Shown piece by piece: positions 1 to 64,000 of a stretch of DNA of 64,000 bases (its first letter is position 1; each line of letters starts with the position of its first letter). Under the pieces are notes generated by a model that made no database searches, was not told the DNA's origin, and saw only the letters and a program-made list of their open reading frames with translations. The stretch is from Pararhizobium capsulatum DSM 1112. GTDB taxonomy: Bacteria > Pseudomonadota > Alphaproteobacteria > Rhizobiales > Rhizobiaceae. Location of the stretch: contig NZ_JAUSVF010000002.1 of NCBI RefSeq assembly GCF_030814475.1, forward strand, positions 682,001-746,000, written 5' to 3'. The translations under genes and the position numbers were made by a program.

Positions 1-2
1 GT

Positions 3-872
3 CTTTCCACCTATGTCGTGACCATCTGGGCAAACCAAAGCGCGTTGCTTGTCTTTGCCGCCTTCGCCCAGTTCTTCGTCGTGCTGGTGCGCGGCATCGA
101 TCTTTCCGTCGGCCCGATGGTCGCGCTGAGCAACGTGGTCGCGTCCTATCTCCTGGCCGGTGATGGGTTTTCCCTCTGGCTTGGCGTCATCGCCGTGCTG
201 GCCACGGGTGTTGCCTGCGGTTTCGTCAATGGCGTGGTCGTCGCGGTCGGCCGCATCCCGCCCATCATCGCGACACTGGCAACGGGCGCGATCTATTCCG
301 GCATTGCGCTGTTTCTCCGACCAACACCGGGCGGCGACGTCAATTCCGATCTCTCGGATGCCATGACCTATGCCGTCGGCCCCATCCCGACGTCGCTGAT
401 CCTGATCGCAATCCTTCTGATCGCCATCGCCATCCTCCTGAAACGAACGGCCTTCGGCCTTTCGCTCTACGGCGTCGGCTCCTCGGAGCATGCGGCGGAG
501 CTGACCGGCATTTCGCTTACCAGGACACGCATTGCCGCCCATAGTCTCGGCGGCCTTTGTGCGGGGATCGCCGGCTTCTATGTCGCCATGGTCACGCTGA
601 CCGGCGATGCGGGCATCGGCCCCTCCTACACGCTGAACTCGATTGCCGCGATCGTGCTCGGCGGCGTGTCGCTGGCGGGCGGCATCGGCAGCCCGATCGG
701 CGCCGTTATCGGTGCGCTGCTCTTGAAAACGGTCGCCGCCCTGATGTTCTTCTCCGGCCTGCCGCCCTTGGCGCAGCCCTTCTTTGAGGGGTTGATCCTG
801 GCGCTTGCCATCATGCTGGGCTCGCTGGCTCTGCTGCGTGTCCGCAACCGCTTGAAGTTGTTTGCCCAATGA
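3..872 (+). CDS. Sugar ABC transporter permease, RbsC type (5' truncated)
   Basis: Inner-membrane permease of a ribose/autoinducer-2 type (CUT2) importer. The reading frame is open to the window edge, so the true start lies upstream; the first in-window start codon is only an internal GTG at 18. The 289 visible residues are mostly hydrophobic helices. The segment RGIDLSVGPMVALSN and the later GGVSLAGGIGSPIGA match the conserved BPD_transp_2 signatures. The stop overlaps the next permease start in an ATGA, so the two are translationally coupled and probably form a heterodimer. The ATPase and binding protein must lie upstream. The operon context suggests a sugar-acid substrate, but that is inference. 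Confidence 0.85.
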   Translation, partial: LSTYVVTIWANQSALLVFAAFAQFFVVLVRGIDLSVGPMVALSNVVASYLLAGDGFSLWLGVIAVLATGVACGFVNGVVVAVGRIPPIIATLATGAIYSGIALFLRPTPGGDVNSDLSDAMTYAVGPIPTSLILIAILLIAIAILLKRTAFGLSLYGVGSSEHAAELTGISLTRTRIAAHSLGGLCAGIAGFYVAMVTLTGDAGIGPSYTLNSIAAIVLGGVSLAGGIGSPIGAVIGALLLKTVAALMFFSGLPPLAQPFFEGLILALAIMLGSLALLRVRNRLKLFAQ

Positions 873-1849
873 CACCCATCGAAACCACACTCCCGAGACC
901 TGCCCGTGTGCGCCTGCGCATCGATCCGGCCATCATGGTCGTCTCGGTCGGCTGCATTCTGCTGCTCGCCATCGGCGGCTTCATCTTTCCGCCGTTCCTC
1001 TCTGCCGGCTATCTGCTGCAGCAACTCCAGATCGCCTCCTTCCTCGGCATCATCGCCGCGGGTGCTACGCTGGTCATACTGCTGGGACATATCGACCTCT
1101 CCGTCCCCTCCGCGATCACCGCGGTTGCGGTGCTGACAACAACGGTTGCCGGTTCGGCTTCGCCCGAGGTCGCGGCTTTCGCCATCCCCATCGGCCTTAC
1201 AGGCGGTGCCTTGATCGGCCTTGTCAACGGGCTGGGGGTCGCGATCTTCCGCCTGCCCTCCATGGTCTGGACGCTTGCGGTCAATTCCATGCTGATGGGT
1301 GTGCTCGTCTTCGTCACCGGCGGCTTCAAGCCGAGGGGCGTGATCCCGCCGGTTTCCGCGACCATTGCGCTGGAGCGGTCACTCGGCATTCCGAATGTCT
1401 TCCTCTTCTGGCTCGCCATCATGATCTTCGTCGGCCTGCTCCTGCGCCGAACAATCTACGGTCAGTATCTCTTTGCCACCGGCTGCTCTGAAAAGGCCGT
1501 CTTTCTCTCCGGCGTGCGCGTGCGTCTCGTGACCGTCCTGACTTTCGTCGCAGCTGGCCTCTTCACCGCCGTCGGTGCGATCCTACTCGCCGGCTATGCA
1601 AACCAGGCTTATCAGGGCATGGGCGATTCCTATCTCATGCCGGTCATCACCGCCGTTGTCATCGGCGGAACTTCCATCCTCGGCGGGCGCGGCAGCTATG
1701 CCGGTACGGTCGTCGGCGCGCTGTTCATAACCCTTCTGTCGTCCATCCTTTCCGTGCTGCAGATGCCGGAAGCGCTGCGGCAAATCGTTTTTGGCGTTAT
1801 TATTCTTACTATGCTGCGCATCCGCAGATTCGACAGGAGAAGCCTCTGA
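869..1849 (+). CDS. Sugar ABC transporter permease, RbsC type
   Basis: Second BPD_transp_2 permease of the same importer, 326 residues. It has about eight to ten hydrophobic segments and the family signatures GHIDLSVPSAITA (around residues 74-86) and GGTSILGGRGSYAGT near the C-terminus. The ATG at 869 overlaps the stop of the first permease. Its own stop shares a base with the start of the dehydrogenase gene, so all belong to one polycistronic unit. The substrate cannot be read from the sequence. Downstream threonate-type enzymes suggest a four-carbon sugar acid or its lactone. Confidence 0.88.
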   Translation: MTPIETTLPRPARVRLRIDPAIMVVSVGCILLLAIGGFIFPPFLSAGYLLQQLQIASFLGIIAAGATLVILLGHIDLSVPSAITAVAVLTTTVAGSASPEVAAFAIPIGLTGGALIGLVNGLGVAIFRLPSMVWTLAVNSMLMGVLVFVTGGFKPRGVIPPVSATIALERSLGIPNVFLFWLAIMIFVGLLLRRTIYGQYLFATGCSEKAVFLSGVRVRLVTVLTFVAAGLFTAVGAILLAGYANQAYQGMGDSYLMPVITAVVIGGTSILGGRGSYAGTVVGALFITLLSSILSVLQMPEALRQIVFGVIILTMLRIRRFDRRSL

Positions 1850-2763
1850 TGGCCGGACCCCAAAATGTAGCAATCATCGGCCTTGGCTCCATGGGCCTCG
1901 GGATGGCCCGCTCGTTGATCCGCGCCGGGCATATCGTTTCCGGCTGCGATATCAATGAAGCCGCGCGCGAAAGCCTCGCATCCGCCGGCGGCGAGGTCGC
2001 GACCTCGCCCGCCAAAGCTGCAGAGGGCGCCGATATCGTCGTCGTCGTCGTCGTCAATGCCGCCCAGACGGAAGAGGTGCTTTACGGAGCGCAGGGTGCC
2101 TTTTCGACAATGAAGTCCGGCGCCGTCATCATCTCCTCCGCCACCGTCTCGCCCACCCAGGCAAAGAGCTTTGCCGAACGCGCCAACCAGAAAGGCGTCC
2201 TCTATCTCGATGCGCCAATCAGCGGTGGCTCGGTCAAAGCCGATGCCGGGAAGCTTACGGTCATGGCCTCCGGCACGCCGCAAGCCTTTGCAGCCGCAAG
2301 ACCAGCGCTCGATGCGATGGCCGACACGGTCTATGGGCTCGGCGATACCGTCGGCATCGGCTCATCCTTCAAGATTGTCAATCAGTTGCTGGCGGGTGTT
2401 CATATCGCCGCGGCCTGCGAGGCAATCACTTTTGCCAAGAGCCTCGATCTCGATATCTCCAAGGTCTTCGAGGTGATTTCGAAGTCGGCCGGCAATAGCT
2501 GGATGTTCGAAAACCGCATCCCGCATGTGCTGGCTGGCGACTACACGCCCCACAGCGCCGTCTCGATCTTCACCAAGGATCTCGGCATCGTCTCGGATCT
2601 CGGCCGCGCCCAGAAATTTCCGCTGCCGATCGCATCGGCAGCGCTGCAGCTCTTCCTGATGACCGAAGCCGCCGGCATGGGCCGCGACGACGATGCCTCC
2701 GTTGCGCGACTGCTCGCTCGGATCACCGGCCTGAAACTGCCTGGCATGGAGGACGAGGACTGA
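1849..2763 (+). CDS. ltnD: L-threonate dehydrogenase-like beta-hydroxyacid dehydrogenase
   Basis: NAD-dependent dehydrogenase of the 3-hydroxyisobutyrate/tartronate-semialdehyde reductase family, 304 residues. It has an N-terminal Rossmann loop GLGSMGLGMA at residues 11-20, a substrate motif DAPISGGSVKADAGK at 121-135 and the catalytic Lys175 in KIVNQLL. The six-valine run followed by NAAQTEEVL is typical of the LtnD branch. LtnD members oxidise L-threonate (or D-erythronate) to the 2-oxo acid, and the OtnI-like isomerase next door fits as the following step. The adjacent gene begins one base after the stop. A kinase and class II aldolase (OtnK, OtnC) are not in this operon. The family is certain; the exact substrate is inferred. 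Confidence 0.75.
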   Translation: MAGPQNVAIIGLGSMGLGMARSLIRAGHIVSGCDINEAARESLASAGGEVATSPAKAAEGADIVVVVVVNAAQTEEVLYGAQGAFSTMKSGAVIISSATVSPTQAKSFAERANQKGVLYLDAPISGGSVKADAGKLTVMASGTPQAFAAARPALDAMADTVYGLGDTVGIGSSFKIVNQLLAGVHIAAACEAITFAKSLDLDISKVFEVISKSAGNSWMFENRIPHVLAGDYTPHSAVSIFTKDLGIVSDLGRAQKFPLPIASAALQLFLMTEAAGMGRDDDASVARLLARITGLKLPGMEDED

Positions 2764-2764
2764 C

Positions 2765-3532
2765 ATGCCCCGCTTTGCCGCCAATCTCTCGATGATGTTC
2801 AACGAGGTCGATTTTCTCGATCGCTTCGATGCGGCCGCGAAGGCTGGCTTTACTGCGGTTGAGTATCTTTTCCCCTATGATTTCCCGGCTGAGATGGTTG
2901 CAGAGCAACTTCGCAATGCCGGTTTGTCCCAAGCACTTTTCAACCTGCCGCCCGGAGATTGGGCCAAGGGAGAGCGTGGCCTTGCCGCCTTGCCCGAGCG
3001 GAGAGACGAATTCCGCCAGTCCGTCGCCAAGGCCGTCGACTACGGCCAGATCATCGGCACGCCGCTCTTGCACATGATGGCTGGCATTGCGCCGCATGAC
3101 GACCCCGCTACCATTGCGAGCTACCGGGATTCGGTTTCTTTCGCCGCAGATGCCGCAGGTGTGGCCGGCATAGGTCTTGTTCTCGAGCCCATCAACAGTC
3201 GCGACATGCCGGGTTATTTCCTCAACGATTTCAACCGTGCGGCCGATCTGATGGCCGATCTCAGCCATCCAAACATCAAGCTGCAGTTCGATATCTACCA
3301 CCGCCAGATCATCCACGGCGATGTCCTCGTCGCTCTGGAGCAGATGATGCCGATCATCGGCCACGTGCAGATCGCATCCGTGCCGAAACGGCATGAACCG
3401 GGCACCGGTGAACTCGACGACTACCGCATATTCGCAGCTCTGGATGCTCTGGGATATCAAGGCTATGTCGGCTGCGAATACCGGCCGGCCGGAGGCACCT
3501 TGGAAGGCCTAGACTGGCTCGATAAAGTATAA
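2765..3532 (+). CDS. otnI: 2-oxo-tetronate isomerase (hydroxypyruvate isomerase family)
   Basis: TIM-barrel isomerase of the Hyi/OtnI family, 255 residues, the usual length. Probable metal ligands are Glu141 (LEPINSRD), Asp176 (QFDIYH), His200 (GHVQIA) and Glu238 (GCEYRP). The motif PINSRDMPGYFLN is typical of the family. OtnI interconverts 2-oxo- and 3-oxo-tetronates in L-threonate/D-erythronate catabolism, which suits its position directly after the LtnD-like gene. Plain hydroxypyruvate isomerase is the alternative. The start at 2765 lies one base after the preceding stop, so expression is coupled. Confidence 0.75.
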   Translation: MPRFAANLSMMFNEVDFLDRFDAAAKAGFTAVEYLFPYDFPAEMVAEQLRNAGLSQALFNLPPGDWAKGERGLAALPERRDEFRQSVAKAVDYGQIIGTPLLHMMAGIAPHDDPATIASYRDSVSFAADAAGVAGIGLVLEPINSRDMPGYFLNDFNRAADLMADLSHPNIKLQFDIYHRQIIHGDVLVALEQMMPIIGHVQIASVPKRHEPGTGELDDYRIFAALDALGYQGYVGCEYRPAGGTLEGLDWLDKV

Positions 3533-3555
3533 ATTGACGATTTGGGAGGATCGCG

Positions 3556-4449
3556 ATGTTTACGGATTGGTTTGAAGTGAGAGATGTTCGCTTCGAAAGC
3601 CTCATCTTGCCGAATGTACATGTTGATACGCTGTATTCGGCCGGGCGATGGCTGGAAGGGCCGGTTTATCTTCCGGCCGTCCGGCAGCTTCTTTTTTCCG
3701 ATATCCCAAATAACCGGGTGCTGCGCTATGACGAGATCGGCGATGTCGTCTCACCATTCCTGCAGCCCTCGCAATTCGCCAACGGTCATACGCTGGATCG
3801 CGCCGGACGGGTTATTTCATGCGAGCACTACACGCGTCGCGTCACGCGTACAGAACACAATGGCAGTACCACCGTCATCGCGAGCCATTTCGAGGGCAAA
3901 CGGCTCAACTCGCCCAATGATGTCGTGGAAGCGCGCGATGGCTCGGTCTGGTTCACGGACCCGACCTACGGCATTTCCACCGAATACGAGGGCGCACGTA
4001 TCGATAGCGAGATCGGCTCGCGCAATGTCTATCGTGTCACCCCGGATGGCACGATTGCGGCGGTGCTGACCGATTTCGTCCAGCCAAACGGCCTTGCCTT
4101 CTCCCTCGACGAATCGGTTCTCTATGTCGTCGATAGTGGCAGCAAACCCGGCTGCATTGTCGCCTTCGATGTCGTGGAGGGCCGCTCGCTCGCCAATCCC
4201 AAGCTTGTCGCCGAGTGTCCGAAAGGTATCTACGACGGCATTCGCATCGACCGCCACGGCCATATCTGGGCTGGCGCCGGAGACGGTGTCCATTGCCTCG
4301 CCGCCGACGGCACGCTGCTCGGCAAGATCAGGCTGCCGGAAGCCGCAGCCAACATCTGCTTCGGAGGCCTGGACCGAAATAGGCTCTATATCTGCGCGAC
4401 CCGCACGCTTTACGCCGTCTATCTCAATACCACTGCACCCCAAATCTAG
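3556..4449 (+). CDS. SMP-30/gluconolactonase/LRE family lactonase
   Basis: Six-bladed beta-propeller of the SMP-30/regucalcin family, 297 residues, no signal peptide, so cytoplasmic. Likely divalent-metal ligands are Glu34 (WLEGPVY), Asn178 (QPNGLAFS) and Asp227 (YDGIRID); the SPNDV motif sits at 119-123. Such enzymes hydrolyse sugar-acid lactones. As the last gene of the threonate-type operon it could open threono- or erythronolactone, or a related lactone brought in by the importer. The start is supported by GGGAGGA about 8 bases upstream. The spacing of 23 bases from otnI fits the same transcript. Confidence 0.8.
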   Translation: MFTDWFEVRDVRFESLILPNVHVDTLYSAGRWLEGPVYLPAVRQLLFSDIPNNRVLRYDEIGDVVSPFLQPSQFANGHTLDRAGRVISCEHYTRRVTRTEHNGSTTVIASHFEGKRLNSPNDVVEARDGSVWFTDPTYGISTEYEGARIDSEIGSRNVYRVTPDGTIAAVLTDFVQPNGLAFSLDESVLYVVDSGSKPGCIVAFDVVEGRSLANPKLVAECPKGIYDGIRIDRHGHIWAGAGDGVHCLAADGTLLGKIRLPEAAANICFGGLDRNRLYICATRTLYAVYLNTTAPQI

Positions 4450-4796
4450 CCGCAACACTACAACCCTTCGCGTCAACCCGAAGAATTTCAGCTCATCCTT
4501 ATCGCGAAAATTCACATCTGCAGCGAATTATACTGCGCCGCAACAATTATATTGGCGCGATGTAAAATTTAGAATTACACGGACGTTGATAGATTGAATT
4601 TATTCAACCAGGAATTATCTATACGGGTCATAACCACGCATATTGCACACAATTTAATCATAGATCACTGAATACGCCTCGCCATAGAATACTTGTCGTG
4701 AAATCTTGAAAACTACACTCCTAATTTATAATACACCCTTGTGGTAATAAATAAGTGCGATACTGTGATGCGACGATCGCGCCACGGGTTGCCTTC
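4450..4796. other. AT-rich intergenic region without a gene
   Basis: This gap of about 350 bases is clearly more AT-rich than the flanking genes, especially 4540-4760. No convincing reading frame or terminator was seen. It holds the probable promoter of the outer-membrane/FecR/cyclase cluster. Confidence 0.6.
4706..4732 (+). promoter_or_regulatory. Candidate sigma-70 promoter for the surface module
   Basis: TTGAAA at 4706-4711 and TATAAT at 4727-4732, separated by 15 bases (shorter than the ideal 17), about 65 bases before the chosen start at 4797. The surrounding DNA is AT-rich. This is a pattern match only. Confidence 0.35.
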
Positions 4797-6182
4797 ATGC
4801 GTTATCCAATTAGGAATATCGTTTTATTTTCAACTGTATTTACGGCCTTAGCGCTTGGCACCGCCTCAGCGCAGGAGGTCACAGGCAAGAGCACGGTTAC
4901 GCCCCGCCCAGTCTCGGCCTCTCTTTCCAGCATCGAGGCGGAACGCGCCCGACTCTTCGAGCAGATGTTGGCCGATCCCTCCAATCTCGACGTCGCCTTT
5001 CGTTATGCTGCGCTTTCCTCCGAGGCCGGCGACTTGGAAGCGGCGATTTCGACCCTTGAGCGAATGCTGATTTACGCTCCGGGCCTGCCCCGGCTGCAAC
5101 TGGAACTGGGCGTGCTTTATTTCCGCCTCAGCGCCTATGACATGGCGCGGACCTACTTCAATGCAGCACTCGCCGCACCCGCTGTTCCGGAAGAAGTCCG
5201 AACCAAGATCGATACCTATATCGCCGCCATCGATGCCCGCTCCAGCGACAGCCAGTTTTCCGGCAGCTTCTCAACCGGCATTCGCTGGCAGTCGAATGCT
5301 ACGGCCGCAACAGATGCCCGCAGCATCGAAACAACCTTCTTTCCGGATCCGCTTGTCCTGAACGACAGCGCTCGCGGCGACGGCGATTTCAACGCCTATG
5401 CGGCCCTGAACCTCAGATACAGCTACGATCTCGCCTCACAGGGCGACAAGATCGAAGCCACGTTTCAGAGCTACGGAACATTGCAGGCCGAGCATACCGA
5501 AATCAACACCGGCTACGCTGAACTGCAGGTCGGGCCCCGCTTCAACCTCGAACGTTTCGGGTTGGACGACACTTCGCTTGCCGTCTACGGAATTGCCGGT
5601 GGCTATTACATCGACAGCGACTCCTATCTTTATTCGGGTGGCGTCGGCGCGGCGCTGATTACCGATCTTTCCATCACTACACGGCTCGTCTTCGGTAATG
5701 AATACCGTCGCGAAGCCTTCCAGGATTCCTTCGACCGACCGACAGCCTCTGATCGGACTGGTGATCGATACCGCAGTTCACTCACCCTGCAGCATTTCCT
5801 CTCGGGTAATGTTGCCCTGTGGGCTTCGCTGCTTGCCGATCGGCGGCTCGCCGATGTCAGTTACCTGAGCTACCAGGAATTCGGGTTGAATGTCGGTCTC
5901 AGCATCGACATGGACTCGCCGATCGCGACCCAGGCCGACCCCTGGACGCTCGGTTTCGCGCTTGGCTACGCCAACCGAAACTACGACAGCCCGGATCCGA
6001 CCTATAGCCTCGACACCGAGCAAGAGGACAACGAAGCCTATGCAGAGCTTTCGCTTCTGGTTCCCTTCAAGGAAAACTGGGAGTTTCAGACGGTTCTTGG
6101 CTACCGCAACGTCAATTCAAACTACGATATCTACAGTTACGACAATATGAGCGCGTCGCTTGGCGTGGTGAGACGGTTTTAG
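4797..6182 (+). CDS. TPR-beta-barrel outer-membrane protein, Slam/type XI translocator-like
   Basis: Predicted outer-membrane protein of 461 residues. The start at 4797 gives a clean signal peptide (MRYPIRN, hydrophobic stretch, cleavage after ASA at residue 25); an earlier in-frame start at 4755 would bury it. Residues about 45-150 form TPR-like helices (LEAAISTLERMLIYAPG, then LQLELGVLYFRLSAYDMA). From about residue 160 to the end, alternating beta-strand segments rich in Tyr/Trp/Gly close with VVRRF, an aromatic C-terminal residue as in outer-membrane barrels. TPR plus a DUF560-like barrel is the architecture of Slam/T11SS translocators, which export TbpB-like lipoproteins and soluble cargo. 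The next gene encodes just such a C-terminal domain. I recognise the architecture rather than a strong sequence match. Confidence 0.55.
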   Translation: MRYPIRNIVLFSTVFTALALGTASAQEVTGKSTVTPRPVSASLSSIEAERARLFEQMLADPSNLDVAFRYAALSSEAGDLEAAISTLERMLIYAPGLPRLQLELGVLYFRLSAYDMARTYFNAALAAPAVPEEVRTKIDTYIAAIDARSSDSQFSGSFSTGIRWQSNATAATDARSIETTFFPDPLVLNDSARGDGDFNAYAALNLRYSYDLASQGDKIEATFQSYGTLQAEHTEINTGYAELQVGPRFNLERFGLDDTSLAVYGIAGGYYIDSDSYLYSGGVGAALITDLSITTRLVFGNEYRREAFQDSFDRPTASDRTGDRYRSSLTLQHFLSGNVALWASLLADRRLADVSYLSYQEFGLNVGLSIDMDSPIATQADPWTLGFALGYANRNYDSPDPTYSLDTEQEDNEAYAELSLLVPFKENWEFQTVLGYRNVNSNYDIYSYDNMSASLGVVRRF

Positions 6183-6193
6183 GGGGATCGCAG

Positions 6194-8914
6194 ATGATAT
6201 CTCGCACGAAGATGATGATGCTGATCGGTGCCGTCGCGCTGACGGGTCTCCCCTCGCCGCTTCTCGCTCGCTCGGTCGGCGTCGCCTCAGCCGTCAATAC
6301 GGCAGCCACAGGCACTGCACCTTCCGGCGGTGTTCGCACGCTGACGCTCGGCGACAATATTATTTTCAACGAGCGCATCAAAACCGATTCCGTCGGCCTG
6401 CTGCAGATACTTCTTGCTGATGGCACGTCGTTTACGGTCGGACCGAACTCCGATCTCACCATTGATCGTTTCGTCTACGATCCGGATACCGGCAACGCTG
6501 AAGTCGCAGCGACCATGACCAAAGGTGTCTTCCGCTTCATCGGGGCAAAGACGTCGAAATTTGCCGGTGGCGTGAAGCTCAATTCGCCAGTCGGTACGAT
6601 CGGCATTCGCGGCGCTGTCGCCGATTTCACGATTCCGGGCGACGGCGGCGAAAGCCGCGTCGACATGATCTTCGGGAACGAGCTGACCCTCACAGCGCCA
6701 AATGGTGCCACCCAGCGGGTCTACGAGCCGGGGTATTCCATCGTGGTGTCGGGACAGGGCGGTCACGGGGGGACTATGAATGTCGAAAAGACCCCGAAAG
6801 GCGCGAGCACGATCATCCAGGCTGCCTTGACCGGCAAGCCCGGAACCTCGGGTGGATCTCCCAACAAGCCAAAAAATGACGACGCGGCGACCATGGCGCC
6901 CTCGAATTCGGCCATGAACCCGAACATCGCCAATCCACCTATTCCCGTGGCAAGACCGGCTCAGGCCGAGGCCGATGCGGTGACGCAGGATGGAAGCCGC
7001 GATGTCGCGACGAAGAATATCGATGAGGAGATTGACGCCGAGGAACCGCCGCCTCAACCACTTCCGGAAACAGTTTCCGTCAGGGTGCTGACAGCCGACG
7101 CAACCTACGATACGGACGGAGGCGTTGTCTCCGACCCCGGCGAGGTTGGCCTCATCGGCGGCTCCGAGACGGCTGACCAGACAGTGGTTCTCGACGTCTC
7201 CGCAACAGATGGCACCGGCACCCACGGCGATCTGGTCCTGCCGGTCTATGCGCAGACCGATTTCAGCGAGCATGTCATTTCCGCTGCGGATGGCTATACC
7301 ATCGCCGGCGTGCCGCTGAGTGGCAAGGTCTATGGAGGAGCAGACGGATTTGCCGCTTATCTCATGGCGATAGACGGCGACCTCACCGACCCGCTCATTG
7401 CCATTGCCGGCACTCCGACAAAGAATATGAACGTGATGCGCAATAGCGACGTGCGCACCTACTCGTTCACCAAGGACATGCTGCAGAACGCCGCCATTCC
7501 ATTCGCACTGGCCAATGCCTTGCCGATCAGCGACAGTTCTGCTTCCGTATCGGATTTCCATGTCATAGAGCCGGGAGACGCTGGGTCGATCAAATTCCTG
7601 CAGACATCGCTCCTCATCAGCGGAAAGGGGGCCGATCAGGTCAGTGAGATCGGCGTCAACGTCGGCGAATTCTCCGATAATAACGGTGTCTACACGGTCG
7701 ACTTTGGCCGACGGGGCAGTGTGAAAGGCTCATCCACGGAAATTGCCCGCACATTTCGAGGGGGTATCACCACTCAAGCGGGCGGGACGGGCGGAAACGA
7801 GATTTTCGGCTCGAACGGCCAGAACTTCGTTCTCGGCACCGACTCCGAAACCAATGATTACTATAACAACAGCTCCGGCGACTTCAGCGGGGGCAAACCT
7901 TTCGGAACGTTGCATGTCTTCAATCTCGAGCAGGAGCAGACACTCTCGGACTATCTGAGCGAAACGGCATCCACCCGCCTCCTTGCAGACAAATCGCCCT
8001 TGCGCGGCTTCGCGGCGGGATTGGAACAGGGGACCCGCCGTGACGAAACTCAATATACTTTCAACTCGATCGGCCGGAACCCCGACGACCTCTATCTGGA
8101 GTTCGACGGCAGCGGCAACGCGCTCGGTGGCGAGTTGACGGTCGGCACGCCGGGCACCACGCTTTCCGTCGCCTTCGGCAAGGGCGTCAAAGGCAACACC
8201 GAAGGCGGCGCATCGACCTACATCGACGACAACAACTTTGCAGCGACGAACAATCGTAGCCGCACGCGCACCAACCTGCGCGATATCGATACCGCAGGAA
8301 ACGTCGTCACCGAGTTCCTGCCTGTCAAATCCACGAACAATGCCACCTATTTCGTTTCTGGCGACGCCACCTCCCAGGGGAGCGTGCTTCCCGGCGGTAA
8401 ACTGTGCGATTGCGCATTCCTCGAATGGGGCTGGTGGGGCACGCAGATCAACGCCTCTTCCAACCCTGACGCAACCGACCCACAGCTTCGCAGCACGGTT
8501 CATCTGGGCACGTGGGTTGCCGGCGACATCACCAGCAATGTCGAGCTCGGAACATTGGCCGGCACGACGGGCACATACGACGGCAAGGCAATCGGCACGG
8601 TTCTGGCCAACTCGTCGAGCTACATAGCCTCCGGCGACATGGCCATGAGCTACGATTTCGGAGCCCGCAAGGGCTCGATGGCGCTATCGAACTTCGACGG
8701 CCACAACTTCAATGCTTCAGTCAACGGCCAAAGCGGCCGCGACGCGACATTCTCCGGCGCGGTGTCGTCAAGCGCCAATGATTCCTTCGGAACGATCAAC
8801 GGTGCCTTCGTCAACGACGGGCGCAAGATCGCCCAGGGCGTGGCCGGTGACTTCAGCCTGGGGGCTGGTGATAGCTGGTCGGCTGTTGGTATTTTTGGGG
8901 GCTCGCGTCGATAG
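6194..8914 (+). CDS. Exported FecR-domain protein with TbpB-like C-terminal barrel
   Basis: Large exported protein of 906 residues with an N-terminal signal peptide (hydrophobic MMMLIGAVALTGL, likely cleavage near LAR at 26). A FecR domain follows: DGTSFTVGPNSDLTIDRF at about 75-92 and PVGTIGIRGAVADF at about 132. A Pro/acidic linker lies near 270-295. The C-terminal third carries a TbpB-like beta-barrel pattern: MSYDFG near 819, SNFDGHNF, then GTINGAFV, GVAGDFS and a terminal VGIFGG. A CxC pair precedes EWGWWG near 740. TbpB-barrel domains are typical T11SS/Slam cargo, so the upstream barrel protein may move it across the outer membrane. FecR beside a CHASE2 cyclase is a recurring pairing. 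No lipobox was seen. Confidence 0.65.
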   Translation: MISRTKMMMLIGAVALTGLPSPLLARSVGVASAVNTAATGTAPSGGVRTLTLGDNIIFNERIKTDSVGLLQILLADGTSFTVGPNSDLTIDRFVYDPDTGNAEVAATMTKGVFRFIGAKTSKFAGGVKLNSPVGTIGIRGAVADFTIPGDGGESRVDMIFGNELTLTAPNGATQRVYEPGYSIVVSGQGGHGGTMNVEKTPKGASTIIQAALTGKPGTSGGSPNKPKNDDAATMAPSNSAMNPNIANPPIPVARPAQAEADAVTQDGSRDVATKNIDEEIDAEEPPPQPLPETVSVRVLTADATYDTDGGVVSDPGEVGLIGGSETADQTVVLDVSATDGTGTHGDLVLPVYAQTDFSEHVISAADGYTIAGVPLSGKVYGGADGFAAYLMAIDGDLTDPLIAIAGTPTKNMNVMRNSDVRTYSFTKDMLQNAAIPFALANALPISDSSASVSDFHVIEPGDAGSIKFLQTSLLISGKGADQVSEIGVNVGEFSDNNGVYTVDFGRRGSVKGSSTEIARTFRGGITTQAGGTGGNEIFGSNGQNFVLGTDSETNDYYNNSSGDFSGGKPFGTLHVFNLEQEQTLSDYLSETASTRLLADKSPLRGFAAGLEQGTRRDETQYTFNSIGRNPDDLYLEFDGSGNALGGELTVGTPGTTLSVAFGKGVKGNTEGGASTYIDDNNFAATNNRSRTRTNLRDIDTAGNVVTEFLPVKSTNNATYFVSGDATSQGSVLPGGKLCDCAFLEWGWWGTQINASSNPDATDPQLRSTVHLGTWVAGDITSNVELGTLAGTTGTYDGKAIGTVLANSSSYIASGDMAMSYDFGARKGSMALSNFDGHNFNASVNGQSGRDATFSGAVSSSANDSFGTINGAFVNDGRKIAQGVAGDFSLGAGDSWSAVGIFGGSRR

Positions 8915-8960
8915 GTGACGCGACTTTCGCGCCACAGGCTCCGGGCAGAAACGGCATATC

Positions 8961-11177
8961 ATGAGGCTTCCATATGTTCGGCTGAAGCGAAACTGGCGCG
9001 AAACGCTGATTGTTTGGCTCTATGGCATGGTTGCGCTGGTCGCCTGCCTATCCGCCGCCGTCTATACCCAAACCGTTCTCGACCGGCTGACATTCCTGGT
9101 GTTCGATGTCTACCAGCGTGTTCAGCCCAGGCCGGAAACCGGCGCGCCGATCGTCCTGGTAGACATTGACGAAACCTCGATCAATGCGCTTGGCCAATGG
9201 CCATGGCCGCGCACGGTGCTGGCCGACATGGTCAACCGATTGAACGAGATGGGCGCTGCGGTGATCGCCTTCGACATGGTGTTTCCCGAGCCCGACAGAA
9301 CGTCGCTCGACCGTGTTGCCGAAGACCTCAAGCGCGCGGGCGTCACGATACAGGTGCCGCCTGGCGCGCAAGCCAACAATGATATCGTGTTCCGAGATGC
9401 GATCGCAGCTGCAAACGTTGTGACGGGCATCGCAATCACCGATGAAAGCGACGGCGGCTTGCCGAAACCGAAAGCCGGCTTCGCTTTCGGCGGGGAGGAT
9501 CCTCGTACTTTTCTCGCGGGGCGGCGGGGCGGCCTCGGCAATCTTCAGATGCTGGATGACGCTACGAAAGGGATCGGCTTCTTTTCCTTTCCACCAAGCC
9601 CGGACGGCATTATCCGCGAAATTCCCGTCATTACCCGCGTCGGTGATGCCCTTTACCCAGCTCTCTCCATCGAAGCCTTGCGCGTTGCGCAGGGCGCCAG
9701 CGGCTTCATTTTGCGAACCGCCAGTGCAAGCGGCGACGACAGCGCCGGCCAACAGGCGTTGACCGCCGTCAAGGCCGGTGACTTCGAGCTAGCGACAGGC
9801 CCGCAAGGCGAATTCTGGATCTACTACTCAACGCTGCCGGACCTGATGACCATCCCCGCAGCCAAGCTGCTGCAACCGCTGCCCGACGCCAGCCTCACCG
9901 AGCGCCTAAACGGCGCGATCGTCATCGTCGGCACCAGTGCGATCGGGCTGCGCGACATCGTGGCAACGCCCGTTGCGGCGAGCATGCCCGGGATGCGCGT
10001 GCATGCGGAAATCCTCGACCAGATCATCGGCGGCACTTTTCTGTCCCGACCGGATTGGGCAAAAGGTGCGGAAGTTGCTCTCGCCTTCACCCTCGGCGTG
10101 CTGCTGATCATATTCGTGCGCGGGGCCGGTGCGCTGACGGGTGCCGCAATCGCGATCTTCTTCATTGCGGCGGCAGCAGCCACGTCGTGGTACGCCTTCA
10201 GCACCTGGCGGATCCTGCTCGACCCAATCCTGCCGGCAGCAGCCGTCGGTTCCGTTTTTTCCGTGACCATGCCCGTATTGCTGCTGCTGACCAGCCGCGA
10301 AAAAAAATTCGTGCGCTCGGCGTTTTCGCTCTATCTTGCACCTTCTCTGGTCGAACGGCTCGCGGAAGATCCTTCGATGTTGTCGCTTGGCGGAGAGCTT
10401 CGGGAACTCACCGTGCTCTTCTGCGACATCCGAAGCTTCACCTCGCTTTCCGAAAAACTCGACCCTCAGGCGCTGACCACGCTCCTGAACAACTTTCTCA
10501 CACCAATGTCGGACGTGCTTCTCAAGTCCGAAGCGACGATCGACAAATATATGGGTGATGCCATCATGGCGTTCTGGAACGCGCCAATGGAGATTATGGA
10601 CCACCGCCGCCGCTCATGTCTTGCCGCTCTGAAGATGCTGCAGGCGCTTGACACTCTCAACCGTCAAAGGGGCTATAATCTCCGGGTCGGTATCGGCCTC
10701 AACACCGGCGATTGCTGTGTTGGCAACCTCGGTTCGTCGCAGCGTTTCAGCTATTCGGCGATCGGCGACGGCGTCAATGTCGCCTCCCGCATAGAGGGCC
10801 TGTGCAAGGAATATAGTCTCCCGGTTCTCCTCTCCGAAACGGTCGCCGAGGGGGCGGAAGACCTCGCTATCCTGCCGGTCGATATGGTGCAGGTTACCGG
10901 ACGCGAGGTGCCGGTCACGCTTTTCACGATATTGGGGGACGCGGATGTCGCCGCACGATCCACATTCCATCTACTGCACGCGGCCCATACGCGTTTTCTC
11001 AGCGCCTATCGTGCGGCCGATTTCGATCGGGCTCGCGCCGCCCTCGAACAGGCGATGGGTCTTGGAGAGGAAAGCCTGAAACAGCTTCATGAGCTCTACG
11101 CGAAACGCCTATCGGCGCTTGAATCGGACGGGGTTCCCGAAGGGTGGAACGGCGTTTTCGTCGCTCTGCACAAGTAG
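8961..11177 (+). CDS. CHASE2-domain class III adenylate cyclase
   Basis: Membrane adenylate cyclase of 738 residues. One N-terminal membrane helix (about 16-37) is followed by a periplasmic CHASE2 domain starting near VLVDIDETSINALGQWPWPR. Three further helices lie near 370-445, then the cytoplasmic cyclase domain (about 480-660). Metal-binding Asp489 (FCDIRSF) and Asp533 (KYMGDAIMAF) are present. So are the ATP-selecting pair Lys529 and Asp603 (AIGDGVN), with Asn606 and Arg610 for transition-state binding. All key residues are intact, predicting cAMP rather than cGMP synthesis. The gene starts 46 bases after the FecR gene. The periplasmic sensor could respond to the FecR protein or to envelope state; that is inference. 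Confidence 0.88.
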   Translation: MRLPYVRLKRNWRETLIVWLYGMVALVACLSAAVYTQTVLDRLTFLVFDVYQRVQPRPETGAPIVLVDIDETSINALGQWPWPRTVLADMVNRLNEMGAAVIAFDMVFPEPDRTSLDRVAEDLKRAGVTIQVPPGAQANNDIVFRDAIAAANVVTGIAITDESDGGLPKPKAGFAFGGEDPRTFLAGRRGGLGNLQMLDDATKGIGFFSFPPSPDGIIREIPVITRVGDALYPALSIEALRVAQGASGFILRTASASGDDSAGQQALTAVKAGDFELATGPQGEFWIYYSTLPDLMTIPAAKLLQPLPDASLTERLNGAIVIVGTSAIGLRDIVATPVAASMPGMRVHAEILDQIIGGTFLSRPDWAKGAEVALAFTLGVLLIIFVRGAGALTGAAIAIFFIAAAAATSWYAFSTWRILLDPILPAAAVGSVFSVTMPVLLLLTSREKKFVRSAFSLYLAPSLVERLAEDPSMLSLGGELRELTVLFCDIRSFTSLSEKLDPQALTTLLNNFLTPMSDVLLKSEATIDKYMGDAIMAFWNAPMEIMDHRRRSCLAALKMLQALDTLNRQRGYNLRVGIGLNTGDCCVGNLGSSQRFSYSAIGDGVNVASRIEGLCKEYSLPVLLSETVAEGAEDLAILPVDMVQVTGREVPVTLFTILGDADVAARSTFHLLHAAHTRFLSAYRAADFDRARAALEQAMGLGEESLKQLHELYAKRLSALESDGVPEGWNGVFVALHK

Positions 11178-11192
11178 CGGAAAAGTCTGGAC

Positions 11193-12212
11193 CTATTTCT
11201 TGCGGCCGCTTTGCCTGCGCGCTTGCGACGGCGTTTGACCGAAGCTCTGGCGGAAGCGCTTGGTGAAGTGCGACATGCCCTCGAAGCCGACGGCAAGGGC
11301 AATATCGATCAGCGGGCGTGTCGGCTGGGCGACGACCATGCGCATCGCAGCATCCATTCTAATCTTCGTATAGGCCTCGCTCGGCGACATCTGCATGCTG
11401 TCACGAAACAACCGCTCCATCTGCCGGCGTGATAGGGATACTAAGGACGCGATGCTTTCGATCGGCAACAGATCCTCCACATGTTGTTCCATCAACATCA
11501 GCGCAAGATGCACGCGGCGATCACTGGCTTCAAGGCCAAGCGGTGAGCGGGCCTGAATGTCGGTGCCATCGCGGCGATGGGATATCTGCAGGATTTCCAG
11601 TGCGTTGCGTTCCGCCTGCTCGCCGATGTGATGGCGCACGATCGTTGCGGCAAGGTCAGCAACGGCACTGCCGCCGGCACAGGTCGCCCGCCTGCCGTCA
11701 AAATGAAAAATTTGCGCCGATGTGGCGGGCTGCCCGGGGAACCGCGCCCGGAACTCACGGTGATGCAGCCAGCTGACGCAGGCGCAGTGATCTCCCAACA
11801 AGCCTGCCTGCGCCAGAACGAAGCTGCCGGTGCAAAGCCCGATGAGCCCGACCCCTGCAGCATCGGCCTTGCGCAAATAATCGAGGGAAACCGAATCCAG
11901 CGGTTCCTCGACGCTCAAAAGACCACCGACGACGGCGATATAGTCATAATTGGTCGGGTTGGTGAATGGCGCTGTCGGCGCGACCTGCACGCCGCAGCTC
12001 GACATGACGAAATTGCGCGACCCGTTCAAAACGTCCCAGTCACAATGCACCCGGCGGGAGCGGTCCTCGAAGTCGCTCGCGAGACGCAGCGTGTCGACGA
12101 AGAGTGCAAAGGCGGAGAGGGTAAAATTCTTGGACAGAACGAAGCCGACCCGAAGCGACTTCGGGCTGCTGGCTGCTGCGACAGCACCTTTTGTTCTCGC
12201 CTCGGTTACCAT
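11193..12212 (-). CDS. GlxA-type AraC regulator with DJ-1/PfpI domain
   Basis: Transcription regulator of about 339 residues. The N-terminal two-thirds is a DJ-1/PfpI amidotransferase-like sensor domain with the nucleophile-elbow region GLCTGSFVLAQAGLL; the Cys is present. The C-terminal AraC double helix-turn-helix runs from EDLLPIESIASLVSLSRRQMERLFR to GFEGMSHFTKRFRQSFGQTPS. The start at 12212 is preferred over an upstream TTG at 12230 because GGAGCGGGGAG sits just before it. GlxA relatives often sense amino-acid or betaine metabolites; the target here is unknown. It converges on the cyclase gene with 15 bases between stops. Confidence 0.85.
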   Translation of the reverse strand: MVTEARTKGAVAAASSPKSLRVGFVLSKNFTLSAFALFVDTLRLASDFEDRSRRVHCDWDVLNGSRNFVMSSCGVQVAPTAPFTNPTNYDYIAVVGGLLSVEEPLDSVSLDYLRKADAAGVGLIGLCTGSFVLAQAGLLGDHCACVSWLHHREFRARFPGQPATSAQIFHFDGRRATCAGGSAVADLAATIVRHHIGEQAERNALEILQISHRRDGTDIQARSPLGLEASDRRVHLALMLMEQHVEDLLPIESIASLVSLSRRQMERLFRDSMQMSPSEAYTKIRMDAAMRMVVAQPTRPLIDIALAVGFEGMSHFTKRFRQSFGQTPSQARRQSGRKK

Positions 12213-12283
12213 GTCGCTCCCCGCTCCCAAGCCTGCGCCGAGGCATCGTTACTGCATATAAAAGGCTACAGCGAAGCTTTGTA

Positions 12284-12297
12284 CGTCATGTATGACG
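12284..12297. promoter_or_regulatory. Palindrome CGTCAT-GT-ATGACG
   Basis: Perfect 6-base arms with a 2-base centre, about 72 bases upstream of the GlxA-type regulator start. Candidate operator; which protein binds is unknown. Confidence 0.4.
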
Positions 12298-12364
12298 CAC
12301 GGCGCTTAGCCGTGATGGGTCCCGGAGCAGATGAGCAAAATTCAGGGCCAATCGATGGCGGCCA

Positions 12365-12382
12365 TGCGACATCAATGTCGCA
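12365..12382. promoter_or_regulatory. 18-bp perfect palindrome TGCGACAT-CA-ATGTCGCA
   Basis: Perfect 8-base arms around a 2-base centre, in the divergent region about 155 bases upstream of the GlxA-type gene and 190 bases upstream of the PadR gene. Candidate operator. Confidence 0.4.
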
Positions 12383-12506
12383 ATTCATGCGATAGCGGAG
12401 GCCAACAATCTCCTTGCTCCAAAATCACGCTCAGGGCGGAGTAATCCACGCGGCACCACATAATCAACCAGGCCGCAGTCAAGACGCGCGATCTGGCGGT
12501 ATGACC

Positions 12507-12557
12507 AGATATATCTCGACAGGGCAATTCCGATATATCTTGATTTTCGATATATCG
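12507..12557 (+). promoter_or_regulatory. Three GATATATC palindromes before padR-like gene
   Basis: AGATATATCT at 12507-12516, CGATATATCT at 12531-12540 and CGATATATCG at 12548-12557. The last ends 17 bases before the ATG at 12575. Repeated short palindromes so close to a PadR gene are what autoregulatory operators look like. Confidence 0.6.
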
Positions 12558-12574
12558 TGATCTATATCGAGATC

Positions 12575-13135
12575 ATGAGACACAAACATATTTTCGGCTT
12601 TGGCCGACACTTTTCACCGCCCGGCGACATGCCCGGCAGACATGGCGACCCGCACCACAGACACGGCCGGGGCGGCCGCCTGTTCGACTACGGCGAGTTG
12701 CGCTTGCTGATCCTGGCCCTGATTGCCGAGGCACCAAGCCATGGCTACGAGCTGATCAAGTCCATCGAGGAACGTTTTGGCGGCAGCTACACGCCAAGCC
12801 CGGGCGTCATCTATCCGACGCTCGCCTGGCTCGATGACATGGGTTACGCCGTGATCGAGCCCGAGGCCGGCGGACGCAAGCGCTACCGCATCACCGCCGA
12901 GGGCGAAGCCTTCCTGACCGCCAACCGCGCCATGATCGACGAGCTCGTCGCCCGCGGGCGCGAAGGCGGACCGGGTGGACGCAAGGATCTTCCGCCGCAG
13001 GTTCTGCGCGCCATGGAAAATCTGAAAATGGCGATGCGGCTGCGCTTCAAGCGTGGCCCGATGGAAGACGAAACTGCCAATGCCATTGCCAAGGCGCTGG
13101 ATGAAGCGACCCAGATCGTGGAACGCCTCCCTTGA
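12575..13135 (+). CDS. PadR-family repressor with His-rich N-terminus (YqjI-like)
   Basis: PadR winged-helix repressor of 186 residues. A His/Gly-rich N-terminal stretch (HGDPHHRHGRGGR, about residues 22-34) precedes the PadR core, with ILALIAEAPSHGYELIKSIEERFGG and the family hallmark YTPSPGVIYPTL. A C-terminal dimerisation helix ends the protein. The layout matches E. coli YqjI, a metal-responsive repressor of a ferric-siderophore reductase gene, whose N-terminal tail is also His-rich. No such reductase lies adjacent here. An in-frame GTG at 12557 sits inside an operator palindrome, so the ATG at 12575 is preferred. Metal sensing is inferred from the tail. Confidence 0.8.
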   Translation: MRHKHIFGFGRHFSPPGDMPGRHGDPHHRHGRGGRLFDYGELRLLILALIAEAPSHGYELIKSIEERFGGSYTPSPGVIYPTLAWLDDMGYAVIEPEAGGRKRYRITAEGEAFLTANRAMIDELVARGREGGPGGRKDLPPQVLRAMENLKMAMRLRFKRGPMEDETANAIAKALDEATQIVERLP

Positions 13136-13161
13136 GAACAGGGTGACGCACGAACGTTGAA

Positions 13162-13195
13162 GCCGGGCGGGAAAATTACCCGGCCCGGCCTTTTT
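13162..13195 (+). terminator. Rho-independent terminator after padR-like gene
   Basis: GC-rich stem (GCCGGGCGGG paired with CCCGGCCCGGC, one bulge), loop AAAATTA, then TTTTT. It lies 26 bases after the PadR stop and before the convergent ABC-F gene. Confidence 0.75.
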
Positions 13196-13198
13196 ATG

Positions 13199-14821
13199 TC
13201 AGCTGCGCAGACCCGGCGCCTCGTGGCCGGTGCGGGCGACGTATTCCGTGTAACCGCCGCCGTACTGGTGGACACCTTCCGGCGTCAGTTCCAGCACGCG
13301 GTTCGAAAGCTCGGCCAGGAAATGGCGGTCGTGCGAGACGAACAGCATGGTGCCTTCGAAATCAGAAAGCGCCTTGATCAGCATTTCCTTGGTGTCGAGA
13401 TCGAGGTGGTTGGTCGGCTCGTCGAGCACCAGCAGGTTGGGTGGATCGAACAGCATGATCGCCATGACCAATCGTGCCTTCTCGCCACCCGACAATACCC
13501 TGCACCGCTTCTCGACGTCATCACCTGAAAAGCCGAAGCAACCTGCAAGCGCCCGCAAAGGTCCCTGCCCTGCCTGTGGAAACGAATCCTCCAGTGACTG
13601 AAACACCGTGCGCTCGCCATCGAGCAGGTCCATGGCGTGCTGGGCAAAATAGCCCATCTTGACGCTCGCCCCGACATTCACCGTGCCGACATCCGGTTCG
13701 GTCGCGCCGGCAACGAGCTTCAGCAGAGTGGATTTTCCTGCACCGTTGACGCCCATGAGACACCACCGCTCGCGCCGGCGGATCATGAAGTCGAAGCCTT
13801 CATAGATGCTGCGGCTGCCATACTTCTTGTGGACATTTTTCAGCGAGACCACATCTTCACCGGAGCGCGGTGCCGGGCGGAATTCGAAGGCGACCGTCTG
13901 GCGGCGCTTCGGCGGCTCGACGCGATCGATCTTCTCCAGCTTCTTGACCCGGCTCTGAACCTGCGAGGCATGGGAGGCCCGCGCCTTGAAGCGCTCGATG
14001 AACTTGATTTCCTTGGCCAGCATCGCCTGTTGGCGCTCGAACTGCGCCAGCTGATGCTTTTCGTTCAGCGCCCGCTGCTGCTCGTAGAAGCCATAATCGC
14101 CGGCATAGCTGTTGAGCGAACCGCCATCGATCTCGATGATCTTGGTGACGATGCGGTTCATGAATTCCCGGTCGTGGGAGGTCATCAGCAGCGCGCCGTC
14201 ATAGCCTTTGAGGAAAGCCTCCAGCCAGATCAGGCTTTCGAGATCAAGGTGGTTGCTCGGCTCGTCGAGCAGCATGACATCCGGACGCATCAGCAGGATG
14301 CGGGCGAGCGCCACGCGCATCTTCCAGCCGCCGGAAAGCGCGCCGACGTCGCCGTCCATCATTTCCTGTGTAAAGCTCAAACCGTCGAGCACTTCGCGCG
14401 CCCGGCCGTCGAGCGCGTAGCCGTCAAGCTCCTCGTAGCGCGCCTGCACTTCGCCGTAGCGCTCGATGATTGCGTCCATCTCGTCCATCCGGTCCGGATC
14501 GACCATGGCCGCCTCAAGCTGATGCAGCTCGGCCGCAACCTCGCTGACGGGACCAGCGCCTTCCATCACGGCAGCAACGGCGCTCTGGCCCTCCATCTCC
14601 CCGACATCCTGGTCGAAATAGCCAACGGTTACGCCCTTTTCGACAGAGACTTGTCCTTCGTCCGGCGCGTCCTGTCCGGTGATCATACGAAAGAGTGTTG
14701 TCTTGCCGGCACCGTTCGGCCCCACGAGGCCAATCTTTTCGCCCTTGTTGAGGGCAGCGGACGCCTCAATGAAAAGAAGGCGGTGGCTGTTCTGCTTGCT
14801 GATGTTTTCAAGGCGTATCAT
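13199..14821 (-). CDS. ABC-F family ATPase (YbiT/EttA-like)
   Basis: Soluble ABC-F protein of 540 residues with two nucleotide-binding domains and no membrane segment. Domain 1 has Walker A GPNGAGKTT (about 35-43), signature LSGGWKMR and Walker B LLLDEPSNHLDL. A charged linker (about 240-300, FYEQQRALNEKHQLAQFE) follows. Domain 2 has GVNGAGKST, LSGGEKARL and VLDEPTNHLDLD. ABC-F proteins bind the ribosomal E site and modulate translation. Length and the FDQDVGEM-type segment suit the YbiT group. It is transcribed alone and converges on the padR gene. Confidence 0.9.
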   Translation of the reverse strand: MIRLENISKQNSHRLLFIEASAALNKGEKIGLVGPNGAGKTTLFRMITGQDAPDEGQVSVEKGVTVGYFDQDVGEMEGQSAVAAVMEGAGPVSEVAAELHQLEAAMVDPDRMDEMDAIIERYGEVQARYEELDGYALDGRAREVLDGLSFTQEMMDGDVGALSGGWKMRVALARILLMRPDVMLLDEPSNHLDLESLIWLEAFLKGYDGALLMTSHDREFMNRIVTKIIEIDGGSLNSYAGDYGFYEQQRALNEKHQLAQFERQQAMLAKEIKFIERFKARASHASQVQSRVKKLEKIDRVEPPKRRQTVAFEFRPAPRSGEDVVSLKNVHKKYGSRSIYEGFDFMIRRRERWCLMGVNGAGKSTLLKLVAGATEPDVGTVNVGASVKMGYFAQHAMDLLDGERTVFQSLEDSFPQAGQGPLRALAGCFGFSGDDVEKRCRVLSGGEKARLVMAIMLFDPPNLLVLDEPTNHLDLDTKEMLIKALSDFEGTMLFVSHDRHFLAELSNRVLELTPEGVHQYGGGYTEYVARTGHEAPGLRS

Positions 14822-14912
14822 GATGTCCGGACCGTACGGGAAAGCGTGTTGGCTGCGCCCATATCATGTGTGCCCCGTTCTGTCGCAGGCTTTGTTGCAC
14901 TGCGAAGGACCT

Positions 14913-15806
14913 TTAGCTTCGATACCGCAAGGCTTCCACAAGCAACGCGAAAGCTGCCGAAGGTTGGCGGCGGCTGGGATAGTAGAGATGATATCCCGAA
15001 AACGGCGGGCACCAGTCCTCCAGAACCCGCAAGAGCCGTCCGTCCGCGATGTCCGCAACCACATGATCCTCCATCACGAAGCCAATGCCGAAACCGGCCT
15101 TAGCGGCGCGTACGATCATGTTGACGTTGTTGAACGCAAGCGCGCCCTCGACCCGCACGCGAACCTCGCGCCCATCCTTCTCCATTTCCCAGGCATAGAA
15201 TCCGCCCGCGCTCATCAGGCGCAGGTTTATGCAGTCATGCTGCGCCAAATCGTTCGGGGTTGTGGGAGCAGGATGTTCTTCGAAATAGGCGGGCGAGCCC
15301 ACCGCCGCCATACGCAAATCAGGCCCGATCCTGACCGCCACCATGTCCTGCGCCAGCGCCTCGCCGAGCCGCACGCCCGCATCGAAACGATCCACGACGA
15401 TATCGGTGAGGCCGGAATCGATGCTGAGTTCGACCTTGATGTCTGGATAGTCAGGCAGAAGCTTTTCCAGTGCAGGCCAGAGCACCGTGGTCGCCGCGTG
15501 CTCGGCGGTCGTGAGCCGGATCGTGCCGGCGGGCTTGGCGCGCAGTTCGCCCAGGGACGTGAGTTCGGTGCTGATGCTTTCGAGCGCTGGACGCAGCGTC
15601 GTCAACAGCCGTTCCCCCGCCTCGGTCGGCGCGACATTGCGGGTGGTGCGGGTCAGCAGGCGCACGCCCACCCGCGCCTCAAGACGCCGGATCGTGTGGC
15701 TGAGTGCCGATTGGGACGTCCCGAGCTTGGACGCAGCGCGGGTGAAGCTCTTTTCTTCGGCGACAGCCAGAAAGGCGTTCAGATCGACAAGCTCTTCGCG
15801 GCGCAT
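14913..15806 (-). CDS. LysR-family transcriptional regulator
   Basis: LysR regulator of 297 residues. The N-terminal helix-turn-helix is ELVDLNAFLAVAEEKSFTRAA with SQSALSHTIRRLEARVG (about 5-45), and the C-terminal part is a periplasmic-binding-like effector domain. It resembles the subgroup often found beside aldo/keto reductase and cupin genes. It is divergent from the cupin-reductase pair, with 120 bases between starts, so that pair is its most likely target. Its inducer is unknown. Confidence 0.88.
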   Translation of the reverse strand: MRREELVDLNAFLAVAEEKSFTRAASKLGTSQSALSHTIRRLEARVGVRLLTRTTRNVAPTEAGERLLTTLRPALESISTELTSLGELRAKPAGTIRLTTAEHAATTVLWPALEKLLPDYPDIKVELSIDSGLTDIVVDRFDAGVRLGEALAQDMVAVRIGPDLRMAAVGSPAYFEEHPAPTTPNDLAQHDCINLRLMSAGGFYAWEMEKDGREVRVRVEGALAFNNVNMIVRAAKAGFGIGFVMEDHVVADIADGRLLRVLEDWCPPFSGYHLYYPSRRQPSAAFALLVEALRYRS

Positions 15807-15926
15807 TCATGAACTCCGGATATGACAACATGCTGTTTATATCGGCTGGTCCTGGAAATGTCAGGGACCTAGACTCGACGTAGAATGGACGGCACCTATT
15901 TGCCTTCCCACACAAGGAGCATTGAC

Positions 15927-16325
15927 ATGCAGATCAGACAGGCGGGCTCAAGGCCCTCGGCCAAGGGGCCGGACGACTACTTCACCGGGACGGTTCGCAT
16001 TGATGCGCCGTTCAACGGCAGCGGTAATCTCAGCGGCGCAACCGTGACCTTCGAGCCTGGTGCTCGCACAGCCTGGCATACGCATCCGCTTGGCCAGACA
16101 TTGCTCGTCGTTTCCGGCCTCGGGCTTGTTCAGCGCGAGGGCGGACCGGTGGAGGAAATCCGCCCGGGCGATATCATCTGGTTCGAGCCCGGCGAAAAGC
16201 ACTGGCACGGAGCAGCACCGGATTGCGCGATGAGCCACATCGCCATCGCCGAAATGGAGAATGGAACGCCCGTGACGTGGCTGGAAAAGGTCGCGGATCA
16301 GGATTACCTGGGAGATACTCCGTGA
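15927..16325 (+). CDS. Small cupin-domain protein
   Basis: Single-domain cupin of 132 residues. It has the metal-binding motif 1 pattern [21 protein letters not shown] (two His and a Gln about 50-70) and motif 2 [17 protein letters not shown]. The start at 15927 is chosen because AAGGAG lies 8 bases upstream; an upstream in-frame ATG at 15885 has no such site. Members of this group are annotated as quercetinase-like or hydroxynitrile-lyase-like, but the reaction cannot be deduced. The stop overlaps the next gene's GTG. It is probably LysR-controlled. Confidence 0.8.
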
Positions 16326-17023
16326 CGAGGCCCTATGTCATCTGCCACATGATCACTTCACTGGATGGCAGCCTGCATCCCAGCCGCTGGACAAAGAGCC
16401 CGGACGGTGACATCGGCCAGTGGTCGGCGCTCTACGAAGCGTTACACGAAAAATTCGAGGGCGACGCCTGGCTCGTCGGCCGCATCACCATGGCTGAGAT
16501 GAGCAAGGCTAAAGCCCATCCGCCACAGGGCGAGATTGCCGTCACGCGGCCGTTTCATTTCGCAAACAGGAATGCCGGAAGCTACGCCGTTGCACTGGAT
16601 GCTTCCGGCAAGCTGCACTTCGACAAGAGCGACATCAATGGTGACCATGTGGTCGTGCTTCTGGGCCGTGACGTCCCCGACAGCCATCTCGCTGAACTGG
16701 CGGCGGATGGCGTTTCCTACATTGTGTCGACGGAGCCGACCGTTGATCTCGCCGCGATGCTGGAGGTACTGGGAAGCGAACTCGGCATCCGCCGCCTGCT
16801 GCTGGAGGGCGGCGCCGGCATCAATGGATCATTCCTCGCTGTCGGTCTGGTCGATGAACTGAGCCTTTTGCTTTCACCGGCAGTCGAAGGACGCGTGGAC
16901 AACCAGTCGATTATCGAGAATGGAACCGAGGGCCTGCGCGGCAAGATGCAGCTGTCGTTGAAAAGCTTTGAGCAGCTGGACCACGGTGTCCTGCATCTGC
17001 GCTACACGGTCTCCGCCCGTTAA
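16322..17023 (+). CDS. RibD C-terminal/dihydrofolate reductase-like protein
   Basis: NADPH-dependent reductase-like protein of 233 residues with the RibD C-terminal fold. Features are [17 protein letters not shown] near the start, a long [13 protein letters not shown] segment and [24 protein letters not shown], the family's cofactor-binding core. The GTG at 16322 overlaps the cupin stop, so the two are translationally coupled. Riboflavin synthesis is unlikely because the deaminase half is missing. The substrate is unknown. Confidence 0.8.
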
Positions 17024-17045
17024 GCTTTGACCTCTTCGGACTTTC

Positions 17046-17083
17046 GAGATCGGCGTCAGACCTTGCTGGTGCCGATCTCTTTT
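17046..17083 (+). terminator. Rho-independent terminator
   Basis: Perfect 9-base stem GAGATCGGC / GCCGATCTC followed by TTTT, 22 bases after the reductase stop and before the convergent SDR gene. Confidence 0.75.
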
Positions 17084-17114
17084 GGCTGTCCTCAGAGCAA
17101 GCCCAACGAAGACA

Positions 17115-18932
<1,818 letters not shown>

Positions 18933-19047
18933 TCAATCTTGAGCTTTCAGGTTTCGTGAAGAGAACTTAGAGCCGATCAGCCCCAGGGATAAGGTCGTAT
19001 AATCCGCATGAAGTTATGTCTGTGTTTCATTAATATAGATCTTCAAC

Positions 19048-21645
19048 TCAATGGCTGAGCGACCGTCGCTGGCGGATCAGGCTCAGGGCCTGGTCCAGAT
19101 CGCTTGAGCCGTAGGGCTTGGTGATCAGCACCGCATCGTCCGAAAGACCTGCCGAATTTTCGTCATGGCCGCTGGCGAAGATCACCGGCAGGTTCGGAAT
19201 TTTTGCCGCAATACGCGCCGCCATTTCGACACCGGGCATGTCCGGCAGGCCGATATCGGCGATGAGTACATCGACCGGCTGGCGATCCGCCAGCGCGACC
19301 GCCTCCGCCGCGGACCCTGCCTGATGGACCTTATGCCCAAGATCCTCCAGCATTTCCGCCGTATTCATCCGGATCAGGCTGTCATCCTCCACAAGGAGGA
19401 TGCGAAGCTGTTCGGCTCTTGCGGGGGCCACAACCCGTACTGTGGCCGCAGGCTCTTCAATCCTGGACATCCGCTGGCTGCGGTTCGCCAGTACGTGACG
19501 AACCTTCCTGGCAAGCGCCTCTCGCGGATAAGGCTTGGATAGCAACTCCACGCCGGCATCCAGACGACCGCCATGCACGATCGAATTTTCCGTGTAGCCC
19601 GAGGTATAAAGCACGGCTATATCCGGCTGGCGCTCGCGTGCCTTCTTCGCAAGCTCGGTGCTCTTCAGCTTGCCGGGCATAACGACATCGGTGAACAAAA
19701 GGTCGATTGCCATTCCGGCTTCAACGATGATCAGCGCAGCCTCCGCATTCGGCGCCTTCAGCACCTTGTAGCCGAGATCGCTCAGTGTCTCGACCACGGT
19801 ATCGCGGACCTCGTCATCATCCTCGACGACCAGGATGGTTTCGTTGCCGCCGACGACTGGTCCCGACTGGATGGCGACTTCACGGTCCTCGGTCGCATGG
19901 GCACGCGGCAAATACATCTTCACCGTCGTGCCATGGCCAACCTCGCTGTAGATCTTGACATGCCCGCCCGACTGCTTGACGAAGCCGAACACCATGGAAA
20001 GGCCGAGCCCCGTGCCCTTGCCCTCTGCCTTTGTGGAGAAGAACGGCTCGAAAACCTGCTCCAGGATTTCCGGGGCGATGCCGCTGCCCGTGTCTGAAAC
20101 GGAGAGCACCACATATTGGCCGGGCGCGACCTCGTCATGCTTGGTGGCATAGTCGTCATCGAGATAGGCGTTGCCAACCTCGACCGTCAGCTTGCCCTGG
20201 CCATCCATGGCATCGCGCGCGTTGATCGCCAGGTTGAGGATAGCGTTTTCGACCTGCGTCGGATCGGCAAGACAGTTCCACAGACCACCTGCGATGACAG
20301 TCTCGATCTCCACGCCGTCGCCGATCGACCGGCGCAGCATGTCGTCCATGTCCCGCACGAAACGGCCGACATTGATCACCTTGGGATGGAGAGCCTGACG
20401 TCGGCCGAAGGCGAGCAACTGGCTTGCCAGCTTTGCGCCACGGCTGACACCGGCGAGCGCATTGCTGACGCGGCGCTCGGCGCGTTCGTTGCCGGACACA
20501 TCCTTCATCAAAAGCTGAAGATTGCCGGCAACCACTTGAAGGAGATTGTTGAAATCGTGGGCGACCCCGCCGGTCAGCTTGCCGATGGTTTCCATCTTCT
20601 GCGAATGCTGCAGCTTGAGTTCCGCCTGTCGGCGCTCGGCAATCTCGGCAGCAACCCGCGCCTCAAGATTTTCGTTGAGCTGCCGCAACTGGTCTTCCGC
20701 GCGCCTGCGGTGGCGCACCTGCTGCTCGAGATCAGCGGCGTGCTGGCTCAGTTGCTGCTGGGCCTCGAGCTGGGCCTTTTCGAGCTGCTTGCGTGCTTCT
20801 ATGTCGATGATCAGCACATAGATACCGTCAATGTCGCCTTCATCAGTCCGCCGCGGCGTGTACCGCACCTCCGCATGGCGCGGTTGTCCATCCGCCCGCC
20901 GGATGACAGTGTCGCTGATCACGGTTTCACCTGCGTAGGCGCGGGTCAGAAACGGTTTTCGGCCCTCGTAATAGTCAGGATTGATGATCTCGGCGACGTG
21001 ACGTCCGATAACCTGCGACGGCTCAAGGCCGAACCATTCGACATAGGCGTCATTGGCAAAACGATAGATGCGCTCGTTGTCGAGAAAGCCGACCAGGATC
21101 GGCAGCGCACTGGTGAGCCGGGCAAGCTCCGAGCGGCTTTCCGCGAGATCCTTCTGCGCCTGAAACTTGGCGGTGTTTTCGAGAACGGTGCACAGGACGC
21201 CATCGACATTGCCGTCTTCGTCATAGATCGGCGTATAGAAAAGATCGAAAATGACTGTCTCCGGCACCCCGGCACGACCGAGAACCATCGGCTGGTCGCG
21301 GAAGGATTGCACCTCCCCGCGAAAGCCCGCTTCAAGGATCGCGCGGTTCCAGTCCCAGATTTCCGGCCAGATATCCGGCACACGGCCGCCCAGCGCGGCC
21401 GGGTGATAGCCACCGGCGATTTCGACATAGCCGTCATTGTAGAGCATGATGTGGTCCGGTCCCCACATCAGCACCTGGGGGATCGGCGAATTGACGATCG
21501 AGTTCACCTTGATCCGCAGATGCTGCGGCCATTGTTCCATGGGTCCGAGGGCAGTCTTGGACCAGTCCATATGCCGGATGAGCTCGCCCGTTTCACCGCC
21601 GCCGATCGGCCAGACTTTACGCGGTGTCTGTATAGTACTCGTCAA
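19048..21645 (-). CDS. Hybrid sensor histidine kinase, PAS-PAS-HK-REC-REC
   Basis: Soluble hybrid kinase of 865 residues with no membrane segment. Two PAS domains (about 25-170 and 175-300) are followed by a coiled-coil (QLEAQQQLSQHAADLEQQ). The HisKA domain has phospho-acceptor His363 in GGVAHDFNNLL. The ATPase domain has an N-box NLAINARDAM and G-box DTGSGI. Two receiver domains have phospho-Asp653 (FTDVVMPG) and Asp797 (IADIGLPD). No output domain is present, so signal must leave by phosphotransfer. The start is TTG, with GAGGG 8 bases upstream, and no in-frame ATG is near. The cognate response regulator is not adjacent. Confidence 0.87.
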   Translation of the reverse strand: MTSTIQTPRKVWPIGGGETGELIRHMDWSKTALGPMEQWPQHLRIKVNSIVNSPIPQVLMWGPDHIMLYNDGYVEIAGGYHPAALGGRVPDIWPEIWDWNRAILEAGFRGEVQSFRDQPMVLGRAGVPETVIFDLFYTPIYDEDGNVDGVLCTVLENTAKFQAQKDLAESRSELARLTSALPILVGFLDNERIYRFANDAYVEWFGLEPSQVIGRHVAEIINPDYYEGRKPFLTRAYAGETVISDTVIRRADGQPRHAEVRYTPRRTDEGDIDGIYVLIIDIEARKQLEKAQLEAQQQLSQHAADLEQQVRHRRRAEDQLRQLNENLEARVAAEIAERRQAELKLQHSQKMETIGKLTGGVAHDFNNLLQVVAGNLQLLMKDVSGNERAERRVSNALAGVSRGAKLASQLLAFGRRQALHPKVINVGRFVRDMDDMLRRSIGDGVEIETVIAGGLWNCLADPTQVENAILNLAINARDAMDGQGKLTVEVGNAYLDDDYATKHDEVAPGQYVVLSVSDTGSGIAPEILEQVFEPFFSTKAEGKGTGLGLSMVFGFVKQSGGHVKIYSEVGHGTTVKMYLPRAHATEDREVAIQSGPVVGGNETILVVEDDDEVRDTVVETLSDLGYKVLKAPNAEAALIIVEAGMAIDLLFTDVVMPGKLKSTELAKKARERQPDIAVLYTSGYTENSIVHGGRLDAGVELLSKPYPREALARKVRHVLANRSQRMSRIEEPAATVRVVAPARAEQLRILLVEDDSLIRMNTAEMLEDLGHKVHQAGSAAEAVALADRQPVDVLIADIGLPDMPGVEMAARIAAKIPNLPVIFASGHDENSAGLSDDAVLITKPYGSSDLDQALSLIRQRRSLSH

Positions 21646-21774
21646 TGTCGGGACCCTCTGAATTCTTAGGGTCTAATTACGGGATCACGACAGCAAATGC
21701 CAGCGACAAGCGCGCTGGAACTCGCCAGCGCCAGACACAAAAGGCCTCCCTTTATAAGGGATTATTGATGATCC

Positions 21775-22650
21775 TCATACGGCCCGCCGCCCCTTCGGGG
21801 TGGTGCCGTAACTTTCCCGATACCGACGGGCGAAATGCGAACGCGAGGCATAACCGGCAGCCTCTGCAGCAGCTATGCTCGATGCTCCGGAGGCCAACGC
21901 ACTTTCGCCCGCCTTGAGCCGTTCCTGCCGCAGGATTTCTCTAAAGGATTTTCCGCGGAGTGCCAGCCGGCGGCGCAAGGTCGATGCCCCCAGACCGAGG
22001 CGAGTAGCCACGCTTTCAACGGTCCAGATTTCAGACGGCGCGCTGCGCACCAGCCACGCCACCTCCTCGTCAAGCACCGTCCTGAACAGGGGACTGGCGG
22101 CCCGCAGTGGGCGCAAAAGTGTCAGCATCTCGATAAGGCGCAGCGTCTTCATCGTTTCACCGAGCGCATCATCGGCAATTGCCGTTGCCGCATGAACGAG
22201 CGTATCGACGAGATCGGGGTTCAAGGTCACGCGAAACTCACCACCGGTCTCGCTTCCGTTGCCGCCATTGCCACCGACAAGCGGCGCCACGCCGGCAGGT
22301 AAAGAAGGAACCTCAAGCAGCAAGGATTCGTAGCATGCGTTGGAACCCGCCGGAATATTCACGACATCCATCGGCACCCGGCCGGGCAGAACGAAAACCG
22401 TGCCTGGCTCAAACATATGGGCCTGGTCTCCGAGCCATACCTCTTTGCGGCCACGCAGCAGGATGCCGATGATCGGGCACGGAAGCGATATCGCCTTCAA
22501 ACGTTCCTTGTCGATCGAGCAATAGGAAAACAGCTGCTTTCCATGGGCGTAGCGTCCGGCCGTGCCGCTCGGCGCCATCATCGGGCGCAGACGCTCCACC
22601 AGCCTTGCCCTAAGCTCAGCGTCATCGCGGTTCTTGGTATGAATGTTCAT
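21775..22650 (-). CDS. AraC-family transcriptional regulator
   Basis: AraC regulator of 291 residues with an N-terminal cupin-like effector domain of the AraC_N type (GILLRGRKEVWLGDQ, then PGTVFVLPGRVPMDVVNIP). The C-terminal helix-turn-helix pair is SVATRLGLGASTLRRRLALRGKSF and AGYASRSHFARRYRESYGTTP. The start at 22650 is preferred to an upstream in-frame codon at 22887, which would overlap the divergent gene. It faces the metallo-beta-lactamase gene across about 130 bases and probably controls it. Confidence 0.87.
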   Translation of the reverse strand: MNIHTKNRDDAELRARLVERLRPMMAPSGTAGRYAHGKQLFSYCSIDKERLKAISLPCPIIGILLRGRKEVWLGDQAHMFEPGTVFVLPGRVPMDVVNIPAGSNACYESLLLEVPSLPAGVAPLVGGNGGNGSETGGEFRVTLNPDLVDTLVHAATAIADDALGETMKTLRLIEMLTLLRPLRAASPLFRTVLDEEVAWLVRSAPSEIWTVESVATRLGLGASTLRRRLALRGKSFREILRQERLKAGESALASGASSIAAAEAAGYASRSHFARRYRESYGTTPKGRRAV

Positions 22651-22782
22651 TCTGGCAACATACCTCAAAGCGGCCCCATAAAAAATGGCAGCATGAGCGT
22701 TTCGGGTCCACAATCGATCGAACCGGACCCGTTCGATGGACGGAAATGCGGCACAAGCGGTCTTCCAAACAAGGAGACCGAC

Positions 22783-23607
22783 ATGAAATCGATAGCCCTC
22801 TTCGCCGCCACCGCTCTTTTTGCTTCCGGCGCAACAGCTGCTGACCTGGAGCTTTGGCGGCTCGACTGCGGCGAGGTCGATGTCCACGAACTCGCCTTCT
22901 TTTCAGATACGTTCAATTATGCCGGCGAGAAACGCACGCTCACTGACAGTTGCTACCTCATCCGCCACGATCAGGAATACATGCTGTGGGACACAGGCCT
23001 GCCGACAGCACTGATCGGCGCGAAATCCGACGACACCGTGCCTTTGGTTCCACGTCTCAAGGTGGACCTGCCGACCCAGCTATCGGAGATCGGGGTGGAG
23101 CCCACCGACATCAGTCGCATCGGTATCAGTCACAACCATTTCGACCATGTCGGACAGGCGGCAAGCTTCCCGAATGCAACACTGATGATTGGGGCCGCCG
23201 ACCTTGCCCAGTTCAAGGCCACACCGCTTCCCTTCGCCGTCGATCCTGCTTTCATCAAACCATGGCTCGAAGGCGGCTCGAAAATCGACGCGATCTCGGT
23301 TGATCGCGACGTCTTTGGCGACGGCAGCGTCACCATCCTCTCGACGCCGGGGCACACACCGGGGGAGACCAGCCTGCTGGTGCGTCTGGCTGATACTGGT
23401 CCGGTGCTTCTTTCCGGTGACGTCGCACATTTCGAAGAGCAGTTCAAAAATCACGGCGTCCCGGCATTCAACTATGACCGCGCCGAAACGCTTGCCTCGA
23501 TGGACAGGCTGACCGGCATCACGAAAAGTCTGGGCGCGAAGCTGATCATCCAGCACGACGCCTCGCATATCAACCGACTGCCCGCGTTCCCGAAGAGCGC
23601 CAAATAA
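22783..23607 (+). CDS. Periplasmic metallo-beta-lactamase-fold hydrolase (AHL-lactonase-like)
   Basis: Exported MBL-fold hydrolase of 274 residues with a signal peptide (MKSIALFAATALFASGATA, cleavage near 19-20). The zinc motif is complete: His117, His119, Asp121 and His122 in SHNHFDHVG, then His191, Asp213 and His258. The opening YLIRHDQEYMLWDTGLP is typical of N-acyl-homoserine lactonase relatives (AiiA/AttM group). A periplasmic lactonase could degrade incoming signal molecules, though other lactones are possible. AAGGAG precedes the ATG. It is divergent from the AraC gene. Confidence 0.82.
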   Translation: MKSIALFAATALFASGATAADLELWRLDCGEVDVHELAFFSDTFNYAGEKRTLTDSCYLIRHDQEYMLWDTGLPTALIGAKSDDTVPLVPRLKVDLPTQLSEIGVEPTDISRIGISHNHFDHVGQAASFPNATLMIGAADLAQFKATPLPFAVDPAFIKPWLEGGSKIDAISVDRDVFGDGSVTILSTPGHTPGETSLLVRLADTGPVLLSGDVAHFEEQFKNHGVPAFNYDRAETLASMDRLTGITKSLGAKLIIQHDASHINRLPAFPKSAK

Positions 23608-23905
23608 AGCTGGCACTGAATGTTTGGCCGGTTCGGCAATTGTCCGAACTGGCTATTCACGAAGAGTCACCGACCAGGAGGCGACATCCAAACGCCCGTC
23701 TGCTCTTCACAACCATCCTTGCAAAACTGGAATTAAAATCCATCGTTACAAGGATGATTGAGCGACGTGTTGCGGCAAACTGAACGAAGACGACAATCCG
23801 GCTGTCGCGCGACGCCCACGTCCCATCACCATCATGAATCGATGAGCCTCAATCGATTCAAACAACTCATTGGACGTCGAATCCCAAAGGCGCGATTCTC
23901 GCGGC
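23608..23905. other. Intergenic region before the WGR gene
   Basis: About 300 bases with no credible gene. It holds a GCCGGTTCGG / CCGAACTGGC hairpin at 23627-23653 just after the hydrolase gene, with no T-run, and a 9-base inverted repeat at 23835-23860. Confidence 0.5.
23835..23860. promoter_or_regulatory. Inverted repeat TGAATCGAT-N8-ATCGATTCA
   Basis: Perfect 9-base arms around an 8-base centre, ending 45 bases before the WGR start. It could be an operator for the WGR gene or a stem in its leader. Confidence 0.4.
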
Positions 23906-24157
23906 ATGGGAACATTTCAGATTAATATCAGACGGTTTGACGATGGGGCGAACATGGCGCGCTTCTATGCCATGTCGATCGAGGCGTCGCTTTTCGGCGG
24001 CGTAGCGCTGGTTCGGCGCTGGGGGCGCATCGGCACCCTCGGGCAGGAGCGCATCCATCTTTTCACCGATGAAAAAGATGCGCTTGTGCTTTTCTTAAGG
24101 ATATTACGCCGCAAGCGATCAAGGGGATATCGACCTTGCCGCGGTCAAGGACTGTAG
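23906..24157 (+). CDS. Stand-alone WGR-domain protein
   Basis: Small protein of 83 residues that is essentially one WGR domain: IRRFDDGANMARFYAMSIEASLFGGVALVRRWGRIG with the Trp-Gly-Arg core at about 46-48, followed by a basic tail (RRKRSRGYR). WGR domains occur in PARPs and MolR-type proteins and bind nucleic acid ends in eukaryotes. Stand-alone copies are common in rhizobia, with no assigned role. The start at 23906 removes a poorly coding extension from 23870. It converges on the GntR gene with 29 bases between. Confidence 0.7.
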   Translation: MGTFQINIRRFDDGANMARFYAMSIEASLFGGVALVRRWGRIGTLGQERIHLFTDEKDALVLFLRILRRKRSRGYRPCRGQGL

Positions 24158-24186
24158 CTGGCCAGTGAGCTGTGTGGGCCTTCACA

Positions 24187-24942
24187 TCAGAAGGACAGAT
24201 CGAGGGCACGTCCTTCAAAAAGGCGGTCACGTGAGCCCTCGAGATGCCTGTGCATGAGATCGCGCGCTTCCTGCGCGCGCCCTTCGGCAACGGCGCGGTA
24301 AATCTCGTCATGCTCCTCGAAAACCTGCTGCAACCCCTGCCGCGGACCGAGCAGCGACAAGCCGTGCAGGTGCATGCCGACGGCGATATGCGCCTTCAGG
24401 GCATCAAGTGAGGCGGTGTAGTAATGATTGTTGGCCGCTTCCGTCACCGCCCGGTGAAAGGCGAAGTCGGCATCGGCCTTGTGAAGATGATGGTTTGTCG
24501 CTTCACGCAGATCGGAGAGTGCAACGGCGATCTTCTGGATCGCGGTCTCGTCCCGACGCTTGGCCGCGAAAAACGCTGCTGCGGGCTCGATCGTCAGGCG
24601 AAATTCGTAACAGCGCTGGATATCGGCAATGGTCTTGACCGGGGAATAGGCGAGATGGGCGGAAGGCGTTCCTTGGGCGCTGACGAAAGTGCCTGCTCCC
24701 TGACGGGCATAGACGACACCCTGCTCGCGCAGCCGGGCCAGCGCGTCGCGTACGATCGGTCGCGAAACGCCGAGCATTGATGAAAGCTCGTGCTCGCCCG
24801 GAAGACGCGAATCCGGCGGGTAGTTGCCGGCGCGAATGCGATCCATCAACTGATCGAAGACGCGGTCGACCAGCTTGACAGCGCGGCCCGGTTTCCCGTT
24901 CCGAGCCGTCTCGACATTCAGCGATGCGCCTTCTTCCACCAT
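24187..24942 (-). CDS. GntR-family (FadR type) transcriptional regulator
   Basis: FadR-subfamily regulator of 251 residues. The N-terminal winged helix has GEHELSSMLGVSRPIVRDALARLREQGVV, and the FCD effector domain carries the metal/ligand His and Asp residues of DADFAFHRAVTEAANNHYY. It is the last gene of the leftward operon that encodes the Dpp-type importer and the DUF1537 kinase, 20 bases after the kinase. It probably represses that operon from the AT-rich region near 31.7-31.9 kb, with an acid sugar as inducer (inference). Confidence 0.87.
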   Translation of the reverse strand: MVEEGASLNVETARNGKPGRAVKLVDRVFDQLMDRIRAGNYPPDSRLPGEHELSSMLGVSRPIVRDALARLREQGVVYARQGAGTFVSAQGTPSAHLAYSPVKTIADIQRCYEFRLTIEPAAAFFAAKRRDETAIQKIAVALSDLREATNHHLHKADADFAFHRAVTEAANNHYYTASLDALKAHIAVGMHLHGLSLLGPRQGLQQVFEEHDEIYRAVAEGRAQEARDLMHRHLEGSRDRLFEGRALDLSF

Positions 24943-24962
24943 ATTCTCCTCGTCGGCAGCCC

Positions 24963-26021
24963 TTACGCTGCCTGATTCCGCTCAATCACTCTTAGCAGAC
25001 TATCGGGCTGACCAAAGCCCCCCGACTTGACCGCACACCGCAAGGTGCGGCCATCATCCGTCGTGACCTTGAACCAGGGCACGCCCGGCTCGATTTCGCC
25101 ACGCGGCAACAGCACCCGCATGCCCATTTCGCGAAATACCGCAAGCGCCGTGTCGCCGCCGCCGACAACGAGCATGTCCGGTCTACTTTCTTCGACGATC
25201 ACCTTCACGCCTCGGGCAAAATGCCGGGCGACGACTTCGCTATCGGACGTCATTTCCCCGATGCAGCGCAGAAGTGCCGGAAGCCGCAGCGAGCGCGTTG
25301 CGTGCAAAACACCGTGTTCAGCATCCATGACATCGCCGAGCAGGTTGCTGGTGATGAGACTTTCCGTCTGGGCGATGGTGATGGGATCCCTCGAACCGAG
25401 GGCAAATAAGGTCTTCGGCGTAGCAAAGAAATCGGGGCGCCGAGCAGGCTTTCCCACAAGGCGCGCCAGCGCCAAGCCAAGGCCTCTGGCCCCGACCGCC
25501 AACGTCACACCCCAATCATGGCCTTTGGCAATGGCGTCGAGGTCATCGTCATTGGCAGCATCCGCGACTTCAATCGAGCGCTCATTTGCTCCGAAAAGTG
25601 ACGCGACAAAAATGGGCTGATCGACACCGCGTCCGACAACCATGCCATCCACCGTCGCCCGGCCCTGATCGGGAATGGCCGGTGCCAGGATAATCCGGCT
25701 ATGCCCGAACACTTCCGCAAGCGCCCGGCTCTCGGCAGCAACGTTGCCTTTCAGCCGCGAGTCGATCTTCTTCATCACGATACGTGGCGCACCCGACCGC
25801 AACGCCTCCCCCGCCTGCCGAACCCTCTCCTCGGCTTCGGAGGGAGAAACGGCACGAGACGCCGTGTTGACCACCACCACCGCGGTGCCACTTGCCAGGG
25901 CCTCAGCAATCGCATCGACCTCCACCGCGACCGCAACCGACAACCCCGCTTCGACAAAGGGCGTGCCCGTATCGAGCGCCCCGGTCAGGTCATCGGCGAC
26001 GATCGCGACCCGAAGCGTCAT
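24963..26021 (-). CDS. Four-carbon acid sugar kinase (DUF1537)
   Basis: DUF1537 kinase of 352 residues, at the short end for the family. The N-terminal substrate-binding domain has VAIVADDLTGALDTG (5-19) and KKIDSRLKGN. The C-terminal nucleotide-binding domain has VVGGGDTALAVFREMG and CAVKSGGFGQPD. DUF1537 enzymes phosphorylate C4 sugar acids such as threonate, erythronate or 3-oxo-tetronates. The ATG overlaps the upstream ATPase gene (ATGA), tying the kinase to the importer. A PdxA-family dehydrogenase, the usual partner for 4-phospho-threonate, lies about 9 kb away in the same island. Which isomer is used is unknown. Confidence 0.85.
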   Translation of the reverse strand: MTLRVAIVADDLTGALDTGTPFVEAGLSVAVAVEVDAIAEALASGTAVVVVNTASRAVSPSEAEERVRQAGEALRSGAPRIVMKKIDSRLKGNVAAESRALAEVFGHSRIILAPAIPDQGRATVDGMVVGRGVDQPIFVASLFGANERSIEVADAANDDDLDAIAKGHDWGVTLAVGARGLGLALARLVGKPARRPDFFATPKTLFALGSRDPITIAQTESLITSNLLGDVMDAEHGVLHATRSLRLPALLRCIGEMTSDSEVVARHFARGVKVIVEESRPDMLVVGGGDTALAVFREMGMRVLLPRGEIEPGVPWFKVTTDDGRTLRCAVKSGGFGQPDSLLRVIERNQAA

Positions 26022-27010
26022 GCCGTCTGCCCCGTGTTGACAGCATGGCAAGCGACATAGTGCCCGGGTTTCGCTTCCTTCCACTCCGGTATGATCCGGC
26101 CGCAAACCTCCATGGCAATCGGGCAGCGCGTGTGGAAGCGGCACCCAGCCGGCGGATTAAGCGGGCTTGGCACGTCACCCTGCAGAATCTGGCGTTGGCG
26201 GCTGCGCTCATGCGCGGGATCGGTTTCCGGTACGGCGGAGAGCAGGGCCTTCGTATAGGGATGCAGCGGCTCCTCAAACAACGCATCGCGGCTTGCAAGC
26301 TCGGCAAGGCGGCCGAGATACATTACCCCGACACGGGTCGAGATGTGCCGCACGACGGCAAGGTCATGGGCGATGAACAGATAGGTCAGCCCATACTTGT
26401 CCTGAAGATCGAGCAGCAGGTTGATGATCTGCGCCTGGATCGAGACATCGAGCGCCGAGATCGCCTCGTCGCAGACGATGAATTTCGGCTGGCAGGCAAG
26501 CGCGCGGGCGATCGCGACACGCTGGCGCTGGCCGCCGGAAAGCTCGTGCGGATAGCGCTGGGCAAAGCGGGCAGGCAGCCCGACATCGCCGAGAAGCGTC
26601 TCGACCTTGCCCTTTAGTTCTGCCTTGGTCGCCAGCTTGTGAAACAGGATCGGCTCGCCGACCGCCTCACCCACCGTCATGCGCGGGTTGAGGGTCGAAT
26701 AGGGATCCTGGAAGACGATCTGGAGATCGCGGCGGAAGGGCCGCATGGCTTTCTCGTCGAGCTTTACCAGATCCTGGCCGCGATAGACGACTTTGCCGCT
26801 GGTGGCGCGGTAGAGATTGAGAATGGTGAAACCTGTCGTCGACTTGCCGCAGCCGGATTCGCCGACAAGGCTCAGCGTCTCGCCTTCCATGATATCGAGA
26901 TCGACATTGTCGAGCGCATAGACGGTCGCCGATCGTTCCCCAAAGGCGCCGAGGCGGACATCGAAATGCTTGACGAGCTTCTCGATCCGGAGCAGCGGTT
27001 CAGCACCCAT
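26018..27010 (-). CDS. Dipeptide/oligopeptide-type ABC transporter ATPase (DppF-like)
   Basis: Importer ATPase of 330 residues. It has Walker [10 protein letters not shown], signature [15 protein letters not shown], Walker [15 protein letters not shown] and a C-terminal oligo_HPY segment ([20 protein letters not shown]) with Cys residues that typically bind an Fe-S cluster in Dpp/Opp ATPases. It pairs with the preceding ATPase. The start at 27010 overlaps that gene's stop; an in-frame extension to 27046 is unlikely. Confidence 0.9.
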
Positions 27011-28014
27011 CACGCGGCCTCCTGCATTTTCTGGACGACGAAGCATGCCGCCCGGTGGCTGCCCTGACCGGCAATCGGTTCAAGCTTCGGCACGCTCTGG
27101 AGACAGATCGACTGTACGAGCGGGCAACGCGGGGCGAAAGGACAGCCTTTTGGCCGGCGTCCAGGCTCCGGCGGGGTACCGCCGATCGAGCTTAGGCGGC
27201 TGGATGGCGCATCCGAAAGCTTTGGAATGGAGGCGAGCAACCCGCGCGTATAGGGATGGCTTGGCCGGGCATAGAGATCATCGACCGGAGCATCTTCCAC
27301 AACCGTTCCGGCATAGAGCACCGCCACGCGATCCACGAGCCCGGCAATCAACGCGAGGTCGTGCGTGATCCAGACGACCGACATGCCGAGCCGTCCACGA
27401 AGTTCTTTTACGAGATCGACGATCTGGGCCTGAATGGTCACGTCGAGCGCGGTCGTCGGCTCGTCGGCAATCAGCAGTTTCGGATTGCAGGAAAGACCGA
27501 TTGCGATCATCACCCGCTGACGCATGCCGCCCGAAAGCTCGTGCGGATAGGCCATCAGCCTCTCTTCCGGCCCGGGAATGCCGACCAGCCGCAAGAGTTC
27601 CACCGCCCGCACCCGCGCCTGCGCCTTCGACATCTTGCGATGATAGATCAGCGGCTCGCAGATCTGGTCGCCAATGCGCATCACCGGATTGAGCGAGGTC
27701 ATCGGGTCCTGGAAGATGAAGCCGACATCGCCGCCACGCACCTTGCGCAACTCCGATTTCGACATCTTCTGCAGGTCGCGGCCATCGAAGGTCGCGGTTC
27801 CGCCGGCGACCTTGATCTTGTTGGGCAGCAGCCGCATCAAGCTCAGCATCGTCAGGCTCTTGCCGCAGCCGGATTCGCCGACGACGCCGAGTGTCTCGCC
27901 CTTGTCGACATGCAGATCGATGCCATCGACGATCACAGCCGGACCGCGGCGCGTCTCGATCTCGACGGTGAGACCGCGCACGTCGAGCAGCCGTTCTTTC
28001 GCGTTCGCCGTCAT
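27010..28014 (-). CDS. Dipeptide/oligopeptide-type ABC transporter ATPase (DppD-like)
   Basis: First ATPase of the importer, 334 residues. It has Walker [10 protein letters not shown], a Q-loop in FIFQDPMTSLNP, signature LSGGMRQRVMIAIGL, Walker B LLIADEPTTALDVT and the oligo_HPY tail CPFAPRCPLVQSIC. The ATG at 28014 overlaps the permease stop. The frame stays open far upstream to 29010, but that part is a shadow of the permease gene and is not translated here in my view. Confidence 0.9.
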   Translation of the reverse strand: MTANAKERLLDVRGLTVEIETRRGPAVIVDGIDLHVDKGETLGVVGESGCGKSLTMLSLMRLLPNKIKVAGGTATFDGRDLQKMSKSELRKVRGGDVGFIFQDPMTSLNPVMRIGDQICEPLIYHRKMSKAQARVRAVELLRLVGIPGPEERLMAYPHELSGGMRQRVMIAIGLSCNPKLLIADEPTTALDVTIQAQIVDLVKELRGRLGMSVVWITHDLALIAGLVDRVAVLYAGTVVEDAPVDDLYARPSHPYTRGLLASIPKLSDAPSSRLSSIGGTPPEPGRRPKGCPFAPRCPLVQSICLQSVPKLEPIAGQGSHRAACFVVQKMQEAA

Positions 28015-28976
28015 TTGCTGCCTTTCGGATTGAGCGCATCGTTGAGCCCGTCGCCGAGGAAGCTGAAGGCGACCGAGGCAAGGCCAAGCACCGCAGCGGG
28101 TGCTGCCAGAAGATGCGGATAATGCTGCCAGACGCGGAGACCGTCGGAGATCATGTTGCCCCAGCTCGGGGTCGGTGGATTGACACCGACGCCGAGGAAC
28201 GAGAAGGCGCTTTCCAGAACCATCGCCGTGCCGAGACCGGCGCTGACCGACACGATCAGCGGGCCAAGCGCGTTGGGGATTACATAGCGACGGATGATGA
28301 TCCAGTTGGTGAGGCCGAGCGCCTGGGCCGCCGTGATATAGGGCCGGCTGCGGATCGACATGACCTGCGCGCGGACGAGGCGCGCATAGGGTGGCCAGGA
28401 GATCAACGCCATGGAACCGAACACGAGGATGAAATCCACCCACACTGTTTCGCGGTAGATCGGATTGAGCGTCGCCATATAACGCGCCTCCATCCAGTTG
28501 GTGATCGGGTTTTTCAGCGATGCATTGATGACGACGACGAGCAGAAGGTTCGGCACAGACATCGTCACGTCCGTCAGCCACATGATGATGCGGTCGAAGG
28601 GATCGCCAAAGAAGCCGGCGATCGCCCCGAGTGTCAGGCCGATCGCGACGGCAAAGAAGGTGACGATGATCGCCACTAGAAACGCGGTGCGCGTTCCATA
28701 GACGACGCGGCTGAAGACATCGCGACCGAGATCGTCCGTGCCGAAGAAATACTCCAGCGACGGCGGCATGTTGCGGGATGCCAGATCCTGGCTCAGAAAA
28801 TCGTGCGGCAGCACATAGGGGCCGATCAAGGCGATCAGCGCAAGGATGATGACGGTGGCAAGACCGAAGACCGCAAGCTTGTTGCGCTTCAGGCGGTGCC
28901 AGGCATCGCGCCACAGGTTGACCGGGGGTTCTTCTGCCGTGTCTATAGCCGAAAGGGGAACGACGGACATGGTCAT
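28011..28976 (-). CDS. Dpp-type ABC transporter permease (DppC-like)
   Basis: Permease of 321 residues with an N-terminal OppC_N segment (WHRLKRNKLAVFGLATVI), five to six membrane helices and the EAA-type loop around AAQALGLTNWIIIRRYVIPN. It overlaps both neighbours by four bases (ATGA). It is the second membrane subunit of the importer that carries the DUF1537 kinase gene in its operon, so acid sugars or glyco-conjugates are plausible substrates besides peptides. Confidence 0.9.
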   Translation of the reverse strand: MTMSVVPLSAIDTAEEPPVNLWRDAWHRLKRNKLAVFGLATVIILALIALIGPYVLPHDFLSQDLASRNMPPSLEYFFGTDDLGRDVFSRVVYGTRTAFLVAIIVTFFAVAIGLTLGAIAGFFGDPFDRIIMWLTDVTMSVPNLLLVVVINASLKNPITNWMEARYMATLNPIYRETVWVDFILVFGSMALISWPPYARLVRAQVMSIRSRPYITAAQALGLTNWIIIRRYVIPNALGPLIVSVSAGLGTAMVLESAFSFLGVGVNPPTPSWGNMISDGLRVWQHYPHLLAAPAAVLGLASVAFSFLGDGLNDALNPKGSK

Positions 28977-29929
28977 CGGCTCCTTGAAGCGGCACTGGCA
29001 CGCGGATCAAGCAGCGGATAAAGAATATCCACCAGCAGGTTCGATGCCATGACGAGGAACGATCCGATCAGCGTTATCGCGAGGATCACCGGATAGTCGG
29101 AATTGGTGAGCGCCTGCACCGTCAGGCGGCCAAGGCCGGGAAGGCCGAAGACCAGCTCGACGAAGATCGCGCCGTTGACGATGGTGATCATGATGAGGCC
29201 GAGCTGGGTGACCACCGGCGTCAACACCGGGCGCAGCACATGCTTCAGCGCCACGGCAATCTCCGGCACCCCCTTGGCCCGGGCCGTACGCACGAAATCC
29301 TCAGACAACACCTCGATAACAGCGGCGCGGGTCTGGCGGACGATCAGGGCGATCGGCTGGAAGGACAGAACGATGAGCGGCAAAATGATGCGCACATCGA
29401 AGACGCCGCCCCAGCCATAGGGCACCTTGATCATCGGCAGGAATACGATGAGCCCGACCATCAGCAATGGTCCAGCGACATAAGCCGGGATTGCCCACAG
29501 GAACAGTGCCGAGCCGAGGATCGTATAATCGATCCGCGAATTCTGGTTGAGCGCCGCGATCATGCCGAGCGGGATCGCAACGACGGCCGTGAGGAAGATG
29601 GAACAAATGGCGAGCTGGAAGGAGACCGGGGCTGCGGCTTTCACCATCGCCCAGACGGAGCGGCCGGAGCTCAAGGAATTGCCGAACTGGCCGTGCAGCA
29701 GGTTCCAGATGTAAAGCAGGAATTGCTCGATGAAGGGCTTGTTCAGCCCCGCGCTTTCGCGGATCGCCTCGATGCGCTCCGGATTATAGGCAACGTCGCC
29801 GGGGGCACGAAGAAAGATCAGCTTGATTGGATCACCGGCGCCATAAAAGGCCATGGCGTAGACCGCCAGCATGACGACGAGAACGGACGGTATCCAGATG
29901 GCAAACCGTGAGAGCACATAGCGAAGCAA
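28973..29929 (-). CDS. Dpp-type ABC transporter permease (DppB-like)
   Basis: Permease of about 318 residues: six membrane segments, the EAA-loop region around RTARAKGVPEIAVALKHVLRPVLTP and the DppB signature GAIFVELVFGLPGLGRL. The chosen start is a TTG at 29929, because a perfect AGGAGG sits 5 bases before it; a longer frame to 29968 would begin upstream of that site and inside the hairpin region. Its stop overlaps the next permease start. Confidence 0.87.
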   Translation of the reverse strand: MLRYVLSRFAIWIPSVLVVMLAVYAMAFYGAGDPIKLIFLRAPGDVAYNPERIEAIRESAGLNKPFIEQFLLYIWNLLHGQFGNSLSSGRSVWAMVKAAAPVSFQLAICSIFLTAVVAIPLGMIAALNQNSRIDYTILGSALFLWAIPAYVAGPLLMVGLIVFLPMIKVPYGWGGVFDVRIILPLIVLSFQPIALIVRQTRAAVIEVLSEDFVRTARAKGVPEIAVALKHVLRPVLTPVVTQLGLIMITIVNGAIFVELVFGLPGLGRLTVQALTNSDYPVILAITLIGSFLVMASNLLVDILYPLLDPRASAASRSR

Positions 29930-29959
29930 GGCCACCTCCTGCCTGTAGTGAGCGAGATG

Positions 29960-29983
29960 GGCCGGCATGTTTCTGCCGGCCCT
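29960..29983 (-). terminator. Strong intercistronic hairpin between binding protein and permease genes
   Basis: Perfect 9-base stem GGGCCGGCA / TGCCGGCCC around a 6-base loop, with no following T-run. Such hairpins behind binding-protein genes usually stabilise the upstream mRNA, giving more binding protein than membrane subunits. Confidence 0.6.
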
Positions 29984-30014
29984 TATTCAGCTGGGGATTT
30001 TCAACGGCGGATGG

Positions 30015-31655
30015 TCAGCCGATCGAAACATCCCAGGGAGCAACAACCTGCCAGTCGAGGTTCTTTTCCATGCCCTTGACTTCCTTGACGGCCCAGCGGG
30101 ACATCGCCTGAGAATACCACGGGATGAAGGCCCAGTCGTCGCGGAAGGCCTTCTGGGCTTCCTGGGCGAGCTTTACGCGCTCCGGATCATCCGCCGCCTT
30201 GGTCGAAGCTTCGGCAAGCAGGCTATCGACCTTGTCGTTCTTGTAGCCGCCGAGCTTGTTCTGGGCGTTGGACGAGGACGAGGCGATCGAGCCGGCGAGA
30301 TAGCTGACGGCATCGGGAACGCGGGTGCCGACGTCATCACGGAAGATCTGGACCGCGTTCTGGTCGGGACCGGCGTAGGCATCCTGCTGTGGCTTCATAT
30401 CGACGGCGGTGATGCCGAGGTTCTGGCGCCACTGCTCGGCGATGAACTGGGCTGCAGCCTCGATGGCCGGTGCCGAGACGCCGACGAACATCAGCTTCGG
30501 AAGACGCTCCGGCCCGCCATAGCTCGATTCTGCCAGCAGCTTCTTGGCGGCTTCAGGATCGAACGGATAGGGCTCGAAGCCGGAATCGTCTGCACCGGGT
30601 ACCGAGTTGAGGATCTGGTCGGCCTTCTTGTGCGGACCATCCGGATAGGAGGCCTTGAAGAGACCATCGCGATCCACTGCCATGATCAGCGCCTGGCGAA
30701 CCTTCGGATCATCCATCGGTGCGCGGCTGGCGTTGAACCAGAAATGCTGGCTCGTCGGGATGATCGGGCCGGCGGAGAATTCTGGGCCGAGATCCTGGAT
30801 GATCGTCGAAGTCACAAGCTCGGTATGGGCATTGTATTCACCTGACTTGATCAGCGACGTTGCCGTCACGTTGTCTTCGACGGAGCTCAGTTCGATGCGT
30901 GCCAGTTTCGGCTTCGGGCCAAAGAAGTTTTCGTTCGGCTCGAACACCAGCGTGCCGGCATCGATATCCAGCGCGGTCATCTTGAACGGTCCGGAATAGA
31001 CAGCGCCGCTGTCGGGCTTGTACCAATCGGCCACTTCCTCACCATCGGCACCACGCGACTGCGAGGCCTTAGTGATCGGGATGATGTGGTTGGCCATGCG
31101 CATGAAGAAGATCGGATCGACTTCGGAGAGCGTGACGACGACGGTGCCCTCATCCGGCGTTGCGACACCGGACAGTTCCGGAGCCGTGCCGCCACTCAGA
31201 TCCTTGTAGCCGTCCACCTTGCTCAGTACCTGATCGGCGCGCTGGCTCTTGGTGTTCGGCATGGCAGCGACCTGCCATGAACCCTTGACGTCGGCAGAGG
31301 TGATCTTGCTGCCATCCGAGAAGACGGCCTTGGGGTCGATCTTGAAGGTCCAGACCTTGTTGTCCGGCGATTCCCAGCTGGTGAAGACGTAAGGCTGGAT
31401 CTTGCCTTCGGCATCGAAATACATCGGCGAGGCCCACCAGAAGGAGTTCCAGCGGAAGGGACGCCCGCCACCGCGCAGCGGCGACCAATCCTGGTCGAAA
31501 GCGGGATGGATCGCCTTCAGCACCTGGCCGTCCTGCGCCATGACGATGCGGGCGTTCATTCCAAGCAGCGTAAAGCCGACGCCAGCGGCAAGGCCGAACT
31601 TCAGCGCATCACGGCGCGAAATTCCGGCGGCGGATTTCTCATTACGACCTGTCAT
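30015..31655 (-). CDS. Extracellular substrate-binding protein, SBP family 5, Tat-exported
   Basis: Periplasmic binding protein of 546 residues, family 5 (DppA/OppA). A twin-arginine signal (SRRDALKFGLAAGVGFTLL, about 13-31) and AQD cleavage site replace the usual Sec signal, implying folding before export. The body has the conserved WTFKIDPKAVFSDGSKITSADVKGSW. It is the first gene of the leftward importer-kinase-regulator operon and starts at the edge of an AT-rich divergent promoter region. The ligand is unknown; family 5 also binds non-peptide solutes. Confidence 0.9.
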   Translation of the reverse strand: MTGRNEKSAAGISRRDALKFGLAAGVGFTLLGMNARIVMAQDGQVLKAIHPAFDQDWSPLRGGGRPFRWNSFWWASPMYFDAEGKIQPYVFTSWESPDNKVWTFKIDPKAVFSDGSKITSADVKGSWQVAAMPNTKSQRADQVLSKVDGYKDLSGGTAPELSGVATPDEGTVVVTLSEVDPIFFMRMANHIIPITKASQSRGADGEEVADWYKPDSGAVYSGPFKMTALDIDAGTLVFEPNENFFGPKPKLARIELSSVEDNVTATSLIKSGEYNAHTELVTSTIIQDLGPEFSAGPIIPTSQHFWFNASRAPMDDPKVRQALIMAVDRDGLFKASYPDGPHKKADQILNSVPGADDSGFEPYPFDPEAAKKLLAESSYGGPERLPKLMFVGVSAPAIEAAAQFIAEQWRQNLGITAVDMKPQQDAYAGPDQNAVQIFRDDVGTRVPDAVSYLAGSIASSSSNAQNKLGGYKNDKVDSLLAEASTKAADDPERVKLAQEAQKAFRDDWAFIPWYSQAMSRWAVKEVKGMEKNLDWQVVAPWDVSIG

Positions 31656-31932
31656 TTATTCCTCCCATGACAATCGAGCGCTTCCCGAAAGACCCTCCCC
31701 AGGCCGGCGCGAAGTGACGGGAGATTTGCGCGATATTGTAAATCTGTCAATTAAAATCGATGATGAAAACCAAAAAAGACGGAATAAATTTTTTTTATTG
31801 TTATATTTCATATGTTTAATTTATTTTGATTTAAAAAATCTTCTCTTCTGACATTGACAACTTGCTCGCTTCACCCGAAAACGCATGCGGCTTTTTACGA
31901 CGGGAGCCGCAGATCTCTGGGAGGAGTATCCA
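31656..31932. promoter_or_regulatory. AT-rich divergent promoter region
   Basis: About 280 bases between the leftward importer operon and the rightward aldolase operon. The stretch 31770-31850 is strongly AT-rich, with an eight-T run. It likely contains both promoters and the GntR operator, but I could not pick a single clear operator. Confidence 0.5.
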
Positions 31933-32838
31933 TTGAGAAAGCACGCGATATCAGGCGTTTTCAGCGCCGCCACGACGCCCCTGAACGCGGACGGAACACC
32001 GGATCTCGGCCTGTTTACCGAGCATTGTCAAAGGCTTCTGTCCGAGGGTTGCCACGGCGTCGCGCTGCTCGGCACAACCGGGGAAGCCAACTCCTTTTCC
32101 TCGCGGGAACGGTTTGCGATTTTGGAGGCGGCGTTGAACGCCGGCATTGCTTCAGACAAGTTGTTGCCAGGAACGGGGGTCGTCGCTCTTTCCGAAACCG
32201 TCGAACTGACGAAACACGCACTTTCCCATGGCGTAACCACCGTGGTGATGCTGCCACCCTTCTACTACAAGGGTGTTTCCGACGAGGGCCTCTTCACCGC
32301 CTATGCCCAGATTCTCGACAAGATCGATGACAACAGGCTGAAGGTGATCCTCTACCATATTCCGCAGGTCTCCGGCGTTCCGCTCTCCGTCCCGCTGATC
32401 GAGCGACTGGTTGCCGCCTATCCCGACACTGTCGTCGGCATCAAGGAATCTGCTGGCGATTTCAACAACATGCAGGCGATTATTGCCGCCTGCCCCGGCT
32501 TCTCCGTGCTCTGCGGCGCTGATCCACTGCTCCTGCCCCTGCTGAAAGCCGGCGGTGCGGGCTGCATCACGGCCACGTCCAATCTCGTGGCGGATTCGCT
32601 GCGCACGGTCTACGACCATGTCGCCGATGAGAGCAAGACGTCAGTTGTCGAGGCGGCGCAGGCGCGCATCAACGCCTACCGCACATTGTCGAACTCCTAT
32701 GTGCAGATCCCGACAATCAAGGCAATGGTCGGTTTGAAGACCGGCAACGACGCCTGGCGCCGCACGCGTGCACCGCTTGTCCCGTTGAATGACGAGGAAT
32801 ACGCGAGCCTCTCGCAGGCTTTCGCAGCACTGCCGTGA
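31933..32838 (+). CDS. DapA/NanA-family aldolase or dehydratase
   Basis: Class I aldolase-family TIM barrel of 301 residues. The Schiff-base Lys171 (GIKESAGD) and the catalytic Tyr141 (YHIPQVSG) are present, with the carboxylate-binding loop GTTGEANS. These features cover dihydrodipicolinate synthase, N-acetylneuraminate lyase and keto-deoxy-sugar-acid aldolases; the catabolic setting argues for the last group. The start is a TTG at 31933 with GAGGAG 6 bases upstream. A frame to 31885 without a ribosome site is less likely. The sialidase-like gene follows after 10 bases. Confidence 0.85.
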   Translation: MRKHAISGVFSAATTPLNADGTPDLGLFTEHCQRLLSEGCHGVALLGTTGEANSFSSRERFAILEAALNAGIASDKLLPGTGVVALSETVELTKHALSHGVTTVVMLPPFYYKGVSDEGLFTAYAQILDKIDDNRLKVILYHIPQVSGVPLSVPLIERLVAAYPDTVVGIKESAGDFNNMQAIIAACPGFSVLCGADPLLLPLLKAGGAGCITATSNLVADSLRTVYDHVADESKTSVVEAAQARINAYRTLSNSYVQIPTIKAMVGLKTGNDAWRRTRAPLVPLNDEEYASLSQAFAALP

Positions 32839-32848
32839 GGATGGCGCC

Positions 32849-34039
32849 ATGACTGTCACGGCCCTGCCCGCCCAGACCATTCCTGCCTTGATGACCGGTC
32901 AATTAACGCCGGATGCTCGAATTCCGGGCGCAACGAATGCGTTCCTACCATCGCCCTGCATCCAGAATCACGCCGCAAACCTCGCATTTTTGCCGGATGG
33001 TACGCTGACCTGCGTCTGGTTCGGCGGCACGATGGAGGGGATGGGCGACATCTCCGTTTACATCTCGCGCCTTGCGCCGGGCGCCTTGGAATGGTCGGAA
33101 GCGGAGAAACTCTCCGACGATCCGGCCAAATCCGAGCAGAATCCGTTGATTTTCACGGCTCCCGACGGCAAAGTGTGGCTGCTCTACACGTCGCAGACGT
33201 CAGGCGACCAGGATGGCGCAGTTGTCAAATGCCGCATCTCCGAGGATGGCGGCAATAGCTTCGGTCCCGTCCGCGTGCTTTGCGACCTGCCCGGAACCTT
33301 CGTGCGCCAGCCGATCGTCGTGAATGGCAACGGAGACTGGCTTTTGCCGACCTTCCGCTGCCGCAGCCTGCCCGGCCAGCGATGGAGCGGCGATGCCGAT
33401 ACCGCCGGTGTATTGATCTCGAAAGATGCCGGCGAAAGCTGGACCATGGTGGATGTGCCCGACAGTATCGGTGCGGTTCACATGAACATTCTCGATCTCG
33501 GCGACGGCACCATGACTGCCCTCTTCCGACATCGGTATGCGCAAAACGTTCTGCAAAGCCACTCGAGCGACGATGGCTTAAACTGGAGCTCGCCAACAGC
33601 CACCAACCTGCCCAACAACAATTCGTCTATCCAGTCTATTCTCTTGAAAGATCAACGGATTGCCATTGTCTACAACCACAGCAATGCAGCATCTTCCGAT
33701 GCCCGGCGCCAATCGCTCTATGACGAAATCGAGGGCGAAGCGCCTGCGACGATAGCGGAGTCGTCGCAAAGCGACACGGAACGAAAGGCAATCTGGGGCG
33801 TGCCACGCGCGCCGCTCAGCCTTGCCATGGGCCAGCCGGATCAGGGTGAGTTCGAAAGGCGCGTCGATCTCGACACGGGCGACGGCTATTGCCTCAGCAA
33901 CAACTCTAAAGACCAGCTCAACCGCGAATTTTCCTATCCCTCGATCGTGCAGGGACCGGATGGCGACCTGCACGTCGCCTATACCTATTACCGCCGGGCG
34001 ATCAAATACGTGCGTATACCCTTGACCGCGGCCGGTTAG
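32849..34039 (+). CDS. Cytoplasmic sialidase-like (BNR) beta-propeller protein
   Basis: Six-bladed sialidase-fold protein of 396 residues. Three Asp-box motifs are clear: 131-138 (SEDGGNSF), 191-198 (SKDAGESW) and 239-246 (SSDDGLNW). A C-terminal REFSYPSIVQGPDG segment is typical of the BNR_2 group. No signal peptide is present, so a classic surface sialidase is unlikely. It sits directly behind a DapA/NanA-family gene. Together they could act on an imported acidic sugar or glycoside, perhaps not sialic acid. The substrate is unknown. Confidence 0.75.
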   Translation: MTVTALPAQTIPALMTGQLTPDARIPGATNAFLPSPCIQNHAANLAFLPDGTLTCVWFGGTMEGMGDISVYISRLAPGALEWSEAEKLSDDPAKSEQNPLIFTAPDGKVWLLYTSQTSGDQDGAVVKCRISEDGGNSFGPVRVLCDLPGTFVRQPIVVNGNGDWLLPTFRCRSLPGQRWSGDADTAGVLISKDAGESWTMVDVPDSIGAVHMNILDLGDGTMTALFRHRYAQNVLQSHSSDDGLNWSSPTATNLPNNNSSIQSILLKDQRIAIVYNHSNAASSDARRQSLYDEIEGEAPATIAESSQSDTERKAIWGVPRAPLSLAMGQPDQGEFERRVDLDTGDGYCLSNNSKDQLNREFSYPSIVQGPDGDLHVAYTYYRRAIKYVRIPLTAAG

Positions 34040-34317
34040 GTTTCGCCGTCGAACTCGAATTTACAAGTTTAAGAATGACGTTCCATGGGCTAGGGCTTGC
34101 TGCAGATTCGTGGTTCTAGAAACCAGCAGGCCATATATTTCTCACAAAAACAGTTACTTGTGGCGTCACAACCTCGAAACGCAGACATCTTCGATCCGCG
34201 CAGATCGAACGAAACAGAAAAATCTCTCAAACATTCTTGCCACGAGACAACAGGTAATATAACAACTTTACATCATAACGGCACGGAGGAGTGCTGTTTC
34301 AGGGAGGTGCCGCCATC
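34040..34317. other. Intergenic region before the Fe-alcohol dehydrogenase gene
   Basis: About 280 bases, with an AT-rich right half (34180-34280) that could carry a promoter. A short TGGTT-CTAGA-AACCA inverted repeat lies near 34111-34125. No gene was seen. Confidence 0.4.
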
Positions 34318-35451
34318 ATGGTCAGTCTGGATTCGCCGATCACCATCGTCCGGCCACATCTCATCGAGTTCGGCGTCGGCACTGCCAGCCGGCTCGGCAA
34401 ATGGGCCGAAGACAAAGGCTTCAAGCGCATTTTCGTGATTTCCGACGCCTTCAATGCCTCGCGCGTCGATGTTCTCGAGCTGAAAGGGGATGTCACGGTT
34501 TTCTCCGAGGTGACGCCTGAGCCCGATATCGCCAATCTCGACAAGGTACTGGCAGCGGCGGAGCAGGCGAAGGCCGAGCTCGTCGTCGGCTTCGGCGGCG
34601 GCAGCGCCATGGATCTTGCCAAGCTCGCCGCCGTGCTTGGCGGCTCGTCCCAGACGCTGCGTGAGGTCGTTGGTCCGAACAAGGTGAAAGGGCCGCGCAC
34701 GGTCGCTCTTGCCCAGGTGCCGACAACCTCCGGCACCGGCAGTGAAGCCGGCATCCGGGCTTTGATCACCGACCCGGAAACCCAGGCGAAACTGGCGGTC
34801 GAGAGCATCCTCATGCTGGCCGATATCGCCGTTGTCGATCCGGCGCTCACCTTTACCGTTCCCGCGCGCACCACGGCTGCCACGGGCGTCGATGCCATGG
34901 CGCATTGCGTCGAGGCCTTCACCAACCGCAAGGCCCATCCGATGATCGATATCTACGCGATCGAGGGTGCGCGGCTGGTCGGCAAATATCTCGCCCGCGC
35001 TGTGCGCGATGGCAACGATGCCCAGGCGCGCGCCGGCCTTTCGCTTGCCTCGCTCTATGGAGGCTTCTGCCTCGGCCCGGTCAATACGGCCGGCGGCCAT
35101 GCGCTGGCCTATCCGCTTGGCACCCGCTGGCATGTGGCCCATGGCGCCGCCAACGCGCTGATCTTCCCGCATGTGCTGGCCTTCAACACGCCCTCGGTGG
35201 CGGAAAAGACGCGCGCTGTCATGGAAGCGCTCGGCTCGTCCGTGTCGGATGATGTTGCCTCGGTTTTCGAGGCCGCCTATGGCTTTTGCGAAACGCTGGG
35301 TATCGAGATGACCCTGTCGGGACTTGGCGTTCCGAAGGATGATCTCGATGCCATGGCCGACGACGCCTTCGCCATCCGCCGCCTGCTGGATAACAATCCG
35401 CGCGACCTGACGCGTGCCGATATCCGCTCGATCTACGAAGCCGCGTACTGA
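34318..35451 (+). CDS. Iron-containing alcohol dehydrogenase
   Basis: Group III metal-dependent dehydrogenase of 377 residues. The nucleotide loop GGGSAMDLAK is at 93-102 and TTSGTGSEA at 136-144. The metal ligands are Asp192, His196, His261 and His275. Maleylacetate reductases and hydroxyacid-oxoacid transhydrogenases share this fold. Here it is followed 28 bases later by a PdxA-family dehydrogenase, and the two are probably one transcript. AGGGAGG 10 bases upstream supports the ATG at 34318. The substrate may be a hydroxy-acid or semialdehyde of the acid-sugar pathway. Confidence 0.87.
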   Translation: MVSLDSPITIVRPHLIEFGVGTASRLGKWAEDKGFKRIFVISDAFNASRVDVLELKGDVTVFSEVTPEPDIANLDKVLAAAEQAKAELVVGFGGGSAMDLAKLAAVLGGSSQTLREVVGPNKVKGPRTVALAQVPTTSGTGSEAGIRALITDPETQAKLAVESILMLADIAVVDPALTFTVPARTTAATGVDAMAHCVEAFTNRKAHPMIDIYAIEGARLVGKYLARAVRDGNDAQARAGLSLASLYGGFCLGPVNTAGGHALAYPLGTRWHVAHGAANALIFPHVLAFNTPSVAEKTRAVMEALGSSVSDDVASVFEAAYGFCETLGIEMTLSGLGVPKDDLDAMADDAFAIRRLLDNNPRDLTRADIRSIYEAAY

Positions 35452-35479
35452 ACCAGGCCTATGAAGGGAAACCGACCCC

Positions 35480-36469
35480 ATGGACAGAAATGCAAAAGTT
35501 GCGGTGACCCTGGGCGATCCCGCCGGCGTCGGCCCTGAAGTCATCATCAAGGCGCTCGCCGCGCTACCACCTGAAGAACGCCAGGATTTCGTCATCGTCG
35601 GCAATACCGAAGCGCTGGAGCGTGCGGGAAAAGCGACGGGTATCTCGCTGCGCTTCGGGCCGGTGGCTTCGGAAGATGGTTCGGTAATTGCCGTCGATGA
35701 AGTGCCACTCAATGCCGCCCTGCCGGAGATCGGCAAGGTGAGCCCGATCGCTGGCGATGCTTGCGTGCGTTACATCAGCCGCGCCGTCGATCTCGCGATG
35801 GCAAAAGACGCTGATGTGATCGTCACAGCGCCGATCAACAAGGAAGCGATGAACCTTGCCGGCCATCATTATGACGGCCATACCGGGCTCCTGGCGCATC
35901 TGACGGGATCGAAGAGTTCCTTCATGCTGCTCGCCTCGGAGCGGCTGAACACGATCCACGTTTCCACCCATATCTCTCTGCGCGGCGCCATCGACCGGGC
36001 AAAGACCGAGCGCGTGCTGGCGACTATCGAGGCCGGACACAAGCACTTCCTGCGCCTCGGCAAAAAGGCCCGGATCGCCGTTGCCGGTATCAACCCGCAT
36101 TGCGGCGAAAACGGACTGTTCGGCACGGAAGATAGTGAATTTCTGGCCCCTGCCGTGGAATTGGCGCAGGCCAAGGGCATTGATGTCGTCGGGCCGATTT
36201 CCGCCGATACGGTTTTCGCCCGCGCCTATAACGGCGCCTTCGATCTCGTCATTGCACAGTATCACGACCAGGGCCATATCCCGATCAAGCTCGTCGCCTT
36301 CGATACCGCGGTCAACGTCTCGCTCGGCCTGCCGATCGATCGCGTCTCCGTCGATCACGGCACTGCCTTCGATATCGCCGGCACTGGCAAGGCAAATCAT
36401 GTGAACATGCTTTCGGCCATCGCCTATGCGCGGCTGATGGCCCGCTCGCCGCGCGCAGAGACCGTTTAA
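35480..36469 (+). CDS. PdxA-family 4-phospho-hydroxyacid dehydrogenase (PdxA2 type)
   Basis: NAD-dependent decarboxylating dehydrogenase of 329 residues. It has [10 protein letters not shown] (12-21), [31 protein letters not shown], the metal-ligand region [10 protein letters not shown] and [10 protein letters not shown]. PdxA makes pyridoxine; the catabolic PdxA2 branch oxidises 4-phospho-D-threonate or -erythronate to DHAP and CO2. The position in a catabolic island with a DUF1537 kinase, and not beside ksgA or surA as biosynthetic pdxA usually is, favours PdxA2. It converges on the D-tartrate dehydratase gene with a 5-base gap. Confidence 0.82.
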
Positions 36470-36474
36470 TCTTT

Positions 36475-37641
36475 TTACGCCGATAGCGCGCGCATCTCGC
36501 GATAAAGGTCGGCCTTGCCTTCGAAACCGATGCCGGGCAGGTCCGGCATGGTGATATGGCCATCTTCGACACGTACTCCATCGGGGAAGCCGCCATAGGG
36601 CTGGAACAGATCGGGATAGCTTTCATTGCCGCCAAGCCCCAAACCTGCTGCGATATTAAGCGACATCTGATGGCCGCCATGGGGAATGCAGCGCGACGGC
36701 GACCAGCCATGGGCTTCCAGTACTTCCAGCGTGCGCAGATATTCGACGAGGCCATAGGATAGCGCACAATCGAACTGCAGCCAGTCGCGATCAGGTCGCA
36801 TGCCGCCGTGACGGATGAGATTGCGGGCATCCTGATGGCTGAAGAGGTTTTCGCCGGTGGCCATCGGTCCGGCATAGAATTCCGCAAGTGCCGCCTGTAG
36901 CTGATAATCAAGCGGATCGCCGGCCTCTTCGTACCAGAAGAGCGGGTATTGCCGTAGCATCTTCGCATACGCGATGGCTGTCTCAAGATCGAACCGGCCA
37001 TTGGCATCGACAGCAAGCCGTGCCTGCGGTCCGATTTCCGAAAGCACCGCCTCGATGCGTGTCTGATCCTCTTCAACCGATGCGCCGCCGATCTTCATCT
37101 TGACGACATTGTAGCCACGATCGAGGTAACCCCGCATTTCGGCGCAGAGCGCCGTGTTGTCCTTGCCCGGATAATAGTAGCCCCCGGCAGCATAGACGAA
37201 GACCTTGCGGTTCGGCGTCAGCCCGAAACGATCGGCCAGAAGCTGGAACAGCGGCTTGCCGGCAATCTTGGCCACCGCATCCCAAACCGCCATGTCGATG
37301 GTTCCGACCGCGACGGAGCGTTCGCCATGCCCACCCGGCTTCTCATTGGTCATCATCGCCGCCCAGACCTTTTCCGGCGAAATATTGTCGCCGGTGTCGT
37401 TCAGAAGTGTTTCGGGGTCGGCGGTGGTGATGCGATCGGCGAAGCGCTCGCGGATAAGGCCGCCCTGCCCATAGCGTCCGTTGGAATTGAAGCCGTAACC
37501 TACCACCGGCTTGCCGTCGCGGATCACGTCGGTCACCACGGCGACGAGGCTGCTCGTCATCTTGGAGAAGTCGATATAGGCGTTGCGGATGGGCGACGAA
37601 ATCGGCTTCGTCACTTCGCGAATTTCAATGATGCGGGGCAT
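36475..37641 (-). CDS. tarD: D-tartrate dehydratase, enolase superfamily
   Basis: Mandelate-racemase subgroup enzyme of 388 residues that converts D-tartrate to oxaloacetate. Lys183 (KMKIGG), metal ligands Asp212 (VDANG), Glu238 (WYEE) and Glu264 (ATGEN), and His321 (HGGHQMS) correspond, offset by one, to the residues I recall for the characterised Bradyrhizobium TarD. Long blocks such as GYGFNSNGRYGQGGLIRERF look the same by memory. The divergent GntR gene starts 145 bases away with a palindrome between. The product feeds the TCA cycle, and a nearby FAH-family enzyme may process the enol form. Confidence 0.9.
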   Translation of the reverse strand: MPRIIEIREVTKPISSPIRNAYIDFSKMTSSLVAVVTDVIRDGKPVVGYGFNSNGRYGQGGLIRERFADRITTADPETLLNDTGDNISPEKVWAAMMTNEKPGGHGERSVAVGTIDMAVWDAVAKIAGKPLFQLLADRFGLTPNRKVFVYAAGGYYYPGKDNTALCAEMRGYLDRGYNVVKMKIGGASVEEDQTRIEAVLSEIGPQARLAVDANGRFDLETAIAYAKMLRQYPLFWYEEAGDPLDYQLQAALAEFYAGPMATGENLFSHQDARNLIRHGGMRPDRDWLQFDCALSYGLVEYLRTLEVLEAHGWSPSRCIPHGGHQMSLNIAAGLGLGGNESYPDLFQPYGGFPDGVRVEDGHITMPDLPGIGFEGKADLYREMRALSA

Positions 37642-37734
37642 GGGAACTCCAAGGCGTGGTGTCTGGGGGTAGAATAACGGCGAATTCGATATTTCGCAGC
37701 TTGAACCTGTCGATTTCGGTGATAATGCGTGATC

Positions 37735-37758
37735 TGCATTCTTTCTTCAAAAAATGCA
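37735..37758. promoter_or_regulatory. 24-bp imperfect palindrome between tarD and gntR
   Basis: Arms TGCATTCTTT and AAAAAATGCA around CTTC, with one mismatch per arm. It lies 94 bases from the tarD start and 28 bases before the gntR start. Candidate operator of the divergent GntR protein. Confidence 0.6.
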
Positions 37759-37786
37759 TTTTTAAAACTCCGCCACGGAGGAACGC

Positions 37787-38485
37787 GTGACAGATACGAA
37801 GGCAAGTGGACGCATGCAGGCTGGCGGCAAGACGACAGCCGCATCGACCGTCTTTGCGGCCCTGCGGCGCGAAATTCTTTCCGGCGCGCTGCCACCGGGT
37901 TCGCGCCTTCGGATCGACCATCTCTGCCAGACTTACGGCGTGACCATAAACCCGGTGCGCGAAGCGCTGAACCGACTGACAGCCGAACAGCTGGTTGTCC
38001 TGGAAGATCAGCGCGGCTTCTCCGTCGCGCCGGTATCGCACGATGAGTGGCGCGAACTGGTGCGCAGTCGCTGCCTCATCGAGGCCTGCGCGCTTCGCGA
38101 AGCGATGAGCAACCGCACGCCAGTCTGGGAAGAGGGTATCGTGCTCAGCCTTTACCGCCTCTCCCGCACGGCGCGCTTTCTCGACGTGGAAAACCGCGTA
38201 CCGAACCCGGATTGGGAACTCCATCACCACGCCTTTCACCACGCGCTGCTGGCCAGCTGCAATTCCCGGATCATCCTCGACTTCTGCGAGGAGATGCGCG
38301 AACGCTCCGACCGTTATCGTCGCATTGCCGCCCTTTCCCCGACAGGCCCTCGGCTCACTCAATCCGAGCATAAGGAGATTGCCGACGCCGTAGTCGGCGG
38401 CGAGGTCGAAGAGGCCGTCAAACTCCTGTGCGCCCATTATCAGCGTACACTTGGCGTCGTCGAAGCCCATTTCGAACGGAAATGA
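37787..38485 (+). CDS. GntR-family (FadR type) regulator, probable tartrate regulator
   Basis: FadR-type regulator of 232 residues. The N-terminal winged helix is ALRREILSGALPPGSRLRI with YGVTINPVREALNRLTAEQLV. The C-terminal FCD domain has DWELHHHAFHHALLASCNSR, whose His/Asp residues normally bind a metal and a carboxylic-acid effector. The start is a GTG at 37787 with GGAGGA 5 bases upstream. It is divergent from tarD and converges on the FAH gene with 9 bases between. The most likely effector is tartrate or a related acid (inference). Confidence 0.87.
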   Translation: MTDTKASGRMQAGGKTTAASTVFAALRREILSGALPPGSRLRIDHLCQTYGVTINPVREALNRLTAEQLVVLEDQRGFSVAPVSHDEWRELVRSRCLIEACALREAMSNRTPVWEEGIVLSLYRLSRTARFLDVENRVPNPDWELHHHAFHHALLASCNSRIILDFCEEMRERSDRYRRIAALSPTGPRLTQSEHKEIADAVVGGEVEEAVKLLCAHYQRTLGVVEAHFERK

Positions 38486-38494
38486 TTGAGACGG

Positions 38495-39355
38495 TCAGGC
38501 CGTGACCACACGGTTTGCGAGCACCGGCATGCCCTCGATTTCGATCTCGATCAGATCTCCGGCTTTCATGAAAATAGGCGGCTTGCGGGCAAAGCCGACA
38601 CCGGAGGGCGTTCCGGTAGCTATAAGGTCGCCCGGTTCCAGCGTCATGATTTCCGAGATATCGGCGATGATGCGCGCCACGCTGAACATCATGTCGGCCG
38701 TATTGCCATCCTGCATAATCTCGCCATTGAGGCGCGAACGAATGGAAAGCCCGGATGCACCCGGAGGCAGGGCATCGGCCGTTACAATGGCCGGACCGAA
38801 TGGGCCGGTGGCATCGAAATTCTTGCCCGCCGTCCACTGGGTCGTACGTCGCTGATAGTCGCGGATCGAGCCGTCGTTGAAGGCGCTATAGCCGAAGACA
38901 TGTTCCAGTGCCTTGTACTCGGGAATATTATGGCCGCTCTTGCCGATGACGACAAGCAATTCGGCTTCGAAATCCAGCTTGTCGGAAACAACAGGCGCGA
39001 CAATCTCACCATCCGGCGGCAGAAGGCTGGTTTGCACGCGCAGGAACAGCGTCGGAAACTCAGGCACATCCCGGCCGCCTTCCTTCACATGCTCCAGATA
39101 GTTGAGCCCGAGACAGATGAATTTCCCGGGACGCTCGACGGGAGACAGAAGCTTCACCGTCTCGACCGGCAGCCCCCTTGCCTCGCCGCTCGCGATGGCA
39201 TCCCGCAGTCGCGAGAACAGCGTTCCCTTTGCCTGCATCAGCGCTATCATATCGTCCGGCGCATCCGGTACCAGCTCTGCAATCGCAAAGACCGCACCAT
39301 CCTTCAGTACACCCAGCGCGGCTGCGCCATCGACGTCATAACGAACCAGAAACAT
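38495..39355 (-). CDS. Fumarylacetoacetate hydrolase (FAH) family protein
   Basis: FAH-superfamily enzyme of 286 residues with an FAH_N-like segment. The catalytic domain has FICLGLNYLEHVKEGG, the metal-binding pattern FEAELLVVIG (two Glu), GYSAFNDGSIRDYQ and TGTPSGVGFARKPP. The family cleaves or tautomerises acylpyruvates and oxaloacetate. Beside tarD, whose product first appears as the enol of oxaloacetate, a tautomerase or decarboxylase role is attractive but inferred. The start at 39355 is supported by GGGAGG upstream. It may be co-transcribed from the importer genes at 39.4-45.8 kb (about 90-base gap). Confidence 0.82.
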   Translation of the reverse strand: MFLVRYDVDGAAALGVLKDGAVFAIAELVPDAPDDMIALMQAKGTLFSRLRDAIASGEARGLPVETVKLLSPVERPGKFICLGLNYLEHVKEGGRDVPEFPTLFLRVQTSLLPPDGEIVAPVVSDKLDFEAELLVVIGKSGHNIPEYKALEHVFGYSAFNDGSIRDYQRRTTQWTAGKNFDATGPFGPAIVTADALPPGASGLSIRSRLNGEIMQDGNTADMMFSVARIIADISEIMTLEPGDLIATGTPSGVGFARKPPIFMKAGDLIEIEIEGMPVLANRVVTA

Positions 39356-39446
39356 GAAAAGCCTCCCTTTTGCAGAGAGGGATAAATCATGATCATACAT
39401 TATTCAACACAAATTCAAAATATAATGTACGAACTATCGCTATCCG

Positions 39447-40514
39447 CTAGATCCGCATCTCCGTATCCGCGTCAAACAGCTGCACGGCACTTGTCGGGAA
39501 CGAAAGACCGATGCGGTCGCCGGCCGTAACACCGGAGCGGCCGTTTTCCACGACAGCAAGTTCGGGCGTCGTCGCGGTAGTGATGTAGGTCGATGAGCCC
39601 GTGGATTCGACTACGGAGACCGGCAAACGAAGCACGCCTTCATCGCCGGAAACGACTGTCATATGTTCGGGCCGGATACCGACCGTGAGTTTGCGACCGG
39701 GTTGGACCTGCGTCGCGATCGCAATCTTCTGATGTTCACCAAGATCGAGCACGACCGAGCCACCATCTTCGCCGACGACAGCGGGAATGAAGTTCATGGC
39801 CGGTGAGCCGATGAACCCGGCGACGAACTTGTTGACCGGCTTGTCGTAGAGATCGAGCGGTTTGCCCTGCTGCTCGATGACGCCGGCACGCATGACGACG
39901 ACGTGATCGGCCATGGTCATCGCCTCGATCTGATCGTGCGTGACGTAAACCGAGGTTGCACCGAGACGATCATGTAGCGAGCGGATTTCCTTGCGCATGT
40001 GCACACGCAGCGCGGCATCGAGGTTCGACAGCGGTTCGTCGAACAGGAACGCCTTGGGATGGCGGATGATGGCGCGGCTCATTGCCACGCGCTGGCGCTG
40101 GCCGCCGGAAAGTTCGCGCGGGTATCGTCCAAGCAAGCCGGATAGTCCGGTCGTGACCGCCACCTCTTCGGCCGCCTTCTTGGCTTCCGCCTTCGGCGTG
40201 CCGCGGATGCGCAGGCTGTAGGTCAGGTTTTCCTCCACCGTCATATGCGGATAGAGCGCGTAGGACTGGAAGACCATCGCGACATCGCGCTTGCGCGGGG
40301 GCACGTTGTTCATGATCTCGCCGGCAATCTTCAGCGTGCCGGTGGAGATGCTTTCAAGACCGGCGAGCGAGCGCAGCAGCGTGGACTTGCCGCAACCGGA
40401 TGGCCCTACAAGCGCCGTAAAGCTGCCCTTGCGGATCGACAGGTCGATGTTGCGCAGGGCGTGATAGGCGCCGTAGTGCTTGTTGACGCCGGAAAGTTCG
40501 ATCTGGGCGGTCAT
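39447..40514 (-). CDS. CUT1 sugar ABC transporter ATPase (UgpC/MalK type)
   Basis: Importer ATPase of 355 residues. It has Walker A GPSGCGKST, the Q-loop in MVFQSYALYPHMTVEENL, signature [15 protein letters not shown] and Walker B FLFDEPLSNLDAALR. The regulatory TOBE domain follows (IGSPAMNFIPAV, then GIRPEHM). The ATG at 40514 overlaps the preceding permease stop. It is the last gene of a leftward carbohydrate-uptake operon that begins with a Gfo/Idh dehydrogenase. Confidence 0.92.
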   Translation of the reverse strand: MTAQIELSGVNKHYGAYHALRNIDLSIRKGSFTALVGPSGCGKSTLLRSLAGLESISTGTLKIAGEIMNNVPPRKRDVAMVFQSYALYPHMTVEENLTYSLRIRGTPKAEAKKAAEEVAVTTGLSGLLGRYPRELSGGQRQRVAMSRAIIRHPKAFLFDEPLSNLDAALRVHMRKEIRSLHDRLGATSVYVTHDQIEAMTMADHVVVMRAGVIEQQGKPLDLYDKPVNKFVAGFIGSPAMNFIPAVVGEDGGSVVLDLGEHQKIAIATQVQPGRKLTVGIRPEHMTVVSGDEGVLRLPVSVVESTGSSTYITTATTPELAVVENGRSGVTAGDRIGLSFPTSAVQLFDADTEMRI

Positions 40515-41338
40515 TTGAGAGCTCCCGAGGTAAGACCAGAGACAATGCGCCGTTGCAGGAGCACGAAGATGGCGAGGATAGGCGTCACATACATGGTCGC
40601 GTAGGCCATGATGTTGTTCCATTCATTGGTGTTCGGCCCCATGAAGGAATTGAGGCCGACGCTGGCGGGCTGCAGTTCCACGGCCTGAATGATCGACTTC
40701 GAATAGACGAATTCGCCGAAGGCCTGCATGAAGATGAGGATGGCGGCAACGAGAATGCCGTTGCGCGCCAGTGGCAGGACGATGTTGAAGAAGGCGCCGA
40801 CGCGGGAATTGCCGTCGACGAGCGCCGCCTCTTCCAGTTCCTGCGGCACGCTCATGAAAGTGGCACGCACCAGAACCACGAAGAAGGGCATGCTTTTGGC
40901 GGCAATCGCCAGGATGACCGCGGCGCGCGGATAGTTGAGCAGGCCGACCTGGGAGAAGCCGACGAAGATCGGCGTGATCATCAGCGAGGCCGGCAGGACC
41001 TGCAGCATCAGGATCAGGAAAAGCCCGATATCGACCCAGCCATTGCGGTAACGCGCCAGCACATAGGCGCAGCCGACGCCGAGCACGGAGATCACGACCA
41101 CGGCACCGGACGCGATGACCAACGAGTTCCAGATATAGCGGCCCATGTTCCGGCTTTCCCAGACGGCGCCGTAGATGCCCCATTGCGGATCGCTCGGCCA
41201 GAAGGTCGGTGGCGTTGCGAACATCTCCGAGCCGGATTTCAGCGTGGTGATGTACATCCAGTAGAGGGGAAACAGGTATATCGCGGCCAGGATCAGGGCG
41301 ACGACGAGCATGAGTCTTTCGCGATTGGTCTGGCTCAT
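40511..41338 (-). CDS. CUT1 sugar ABC transporter permease (MalG type)
   Basis: Permease of 275 residues with six membrane helices and the EAA loop EELEEAALVDGNSRVGAFFNIVLPLA, here in the form PQELEEAALVDGN. It overlaps the other permease and the ATPase gene by four bases each. It forms the channel with the MalF-type subunit. Confidence 0.92.
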   Translation of the reverse strand: MSQTNRERLMLVVALILAAIYLFPLYWMYITTLKSGSEMFATPPTFWPSDPQWGIYGAVWESRNMGRYIWNSLVIASGAVVVISVLGVGCAYVLARYRNGWVDIGLFLILMLQVLPASLMITPIFVGFSQVGLLNYPRAAVILAIAAKSMPFFVVLVRATFMSVPQELEEAALVDGNSRVGAFFNIVLPLARNGILVAAILIFMQAFGEFVYSKSIIQAVELQPASVGLNSFMGPNTNEWNNIMAYATMYVTPILAIFVLLQRRIVSGLTSGALK

Positions 41339-42237
41339 CCTCTCACCTCATGGCGCGTGGAGCGGACATAGACGACCGAAGCGAACATCACGAAGACGAT
41401 CATGATGACGGAGATGGTCGCGCCCTTGGCAAAGTCGTACTGGCGGAAGGACAGGTCCCAGGCCCAGTATTGGGTGACGTTGGAGGAATTGTTCGGTCCG
41501 CCTGACGTGATCGCTGCAAAGAGGTCGAACTGCTGCAGCGTGAAGATCAGGCCGAGCGAGACGATGGCGCCAATCGACGAGCGCATCATCGGCAGCGTGA
41601 TCGTCCAGAACCGCTGCCAGGCATTGGCGCCGTCCAGTTCTGCGGCCTCGTAGAGATCGCCGGGAATGGCGGAGAGGCCGACCGAAAGCAGGATCATGTT
41701 GAACGACATGCCGAGCCAGATATTGGCGAGGATCACCGCCCAGAGCGAATAGTTCGGGTCCGAGCGCCAGAAGATATTGCCGGAGATGATGCCGGTTTCC
41801 CGCAGGAAGAAATTGAGGACGCCGAAGTCGCCGGACAAAATCCAGTTCCAGATCGCGCCGACAACGAGGCCGGGCATGACCCAAGAGACCAGGAACAGCC
41901 CGCGCAGCCACGAGGCGCCGGGAAAATTTGTCCAGAAGAACAAAGCGAGGCCAAAGCCGATCAGGAACTGACCGGCAATCGAGGCGACAACGAAAGTGCC
42001 GGTATTGGCAAGGATTGGCCATGTCTCGGGTTGTGAGAACAGGTCGACATAATTTTTGAAGCCGACGAAGGGGCGCCAGAAGGAGCCCAGGCTGAACATG
42101 TCGACTTCCTGGAAGCTCATGACGACGTTGTAGAGCAGCGGCAGGCCTGACAACGTCAAGAGAAAGGCCAGCGGCAGAGCCACGAGGGCGATGTCGAAGC
42201 CTCGACCATCGACGAGGCTGGAAAAGATACGTTTCAT
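41335..42237 (-). CDS. CUT1 sugar ABC transporter permease (MalF type)
   Basis: Permease of 300 residues with six membrane helices and the EAA loop PGDLYEAAELDGANAWQRFW. GGAGGAG precedes the ATG. The gap to the upstream binding-protein gene is about 270 bases and contains a palindromic repeat, unusual inside an operon and likely to reduce permease relative to binding-protein expression. Confidence 0.92.
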   Translation of the reverse strand: MKRIFSSLVDGRGFDIALVALPLAFLLTLSGLPLLYNVVMSFQEVDMFSLGSFWRPFVGFKNYVDLFSQPETWPILANTGTFVVASIAGQFLIGFGLALFFWTNFPGASWLRGLFLVSWVMPGLVVGAIWNWILSGDFGVLNFFLRETGIISGNIFWRSDPNYSLWAVILANIWLGMSFNMILLSVGLSAIPGDLYEAAELDGANAWQRFWTITLPMMRSSIGAIVSLGLIFTLQQFDLFAAITSGGPNNSSNVTQYWAWDLSFRQYDFAKGATISVIMIVFVMFASVVYVRSTRHEVRG

Positions 42238-42319
42238 GGGCTCCTCCGCATCCCGTCCGGGCCGCCCCGCATTTGCGCGAGGCAGACCCGCCGGGAGGAA
42301 TCGTGTGTGCCGGTGGCTG

Positions 42320-42505
42320 ATTACCCCCTCCCTTTGCGGGGAGGGTTAGATCCGAGGGTGCGACTGGCCTCCTTTTCTCCCCAGCGGGGAAAAGGTGGCG
42401 CACAGCGCCGGATGAGGGAGCGGCTGGCCCTGAATTTGCGGCAAAGCCCCCCTCATCGCCTCGCCTTCGCTCTGCACTTCTCCCCGCTGGGGAGAAGTGG
42501 CCATC
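42320..42505. repeat. Rhizobial-type intergenic palindromic repeat
   Basis: GC-rich composite of inverted repeats: CCCTCCCTTTGCGGGGAGGG near 42329, TTTTCTCCCCAGCGGGGAAAA near 42374, and CTTCTCCCCGCTGGGGAGAAG near 42478. It also holds GGCGCACAGCGCCGGATGAGGG and a matching CCCTCATC near 42450. The outer units face each other, so the whole could fold as a large hairpin. This is the style of abundant repeats seen between rhizobial genes. It sits between the binding-protein and permease genes of one operon. Confidence 0.7.
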
Positions 42506-42511
42506 AAACCC

Positions 42512-43744
42512 TTAACCAAGCACAGCCTTGATCTTCTCAGCAGCCTGATCGAGCGCATCCTTCGAGCTCATCTGGCCGGTGAGTGCCGCTTGGATAGCAT
42601 CCTGGATCGCCTTCGAAATCTTCGGCCATTCCGGGTGTGGGCCGCGCGGCTTGGCGTATTTCAGCTGTTCGATGAACACCTTGAGAGCGGCATCCTTGAG
42701 CGGCACCCCAGTCGCCGGAATAGCGATGTCGGAACGGGCCGGCAGCTGGCCGAAGTCCTTGAACATCCGGTCATCCTGCGAGGCGAAATATTCAAGAACC
42801 TTGAAGGCTTCGGCCGGATGCTGGGTGTTGGCGAAGATCGCCCAGTTGAAGTCACCCATGGCCGACGAACGCTCGGCACCGGCTTCCGGCACCGGCAACA
42901 GCGCAACACCCCAGTCGAACTTCGCCTCGGTGGTCATGCGATCCAGTTCCCAGGGACCGGAGATCGCCATGGCGGCATTGCCCGAATTGAACGTGCCGGT
43001 CGAATCCCACTGGCCGCGGGTCAGCGAATCCGGGGACGCCAGCTTCTCGCTGATGATCGTCTTCCAGACATCCAGTGCCTTCACCGCACCTTCGGAATTG
43101 ATGTTCTCGTAGCTGCCGCCGGCCATCTGCGCCCAGGGCAGGAACTGGAAGGTGCCTTCTTCACTCGCCTTTGCCGAGAAGGCGAGGCCATAGACGTTGG
43201 CGGCCGGATCGGTGAGCTTGCGGGCTGCGTCGAGCAGCTCGTCCCATGTCTGCGGCGGCTTGTTCGGGTCCAGACCCTTCGCCTTGAACATGTCCTTGTT
43301 GTAGTAGAGCGCGATCGTGTTCGTCGCTTTCGGCACGCCGTAGTTCTTACCGTCCCAGACGGTTGAGGCGAGCGGACCGGGGAAATAGTTCGCCGTCTTG
43401 ATGACCGTGGATTTGGCGATCATGTCGGTTAGATCAAGGAAAGCGCCACGCGATGCAAACAGCGCGTGCTCCGGATTGTCGATGGCGATGATGTCAGGCG
43501 CCTGACCGGTGGAATAGGCGCGCATCGCCTCGCTCACCACGTCATCGAACTGGATCTGGCGATACTCGACCTTGATGCCGGTATTGAGCTTGTTGAAATC
43601 AGCGATCAGGTTCGGCGCCGGCTGGATGTCACGGTCGAGCGACCAGACGCTGATCGTCACATCCTCGGCCTTGGCCGAAAGCCCGAACAAAGAAACGGTG
43701 GCCAGAGCGACTGCGCCCAGGACTGCAAATTTGCGGATACCCAT
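42512..43744 (-). CDS. Extracellular sugar-binding protein, SBP family 1
   Basis: Periplasmic binding protein of 410 residues with a Sec signal peptide ([21 protein letters not shown], cleavage after AKA near 24). The family 1 core has [17 protein letters not shown] and [19 protein letters not shown] segments. The start at 43744 is supported by AGGAGG just upstream; a longer frame to 43843 would run into the isomerase gene. It supplies the CUT1 permeases downstream. The sugar is not identifiable. Confidence 0.9.
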
Positions 43745-43806
43745 GTTCTCCTCCTTTGGTGATCCGTTTCCGGCCAACATCCTCCATGCTGGCCGGCATG
43801 CACTTC

Positions 43807-44709
43807 TCAGACCGGATCGACGACGAAATCGCCGCCCCGGCAAGCTTTCAGATAGTTGAGACCGTGGACCTGCCCGGTCATTTCCAGCGCATCGCGATAG
43901 ACCGGATCATGCCAGCCTTCGATGTCGATCGAGCCGGACCAGCCGGCAAGCCGAAGCTCGGAAATCACGTCCGTCCAGTTGGTGTCGCCGAAACCGGGCG
44001 TGCGCATGAAGACGAATTTTTCCTTGCCGAAGATCCCGTGCTCTCGGATGACATCCCAACGGATCGTCGCATCCTTGCCGTGAACGTGGAAAATCTTCGA
44101 GGCCCATTTCCGGATCTGCGGCAGCGGATCGATCAGATAAACCATCTGATGGCACGGCTCCCATTCCAGACCGATATGATCGTCCGGGGTCTCGTTGAAG
44201 ATCAGTTCCCAGGCATCCGGGTTATGGGCGATATTCCAGTCGCCGGTCGCCCAGTTGCCGTCCATTGCGCAATTCTCAAAGGCGATCTTAACACCCTTGT
44301 CGGCGGCGCGCTTGGCAAGCTCGCTCCAGATTTCCTTATAGCGCGGCAGGCTGTCGGTCAGCGGCTTGTTGCGAATGCGGCCGGTGAAACCGGCAATGCA
44401 GGTGGCGCCGAAATGATGGGCGTTGTCGATGCAATCCTGCCAGCCTTGCAGGGTCTGGAGGTCAATTTCGCTGGTTTCGAGCGGATTGCCGAACATGCCG
44501 AGCGTCGAGATGGTGATGTCACGATCACCGATCGCCTCGACGCAGCGTTTGCCGAGGTCGGCAAGGTCCTGGCCATTGGTCGTCTGCCAGAAGAAGGGTT
44601 CAAAGCTTTCAAAGCCCATGTCGGCGATCTGGCCGATGCGTTTGGCCGCGTCGCCCTTGTTGCCGCTGACCATGGTGCCGATGCGGATGGATTTTGCCGG
44701 GTTCGTCAT
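43807..44709 (-). CDS. Sugar phosphate isomerase/epimerase family protein
   Basis: AP-endonuclease-2-like TIM barrel of 300 residues. Probable metal ligands lie in [11 protein letters not shown] (Glu), [17 protein letters not shown] and [10 protein letters not shown]. Such enzymes epimerise or isomerise ketoses and inosose-type polyols. It follows the Gfo/Idh dehydrogenase by 9 bases, suggesting a dehydrogenase-isomerase pathway as in myo-inositol or oxidised-hexose catabolism. Confidence 0.85.
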
Positions 44710-44718
44710 CGCTTATTC

Positions 44719-45753
44719 CTATGCTGCTATGGTGACGCGCTTGCGGTCCCGGGCGCTGTCGATTGCGCCGAAAACCATGGCAAGGCTCTTGATATTGTCG
44801 CTGCCGTCCGTTTCCGGCTTGGTGCCGGCGCGAATGGCCGAAATGAAACTCTCGATGACGCTGGCATGGCCGTGGGTATCAGCCTCGCTTGCGACCTCGG
44901 GCACAGCGGCCGGTTCGATCGGCCGGAAGAAGCCATCCTCGCCCGCAACAACATTGGCCTCGAAACGATCGGCGCCATCCCAGACGAGCGAGCCTTTCGT
45001 GCCCGTGATGCGCCAGGCGCTTTCCCAACTGGTCGGCGCCCCCTCGGCGCACCAGGAGCCGCGATAGGTGAAGACCACGCCGTCGGAAAATTCGAAGATG
45101 GCGTTGGCGGAAGCCCCGTGGCGATACCAGGAGCCGGCCGGATTGCTCTCGTGGCAATAGACCGCCTGCGGGTCCTTGCCCGACATGAAGCGCGCGGCAT
45201 CAAAAGTGTGGATCGCCATGTCGAGCAGCAGCACATTGTCCATCTGCTCGCGGAAGCCACCGAAGTGCGGCCCGAGGAAGAAATCGCAGTGGAGGCCGGT
45301 CAACTCACCAAGCGTACCCTCCTCGATCAGACGGCGGATGCGGCGAACGCCTGATATGAAGCGGCGGTTCTGGACGACGGCGTGCAGACGGCCGGACTGT
45401 TCGGCAAGCGCACGAAGCTCGCGCGCTTCCTCGAGAGAAGCCGCCATCGGCTTTTCGCTCAGCACGTGGCAACCATGGGCGAGACCAGCCGCGACGACCG
45501 AACGGCGCGCGGCGGGGATGACGATATCGAACAGAAGATCGGCCTTCGTCTCCGAAAGCACGGCCACGAGATCTGTGCCAATCACCGCATCGGCCAAACC
45601 AAATTCTGCGGCACGTACCTCAGCGGTCGCGCGATCGAGATCGACGAGGCCGACGATTGTGACGGCTTCCTTCAGACTGGGGGTTTCCGCGAGAGCCTTG
45701 AGCCACCCTTTGGCCATAGCTCCGCATCCGCACAAAACGGCCTTGTATGTCAC
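44719..45753 (-). CDS. Gfo/Idh/MocA-family oxidoreductase
   Basis: NAD(P)-dependent sugar dehydrogenase of 344 residues. It has an N-terminal Rossmann fold (LCGCGAMAKGWLKALA), the conserved EKP motif in HVLSEKPMAASLEEA and a C-terminal substrate domain with HTFDAARF. The start is GTG with AGGAGG upstream. It is the first gene of the leftward uptake operon, facing the LacI gene, so the operator palindrome lies in its promoter. Confidence 0.88.
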   Translation of the reverse strand: MTYKAVLCGCGAMAKGWLKALAETPSLKEAVTIVGLVDLDRATAEVRAAEFGLADAVIGTDLVAVLSETKADLLFDIVIPAARRSVVAAGLAHGCHVLSEKPMAASLEEARELRALAEQSGRLHAVVQNRRFISGVRRIRRLIEEGTLGELTGLHCDFFLGPHFGGFREQMDNVLLLDMAIHTFDAARFMSGKDPQAVYCHESNPAGSWYRHGASANAIFEFSDGVVFTYRGSWCAEGAPTSWESAWRITGTKGSLVWDGADRFEANVVAGEDGFFRPIEPAAVPEVASEADTHGHASVIESFISAIRAGTKPETDGSDNIKSLAMVFGAIDSARDRKRVTIAA

Positions 45754-45799
45754 TGATTTCCTCCTGCGAACGGGGGCCAGAAACTCCTCGACTGGCTTC

Positions 45800-45813
45800 C
45801 GTAAACGTTTACG
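45800..45813. promoter_or_regulatory. LacI-type operator, perfect 14-bp palindrome
   Basis: CGTAAACGTTTACG with the central CG typical of LacI/PurR sites, 47 bases upstream of the dehydrogenase gene and 78 bases upstream of the LacI gene. It probably controls both directions. Confidence 0.8.
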
Positions 45814-45890
45814 ATACTATGCGGCAAAGCACTTTTATGTCAATAGGGTCCATGAAGGCCTGGAGAATGGCCATGGAGGAAGCGGGGAAA

Positions 45891-46922
45891 ATGAAGGGAA
45901 TTCGCCGGCTTGCGGAGCACCTCGATATCTCGATCGGAACCGTTTCCCGCGCCCTGAACGGCAAGCCCGATGTCAATGAAGAGACGCGCCGGCGGGTTCT
46001 GGAGGCGGCAGAATCACTTGGCTATGTCGCCAACCAGTCCGGCCGCGCGCTGCGCAAGGGCTCGACCGGCGTCATCGCCTTCATGATGCAGACCGGCACC
46101 GAAATCACCGGACAGGGCGACACCTTCTTCATGAGCGTGTTCGACGGGGTGCAGACTGTCTTTGCGCGTCACAAGCTTGACCTGATGGTTCTGCTCTGCT
46201 CGTCCGAAGAAGACCCGAACGATTATCTGAAGCGCGTGGTGGCGCGCGGCTTTGCCGATGGCATCATCCTCTCTGCCACCCGCCGCCACGACAAGCGCTT
46301 CGAGTTGCTGGACAGGCACAAGATCCCGTTCATCACCCTTGGCCGTAGCCTTTCCGATGTCGGCCAACCTTGGGTCGATCTGGATTTCGAGGGCATGGCC
46401 GAGACTTCGATCGACCGGCTCGTCGCCCATGGCCATCGCCATATCGCGGTCACCCGCCCGCATGACGACATGAACCTTGGTTACGTCTTCGTCGATCGCT
46501 GCCGCGAAGCGCTCGCCCGTCATGGCCTGACGCTCGACGACGGTCACGTCTTCCGCTCGACACCAAATCAGGCCGGCGGCTACCAGATCGCCCGCGATCT
46601 CCTAGCCTGCAAGGAACGCCCGACGGCGATCCTGCTCGTCAATGAATCCATCACCATCGGGTTCTATCGCGGCATGGAGGAAGCCGGCCTCCGTCCCGGC
46701 AAAGACATCGCCGTCATCGGCCGCAAGAGTCCGCATTCGCAGTTCCTGTCGCCGCGGCTTACCTGCTTCAGCCTTTCGCTGCGCGATCTCGGCATCTCGC
46801 TTGCCGAATCCCTGCTGGCGACCATGCCTGCCTATGCCAGTCTCTACCCCAACCGTCCGCAACGCTTTCTCTGGCCGATGGAGTTGGTTGCCGGCGAAAG
46901 CGATGAGTTTACGCTGGGTTAG
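45891..46922 (+). CDS. LacI-family transcriptional regulator
   Basis: LacI regulator of 343 residues. The N-terminal helix-turn-helix and hinge helix are complete: IRRLAEHLDISIGTVSRALNG, then VNEETRRRVLEAAESLGYV. The C-terminal periplasmic-binding-like effector domain follows. The ATG at 45891 puts the first helix at the usual place; upstream in-frame codons as far as 45747 would run through the operator. It is divergent from the sugar-uptake operon, its likely target. The effector sugar is unknown. Confidence 0.9.
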   Translation: MKGIRRLAEHLDISIGTVSRALNGKPDVNEETRRRVLEAAESLGYVANQSGRALRKGSTGVIAFMMQTGTEITGQGDTFFMSVFDGVQTVFARHKLDLMVLLCSSEEDPNDYLKRVVARGFADGIILSATRRHDKRFELLDRHKIPFITLGRSLSDVGQPWVDLDFEGMAETSIDRLVAHGHRHIAVTRPHDDMNLGYVFVDRCREALARHGLTLDDGHVFRSTPNQAGGYQIARDLLACKERPTAILLVNESITIGFYRGMEEAGLRPGKDIAVIGRKSPHSQFLSPRLTCFSLSLRDLGISLAESLLATMPAYASLYPNRPQRFLWPMELVAGESDEFTLG

Positions 46923-46930
46923 GACCAATC

Positions 46931-47353
46931 CTATTCGTCTTCGCGGGAGGCGAGACAAGGATCGAGCACGATATGCTTCGGATCCTGGATATTCATAGCG
47001 CCAGCGAGCACGACCCTTTCGCCAAGTTTCATACCGTTGTCGGAATAGGTGACGCACATCACGCGGATGCCCGGCTCGGAGCAGACGGCGAGATACCAGA
47101 GCACCCTGTCGGTGTGAAGGATCGTCAACGGGCCGGATATCCATAGATCCACGCGCTCATAGGGAACCGGCTTGAAGCCCTTCACCACTTGACGAAGATT
47201 GTCGCAGGTTGCGATCTCCGCGGGCGTTCCCTCCGGACCTGTTAGCCCAGGACGGCCGGAAAATTCTTCCTGAGCAGCCCCTTGCGTGGCGGCGAGCAAT
47301 GCCAGTGCGAAACTGGCAAACACGGTCGCGACAAGTTGCGTGGCTTTCGACAT
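46931..47353 (-). CDS. Small exported protein of unknown function
   Basis: Protein of 140 residues with a Sec signal (MSKATQLVATVFASFALALLAATQGAA, cleavage near 27). The mature part contains four Cys (CDNLRQ, CSEPG, MCVTY, DPCLAS), enough for two periplasmic disulphides. No family recognised. The ATG at 47353 is supported by GAGGGG upstream; a frame reaching 47500 would cross the palindrome and the divergent gene. It converges on the LacI gene with 8 bases between stops. Confidence 0.6.
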   Translation of the reverse strand: MSKATQLVATVFASFALALLAATQGAAQEEFSGRPGLTGPEGTPAEIATCDNLRQVVKGFKPVPYERVDLWISGPLTILHTDRVLWYLAVCSEPGIRVMCVTYSDNGMKLGERVVLAGAMNIQDPKHIVLDPCLASREDE

Positions 47354-47454
47354 GGCCGCCCCTCCCTTCTGAATCAAGCGCCATGAGAAAAGAAAGCGAA
47401 GACGCCGAAACGATGGCATCAGACGAACTTCCGCTTGACCTATTCCGCCGCGAC

Positions 47455-47493
47455 GACTACTCATAAAGTCATCTGATGACTTTATGAGTAGTC
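47455..47493. promoter_or_regulatory. 39-bp perfect palindrome abutting gntR start
   Basis: Nineteen-base perfect arms (GACTACTCATAAAGTCATC and its complement) around a single T. The right arm ends one base before the gntR ATG at 47495. It leaves no room for a normal ribosome site. It could be a GntR operator, an mRNA stem that occludes the start, or both. Confidence 0.75.
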
Positions 47494-47494
47494 T

Positions 47495-48172
47495 ATGCAA
47501 GCCCTTGAACGAACCAATCTTGCGGATACGGCGGTGGAAGCCATACGGCAGGAAATCATCGCAAAGCGTTGGTCCCTCGGCGAAAAGCTGCCGAACGAAG
47601 CCGGATTGAGCGACATGCTCTCCGTCAGCCGCGGTACCATCCGCGAGGCCGTGCGCGTGCTGGCCTCGCAGGGCTATCTTGAGACACGGCAGGGATCAGG
47701 CACCTATGTGCTCTCGACCACCGACACGAAGCGTCCGCTGCTCATGGCCCGTCGCGCCAGCCTGCTCGATCAGTTCGAAGCACGCTGCGCGCTCGATGTG
47801 GAAGCCGCGCGGCTCGCTTGCCGGCGGCCAACACCTGATATCATCGCCCGTCTTCGTGCGCTTCTGGCCGCACGCGGAAACTACGAGGGTGGTGATGCCG
47901 AGGGTTTCGTCGCCCGCGACCTTGCCTTTCACAAGGCTATAATCGCCGCCTCCCGCAACCGCGCCATGATCGAGATCTACGACTTCTTCTCTTCCTCGAT
48001 CACTGAGACGATCGAGGCGACGCTCGGCAAGGATATTCCAGAACCGGACATGCAGGCACATGCCGATATCATCGACGCCATCGAGACTGGCGATCCAGAA
48101 AAGGCGGACGCCGCCGTTCGCCGTTTCATGGCTCCAGTCATCTCGTCCCTGAACCGGATGCTCGCATCATGA
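47495..48172 (+). CDS. GntR-family (FadR type) regulator
   Basis: FadR-type regulator of 225 residues. The winged helix has GEKLPNEAGLSDMLSVSRGTIREAVRVLASQGYLETRQGSGTYV in sequence pieces, and the FCD domain has RDLAFHKAIIAASRNRAM with conserved Asp/His. The start codon follows the 39-bp palindrome by one base, so translation may be leaderless or hairpin-controlled. The stop overlaps the MFS transporter start (ATGA), so regulator and transporter are coupled. Confidence 0.87.
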   Translation: MQALERTNLADTAVEAIRQEIIAKRWSLGEKLPNEAGLSDMLSVSRGTIREAVRVLASQGYLETRQGSGTYVLSTTDTKRPLLMARRASLLDQFEARCALDVEAARLACRRPTPDIIARLRALLAARGNYEGGDAEGFVARDLAFHKAIIAASRNRAMIEIYDFFSSSITETIEATLGKDIPEPDMQAHADIIDAIETGDPEKADAAVRRFMAPVISSLNRMLAS

Positions 48173-49452
48173 GCGCCCAGCCGTCGCGGGCAAGCCACGT
48201 TCTGAAGGACATCGAAGAGGCGATCGAAACCGAAGTCGAGATGCAGCCCCTTCCTCAAACCGTGTCGAGCCAGAGCACCGCGATGCGGGTGCTTCTGGGC
48301 CTGAGCCTTGTGATGATCGCATTCAATCTGCGTCCGCTCTTCTCCAGCGCCTCGGCCCTTCTGCCGGAAATCCGCTCGGGCCTCGGCCTGTCGCCGCTCG
48401 GAGCAAGCCTGCTCACGACCCTGCCGGTCGTCTGCCTCGGGGCCTTTTCGCCGCTTGCACCGCGGCTCGCGCAGCGCTTCGGTCCCGAACGCACGCTGCT
48501 CGGCATGATCTTTCTCCTGGCACTCGGGACGGCGTTGCGCGGCTTTTCGTCCATTCCGTTGTTGTTCCTCGGAACGGCCGTTGCCGGAGCTTGCATCGCC
48601 GTTGGCAACGTGCTGCTGCCCGGCCTCGTCAAACGCGACTTTTCCGACCGCGCTGCCCTGATGACCGGGGCCTATACGATGGCGCTCTGCGCCGGTGCGG
48701 CAAGCGCCGCCGGGTTGACATTGCCGATCGAACACACGTTCGGCGGATCGACGCAGGCGGCACTGGCGATCTGGGCTGTCCCGGCCGTCATCGTTGGATT
48801 GATATGGCTGCCGCAAGTGCTCGCCCGCAACAGCGGCGCAAAGCAGAGTGGCAAGCGGGTCGAAGGCCTTTGGCGCGACAGGCTTGCGTGGAATGTCACC
48901 CTGTTCATGGGCCTGCAGTCGGCGCTTGCCTATTGCGTCTTCGGCTGGCTGGTCCCTATCCTGCGCGAACGCGGCCTTGACGGCATAACCGCTGGCGGCA
49001 TCGTCTCACTCTCGGTCATGGTTCAGGCCGCATCGTGCCTCGTGGTGCCGCATATCGCGGTGCATGGCCGCGACCAGCGCATCATCAACGTCACGCTCTG
49101 CGCCTTCGCCGTTGTCGCGCTTCTCGGCCTGCTCTTTGCTCCGCTCGGGAGCGTATGGGTCTGGGCGGTGCTGCAGGGCATCGGCCAGGGCGGGCTTATC
49201 GCCGTCGCGATGATGGCGATCGTGTTGCGCTCGCGCGATAGCCACGTCGCAGCTCATCTTTCCGGCATGGCGCAATGCGTCGGATACCTGCTCGCCGCCA
49301 TCGGCCCGCTGGTCGTCGGCACGATCCGTGGCGTTACGGGAAGTTTTGCATGGTGCGCCGTATTATTCGTCCTGCTGGGATTGGGTGCAGCCTACAACGG
49401 CTGGAAGGCCGGTCGCGCAACGCATGTGAATGCGCGAACTCTCGACGCCTGA
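48169..49452 (+). CDS. MFS transporter, CynX/NimT family
   Basis: Twelve-helix major facilitator protein of 427 residues with a hydrophilic N-terminus of about 38 residues. The first helix carries the CynX-type IAFNLRPLFSSASALLPEI, and LGLSPLGASLLTTLPVVCLGAFSP follows. CynX/NimT members move cyanate, nitroimidazoles or other small molecules, often as efflux. It overlaps the upstream GntR gene, which probably represses it. The substrate is unknown. Confidence 0.87.
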   Translation: MSAQPSRASHVLKDIEEAIETEVEMQPLPQTVSSQSTAMRVLLGLSLVMIAFNLRPLFSSASALLPEIRSGLGLSPLGASLLTTLPVVCLGAFSPLAPRLAQRFGPERTLLGMIFLLALGTALRGFSSIPLLFLGTAVAGACIAVGNVLLPGLVKRDFSDRAALMTGAYTMALCAGAASAAGLTLPIEHTFGGSTQAALAIWAVPAVIVGLIWLPQVLARNSGAKQSGKRVEGLWRDRLAWNVTLFMGLQSALAYCVFGWLVPILRERGLDGITAGGIVSLSVMVQAASCLVVPHIAVHGRDQRIINVTLCAFAVVALLGLLFAPLGSVWVWAVLQGIGQGGLIAVAMMAIVLRSRDSHVAAHLSGMAQCVGYLLAAIGPLVVGTIRGVTGSFAWCAVLFVLLGLGAAYNGWKAGRATHVNARTLDA

Positions 49453-49460
49453 TGGCAAAT

Positions 49461-49480
49461 GCGGCGGCACAGGCCGCCGC
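49461..49480. terminator. Hairpin between convergent transporter genes
   Basis: Perfect 8-base stem GCGGCGGC / GCCGCCGC with a 4-base loop, 8 bases after one stop and 14 before the other. No strong T-run, so a weak bidirectional terminator. Confidence 0.55.
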
Positions 49481-49494
49481 TTGAAGAACCGATC

Positions 49495-50847
49495 TTACTT
49501 GTTAGAACCGGCCGGGCCGGGCTCGCTATTCGCATCCAGCGCGCGGGTAACGCTGAGAGCAATCAGCGACACGATCGCGCCGGAAATCAGATAACCGCCG
49601 ATGAAGATGATGCCGAAGCTGCTGGCGAGACCGAGCGCCACCAGCGGTGCGAAGGCCGCCCCGACCAGCCATGCGAGGTCGGAAGTGAGAGCAGCACCTG
49701 TATAGCGGTAGTATTGCCCGAAGCGCGACGAGACGGCGCCGGATGCCTGACCGAACGACAGGCCGAGAATACCGAAGCCGATGATGATGAAGGCATCCTG
49801 CCCCGTGCGACCGGCATCAAGCAGGAAGGGCGCAGTAAACGAGAAGATCGCGATGATGACGGCGCCCAGCATCAGCTGGCGGCGACGCCCGATTTTATCA
49901 GCCAGTATGCCAGAAAGCACGATCGCAACGAGACCGACGGCCGCACCGGCCACCTGCACCCAGAGAAACTGCGCTGCCGTTTGGCCGCCATAGAGCGTGA
50001 CCCAGCTCAAGGGGAAGATCGTGACGAGGTGGAACATCGCAAAGCTCGCCAGCGGGGCAAAGGCACCCAGCACGACGTCATGCGCATGCTTACTCAGCAT
50101 TTCAAAAACCGGGCGGGCCTCCAGCTCCTTGTTTTCCAACGCTTCGCCGAACTCGTGGCTTGCCACGATGCGAAGACGAGCAAACAGAGCCACGACATTG
50201 ATCGCGAAGGCCACGAAGAACGGATAGCGCCAGCCCCAGGAAAGAAAATCCGCATCGGAAAGATTGGAGACGAAAAACCCGAACAGGCTGCTTGCCAGCG
50301 CAAAGCCGATCGGCGCACCGAGCTGCGGGATCATCGCATACCAGCCACGACGGTTTGCCGGTGCCGACAGGTTCAACAGCGAAGCAAGACCATCCCAGGC
50401 GCCGCCGAGGGCGAAACCTTGCCCCAACCGGAACAGCGCAAGGAGCGCGACGGACCATAGACCAATGGTTTCATAGCCCGGGAGGAAGGCGATGGAGGCC
50501 GTTGAGCCGCCAAGGATGAAAAGCGCGATCGTCAGCTTCGTTCCGCGACCATAATTGCGGTCGACCCACATGAAGACGAAAGAACCGACCGGACGCGCAA
50601 GGAAGGCAAGCGGGAAAATCGCAAACGAAGCAAGCGTCGCAGAGACCGGATCGGTGATAAAGGGGAAAATCAGCCGCGGGAAAACCAGAACGGATGCGAG
50701 GCCGTAGACGAAGAAATCGAAGAATTCCGACATGCGGCCGATGATCACGCCGATGGCGATGTTGCCAGCGGAAACCGGCTTGTCGTCGTGCAGGCTGCGC
50801 GCATCTTTCTCAAGAACGGACGATGAGGGGTTTGCGACCGTACTCAT
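49495..50847 (-). CDS. MFS transporter, metabolite:H+ symporter (MHS) family
   Basis: Twelve-helix transporter of 450 residues with MHS signatures: IGRMSEFFDFFVYGLAS at helix 1, FPLAFLARPVGSFVFMWVDRNYGRG with the loop 2-3 motif, and FRLGQGFALGG. MHS proteins import carboxylates and osmolytes such as 2-oxoglutarate, shikimate or proline/betaine. AGGAGG precedes the ATG at 50847. It is transcribed alone, with no catabolic gene adjacent. Confidence 0.88.
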   Translation of the reverse strand: MSTVANPSSSVLEKDARSLHDDKPVSAGNIAIGVIIGRMSEFFDFFVYGLASVLVFPRLIFPFITDPVSATLASFAIFPLAFLARPVGSFVFMWVDRNYGRGTKLTIALFILGGSTASIAFLPGYETIGLWSVALLALFRLGQGFALGGAWDGLASLLNLSAPANRRGWYAMIPQLGAPIGFALASSLFGFFVSNLSDADFLSWGWRYPFFVAFAINVVALFARLRIVASHEFGEALENKELEARPVFEMLSKHAHDVVLGAFAPLASFAMFHLVTIFPLSWVTLYGGQTAAQFLWVQVAGAAVGLVAIVLSGILADKIGRRRQLMLGAVIIAIFSFTAPFLLDAGRTGQDAFIIIGFGILGLSFGQASGAVSSRFGQYYRYTGAALTSDLAWLVGAAFAPLVALGLASSFGIIFIGGYLISGAIVSLIALSVTRALDANSEPGPAGSNK

Positions 50848-51154
50848 AAATAATCCTCCTGGCGGCAAGCGCCGATATGCGAAATGTTGATCAACCCGTC
50901 ATGAAGATCAAGCGATCAACTGCAAAAAGCTGAGTTCCAGTATTGCATTGTCACGAAAGCGGCCATTTCCGTTGAATTTCCGGGTTGGCATATCGCGCGA
51001 CGCATGTTTCATTGGCTGCGGATATAGCCCAATACGGCGCAAAGGTTTCGTGTTGCAGTGCGACACATTGTTGCAGTGCGACGAACCACCTCATTCCTGT
51101 ATGGGCATCGCAGCGATTAGTGCACGTCTAACAGACTCAAATTTCGAGCTCGAA
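50848..51154. other. Regulatory region between MHS transporter and cyoA
   Basis: About 310 bases without a credible gene. It contains an exact 14-base direct repeat before cyoA. An in-frame extension of cyoA through this region (from 50948) has poor coding character. Confidence 0.5.
51051..51082 (+). promoter_or_regulatory. Direct repeat TGTTGCAGTGCGAC upstream of cyoA
   Basis: Two exact 14-base copies at 51051-51064 and 51069-51082, 18 bases apart start to start, about 75 bases before the cyoA ATG. Candidate site for a redox regulator controlling the oxidase. Confidence 0.5.
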
Positions 51155-52327
51155 ATGCCCAATCTTGTGAAATCCGCCGGACGACTGTTCGTTCTCCTGC
51201 CTTTGTTGCTGCTTGGCGGCTGCGATCTCGTGGTGATGTCGCCATCCGGTGATATTGCGACGCAGCAGAGAGACCTCATCGTTGTCTCCACCGTTTTGAT
51301 GCTGCTGATCATCATTCCCGTGATCTTCCTCACGCTGTATTTCGCCTGGCACTATCGCGGCTCCAACAAGGCGGCGAAGTACGATCCCGAATGGCATCAT
51401 TCCACGCGGCTTGAAGTCATCATCTGGTCTGCGCCGCTGGCGATCATCATCGCGCTCGGCGCCGTGACCTGGATCAGCACCCACAAGCTCGACCCCTACC
51501 GGCCACTCGATCGTATCAACGTCAGCCGGCCGGTGACCCCGGAAATGAAGCCGATCAATGTCGAGGTTGTCGCGCTCGACTGGAAGTGGCTGTTCTTCTA
51601 TCCTGACTACGGCATTGCCACGGTCAACGAGATGGCAGCCCCGGTGGATGTGCCGATCAACTTCAAGATCACCGCATCTTCGGTCATGAATTCCTTCTAT
51701 GTTCCGGCGCTCGCCGGCATGATCTATGCCATGCCCGGCATGGAAACGAAGCTGCATGCCGTGATCAACAAGGAAGGCGAATTCGAGGGTCTCTCCGCCA
51801 ACTATTCCGGCGACGGCTTCTCCCACATGCGCTTCAAGTTCCACGGCCTGACACAGCAGGGTTTTGAGGAATGGGCCGCCCGCGTGAAGTCGCAGGGCAC
51901 CGCGCTGAACCGCGATGCCTACCTGAAGCTCGAAAAACCGAGCATCAAGGAACCGGTCCACTACTACGCCACCGTCGATGACGGCCTCTATACCTCGATC
52001 CTCAACATGTGTGCCCATCCCGGCAAGATGTGCATGAGCGAGATGATGCACATCGACATGATGGGCGGCGGCGGTGTCGAAAGCCACGAAAACAAGGCCA
52101 AGCTGGAATATGACAGCCGCCATGAAAACGACGAGGCACCGGCAGCGACGGTTCCTGCCACCGGCAACCCGGCCCGCAGCGAAGAACCGGCCGAAGGCAT
52201 CGAAGGCGGCGCATCTGGCGAGGACCAGATGAATCACGATATGCACCAGGGCCACTCGATGCCCATGGATGATCAGGGCGGCGCGGCTCCCGCGCAGCTC
52301 AACACCAACGGCAGCACGCAGCCGTAA
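51155..52327 (+). CDS. cyoA: Cytochrome bo3-type ubiquinol oxidase subunit II
   Basis: Subunit II of 390 residues. A lipoprotein signal with lipobox LLGGC (Cys23), two membrane helices and a periplasmic cupredoxin domain ([16 protein letters not shown], then [15 protein letters not shown]) are present. The CuA ligands of cytochrome c oxidases are absent, as expected for a quinol oxidase. The tail after about residue 300 is much longer than in E. coli CyoA and Met/His-rich ([15 protein letters not shown]), a possible copper-binding region. The start at 51155 fits the signal peptide. First gene of cyoABCD-SURF1. Confidence 0.92.
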
Positions 52328-52356
52328 GGCCGCACTTTAGGACTTTGGACAGACCC

Positions 52357-54357
52357 ATGTTCGGCACCACTTCTTGGACACAACTTCTCTTCGGTCGGCT
52401 ATCGCTTGAAGCGATCCCGCACGAGCCCATCGTCATCGTGACGTTTTTCGCTGTCGCGATCGGCGGCATCGCGGTTCTCGGCCTGATCACCTATTTCAAG
52501 CTCTGGGCCTATCTCTGGAACGAATGGTTTACATCCGTCGATCACAAGAAGATCGGCATCATGTACATCATCCTGGCGCTGATCATGCTGCTGCGCGGCT
52601 TTGCCGACGCCATCATGATGCGCATCCAGCAGGCGATCGCCTTCAATGGCTCGGAAGGGTATCTCAACCCTCACCATTACGACCAGATTTTCACCGCCCA
52701 TGGCGTGATCATGATCTTCTTCGTGGCAATGCCATTCGTCACGGGCTTCATGAACTATGTCGTGCCGTTGCAGATCGGCGCGCGTGACGTTTCCTTCCCG
52801 TTCCTCAACAACTTCTCGTTCTGGATGACGACGGCCGGCGCGATCGTCATCATGATGTCGCTGTTCATCGGCGAGTTCGCGCGTACGGGCTGGCTCGCCT
52901 ATCCGCCGCTCTCAGGCTCGGACTACAGTCCCGGCGTCGGGGTCGACTATTATATCTGGGGCCTGCAGGTCGCCGGTGTCGGAACGACACTTTCGGGCAT
53001 CAACCTGATCGCCACCATCGTCAAGATGCGCGCGCCGGGAATGACCTTCATGAAGATGCCGGTCTTCACCTGGACCTCGCTCTGCACCAACATCCTGATC
53101 GTCGCCACCTTCCCGATCCTGACTGCGACGCTCGCCCTTCTGACCCTTGACCGTTACGCCGGCACGAACTTCTTCACGAACGACCTCGGCGGCAACCCGA
53201 TGATGTACATCAACCTCATCTGGATCTGGGGCCACCCGGAAGTCTACATCCTCGTGCTGCCGGCCTTCGGCATCTTCTCCGAGGTGGTCGCAACCTTCTG
53301 CGGCAAGCGCCTGTTCGGCTATGCGTCGATGGTCTACGCAACGTGCGTTATCATGATCCTTTCCTACCTCGTGTGGCTACACCACTTCTTCACGATGGGC
53401 TCGGGCGCCTCGGTGAACGCCTTCTTCGGCATCACCACCATGATCATCTCGATCCCGACAGGAGCCAAGATGTTCAACTGGCTCTTCACCATGTATCGCG
53501 GCCGCATCCGCTACGAACTGCCGATGTACTGGACGATCGGCTTCATGGTGACCTTCGTCATCGGCGGCATGACCGGCGTTCTGCTCGCCGTTCCGCCGGC
53601 AGATTTCGTGCTGCACAATTCGCTGTTCCTCATCGCCCACTTCCACAACGTCATCATCGGCGGCGTGCTGTTCGGGCTGATGGCGGGCATTGTCTACTGG
53701 TGGCCCAAGGCCTTCGGCTACAAGCTCGATGACTTCTGGGGCAAGATGACCTTCTGGTTCTGGCAGATCGGCTTCTTCTTCGCCTTCATGCCGCTCTATG
53801 TGCTCGGCCTGATGGGCGTCACCCGTCGCGTCTCCCAGTTCGAAGACCCGTCGCTGCAGATCTGGTTCGTGATCGCAGCCTTCGGCGCGGGCCTGATCGC
53901 GCTCGGCATCGCCTCCCTGGTCATCCAGCTCGTCGTCAGTTTCCTTAAGCGCGACCAGCTGCGTTGCGACAGCGGCGATCCGTGGGATGGCCGTACTCTG
54001 GAATGGTCGACGTCCTCGCCGCCGCCGGAGTATAACTTCGCCTTCACGCCGGTCGTGCACGATCATGACAGCTGGTACGACATGAAGAACCGCGGCTATG
54101 AGCGCCCGCTAATCGGCTTCCGGCCAATCCATATGCCCAAGAGCACCGGCACCGGGGTCATCCTTGCTGCCATCAGCATCGCCTTTGCCTTTGCGATGAT
54201 CTGGTACATCTGGTGGCTGGCGATCGTCTCCTTCGTTGGTCTCATCGCCGTCGCGATCGGCCATACCTTCAACTACAACCGCGACTTCTACATCCCCGCA
54301 GAAACCGTTTCCGCAACGGAAGATGCGCGCTCGAAGCTGCTCGCGGAGCGGACCTGA
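52357..54357 (+). CDS. cyoB: Cytochrome bo3-type ubiquinol oxidase subunit I
   Basis: Catalytic haem-copper subunit of 666 residues with about 15 membrane helices. CuB ligands are His293 (WGHPEVY), His342 and His343 (WLHHFFTMG), with the cross-linked Tyr297. [13 protein letters not shown] carries the haem His pair. The enzyme oxidises ubiquinol, reduces oxygen to water and pumps protons. The ATG at 52357 lies 29 bases after cyoA. Confidence 0.95.
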
Positions 54358-54358
54358 C

Positions 54359-54982
54359 ATGGCACACGACATCCACGCGCAGACAAGCGAAAAGCCGGTC
54401 TTCTACCTGAAGGAAGATCATCACCCGGAAGGCAGCACCAATCTGGGCTTCTGGCTTTATCTGATGAGCGACTGCCTGATCTTCGCAGCGCTATTTGCCA
54501 CCTATGGCGTACTCGGCCGAAACTATGCGGCCGGCCCGTCACCGGCCGATCTGTTCGACCTGTCGCTGGTGGCGATCAACACCGCGATGCTGCTGTTCTC
54601 CTCCATCACCTATGGCTTTGCGATGCTGCAGATGGAGCGAAACGCCAAGGCGGAAACGCTGTTCTGGCTCGCTATCACCGGCCTCTTCGGTCTCGCCTTC
54701 CTCGGCCTCGAGCTCTATGAATTCACGCATCTGATCCATGAAGGTGCAGGTCCACAGCGCAGCGCATTCCTATCGTCCTTCTTCACGCTGGTCGGCACCC
54801 ATGGCCTGCACGTCACCTTCGGCATCATCTGGCTGGTCACGCTGATGGTTCAGGTCGGCAAGCGCGGCCTGATCCCGGAAAACCGCCGCCGCCTGATGTG
54901 TCTGTCGATGTTCTGGCACTTCCTCGACGTCGTCTGGATCGGCGTCTTCTCCTTTGTCTATCTGATGGGAGTTCTCGGATGA
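54359..54982 (+). CDS. cyoC: Cytochrome bo3-type ubiquinol oxidase subunit III
   Basis: Subunit III of 207 residues with five membrane helices and family motifs [30 protein letters not shown] and [18 protein letters not shown]. It starts one base after the cyoB stop and overlaps cyoD by four bases. Confidence 0.95.
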
Positions 54983-55386
54983 GCTCGAACAACCACGCCC
55001 CCGCCCACGAGAGCGCTTCGGATACCCACCATGCCCACAGCCACGGCCATGAAGCCGGCCACGGCACGTTCAAGAGCTACATGATCGGCTTCGTCCTGTC
55101 GGTCATCCTGACCGCCATTCCCTTCTGGCTGGTCATGGGCGGCGTCTTCGACAGCAAGCTGCTTACCGCCTTCCTCGTCATGGGGTTCGCGGTTGTGCAG
55201 ATTGTCGTCCACATGATCTACTTCCTGCACATGAACCCGCGGTCGGAAGGTGGCTGGACGATGATGGCGTTGATCTTCACGCTCGTCCTCGTCGCCATCA
55301 CGCTCGCCGGTTCGCTATGGGTCATGCATCACCTCAACACCAACATGATGCCGATGTCGCCGGAGATGATGAAGAATATGCCCTGA
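54979..55386 (+). CDS. cyoD: Cytochrome bo3-type ubiquinol oxidase subunit IV
   Basis: Subunit IV of 135 residues. Three membrane helices follow a His-rich soluble N-terminus ([13 protein letters not shown], about 17-29). The core [19 protein letters not shown] and VHMIYFLHM are typical of CyoD. The ATG overlaps the cyoC stop. The His-rich head and the CyoA tail could both bind metal. Confidence 0.93.
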
Positions 55387-55399
55387 CGGGGCTGATATC

Positions 55400-56155
55400 G
55401 TGAGCGGACATCCCGATATGCCTGATCACGCAGGCGCTTCCATGGAGGCGTCTGCCAGGCAAGGTAGCGGGCTCTTCATTGCCGGCATGCTTCTGCTGAC
55501 GCTGGTCTTTCTGGCGCTCGGCACCTGGCAGGTACAGCGGCTGTTCTGGAAGCTGGACCTTATCCAACGCGTCGAAGCGCGGGTAAACGCAGCAGCCGTG
55601 CCGCCACCCGCCGAGACGGAGTGGCAAGGCTTTGATCCCGTCGAGCAGGAATATCGCCATGTCGCCGCATCCGGCCGTCTGTTGCAGGACAAGGAAATCC
55701 TCGTGCAGGCTGTGACGGAACTGGGCGCCGGCTTCTGGGTCGTCACGCCGCTCACCCGGTCAGATGGCACGACGATCCTGATCAACCGCGGGTTCGTCCC
55801 ACCTGACCGCCGCGATCCGACAACGCGCAGCAAAGCGCCGACGGGGGATTTAACCGTCACCGGCCTTCTGCGCCTCAGCGAGCCCGGCGGCGCCTTCCTG
55901 CGCTCGAACGATCCAGCCGGCAACCGATGGTATTCCCGCGATATCGCAGCGATAGCCGAAACCCAGGGGCTTTCGCGCGTTGCACCTTATTTCATTGATG
56001 CCGACAGCACCGCCAATCCCGGCGGCTATCCAGTCGGCGGCCTGACTATCGTGCGTTTCCGCAACAACCATCTCGCCTATATCTTCACCTGGTATGCGCT
56101 GGCGGCGATGACCATTGCAGCGACCGTGGTCCTGCGCCGCAAGCGGCTCGTTTAA
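55400..56155 (+). CDS. SURF1-family oxidase assembly protein
   Basis: SURF1 protein of 251 residues with one membrane helix at each end (about 25-43 and 227-244). The periplasmic middle has ALGTWQVQRLFWKLDLI, VTPLTRSDGTTILINRGFVP and the closing TWYALAAMT. SURF1 delivers haem a-type cofactors during oxidase assembly; a quinol-oxidase-linked form (Surf1q) is known in Paracoccus. It starts with GTG 13 bases after cyoD and is the last gene of the operon. Confidence 0.9.
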   Translation: MSGHPDMPDHAGASMEASARQGSGLFIAGMLLLTLVFLALGTWQVQRLFWKLDLIQRVEARVNAAAVPPPAETEWQGFDPVEQEYRHVAASGRLLQDKEILVQAVTELGAGFWVVTPLTRSDGTTILINRGFVPPDRRDPTTRSKAPTGDLTVTGLLRLSEPGGAFLRSNDPAGNRWYSRDIAAIAETQGLSRVAPYFIDADSTANPGGYPVGGLTIVRFRNNHLAYIFTWYALAAMTIAATVVLRRKRLV

Positions 56156-56250
56156 GGAAACAGTCTGTCGCCACCGCCGCGCTATGTTTCGTCAAGCGTT
56201 CGTGCGATGAAGCAACCGTCTACGGTTTCAGCATATGAGGCGAAACAGTC

Positions 56251-57273
56251 ATGAAGAAAATCGGTTTCCTCTCCTTCGGCCACTGGTCACCCTCCCCCCA
56301 GTCCGGCACCCGCTCTGCCGGAGATGCACTGCTGCAGTCCATCGATCTTGCTGTCGCTGCGGAAGAGCTTGGTGCCGACGGCGCCTATTTCCGTGTCCAC
56401 CACTTCGCCCGCCAGCTGGCTTCGCCGTTTCCGTTGCTCGCCGCAGTTGGCGCCAGGACGAGCCGTATCGAGATCGGCACGGGCGTCATCGACATGCGCT
56501 ACGAAAACCCGCTCTACATGGCCGAAGATGCCGGTGCAGCCGACCTGATTTCGGGCGGACGCCTGCAGCTTGGCATCAGCCGCGGCTCCCCAGAGCAGGT
56601 GATCGATGGCTGGCGCTACTTCGGATACCAGCCGGAGGAGGGCAAGACGGAAGCCGACATGGCCCGCCGACATGCCGAAGTCTTCCTCGACACGCTGCGG
56701 GGCGAAGGTTTCGCCCGTCCGAACCCGAGACCGATGTTTCCCAATCCGCCCGGCCTGTTGCGCCTCGAGCCCCATGCACCGGGCCTGCGCGAGCGCATCT
56801 GGTGGGGAGCCAGCTCGAATGCAACCGCTGTCTGGGCCGCGAAACTCGGCATGAACCTGCAGAGTTCCACGCTCAAGGACGACGAAACGGGCGAGCCCTT
56901 CCACGTCCAGCAAGCCGATCAGATTCGCGCCTACCGCGAAGCCTGGAAGGAGGCCGGTCATGAACGCACGCCGCGTGTCTCCGTCAGCCGCAGCATCTTC
57001 GCGCTCGTCGATGATCGCGACCGCATGTATTTCGGTGATCGCTCGGAGGCAGAGGACAAGATCGGCTTCATTGATGAAAACACCCGCGCCATCTTCGGAC
57101 GAAGCTATGCGGCTGAACCTGACGCCCTCATCAATCAACTGAAGGAAGACGAGGCGATCGCCGAGGCAGATACGCTGCTGCTGACCGTACCCAACCAGCT
57201 CGGCGTCGACTACAACGCCCACGTCATCGAGGCGATCCTCACCCAGGTCGCGCCAGCGCTCGGCTGGAGATAA
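56251..57273 (+). CDS. LLM-class flavin-dependent oxidoreductase
   Basis: Luciferase-like TIM barrel of 340 residues. It has an FMN-binding pattern with AVAAEELGADGAYFRVHHFA near the N-terminus, RIEIGTGVIDMRYENPLYMAEDAG-type segments, and SGGRLQLGISRGSPEQVIDGW. Members oxidise varied substrates with FMNH2 from a partner reductase, which is not adjacent. It is transcribed alone after the cyo operon. The substrate is unknown. Confidence 0.85.
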   Translation: MKKIGFLSFGHWSPSPQSGTRSAGDALLQSIDLAVAAEELGADGAYFRVHHFARQLASPFPLLAAVGARTSRIEIGTGVIDMRYENPLYMAEDAGAADLISGGRLQLGISRGSPEQVIDGWRYFGYQPEEGKTEADMARRHAEVFLDTLRGEGFARPNPRPMFPNPPGLLRLEPHAPGLRERIWWGASSNATAVWAAKLGMNLQSSTLKDDETGEPFHVQQADQIRAYREAWKEAGHERTPRVSVSRSIFALVDDRDRMYFGDRSEAEDKIGFIDENTRAIFGRSYAAEPDALINQLKEDEAIAEADTLLLTVPNQLGVDYNAHVIEAILTQVAPALGWR

Positions 57274-57280
57274 TTGGCGA

Positions 57281-57299
57281 CGATAAATCACATTTATCG
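57281..57299. promoter_or_regulatory. Palindrome CGATAAAT-CAC-ATTTATCG
   Basis: Perfect 8-base arms with a 3-base centre, 7 bases after the flavin oxidoreductase stop and 62 bases before the chemoreceptor ATG. It could be an operator or a weak terminator. Confidence 0.4.
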
Positions 57300-57361
57300 A
57301 AAATTTACCGTCCGTTCAGTACGTTACCGTTCATTCCTTTAATCATATTTCGGGGCGAACG

Positions 57362-59074
57362 ATGGCCGGGCCGTTTTCGAGACTTTCCTTTTCCAATTCG
57401 GCCGTGCTTGAAGCTCTCAACCGGTCACAGGCGATCATCGAATTCGATCTCAACGGCAAGATTCTGACGGCTAACGAAAACTTCTGCAAGGCGATCGGCT
57501 ACGAGCTGTCCGAGATCGTCGGCGAGCATCACCGCATGTTCGTCGACCCTGCGGAGGCAGCCTCGGCGGACTATGCTGCCTTCTGGAAGCGCCTGGCTGA
57601 AGGTGAGTACGATCAGCGCCAATACAAGCGCCTTGCCAAGGGTGGCCGCGAGATCTGGATCGAGGCAACCTACAACCCGATCTTCCGAGGCAGGAAGCCT
57701 TTCAAGGTGGTCAAGTTCGCGACCGATATCACCGCAATCCGTATGAAGAGCGCCGAGGACCGGGGCAAGCTCGAAGCCCTTTCGCGCGCGCAGGCGATCA
57801 TCGAATTTACGCCGACAGGCGAGATCATCACCGCCAACGAAAACTTCCTGACGACGCTCGGCTATGGCCTCGCCGAGATCGTCGGCAAGCATCATGCAAT
57901 CTTCTGTGATGCGGATTATGCCCGTAGCCCAGCCTATCAACGCTTCTGGTCGGAACTCGGTAGCGGAAAGTTCGTAGCCGACGAATTCGTCCGCGTCGCG
58001 AAGGATGGAACACCCGTCTATATCCAGGCCTCCTACAATCCGATCTTCGACGACGCAGGTCGTGTGTTCAAGGTAGTGAAGTTCGCCACGGATGTCACAG
58101 AGCGTCTGAAAGCCGTGAAGGAACTCGGCGCCGGTCTTGCCCGGCTTTCGGAATGCAACATCCGCCAGACGATCGACGAGCCTTTTACCGGCGAATTCGA
58201 AGTGTTGCGCCGCGACTTCAACATCGCGATCGGCGAGTTTCAGGCGACCCTTGTCAATGTTCTGAACCAGACCAACATTCTGAACGGCAGCAGCCAGGAA
58301 ATGCGGGAGGCCGCTCGCGAGCTTGCGGACCGAACCAAGGAGCAGGCCGCCTCGCTGGAACAGACCTCCTCGGCTCTGGAGCAGGTCACCGGCACCGTGC
58401 AGTCCTCGACCCAGAACACCCAGCAGACACGCGAACTGGTGCAGAGCGCCAGGCAATCCGCCTCTGCCTCCGCTGCTGTCGTCCGCGAAACAATCACGGC
58501 CATGCAGCGCATCGAAACCGCGTCAAGCGAAATCGGCCAGATCATCGGTGTCATCGACGATATCGCCTTCCAGACCAACCTGTTGGCGCTCAATGCAGGC
58601 GTCGAGGCAGCGCGTGCTGGCGAAGCCGGCAAAGGCTTTGCCGTCGTCGCCCAGGAAGTGCGCGAGCTTGCGCAACGTTCGGCAAAGGCCGCAAAGGAAA
58701 TCAAGGGGTTGATCGAAAAATCCGGGCACGAGGTCAACGAGGGCGTGCGCCTCGTCGACGAGACCGGGACGGCTCTGACGGAGATCGAACGGTTCGTGGC
58801 GACGATCGATGACAATATGGGCGCGCTCGCTTCGGCCGCACTCGAACAGTCGAGCGGCTTGTCCGACATCAACGACGCTCTGCTGCAAATCGACCGGATG
58901 ACACAGCAGAACGCCGGCATGGTCGAAAGGACCACTGATATCAGCCAGGAACTGGCAACCGGCGCAGCCAAGCTGGCAGAACTGGTAAACCACTTCAAGC
59001 TGAACCGTCGGCGCACCATTCGCGAAACCGGCGCGTCCGTCCCTCGTGACGATCACCGAAGCAGGGCGGCCTGA
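57362..59074 (+). CDS. Soluble chemoreceptor with two PAS domains
   Basis: Methyl-accepting chemotaxis protein of 570 residues with no membrane segment. Two PAS domains (about 15-130 and 137-252) are clear duplicates: both read QAIIEF, TANENF, EIVG, YNPIF and KVVKFATD at matching places. A HAMP-like linker leads to the signalling domain with hairpin tip [35 protein letters not shown]. Cytoplasmic PAS receptors of this type sense redox or oxygen state through flavin or haem. The position two genes after a terminal oxidase fits an energy-taxis role, but that is inference. Confidence 0.9.
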
Positions 59075-59110
59075 ACCGACCTGCCCCGGTGGCCGGAGGC
59101 AGCGACAACA

Positions 59111-60334
59111 TCAGGCAGCGGCAGCCACTGCCATGCGGCTCTTCGGGATGGGTTTGAAGGTTAGCGCGATCAGGAATGCGCCGAGCCCGATGCCCCAGGA
59201 ACCGACATAAAGCCACGTATAGCTTGCGAACGTATCGTAGATCAGGCCACCTGCGAGCGGTCCGGTTGCCATGCCAAGGCTGCCCGCCATGGCCGTTCCG
59301 CCGATAACCGTGCCCATCATCTTCAGCGGGAAGTTTTCCCGTGCAATCACCGCATAGAGCGGCATGACACCGGCATAGATGAAGCCGAAGAGACCAGCGA
59401 CCGCATAGAAGCTGCCAAGCCCGCCCGCAAACACGTAAGCGAGAGCCCCGAAAGCTTGGGCGAGAAGACCAAGCACAAGGATGTGCTTGGCCCCGAACCT
59501 GTCGCCGAGAAGGCCGAAGACCACGCGGCCGCCCATGCCGGCCAGCCCCTCGATGCTGTAGATCGAGACGGCTGCGATCATCGGAATGCCACAGGTAATC
59601 GCGTAACTCACCGTGTGGAAGATCGGCCCGGAATGGGTGGCGCAGCAGAAGAAGTTGGTGAGCAGCAGGATGATGAACTGTGGCGATTTCAGCACTTCAC
59701 CCAACGACATCGACGGCTCTGCCGGGGTATTTACGCTCTTAGCCGCCGCCGGAGCGTTCGCCTCCAATGCCGGCGCACGTCGAACCAGGAGCGAAACCGG
59801 GATCATCACGACGGCAACGAGGATCGCGATGATCTGCATAGATGTTCGCCAGTCATGGCCGGAAACCAGCCAGGCGGCAAAAGGCGACATGGTCATCGGT
59901 GCCATGCCCATGCCGGCCGAAACGAGCGAGACGGCAAGGCTGCGATGCGTGTCGAACCAGCCGGTGACGCAGGCCATCATCGGCGCGAAGATCGCCGCCG
60001 CCGCCACGCCGACCAGAAGGCCGAAGACAAGCTGAAATCCTATCAAGGATGTCGTCCAGCTGGCCAGCATCAGGCTGACCGCCAGTAACACGGATCCGGC
60101 AAACACGATAGGTCGCGGACCCCAGCGGTCCGAAAGGCCGCCCCAGAAGATGCTTGCAAAGGCCATGGCCAGAAAGCCGATGGTCATGGCGCTCGAAACG
60201 CCGGTCACCGACCAGCCGGTATCCCGCGAGATCGGCAGGAGAAACACGGGCAGCGAAAACATGGCGCCGATGGCGAGGCAGCCGAGAAGGCCGCCGGCAG
60301 CAACGATCACCCAACGATATCCGGTATTGATCAT
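59111..60334 (-). CDS. MFS transporter (monocarboxylate-type)
   Basis: Twelve-helix transporter of about 407 residues with the loop motif GGLSDRWGPRP between helices 2 and 3 and GLLGDRFGAKHILVLG in the second half. It resembles OFA/MCT-like carboxylate carriers. Start 60334 is preferred over 60340 because AAGGGAG then lies 6 bases upstream instead of touching the codon. No catabolic partner is adjacent. It lies 29 bases after the DUF899 gene on the same strand and may be co-transcribed. Confidence 0.85.
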   Translation of the reverse strand: MINTGYRWVIVAAGGLLGCLAIGAMFSLPVFLLPISRDTGWSVTGVSSAMTIGFLAMAFASIFWGGLSDRWGPRPIVFAGSVLLAVSLMLASWTTSLIGFQLVFGLLVGVAAAAIFAPMMACVTGWFDTHRSLAVSLVSAGMGMAPMTMSPFAAWLVSGHDWRTSMQIIAILVAVVMIPVSLLVRRAPALEANAPAAAKSVNTPAEPSMSLGEVLKSPQFIILLLTNFFCCATHSGPIFHTVSYAITCGIPMIAAVSIYSIEGLAGMGGRVVFGLLGDRFGAKHILVLGLLAQAFGALAYVFAGGLGSFYAVAGLFGFIYAGVMPLYAVIARENFPLKMMGTVIGGTAMAGSLGMATGPLAGGLIYDTFASYTWLYVGSWGIGLGAFLIALTFKPIPKSRMAVAAAA

Positions 60335-60369
60335 TTTCATCTCCCTTCACGATACGTCCGCGACACCGT

Positions 60370-61068
60370 TCAATACTGATCGTTGCGCCGGACCCATTCC
60401 ATGGGGTAGCGCAAACTCTCTTCATCGCGGCCCTTGGGCACGAGATCGAGGTAATGATAGGTGCCGTTGACCATCTCGACGCCACGCCCGTAGCAGGAAT
60501 AGGTGTGAAACACCTCGTCCTCGTCATTCCTGTAGAAAACGCTGATCCCGACCAAGTCGGACACCGAAGTCGGCCGGACCATGTAGTTGTAGTAGCCCTT
60601 CCCCTCGGCCAGTTCCACCGCCGAGAAGGAAGCATGATAATCGAAATTGAAATCACTGCCACCGGAAGAAACCCACGGGAAACTCCAGCCGAGACGATTC
60701 TTGTAGGCCTCGATCTTTTCCAGGGGTGCACGCGAGATCGCGACGAAGCTGACATCTCGATGATTGAGGTGAACAGGAATGCCGTTGAAATTATCGGCCC
60801 AGAAAGAGCAGTGTTTGCAGCCTTCCTCCCAATCCGGCCCGAACATGAAGTGATAGACGATCAGCTGGCTTCGCCCATCGAACAGGTCGGAAAGCGAAAG
60901 CCGACCCTGCGGTCCCTCGAAATTGTAGGATTTTTCCACCTTCTCCCAGGGCATGGCCATCCGTTGCTGCGTCAAGGCATCGCGCTGCCGAGTGAATTCC
61001 TTCTCGGCAGCCAGTAACTCCATGCGGGCTGCCAGCCAGTCCTTATGTGAAACGGCTTGATTGCGCAT
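60370..61068 (-). CDS. DUF899 thioredoxin-like protein
   Basis: Protein of 232 residues in the DUF899/AhpC-TSA-like family. The thioredoxin-like core has LIVYHFMFGPDWEEGCKHCSFWAD with a CxxC pair (Cys84, Cys87), preceded by LSDLFDGRSQ. The N-terminal helix-rich part (AEKEFTRQRDALTQQRM) is typical. The family is thought to act in thiol redox chemistry, without a proven reaction. It is divergent from the regulator at 61160 with about 90 bases between starts. Confidence 0.85.
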   Translation of the reverse strand: MRNQAVSHKDWLAARMELLAAEKEFTRQRDALTQQRMAMPWEKVEKSYNFEGPQGRLSLSDLFDGRSQLIVYHFMFGPDWEEGCKHCSFWADNFNGIPVHLNHRDVSFVAISRAPLEKIEAYKNRLGWSFPWVSSGGSDFNFDYHASFSAVELAEGKGYYNYMVRPTSVSDLVGISVFYRNDEDEVFHTYSCYGRGVEMVNGTYHYLDLVPKGRDEESLRYPMEWVRRNDQY

Positions 61069-61159
61069 CGCAAACTCCCTTCTGTTGTCGGTTCAGGATG
61101 AAGGTATAGATAAAGGCTCACGGCTCACGACGGGGAGTGACAAGTGTGACGGGATTTCG

Positions 61160-62380
61160 ATGGACTCGATGATCACTGCGGCCGCCAGGGCGCTTGCGAC
61201 CGGCGATCCTCTCGGCGCCCTGAAGCGGGTCGCCTTGCGCGACGACGCGGCCGCCCTTGCCTTGCGCGGCATCGCGATGGCGCAACTCGGCGACCTCGCC
61301 CGAGCCAAGATCCTTCTTCGGCAGGCTGCCCGCGCCTTCAGCCCACGGGAAGCCGTGGCCCGCGCCCGCTGCATTGTTGCGGAGGCCGAGATCGCGCTGG
61401 TATCCCGGGACCTTTCCTGGCCCGTCAAGGCACTCGAAGCGGCCTGGGCAATCCTCGAAGCGCGTGGCGACCGCATGAACGCGGCCCACGCCCGCAACCT
61501 TACCATCCGGCGGCTGCTTTTGATCGGTCATCTCGACGAGGCCGAGCACATCCTTGCCGATCTCGATCCAAGCCCGCTGCCACCACCGGCGCGAGCGGCC
61601 CATGAGCTCGTCGTCGCCAACATCGCCGTTCGTCGCCTGCAGACCGAGAATGCCCGGAATGCCTTTGCCCGCGCACGGCATGCTGCCGGCCAAGCCGGTA
61701 TCCCTGCATTGATCGCCGAGATCGAGGACGCTGCTCGCGCCCTTGATGCACCCGCGGCTCGGCTTATCGCGGCGGATAGCGATCGCCTTCTGATGCTGGA
61801 GGAGGTGGAGGCTCTACTGGCGTCCGGCGATCTCGTTATCGACGCGTGCCGCAACGGTGTGCGGATGGGAAGCACGACAGTTTCACTGGCAACCCGGCCA
61901 GTCCTCTTTGCCCTCGCTCGGGGCCTTGCCGAGGCATGGCCTGCGGATGCTTCGCGTGGTGCGTTGCTCTCCCGAGCCTTCCGGGCCAAACATGCGGATG
62001 AATCCCATCGTGCCCGGCTGCGGGTGGAGATCGGGCGCCTTCGCGCTGCCCTTCGTCTGGTTGCTGAGGTTCGCGCCACGAAAGATGGCTTTGCACTTGT
62101 TCCTCATGAAAGCCGTCGTATTGCGGTGCTTGCCCCGCCGGTCGAGGAGCAGCATGCCAATGTGCTTGCCCTGCTGGCAGATGGCGAGGCATGGGCCAGT
62201 TCGGCCCTGGCGATTGCGCTGGATGCAAGCCCGCGCACGGTCCAGCGCGCCCTCGAACAACTCGCAGCAACCGGAAAGGTGCAGGCCGTCGGTCGTGGAA
62301 GGGCCTGCCGGTGGATGACGCCGCCGCTCACCACCTTCCCGACAATCTTGTTACTCCCGGGTCCGCTGCCAGGCGACTAG
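61160..62380 (+). CDS. Helix-turn-helix regulator with TPR-like N-terminus and two DNA-binding folds
   Basis: Protein of 406 residues. Residues 1-180 are alpha-helical repeats (ALALRGIAMAQLGDLARAKILL). The middle (about 240-340) looks like an OmpR/SARP winged helix: VSLATRPVLFALARGLAEAW, SRGALLSRAF, then RLRVEIGRLRAAL. The C-terminus (about 350-395) is a second winged helix: ALAIALDASPRTVQRALEQLAATGKV. The start at 61160 removes an upstream low-coding extension from 61061. It faces the DUF899 gene and precedes a propeller gene by 36 bases, so it may control both. Confidence 0.7.
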   Translation: MDSMITAAARALATGDPLGALKRVALRDDAAALALRGIAMAQLGDLARAKILLRQAARAFSPREAVARARCIVAEAEIALVSRDLSWPVKALEAAWAILEARGDRMNAAHARNLTIRRLLLIGHLDEAEHILADLDPSPLPPPARAAHELVVANIAVRRLQTENARNAFARARHAAGQAGIPALIAEIEDAARALDAPAARLIAADSDRLLMLEEVEALLASGDLVIDACRNGVRMGSTTVSLATRPVLFALARGLAEAWPADASRGALLSRAFRAKHADESHRARLRVEIGRLRAALRLVAEVRATKDGFALVPHESRRIAVLAPPVEEQHANVLALLADGEAWASSALAIALDASPRTVQRALEQLAATGKVQAVGRGRACRWMTPPLTTFPTILLLPGPLPGD

Positions 62381-62416
62381 GGTCAAGGGGTGAACCACTC
62401 TAACGAGGATCAAGAC

Positions 62417-63049
62417 ATGAAAAGCTCATTAGCCCAGATCGATCGTGAATATGGCCCCTTTGCGGATACCGAGCAGGTGCATGGGGTCACTTTTGACGGC
62501 AGGAATGTCTGGTTCGCCTCCGGCGACAGGATCAACGCGCTCGACCCTGAAAGCGGCGAGACCGTGCGCTCGCTGGAGGTCGCCGCTCACGCAGGCACTG
62601 CCTATGATGGCCGGCACCTCTTCCAGATCGCCGAGGACCGCATCCACAAGGTCGACCCCACCTCCGGTCAGGTGCTGGCAACCATCCCCGCCCCAGGCAA
62701 TGGCGGCGATTCCGGCCTGACCTGGGCCGAAGGCTCGCTCTGGGTCGGCGAGTATCGCGGCCAGAAAATCCATCAGATCGATCCGGAGACGGGAACTGTC
62801 CTGCGCACCATCCAATGCAGCCGCGTCGTCACGGGTGTCACCTGGGTCGATGGTGAACTCTGGCATGGCACCTGGGATGGTGACGAAAGCGACCTGCGTC
62901 ACATCGATCCCGAAACCGGAGCCGTGCTTGACAAGATCACCATGCCGCCTGGAACAGGCGTCTCGGGCCTGGAATCAAACGGGGCGGACCTCTTCTACTG
63001 CGGCGGCGGTAAAAGCGGGAAAGTTCGGGCCATTCGCAAACCGAAGTAA
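62417..63049 (+). CDS. Beta-propeller protein (glutamine-cyclotransferase/Vgb-like)
   Basis: Cytoplasmic protein of 210 residues made of short propeller repeats (VWFASGDRINALDPESGETV, then LFQIAEDRIHKVDPTSGQV, then LWVGEYRGQKIHQIDPETG, and LRHIDPETGAV). Each repeat ends with a DPxxG turn, giving four to five blades. No signal peptide, so not a secreted glutaminyl cyclase. The ATG at 62417 has GAGGA 8 bases upstream; an ATG-like start at 62390 is possible. It lies behind the two-domain regulator; its role is unknown. Confidence 0.7.
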   Translation: MKSSLAQIDREYGPFADTEQVHGVTFDGRNVWFASGDRINALDPESGETVRSLEVAAHAGTAYDGRHLFQIAEDRIHKVDPTSGQVLATIPAPGNGGDSGLTWAEGSLWVGEYRGQKIHQIDPETGTVLRTIQCSRVVTGVTWVDGELWHGTWDGDESDLRHIDPETGAVLDKITMPPGTGVSGLESNGADLFYCGGGKSGKVRAIRKPK

Positions 63050-63055
63050 ACCCAT

Positions 63056-63097
63056 GCCGACAGGACGCGCTATCAGAAGACGGTGCATCCTGTCGGC
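63056..63097. terminator. Hairpin between convergent propeller and etfA genes
   Basis: Perfect 10-base stem GCCGACAGGA / TCCTGTCGGC around a 22-base loop, 6 bases after the propeller stop and 11 before the etfA stop. No strong T-run on either strand. Confidence 0.5.
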
Positions 63098-63108
63098 GAA
63101 TGGCAGTC

Positions 63109-64000
63109 TCACATTGCCTTCTCAAGCTCCGGCAGGATGACGAAGAGATCGCCGACGAGACCGTAGTCAGCGACCTGGAAGATCGGGGCTTCCTCGTCCT
63201 TGTTGATGGCGACGATGACTTTACTGTCCTTCATGCCCGCCAGATGTTGGATCGCGCCGGAGATGCCGCAGGCGATGTAGAGCTGCGGGGCAACCACCTT
63301 GCCGGTCTGCCCGACTTGCCAGTCGTTCGGCGCATAGCCCGCATCGACGGCCGCGCGGGAGGCGCCAACAGCAGCACCGAGCTTGTCGGCAACCGGAAGG
63401 ATCACTTCCTGGAACTTCTCCGACGAACCGAGTGCACGACCACCGGAGATGATGATCTTGGCAGAGGTCAGCTCCGGACGATCCGACGACGACAGCGCAT
63501 CCTTGACGAAGGTCGACAGACCCGGATCGGCAGCCGCCGAGACGCTCTCGACCGAAGCCGAACCACCTTCCGCAGCCGAAGCGAAGGAGGCGGTGCGCAC
63601 GGTGATCACTCGTTTGGCATCGGTGGACTGAACCGTCTGGATGGCGTTGCCGGCATAGATCGGCCGCTTGAAGGTATCGGCCGAGACAACCTCGGTGATC
63701 TCGGAGATCTGGGCGACATCGAGCAGGGCTGCGACGCGCGGCAGCACGTTCTTGCCGACCGAGGTGGCCGCCGAGAGGATCGTGTCGTAACTGCCGGACA
63801 GCGAGACGATCAGCGCTGCGAGCGGTTCCGCCAGATTGTTGGCAAGACCGGCATCGTCAGCAACGAGCACCTTCGCGACGCCCGCAAGCCTGGCGGCCTG
63901 TTCGGCGATTGCCCTGGGGCCGGCCACGAGGATGTGGACGTCGCCGCCAATCTGGGAAGCTGCCGTCAACGCCTTGGCGGTCTGGTCGGACAGGTGGGTG
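63109..64000 (-). CDS. etfA: Electron transfer flavoprotein alpha subunit (5' truncated)
   Basis: The frame is open to the window edge, so the N-terminus is missing by roughly a dozen residues; it enters as [15 protein letters not shown]. The visible 296 residues include the ETF alpha N-terminal domain and the FAD-binding C-terminal domain with [56 protein letters not shown] in pieces, and [15 protein letters not shown] carries electrons from acyl-CoA and other dehydrogenases to the quinone pool. The beta subunit gene should lie just beyond the window. Confidence 0.93.

Follow-up and report, generated by a model that had tools for sequence, protein, structure and literature searches.

How can an event at the cell surface be reported across the outer membrane to an adenylate cyclase in the cytoplasm? 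This question is raised by three adjacent genes of Pararhizobium capsulatum DSM 1112, which are located in a stretch of 64,000 nucleotides of contig NZ_JAUSVF010000002.1 (positions 682,001 to 746,000), here called the window. A first-pass annotation had interpreted them as encoding a surface protein whose export or state is signalled inward as cAMP. This interpretation is supported by the data presented here, with secretion and signalling as the parts that we infer, and we lean modestly toward an operon for a relay that leads from the outer membrane into the cytoplasm and uses cAMP as its output.

The three open reading frames are intact and on the plus strand at positions 4797 to 6182, 6194 to 8914, and 8961 to 11177. 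They encode an outer-membrane protein (OMP) of 461 residues when read from the ATG, or 475 residues from a GTG further upstream at 4755, a FecR protein of 906 residues, and a cyclase of 738 residues, with gaps of 11 nt and 46 nt between them. The upstream region at 4451 to 4796 on the same strand is the presumed promoter, with an AT content of 50% to 72% per 50-base bin across positions 4451 to 4750, so that three genes running in one direction behind an AT-rich region were correctly read from the sequence. A sigma-70 promoter scan found no promoter-like site between 4451 and 4796, and the promoter and terminator scans performed at chance level overall. Regulation by Clr was considered and rejected: the box HGTYHCNNNNGRWACW, with up to 1 mismatch, occurred 13 times in the window compared to 13.5 expected occurrences, and none of these was upstream of the operon (4451 to 4796). 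A genomic island of foreign composition was also rejected, since the GC content of the operon, 0.56 to 0.62 in 2-kb stretches, was similar to that of its flanks. The OMP was found at an E value of ≤1e-15 in none of 25 other genomes of the genus. In a profile scan, the ten neighboring genes encoded permeases, sugar-acid-type enzymes, and AraC, PadR, ABC, LysR, and cupin proteins. No ECF sigma factor or TonB-dependent receptor was among these ten, so cell-surface signaling of the FecI-FecR-FecA or PupR type was dismissed; the FecR head also differs from the FecR/PupR anti-sigma factors in its N-terminal position and in belonging to a protein whose start resembles a signal peptide.

The first gene product (4797 to 6182) carries a signal peptide by inspection. 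It matched TPR profiles and SlipAM/DUF560 (PF04575), the latter with 22.5 bits compared to a curated cutoff of 22, a marginal pass, and was the only PF04575 match in its genome; 34 of 85 homologues matched PF04575 at an E value of ≤0.01. The AlphaFold model (pLDDT 91.4) contains six helices, which form a periplasmic TPR domain (residues 43 to 148, positions 4923 to 5240), followed by 14 strands, predicted to form an outer-membrane beta-barrel (residues 152 to 460, positions 5250 to 6176). This is the layout by which Slam proteins are defined, an N-terminal TPR and a 14-strand barrel (PMC5449769). The OMP of locus L194, a relative, is a canonical Slam (SlipAM, 67.5 bits; TPR_Slam, 43.3 bits) encoded adjacent to a TbpB_B_D lipoprotein, and hhalign aligned it with the OMP family profile over 369 columns covering TPR and barrel, with a probability of 99.3% and an E value of 1.2e-20. 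No Slam entry was among the VIA rows listed for the OMP model, which does not speak against the fold. The Slam/DUF560-like layout proposed in the first-pass annotation is thus borne out by profile, model, and alignment, and the OMP very probably belongs to the Slam family. Its TPR is the most conserved part, with a mean pairwise identity of 66% versus 44% for the barrel.

The second gene product (6194 to 8914; model pLDDT 89.2) is a presumably exported protein with a single hydrophobic segment at residues 7 to 25, signal-peptide-like and without a lipobox cysteine. Its predicted N-terminal FecR domain was recovered as a Pfam match of 31.6 bits at residues 61 to 161 within a FecR-fold head (residues 27 to 214, positions 6272 to 6835). 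A disordered, proline-rich linker follows at about residues 220 to 290 (positions 6851 to 7063; pLDDT of <50 at 220 to 226 and 228 to 280), and in 64 homologous frames the profile matches to FecR and to the middle region were at least 85 residues apart. The confidently modeled, beta-rich middle region (residues 293 to 590, positions 7070 to 7963) leads to a TbpB-type lobe composed of a handle-like part (residues 594 to 735, positions 7973 to 8398) and a C-terminal barrel (residues 736 to 906, positions 8399 to 8911) with conserved CxC and W-G-x-W motifs. Cysteines 738 and 740, the only ones of the protein, were kept in 85 of 86 rows, and the middle region and barrel were duplicated as one unit in L057 and L109.

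The best PDB matches to the modeled lobe, spanning residues 594 to 906, were TbpB, LbpB, NHBA, fHbp, and HpuA, and the lobe family profile matched fHbp with an E value of 1.8e-5 in the C-terminal barrel. Among 34 relatives, FHBP_C was matched in 11 and TbpB_B_D in 8, at E values of up to 1. No match of pfam01298 to the window protein itself was reported at E values of up to 10, a search in which the HMMER filters drop most weak matches. The TbpB likeness suggested for residues 690 to 906 was therefore confirmed by structure, family profile, and relatives, although not by the direct profile search, and its extent had to be corrected to about 594 to 906. Cargo of type XI secretion systems (T11SS), including TbpB, fHbp, HpuA, and hemophilin, is defined by a handle and a C-terminal eight-strand barrel (PMC8406197), and the model predicts this layout for the FecR protein, encoded 11 nt downstream of the OMP gene. 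It differs from these cargo proteins in its FecR head, its long linker, the lack of lipidation, and the cyclase encoded beside it.

The third gene product (8961 to 11177) is, as annotated, an intact CHASE2 adenylate cyclase (CHASE2, 182.7 bits; Guanylate_cyc, 80.4 bits). The CHASE2 sensor domain (residues 29 to 380, positions 9045 to 10100) is flanked by hydrophobic stretches at residues 14 to 40 and 366 to 445 and is accordingly assigned to the periplasm, and the class III cyclase domain (residues 481 to 650, positions 10401 to 10910) has adenylate cyclases as its best solved relatives (E values of 1.2e-32 and 3.7e-28). Its class III motifs are intact, and the two Asp of FxDIR and GD, the Lys of DKY, and the Asp, Asn, and Arg of GDxVNxxxR, which we take to be the catalytic residues, were present in 36 of 36 lobe-class cyclases, that of the window included.

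Conserved co-occurrence of the three genes, which the first-pass annotation had named as a check, was surveyed in 80 named loci collected with the OMP as bait. The FecR gene was immediately 3' of the OMP gene in 73 of them, the lobe was present in 67, and OMP, lobe, and cyclase occurred together in 38 loci across 7 named families. No alternative cargo was found in the four open reading frames scanned at L119, L126, and L127, loci without FecR. Among 101 genomes, with the own genome counted among them, the FecR-protein search matched the lobe in 9, and the OMP, found at an E value of ≤1e-15 in only 14, adjoined the lobe in all 9 (hypergeometric probability of 1e-9, with relatedness ignored). 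Export of the lobe is regarded as probable. Slam1 translocates unfolded TbpB (PMC9090332), and a soluble, non-lipidated class of cargo has been described (PMC8406197), which the FecR protein resembles because it lacks a lipobox.

This resemblance would also fit an ordinary T11SS cargo that is exported in its entirety and functions outside, for instance as a binding protein or adhesin, next to a cyclase that is merely a coregulated or coinherited neighbor. The stretches fetched for 29 of the 67 lobe loci, some on short contigs, contained no cyclase, and these include all 17 lobe loci of the Stappiaceae, which indicates that the coupling of the triad is not obligatory. However, FecR tracks CHASE2 far beyond this operon: in 61 genomes, 84 of 103 CHASE2 domains had a FecR domain at a distance of 5 kb or less, compared to about 0.6 expected, which substantiates the annotated tendency of both to be neighbors. 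Moreover, no other domain of the protein is as conserved as FecR, which has a mean pairwise identity of 52% and is followed by the lobe barrel (38%), the middle region (32%), and the handle (25%), and this would be unusual for the head of a surface effector. An ordinary cargo is thus improbable, and control of CHASE2 by FecR appears likely. The same count bears on a sensor of export quality, in which not a ligand but cargo stuck in the periplasm would be the trigger, so that blocked export raises the periplasmic lobe or FecR level and switches the cyclase. The anatomy would be the same and the conserved TPR could read cargo loading, but the OMP was found in six of these 61 genomes with their common FecR-CHASE2 pairs, so the basal circuit needs no export; this alternative is very improbable.

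The nearest known parallel to the operon is NsrA-CyaK of Sinorhizobium, in which NsrA is described as an outer-membrane receptor required for the cAMP response (PMC7529298, PMC13001267). In Sinorhizobium meliloti, FecR, TPR, and an outer-membrane barrel likewise adjoin a CHASE2 adenylate cyclase, in the order nsrA-cyaK, but as one chain of 1,200 residues instead of separate genes, and no TbpB lobe was seen in NsrA. The window proteins may accordingly be a split NsrA: the OMP would be a receptor or porin and no translocator, FecR, TPR, and barrel would make up a sensing complex, and the lobe would be a periplasmic plug or adaptor, leaving the cyclase link real and the secretion link not. The identical parts list agrees with this, as do OMPs of the window family with strong scores beside FecR proteins without a lobe (L061, L104, and G100), which indicate that OMP and FecR do not require the lobe to be associated, and the diverged OMPs of G044 and G064, which likewise consist of TPR and barrel, have FecR-only partners, and are accompanied by a CHASE2 cyclase transcribed in the divergent direction. 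On the other hand, homology of the OMP to Slam covers both TPR and barrel, whereas NsrA aligned in the TPR only and its barrel was rejected as a homologue; the OMP adjoined the lobe in all 9 of the 101 genomes in which the lobe was matched; and its best structural matches are TbpB-type cargo. A split NsrA is therefore doubtful. The CHASE2 cyclases grouped in a tree by the class of their FecR partner, with the NsrA partners in one clade (support of 99) separate from the window cyclase. Of 41 cyclases of lobe partners, 35 were in one 37-row set (support of 99) and six outside; where the cyclase was downstream on the same strand, 35 of 36 fell into this set.

Returning to the relay, we slightly favor a mode of action like that of NsrA-CyaK, with a type XI secretion pair as the outer-membrane part. 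As judged by family membership, the Slam-type OMP would pass the C-terminal handle and barrel lobe across the outer membrane. The FecR head would fold and stay periplasmic, and the disordered linker would join it to the surface lobe, possibly through the OMP barrel. Binding of a ligand to the lobe, or its failed export, would alter the presentation of the FecR head to TPR and CHASE2. CHASE2 would then switch the cytoplasmic cyclase domain that follows it in the chain, and cAMP would act via CRP-type proteins; the own genome contained nine cNMP-binding matches, one of them beside a second FecR-CHASE2 pair. A topology with the head inside and the lobe outside has about even chances, and the conservation of FecR and TPR compared to that of handle, middle region, and lobe barrel fits it. 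A precedent by analogy only, and no relative of the FecR-lobe protein, is the sensor RcsF, which forms complexes with OMPs and has one part at the surface and another in the periplasm (PMC4942254). Counted against the relay are the marginal SlipAM score, the cyclase-free OMP-lobe loci, the lobe-free FecR partners, the six cyclases outside the main set, the missing Clr box, and the FecR protein SMc02177, encoded near cyaD1 in S. meliloti, which was dispensable for perceiving the plant signal tested (PMC5498481).

More tentatively, the FecR protein could be secretion substrate and transmembrane sensor in one. Export through its own Slam-type barrel, starting from the C terminus, would be halted by the folded FecR head. 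Lobe, threaded linker, and head would then extend across the outer membrane, either within the translocon or next to it, and the CHASE2 cyclase would read surface ligand or export state. In FecR-only relatives with low-complexity tails, many of which terminate in a cysteine pair, the tail would be threaded instead, as a variant of this device. Campylobacterota are reported to cluster genes for a FecR outer-membrane protein, a TPR protein, a phosphodiesterase, and a CHASE2 cyclase (PMC9239204); the passages considered mention neither a TbpB lobe nor a relation to Slam, a comparison by description that leaves room for closer identity.

Nine of ten T11SS OMP clusters were reported to be without any characterized protein (PMC8406197). 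Cargo has been predicted for clusters 1 and 3 in a study whose main text does not contain the word FecR (PMC12282271). From the operon described here, FecR-lobe proteins are predicted to be a cargo class of the alphaproteobacterial T11SS. We found no paper linking type XI secretion with CHASE2 cyclase signaling, and the operon joins both fields. It touches the question of how signals cross the outer membrane in CHASE2 cyclase signaling, suggests why FecR and CHASE2 are linked, and provides a frame for NsrA-CyaK, by which S. meliloti controls infection.

The first-pass annotation had described three genes running in one direction, and these are present as intact open reading frames on the same strand, at 4797-6182 (the Slam/T11SS-type outer-membrane protein, OMP), 6194-8914 (the FecR protein carrying the TbpB-type lobe) and 8961-11177 (the CHASE2 adenylate cyclase), with intergenic gaps of 11 and 46 nt. 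The stretch upstream has the high AT content claimed for it, but a promoter scan that itself performed at chance level gave no site there, and no Clr box was found in this stretch. Unrelated genes adjoin on both sides, upstream those for an SMP-30-type protein, a TIM-barrel enzyme, a dehydrogenase and two permeases, and downstream AraC, PadR, ABC-ATPase, LysR and cupin genes. In the cyclase, CHASE2 is flanked by the hydrophobic stretches 14-40 and 366-445, the longer with space for about three helices, and is followed after the second by a class III cyclase domain, the closest solved relatives of which are adenylate cyclases. The Asp, Lys, Asn and Arg of its motifs are retained by 36 of 36 lobe-class cyclases.

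Genome contigs were searched with the OMP profile as bait and two TPR peptide patterns, and the best 80 of 269 relatives were kept, so that this sample is biased to near relatives. A same-strand FecR gene immediately followed the OMP at 73 of these 80 loci; where at least 3.5 kb of downstream sequence was available (74 loci), 67 had it directly downstream, and in 63 the FecR frame also encoded the lobe barrel. Over the whole fetched stretch, FecR was present at 77, the lobe at 67 and the CHASE2 cyclase at 39 of the 80 loci. OMP, lobe and cyclase occurred together at 38, in 7 named families and 14 genera. Where 6 kb or more of downstream sequence was available (67 loci), a same-strand downstream cyclase was found in 33. 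As evidence against, the fetched stretches of the 17 Stappiaceae lobe loci contained no cyclase, so coupling is not obligatory. The two Stappiaceae loci scanned, both with no cyclase found, carry a 5'-nucleotidase/metallophosphoesterase gene upstream of the OMP-lobe pair (L070, 7965-9611; L078, 7885-9696), and this ORF cluster recurs in 21 loci. The OMP was detected at E ≤ 1e-15 in 14 of 101 genomes and, at that threshold, in none of the 25 other same-genus genomes. The FecR-protein search reached the lobe in 9 of the 101 genomes, each with an adjacent OMP, although in G045 the locus was split by contig ends.

Several loci have further features. Genes for proteins of about 2,150 residues with SIR2-like and TPR domains adjoin that of the OMP and run opposite to it (L117, 11744-18157, minus strand; L119, 3120-9674, minus strand). 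The triad is plasmid-borne in Paracoccus aminophilus pAMI5 (L130, 2258-10158), with a divergent upstream gene for a cyclic-nucleotide-binding patatin-like phospholipase, possibly a cAMP effector; on plasmid p1 of Shinella sp. H4-D48 (L129), NHLP bacteriocin export genes follow the triad and ABC and C39-peptidase-type genes precede it. A canonical pair of Slam and TbpB_B_D lipoprotein is encoded by a 2.6-Mb genome from the window's own order (L194, G082:C19:28420-29420), and the FecR protein P0068 has two additional TbpB_B_D stretches ahead of the usual lobe, one at residues 501-634. At the start of the lobe's barrel in the window protein (residues 738-748, 8405-8437), C738, C740, W745, G746 and W748 are conserved in 85, 85, 82, 84 and 84 of 86 rows, respectively, a pattern that is not known from TbpB or fHbp.

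FecR domains and CHASE2 cyclases had been said to be frequent neighbors, and in 61 genomes 84 of 103 CHASE2 matches had a FecR match no more than 5 kb away, compared to about 0.6 expected under random placement, with fewer than 84 independent events because many pairs are orthologues. All three CHASE2 matches of the window's genome have a FecR match within 5 kb: the window operon, C1:483-487 kb with an NsrA-sized frame of 1251 residues, and C1:986-988 kb, adjoined by a CRP-like protein. Published work describes FecR-CHASE2 clusters in Campylobacterota (PMC9239204), a Burkholderia operon with LysM-FecR and a CHASE2 kinase (PMC5192318), and the same link in Sinorhizobium meliloti (PMC5498481). 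A tree was built from 91 CHASE2 cyclases, with eleven of 101 rows omitted (nine duplicates, the truncated L054 and L180 of unclear class). Grouping followed the class of the FecR partner; as the tree was made quickly and some long branches were flagged, it serves only as supporting evidence. The NsrA-partner cyclases formed one clade (support 99; 17 rows including one duplicate). Lobe-partner cyclases had been divided by gene position before the tree was built: 35 of the 36 downstream cyclases fell into one 37-row set (support 99), compared to none of the five upstream or opposite-strand ones, and the other members were L044 (FecR-only, diverged OMP) and L061 (OMP and FecR-only).

As contrary evidence, OMPs of the same family also adjoin FecR proteins without a lobe, at L061, L104 and in G100, where FecR lies about 2 kb upstream of the OMP. 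The tails of the FecR-only proteins compared (20 distinct genes) are 58 to 250 residues long, with a high content of polar residues, Gly and Pro. Twelve end in a cysteine pair and have a same-family OMP nearby (L040, the same gene as L201, L041, L061, L078, L083, L090, L092, L097, L111, L117, L120 and L202); this end is absent from L042, L044, L093 and L104, with an OMP nearby, and from L043, L045, L046 and L047, without one. Either these tails are threaded like the lobe's linker, or the OMP has a role other than export; the terminal cysteine pairs may be linked to threading or disulfide capping. In S. meliloti, the FecR protein SMc02177 is reported to be dispensable for perceiving the plant signal tested (PMC5498481).

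NsrA is described as an outer-membrane protein required by CyaK and CyaD1/D2 for the plant-signal response (PMC7529298, PMC13001267), and cyaK directly follows nsrA in S. meliloti. The window's genome encodes an NsrA homologue, a single chain of FecR-TPR-barrel size with 39% identity to NsrA over 99%. Slam1 is reported to move unfolded TbpB across membranes in vitro (PMC9090332). Together, these points lead us to read the operon as a putative NsrA-like relay, which would share its plan with NsrA-CyaK but differ in having a Slam-type exporter and its cargo as the outer-membrane end. Conservation peaks in the parts that the inferred topology places in the periplasm (TPR, 66%; FecR, 52%) and drops to 25% in the handle, 32% in the middle region and 38% in the lobe barrel, which would lie outside. 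The linker of the FecR protein is long throughout: in the 64 homologous frames measured, the two profile matches are never fewer than 85 residues apart. Searches of the open-licence PMC literature found no report that connects a FecR-CHASE2 pair to a Slam/T11SS protein; a siderophore paper contains the terms FecR, TbpB and Slam (PMC11233812). The three-gene arrangement described in the first-pass annotation is confirmed, and the link between secretion and signaling that it suggested is supported as far as sequence reaches. The operon combines two known kinds of system, the T11SS exporter-cargo pairs and the FecR-CHASE2 receptor cyclases.
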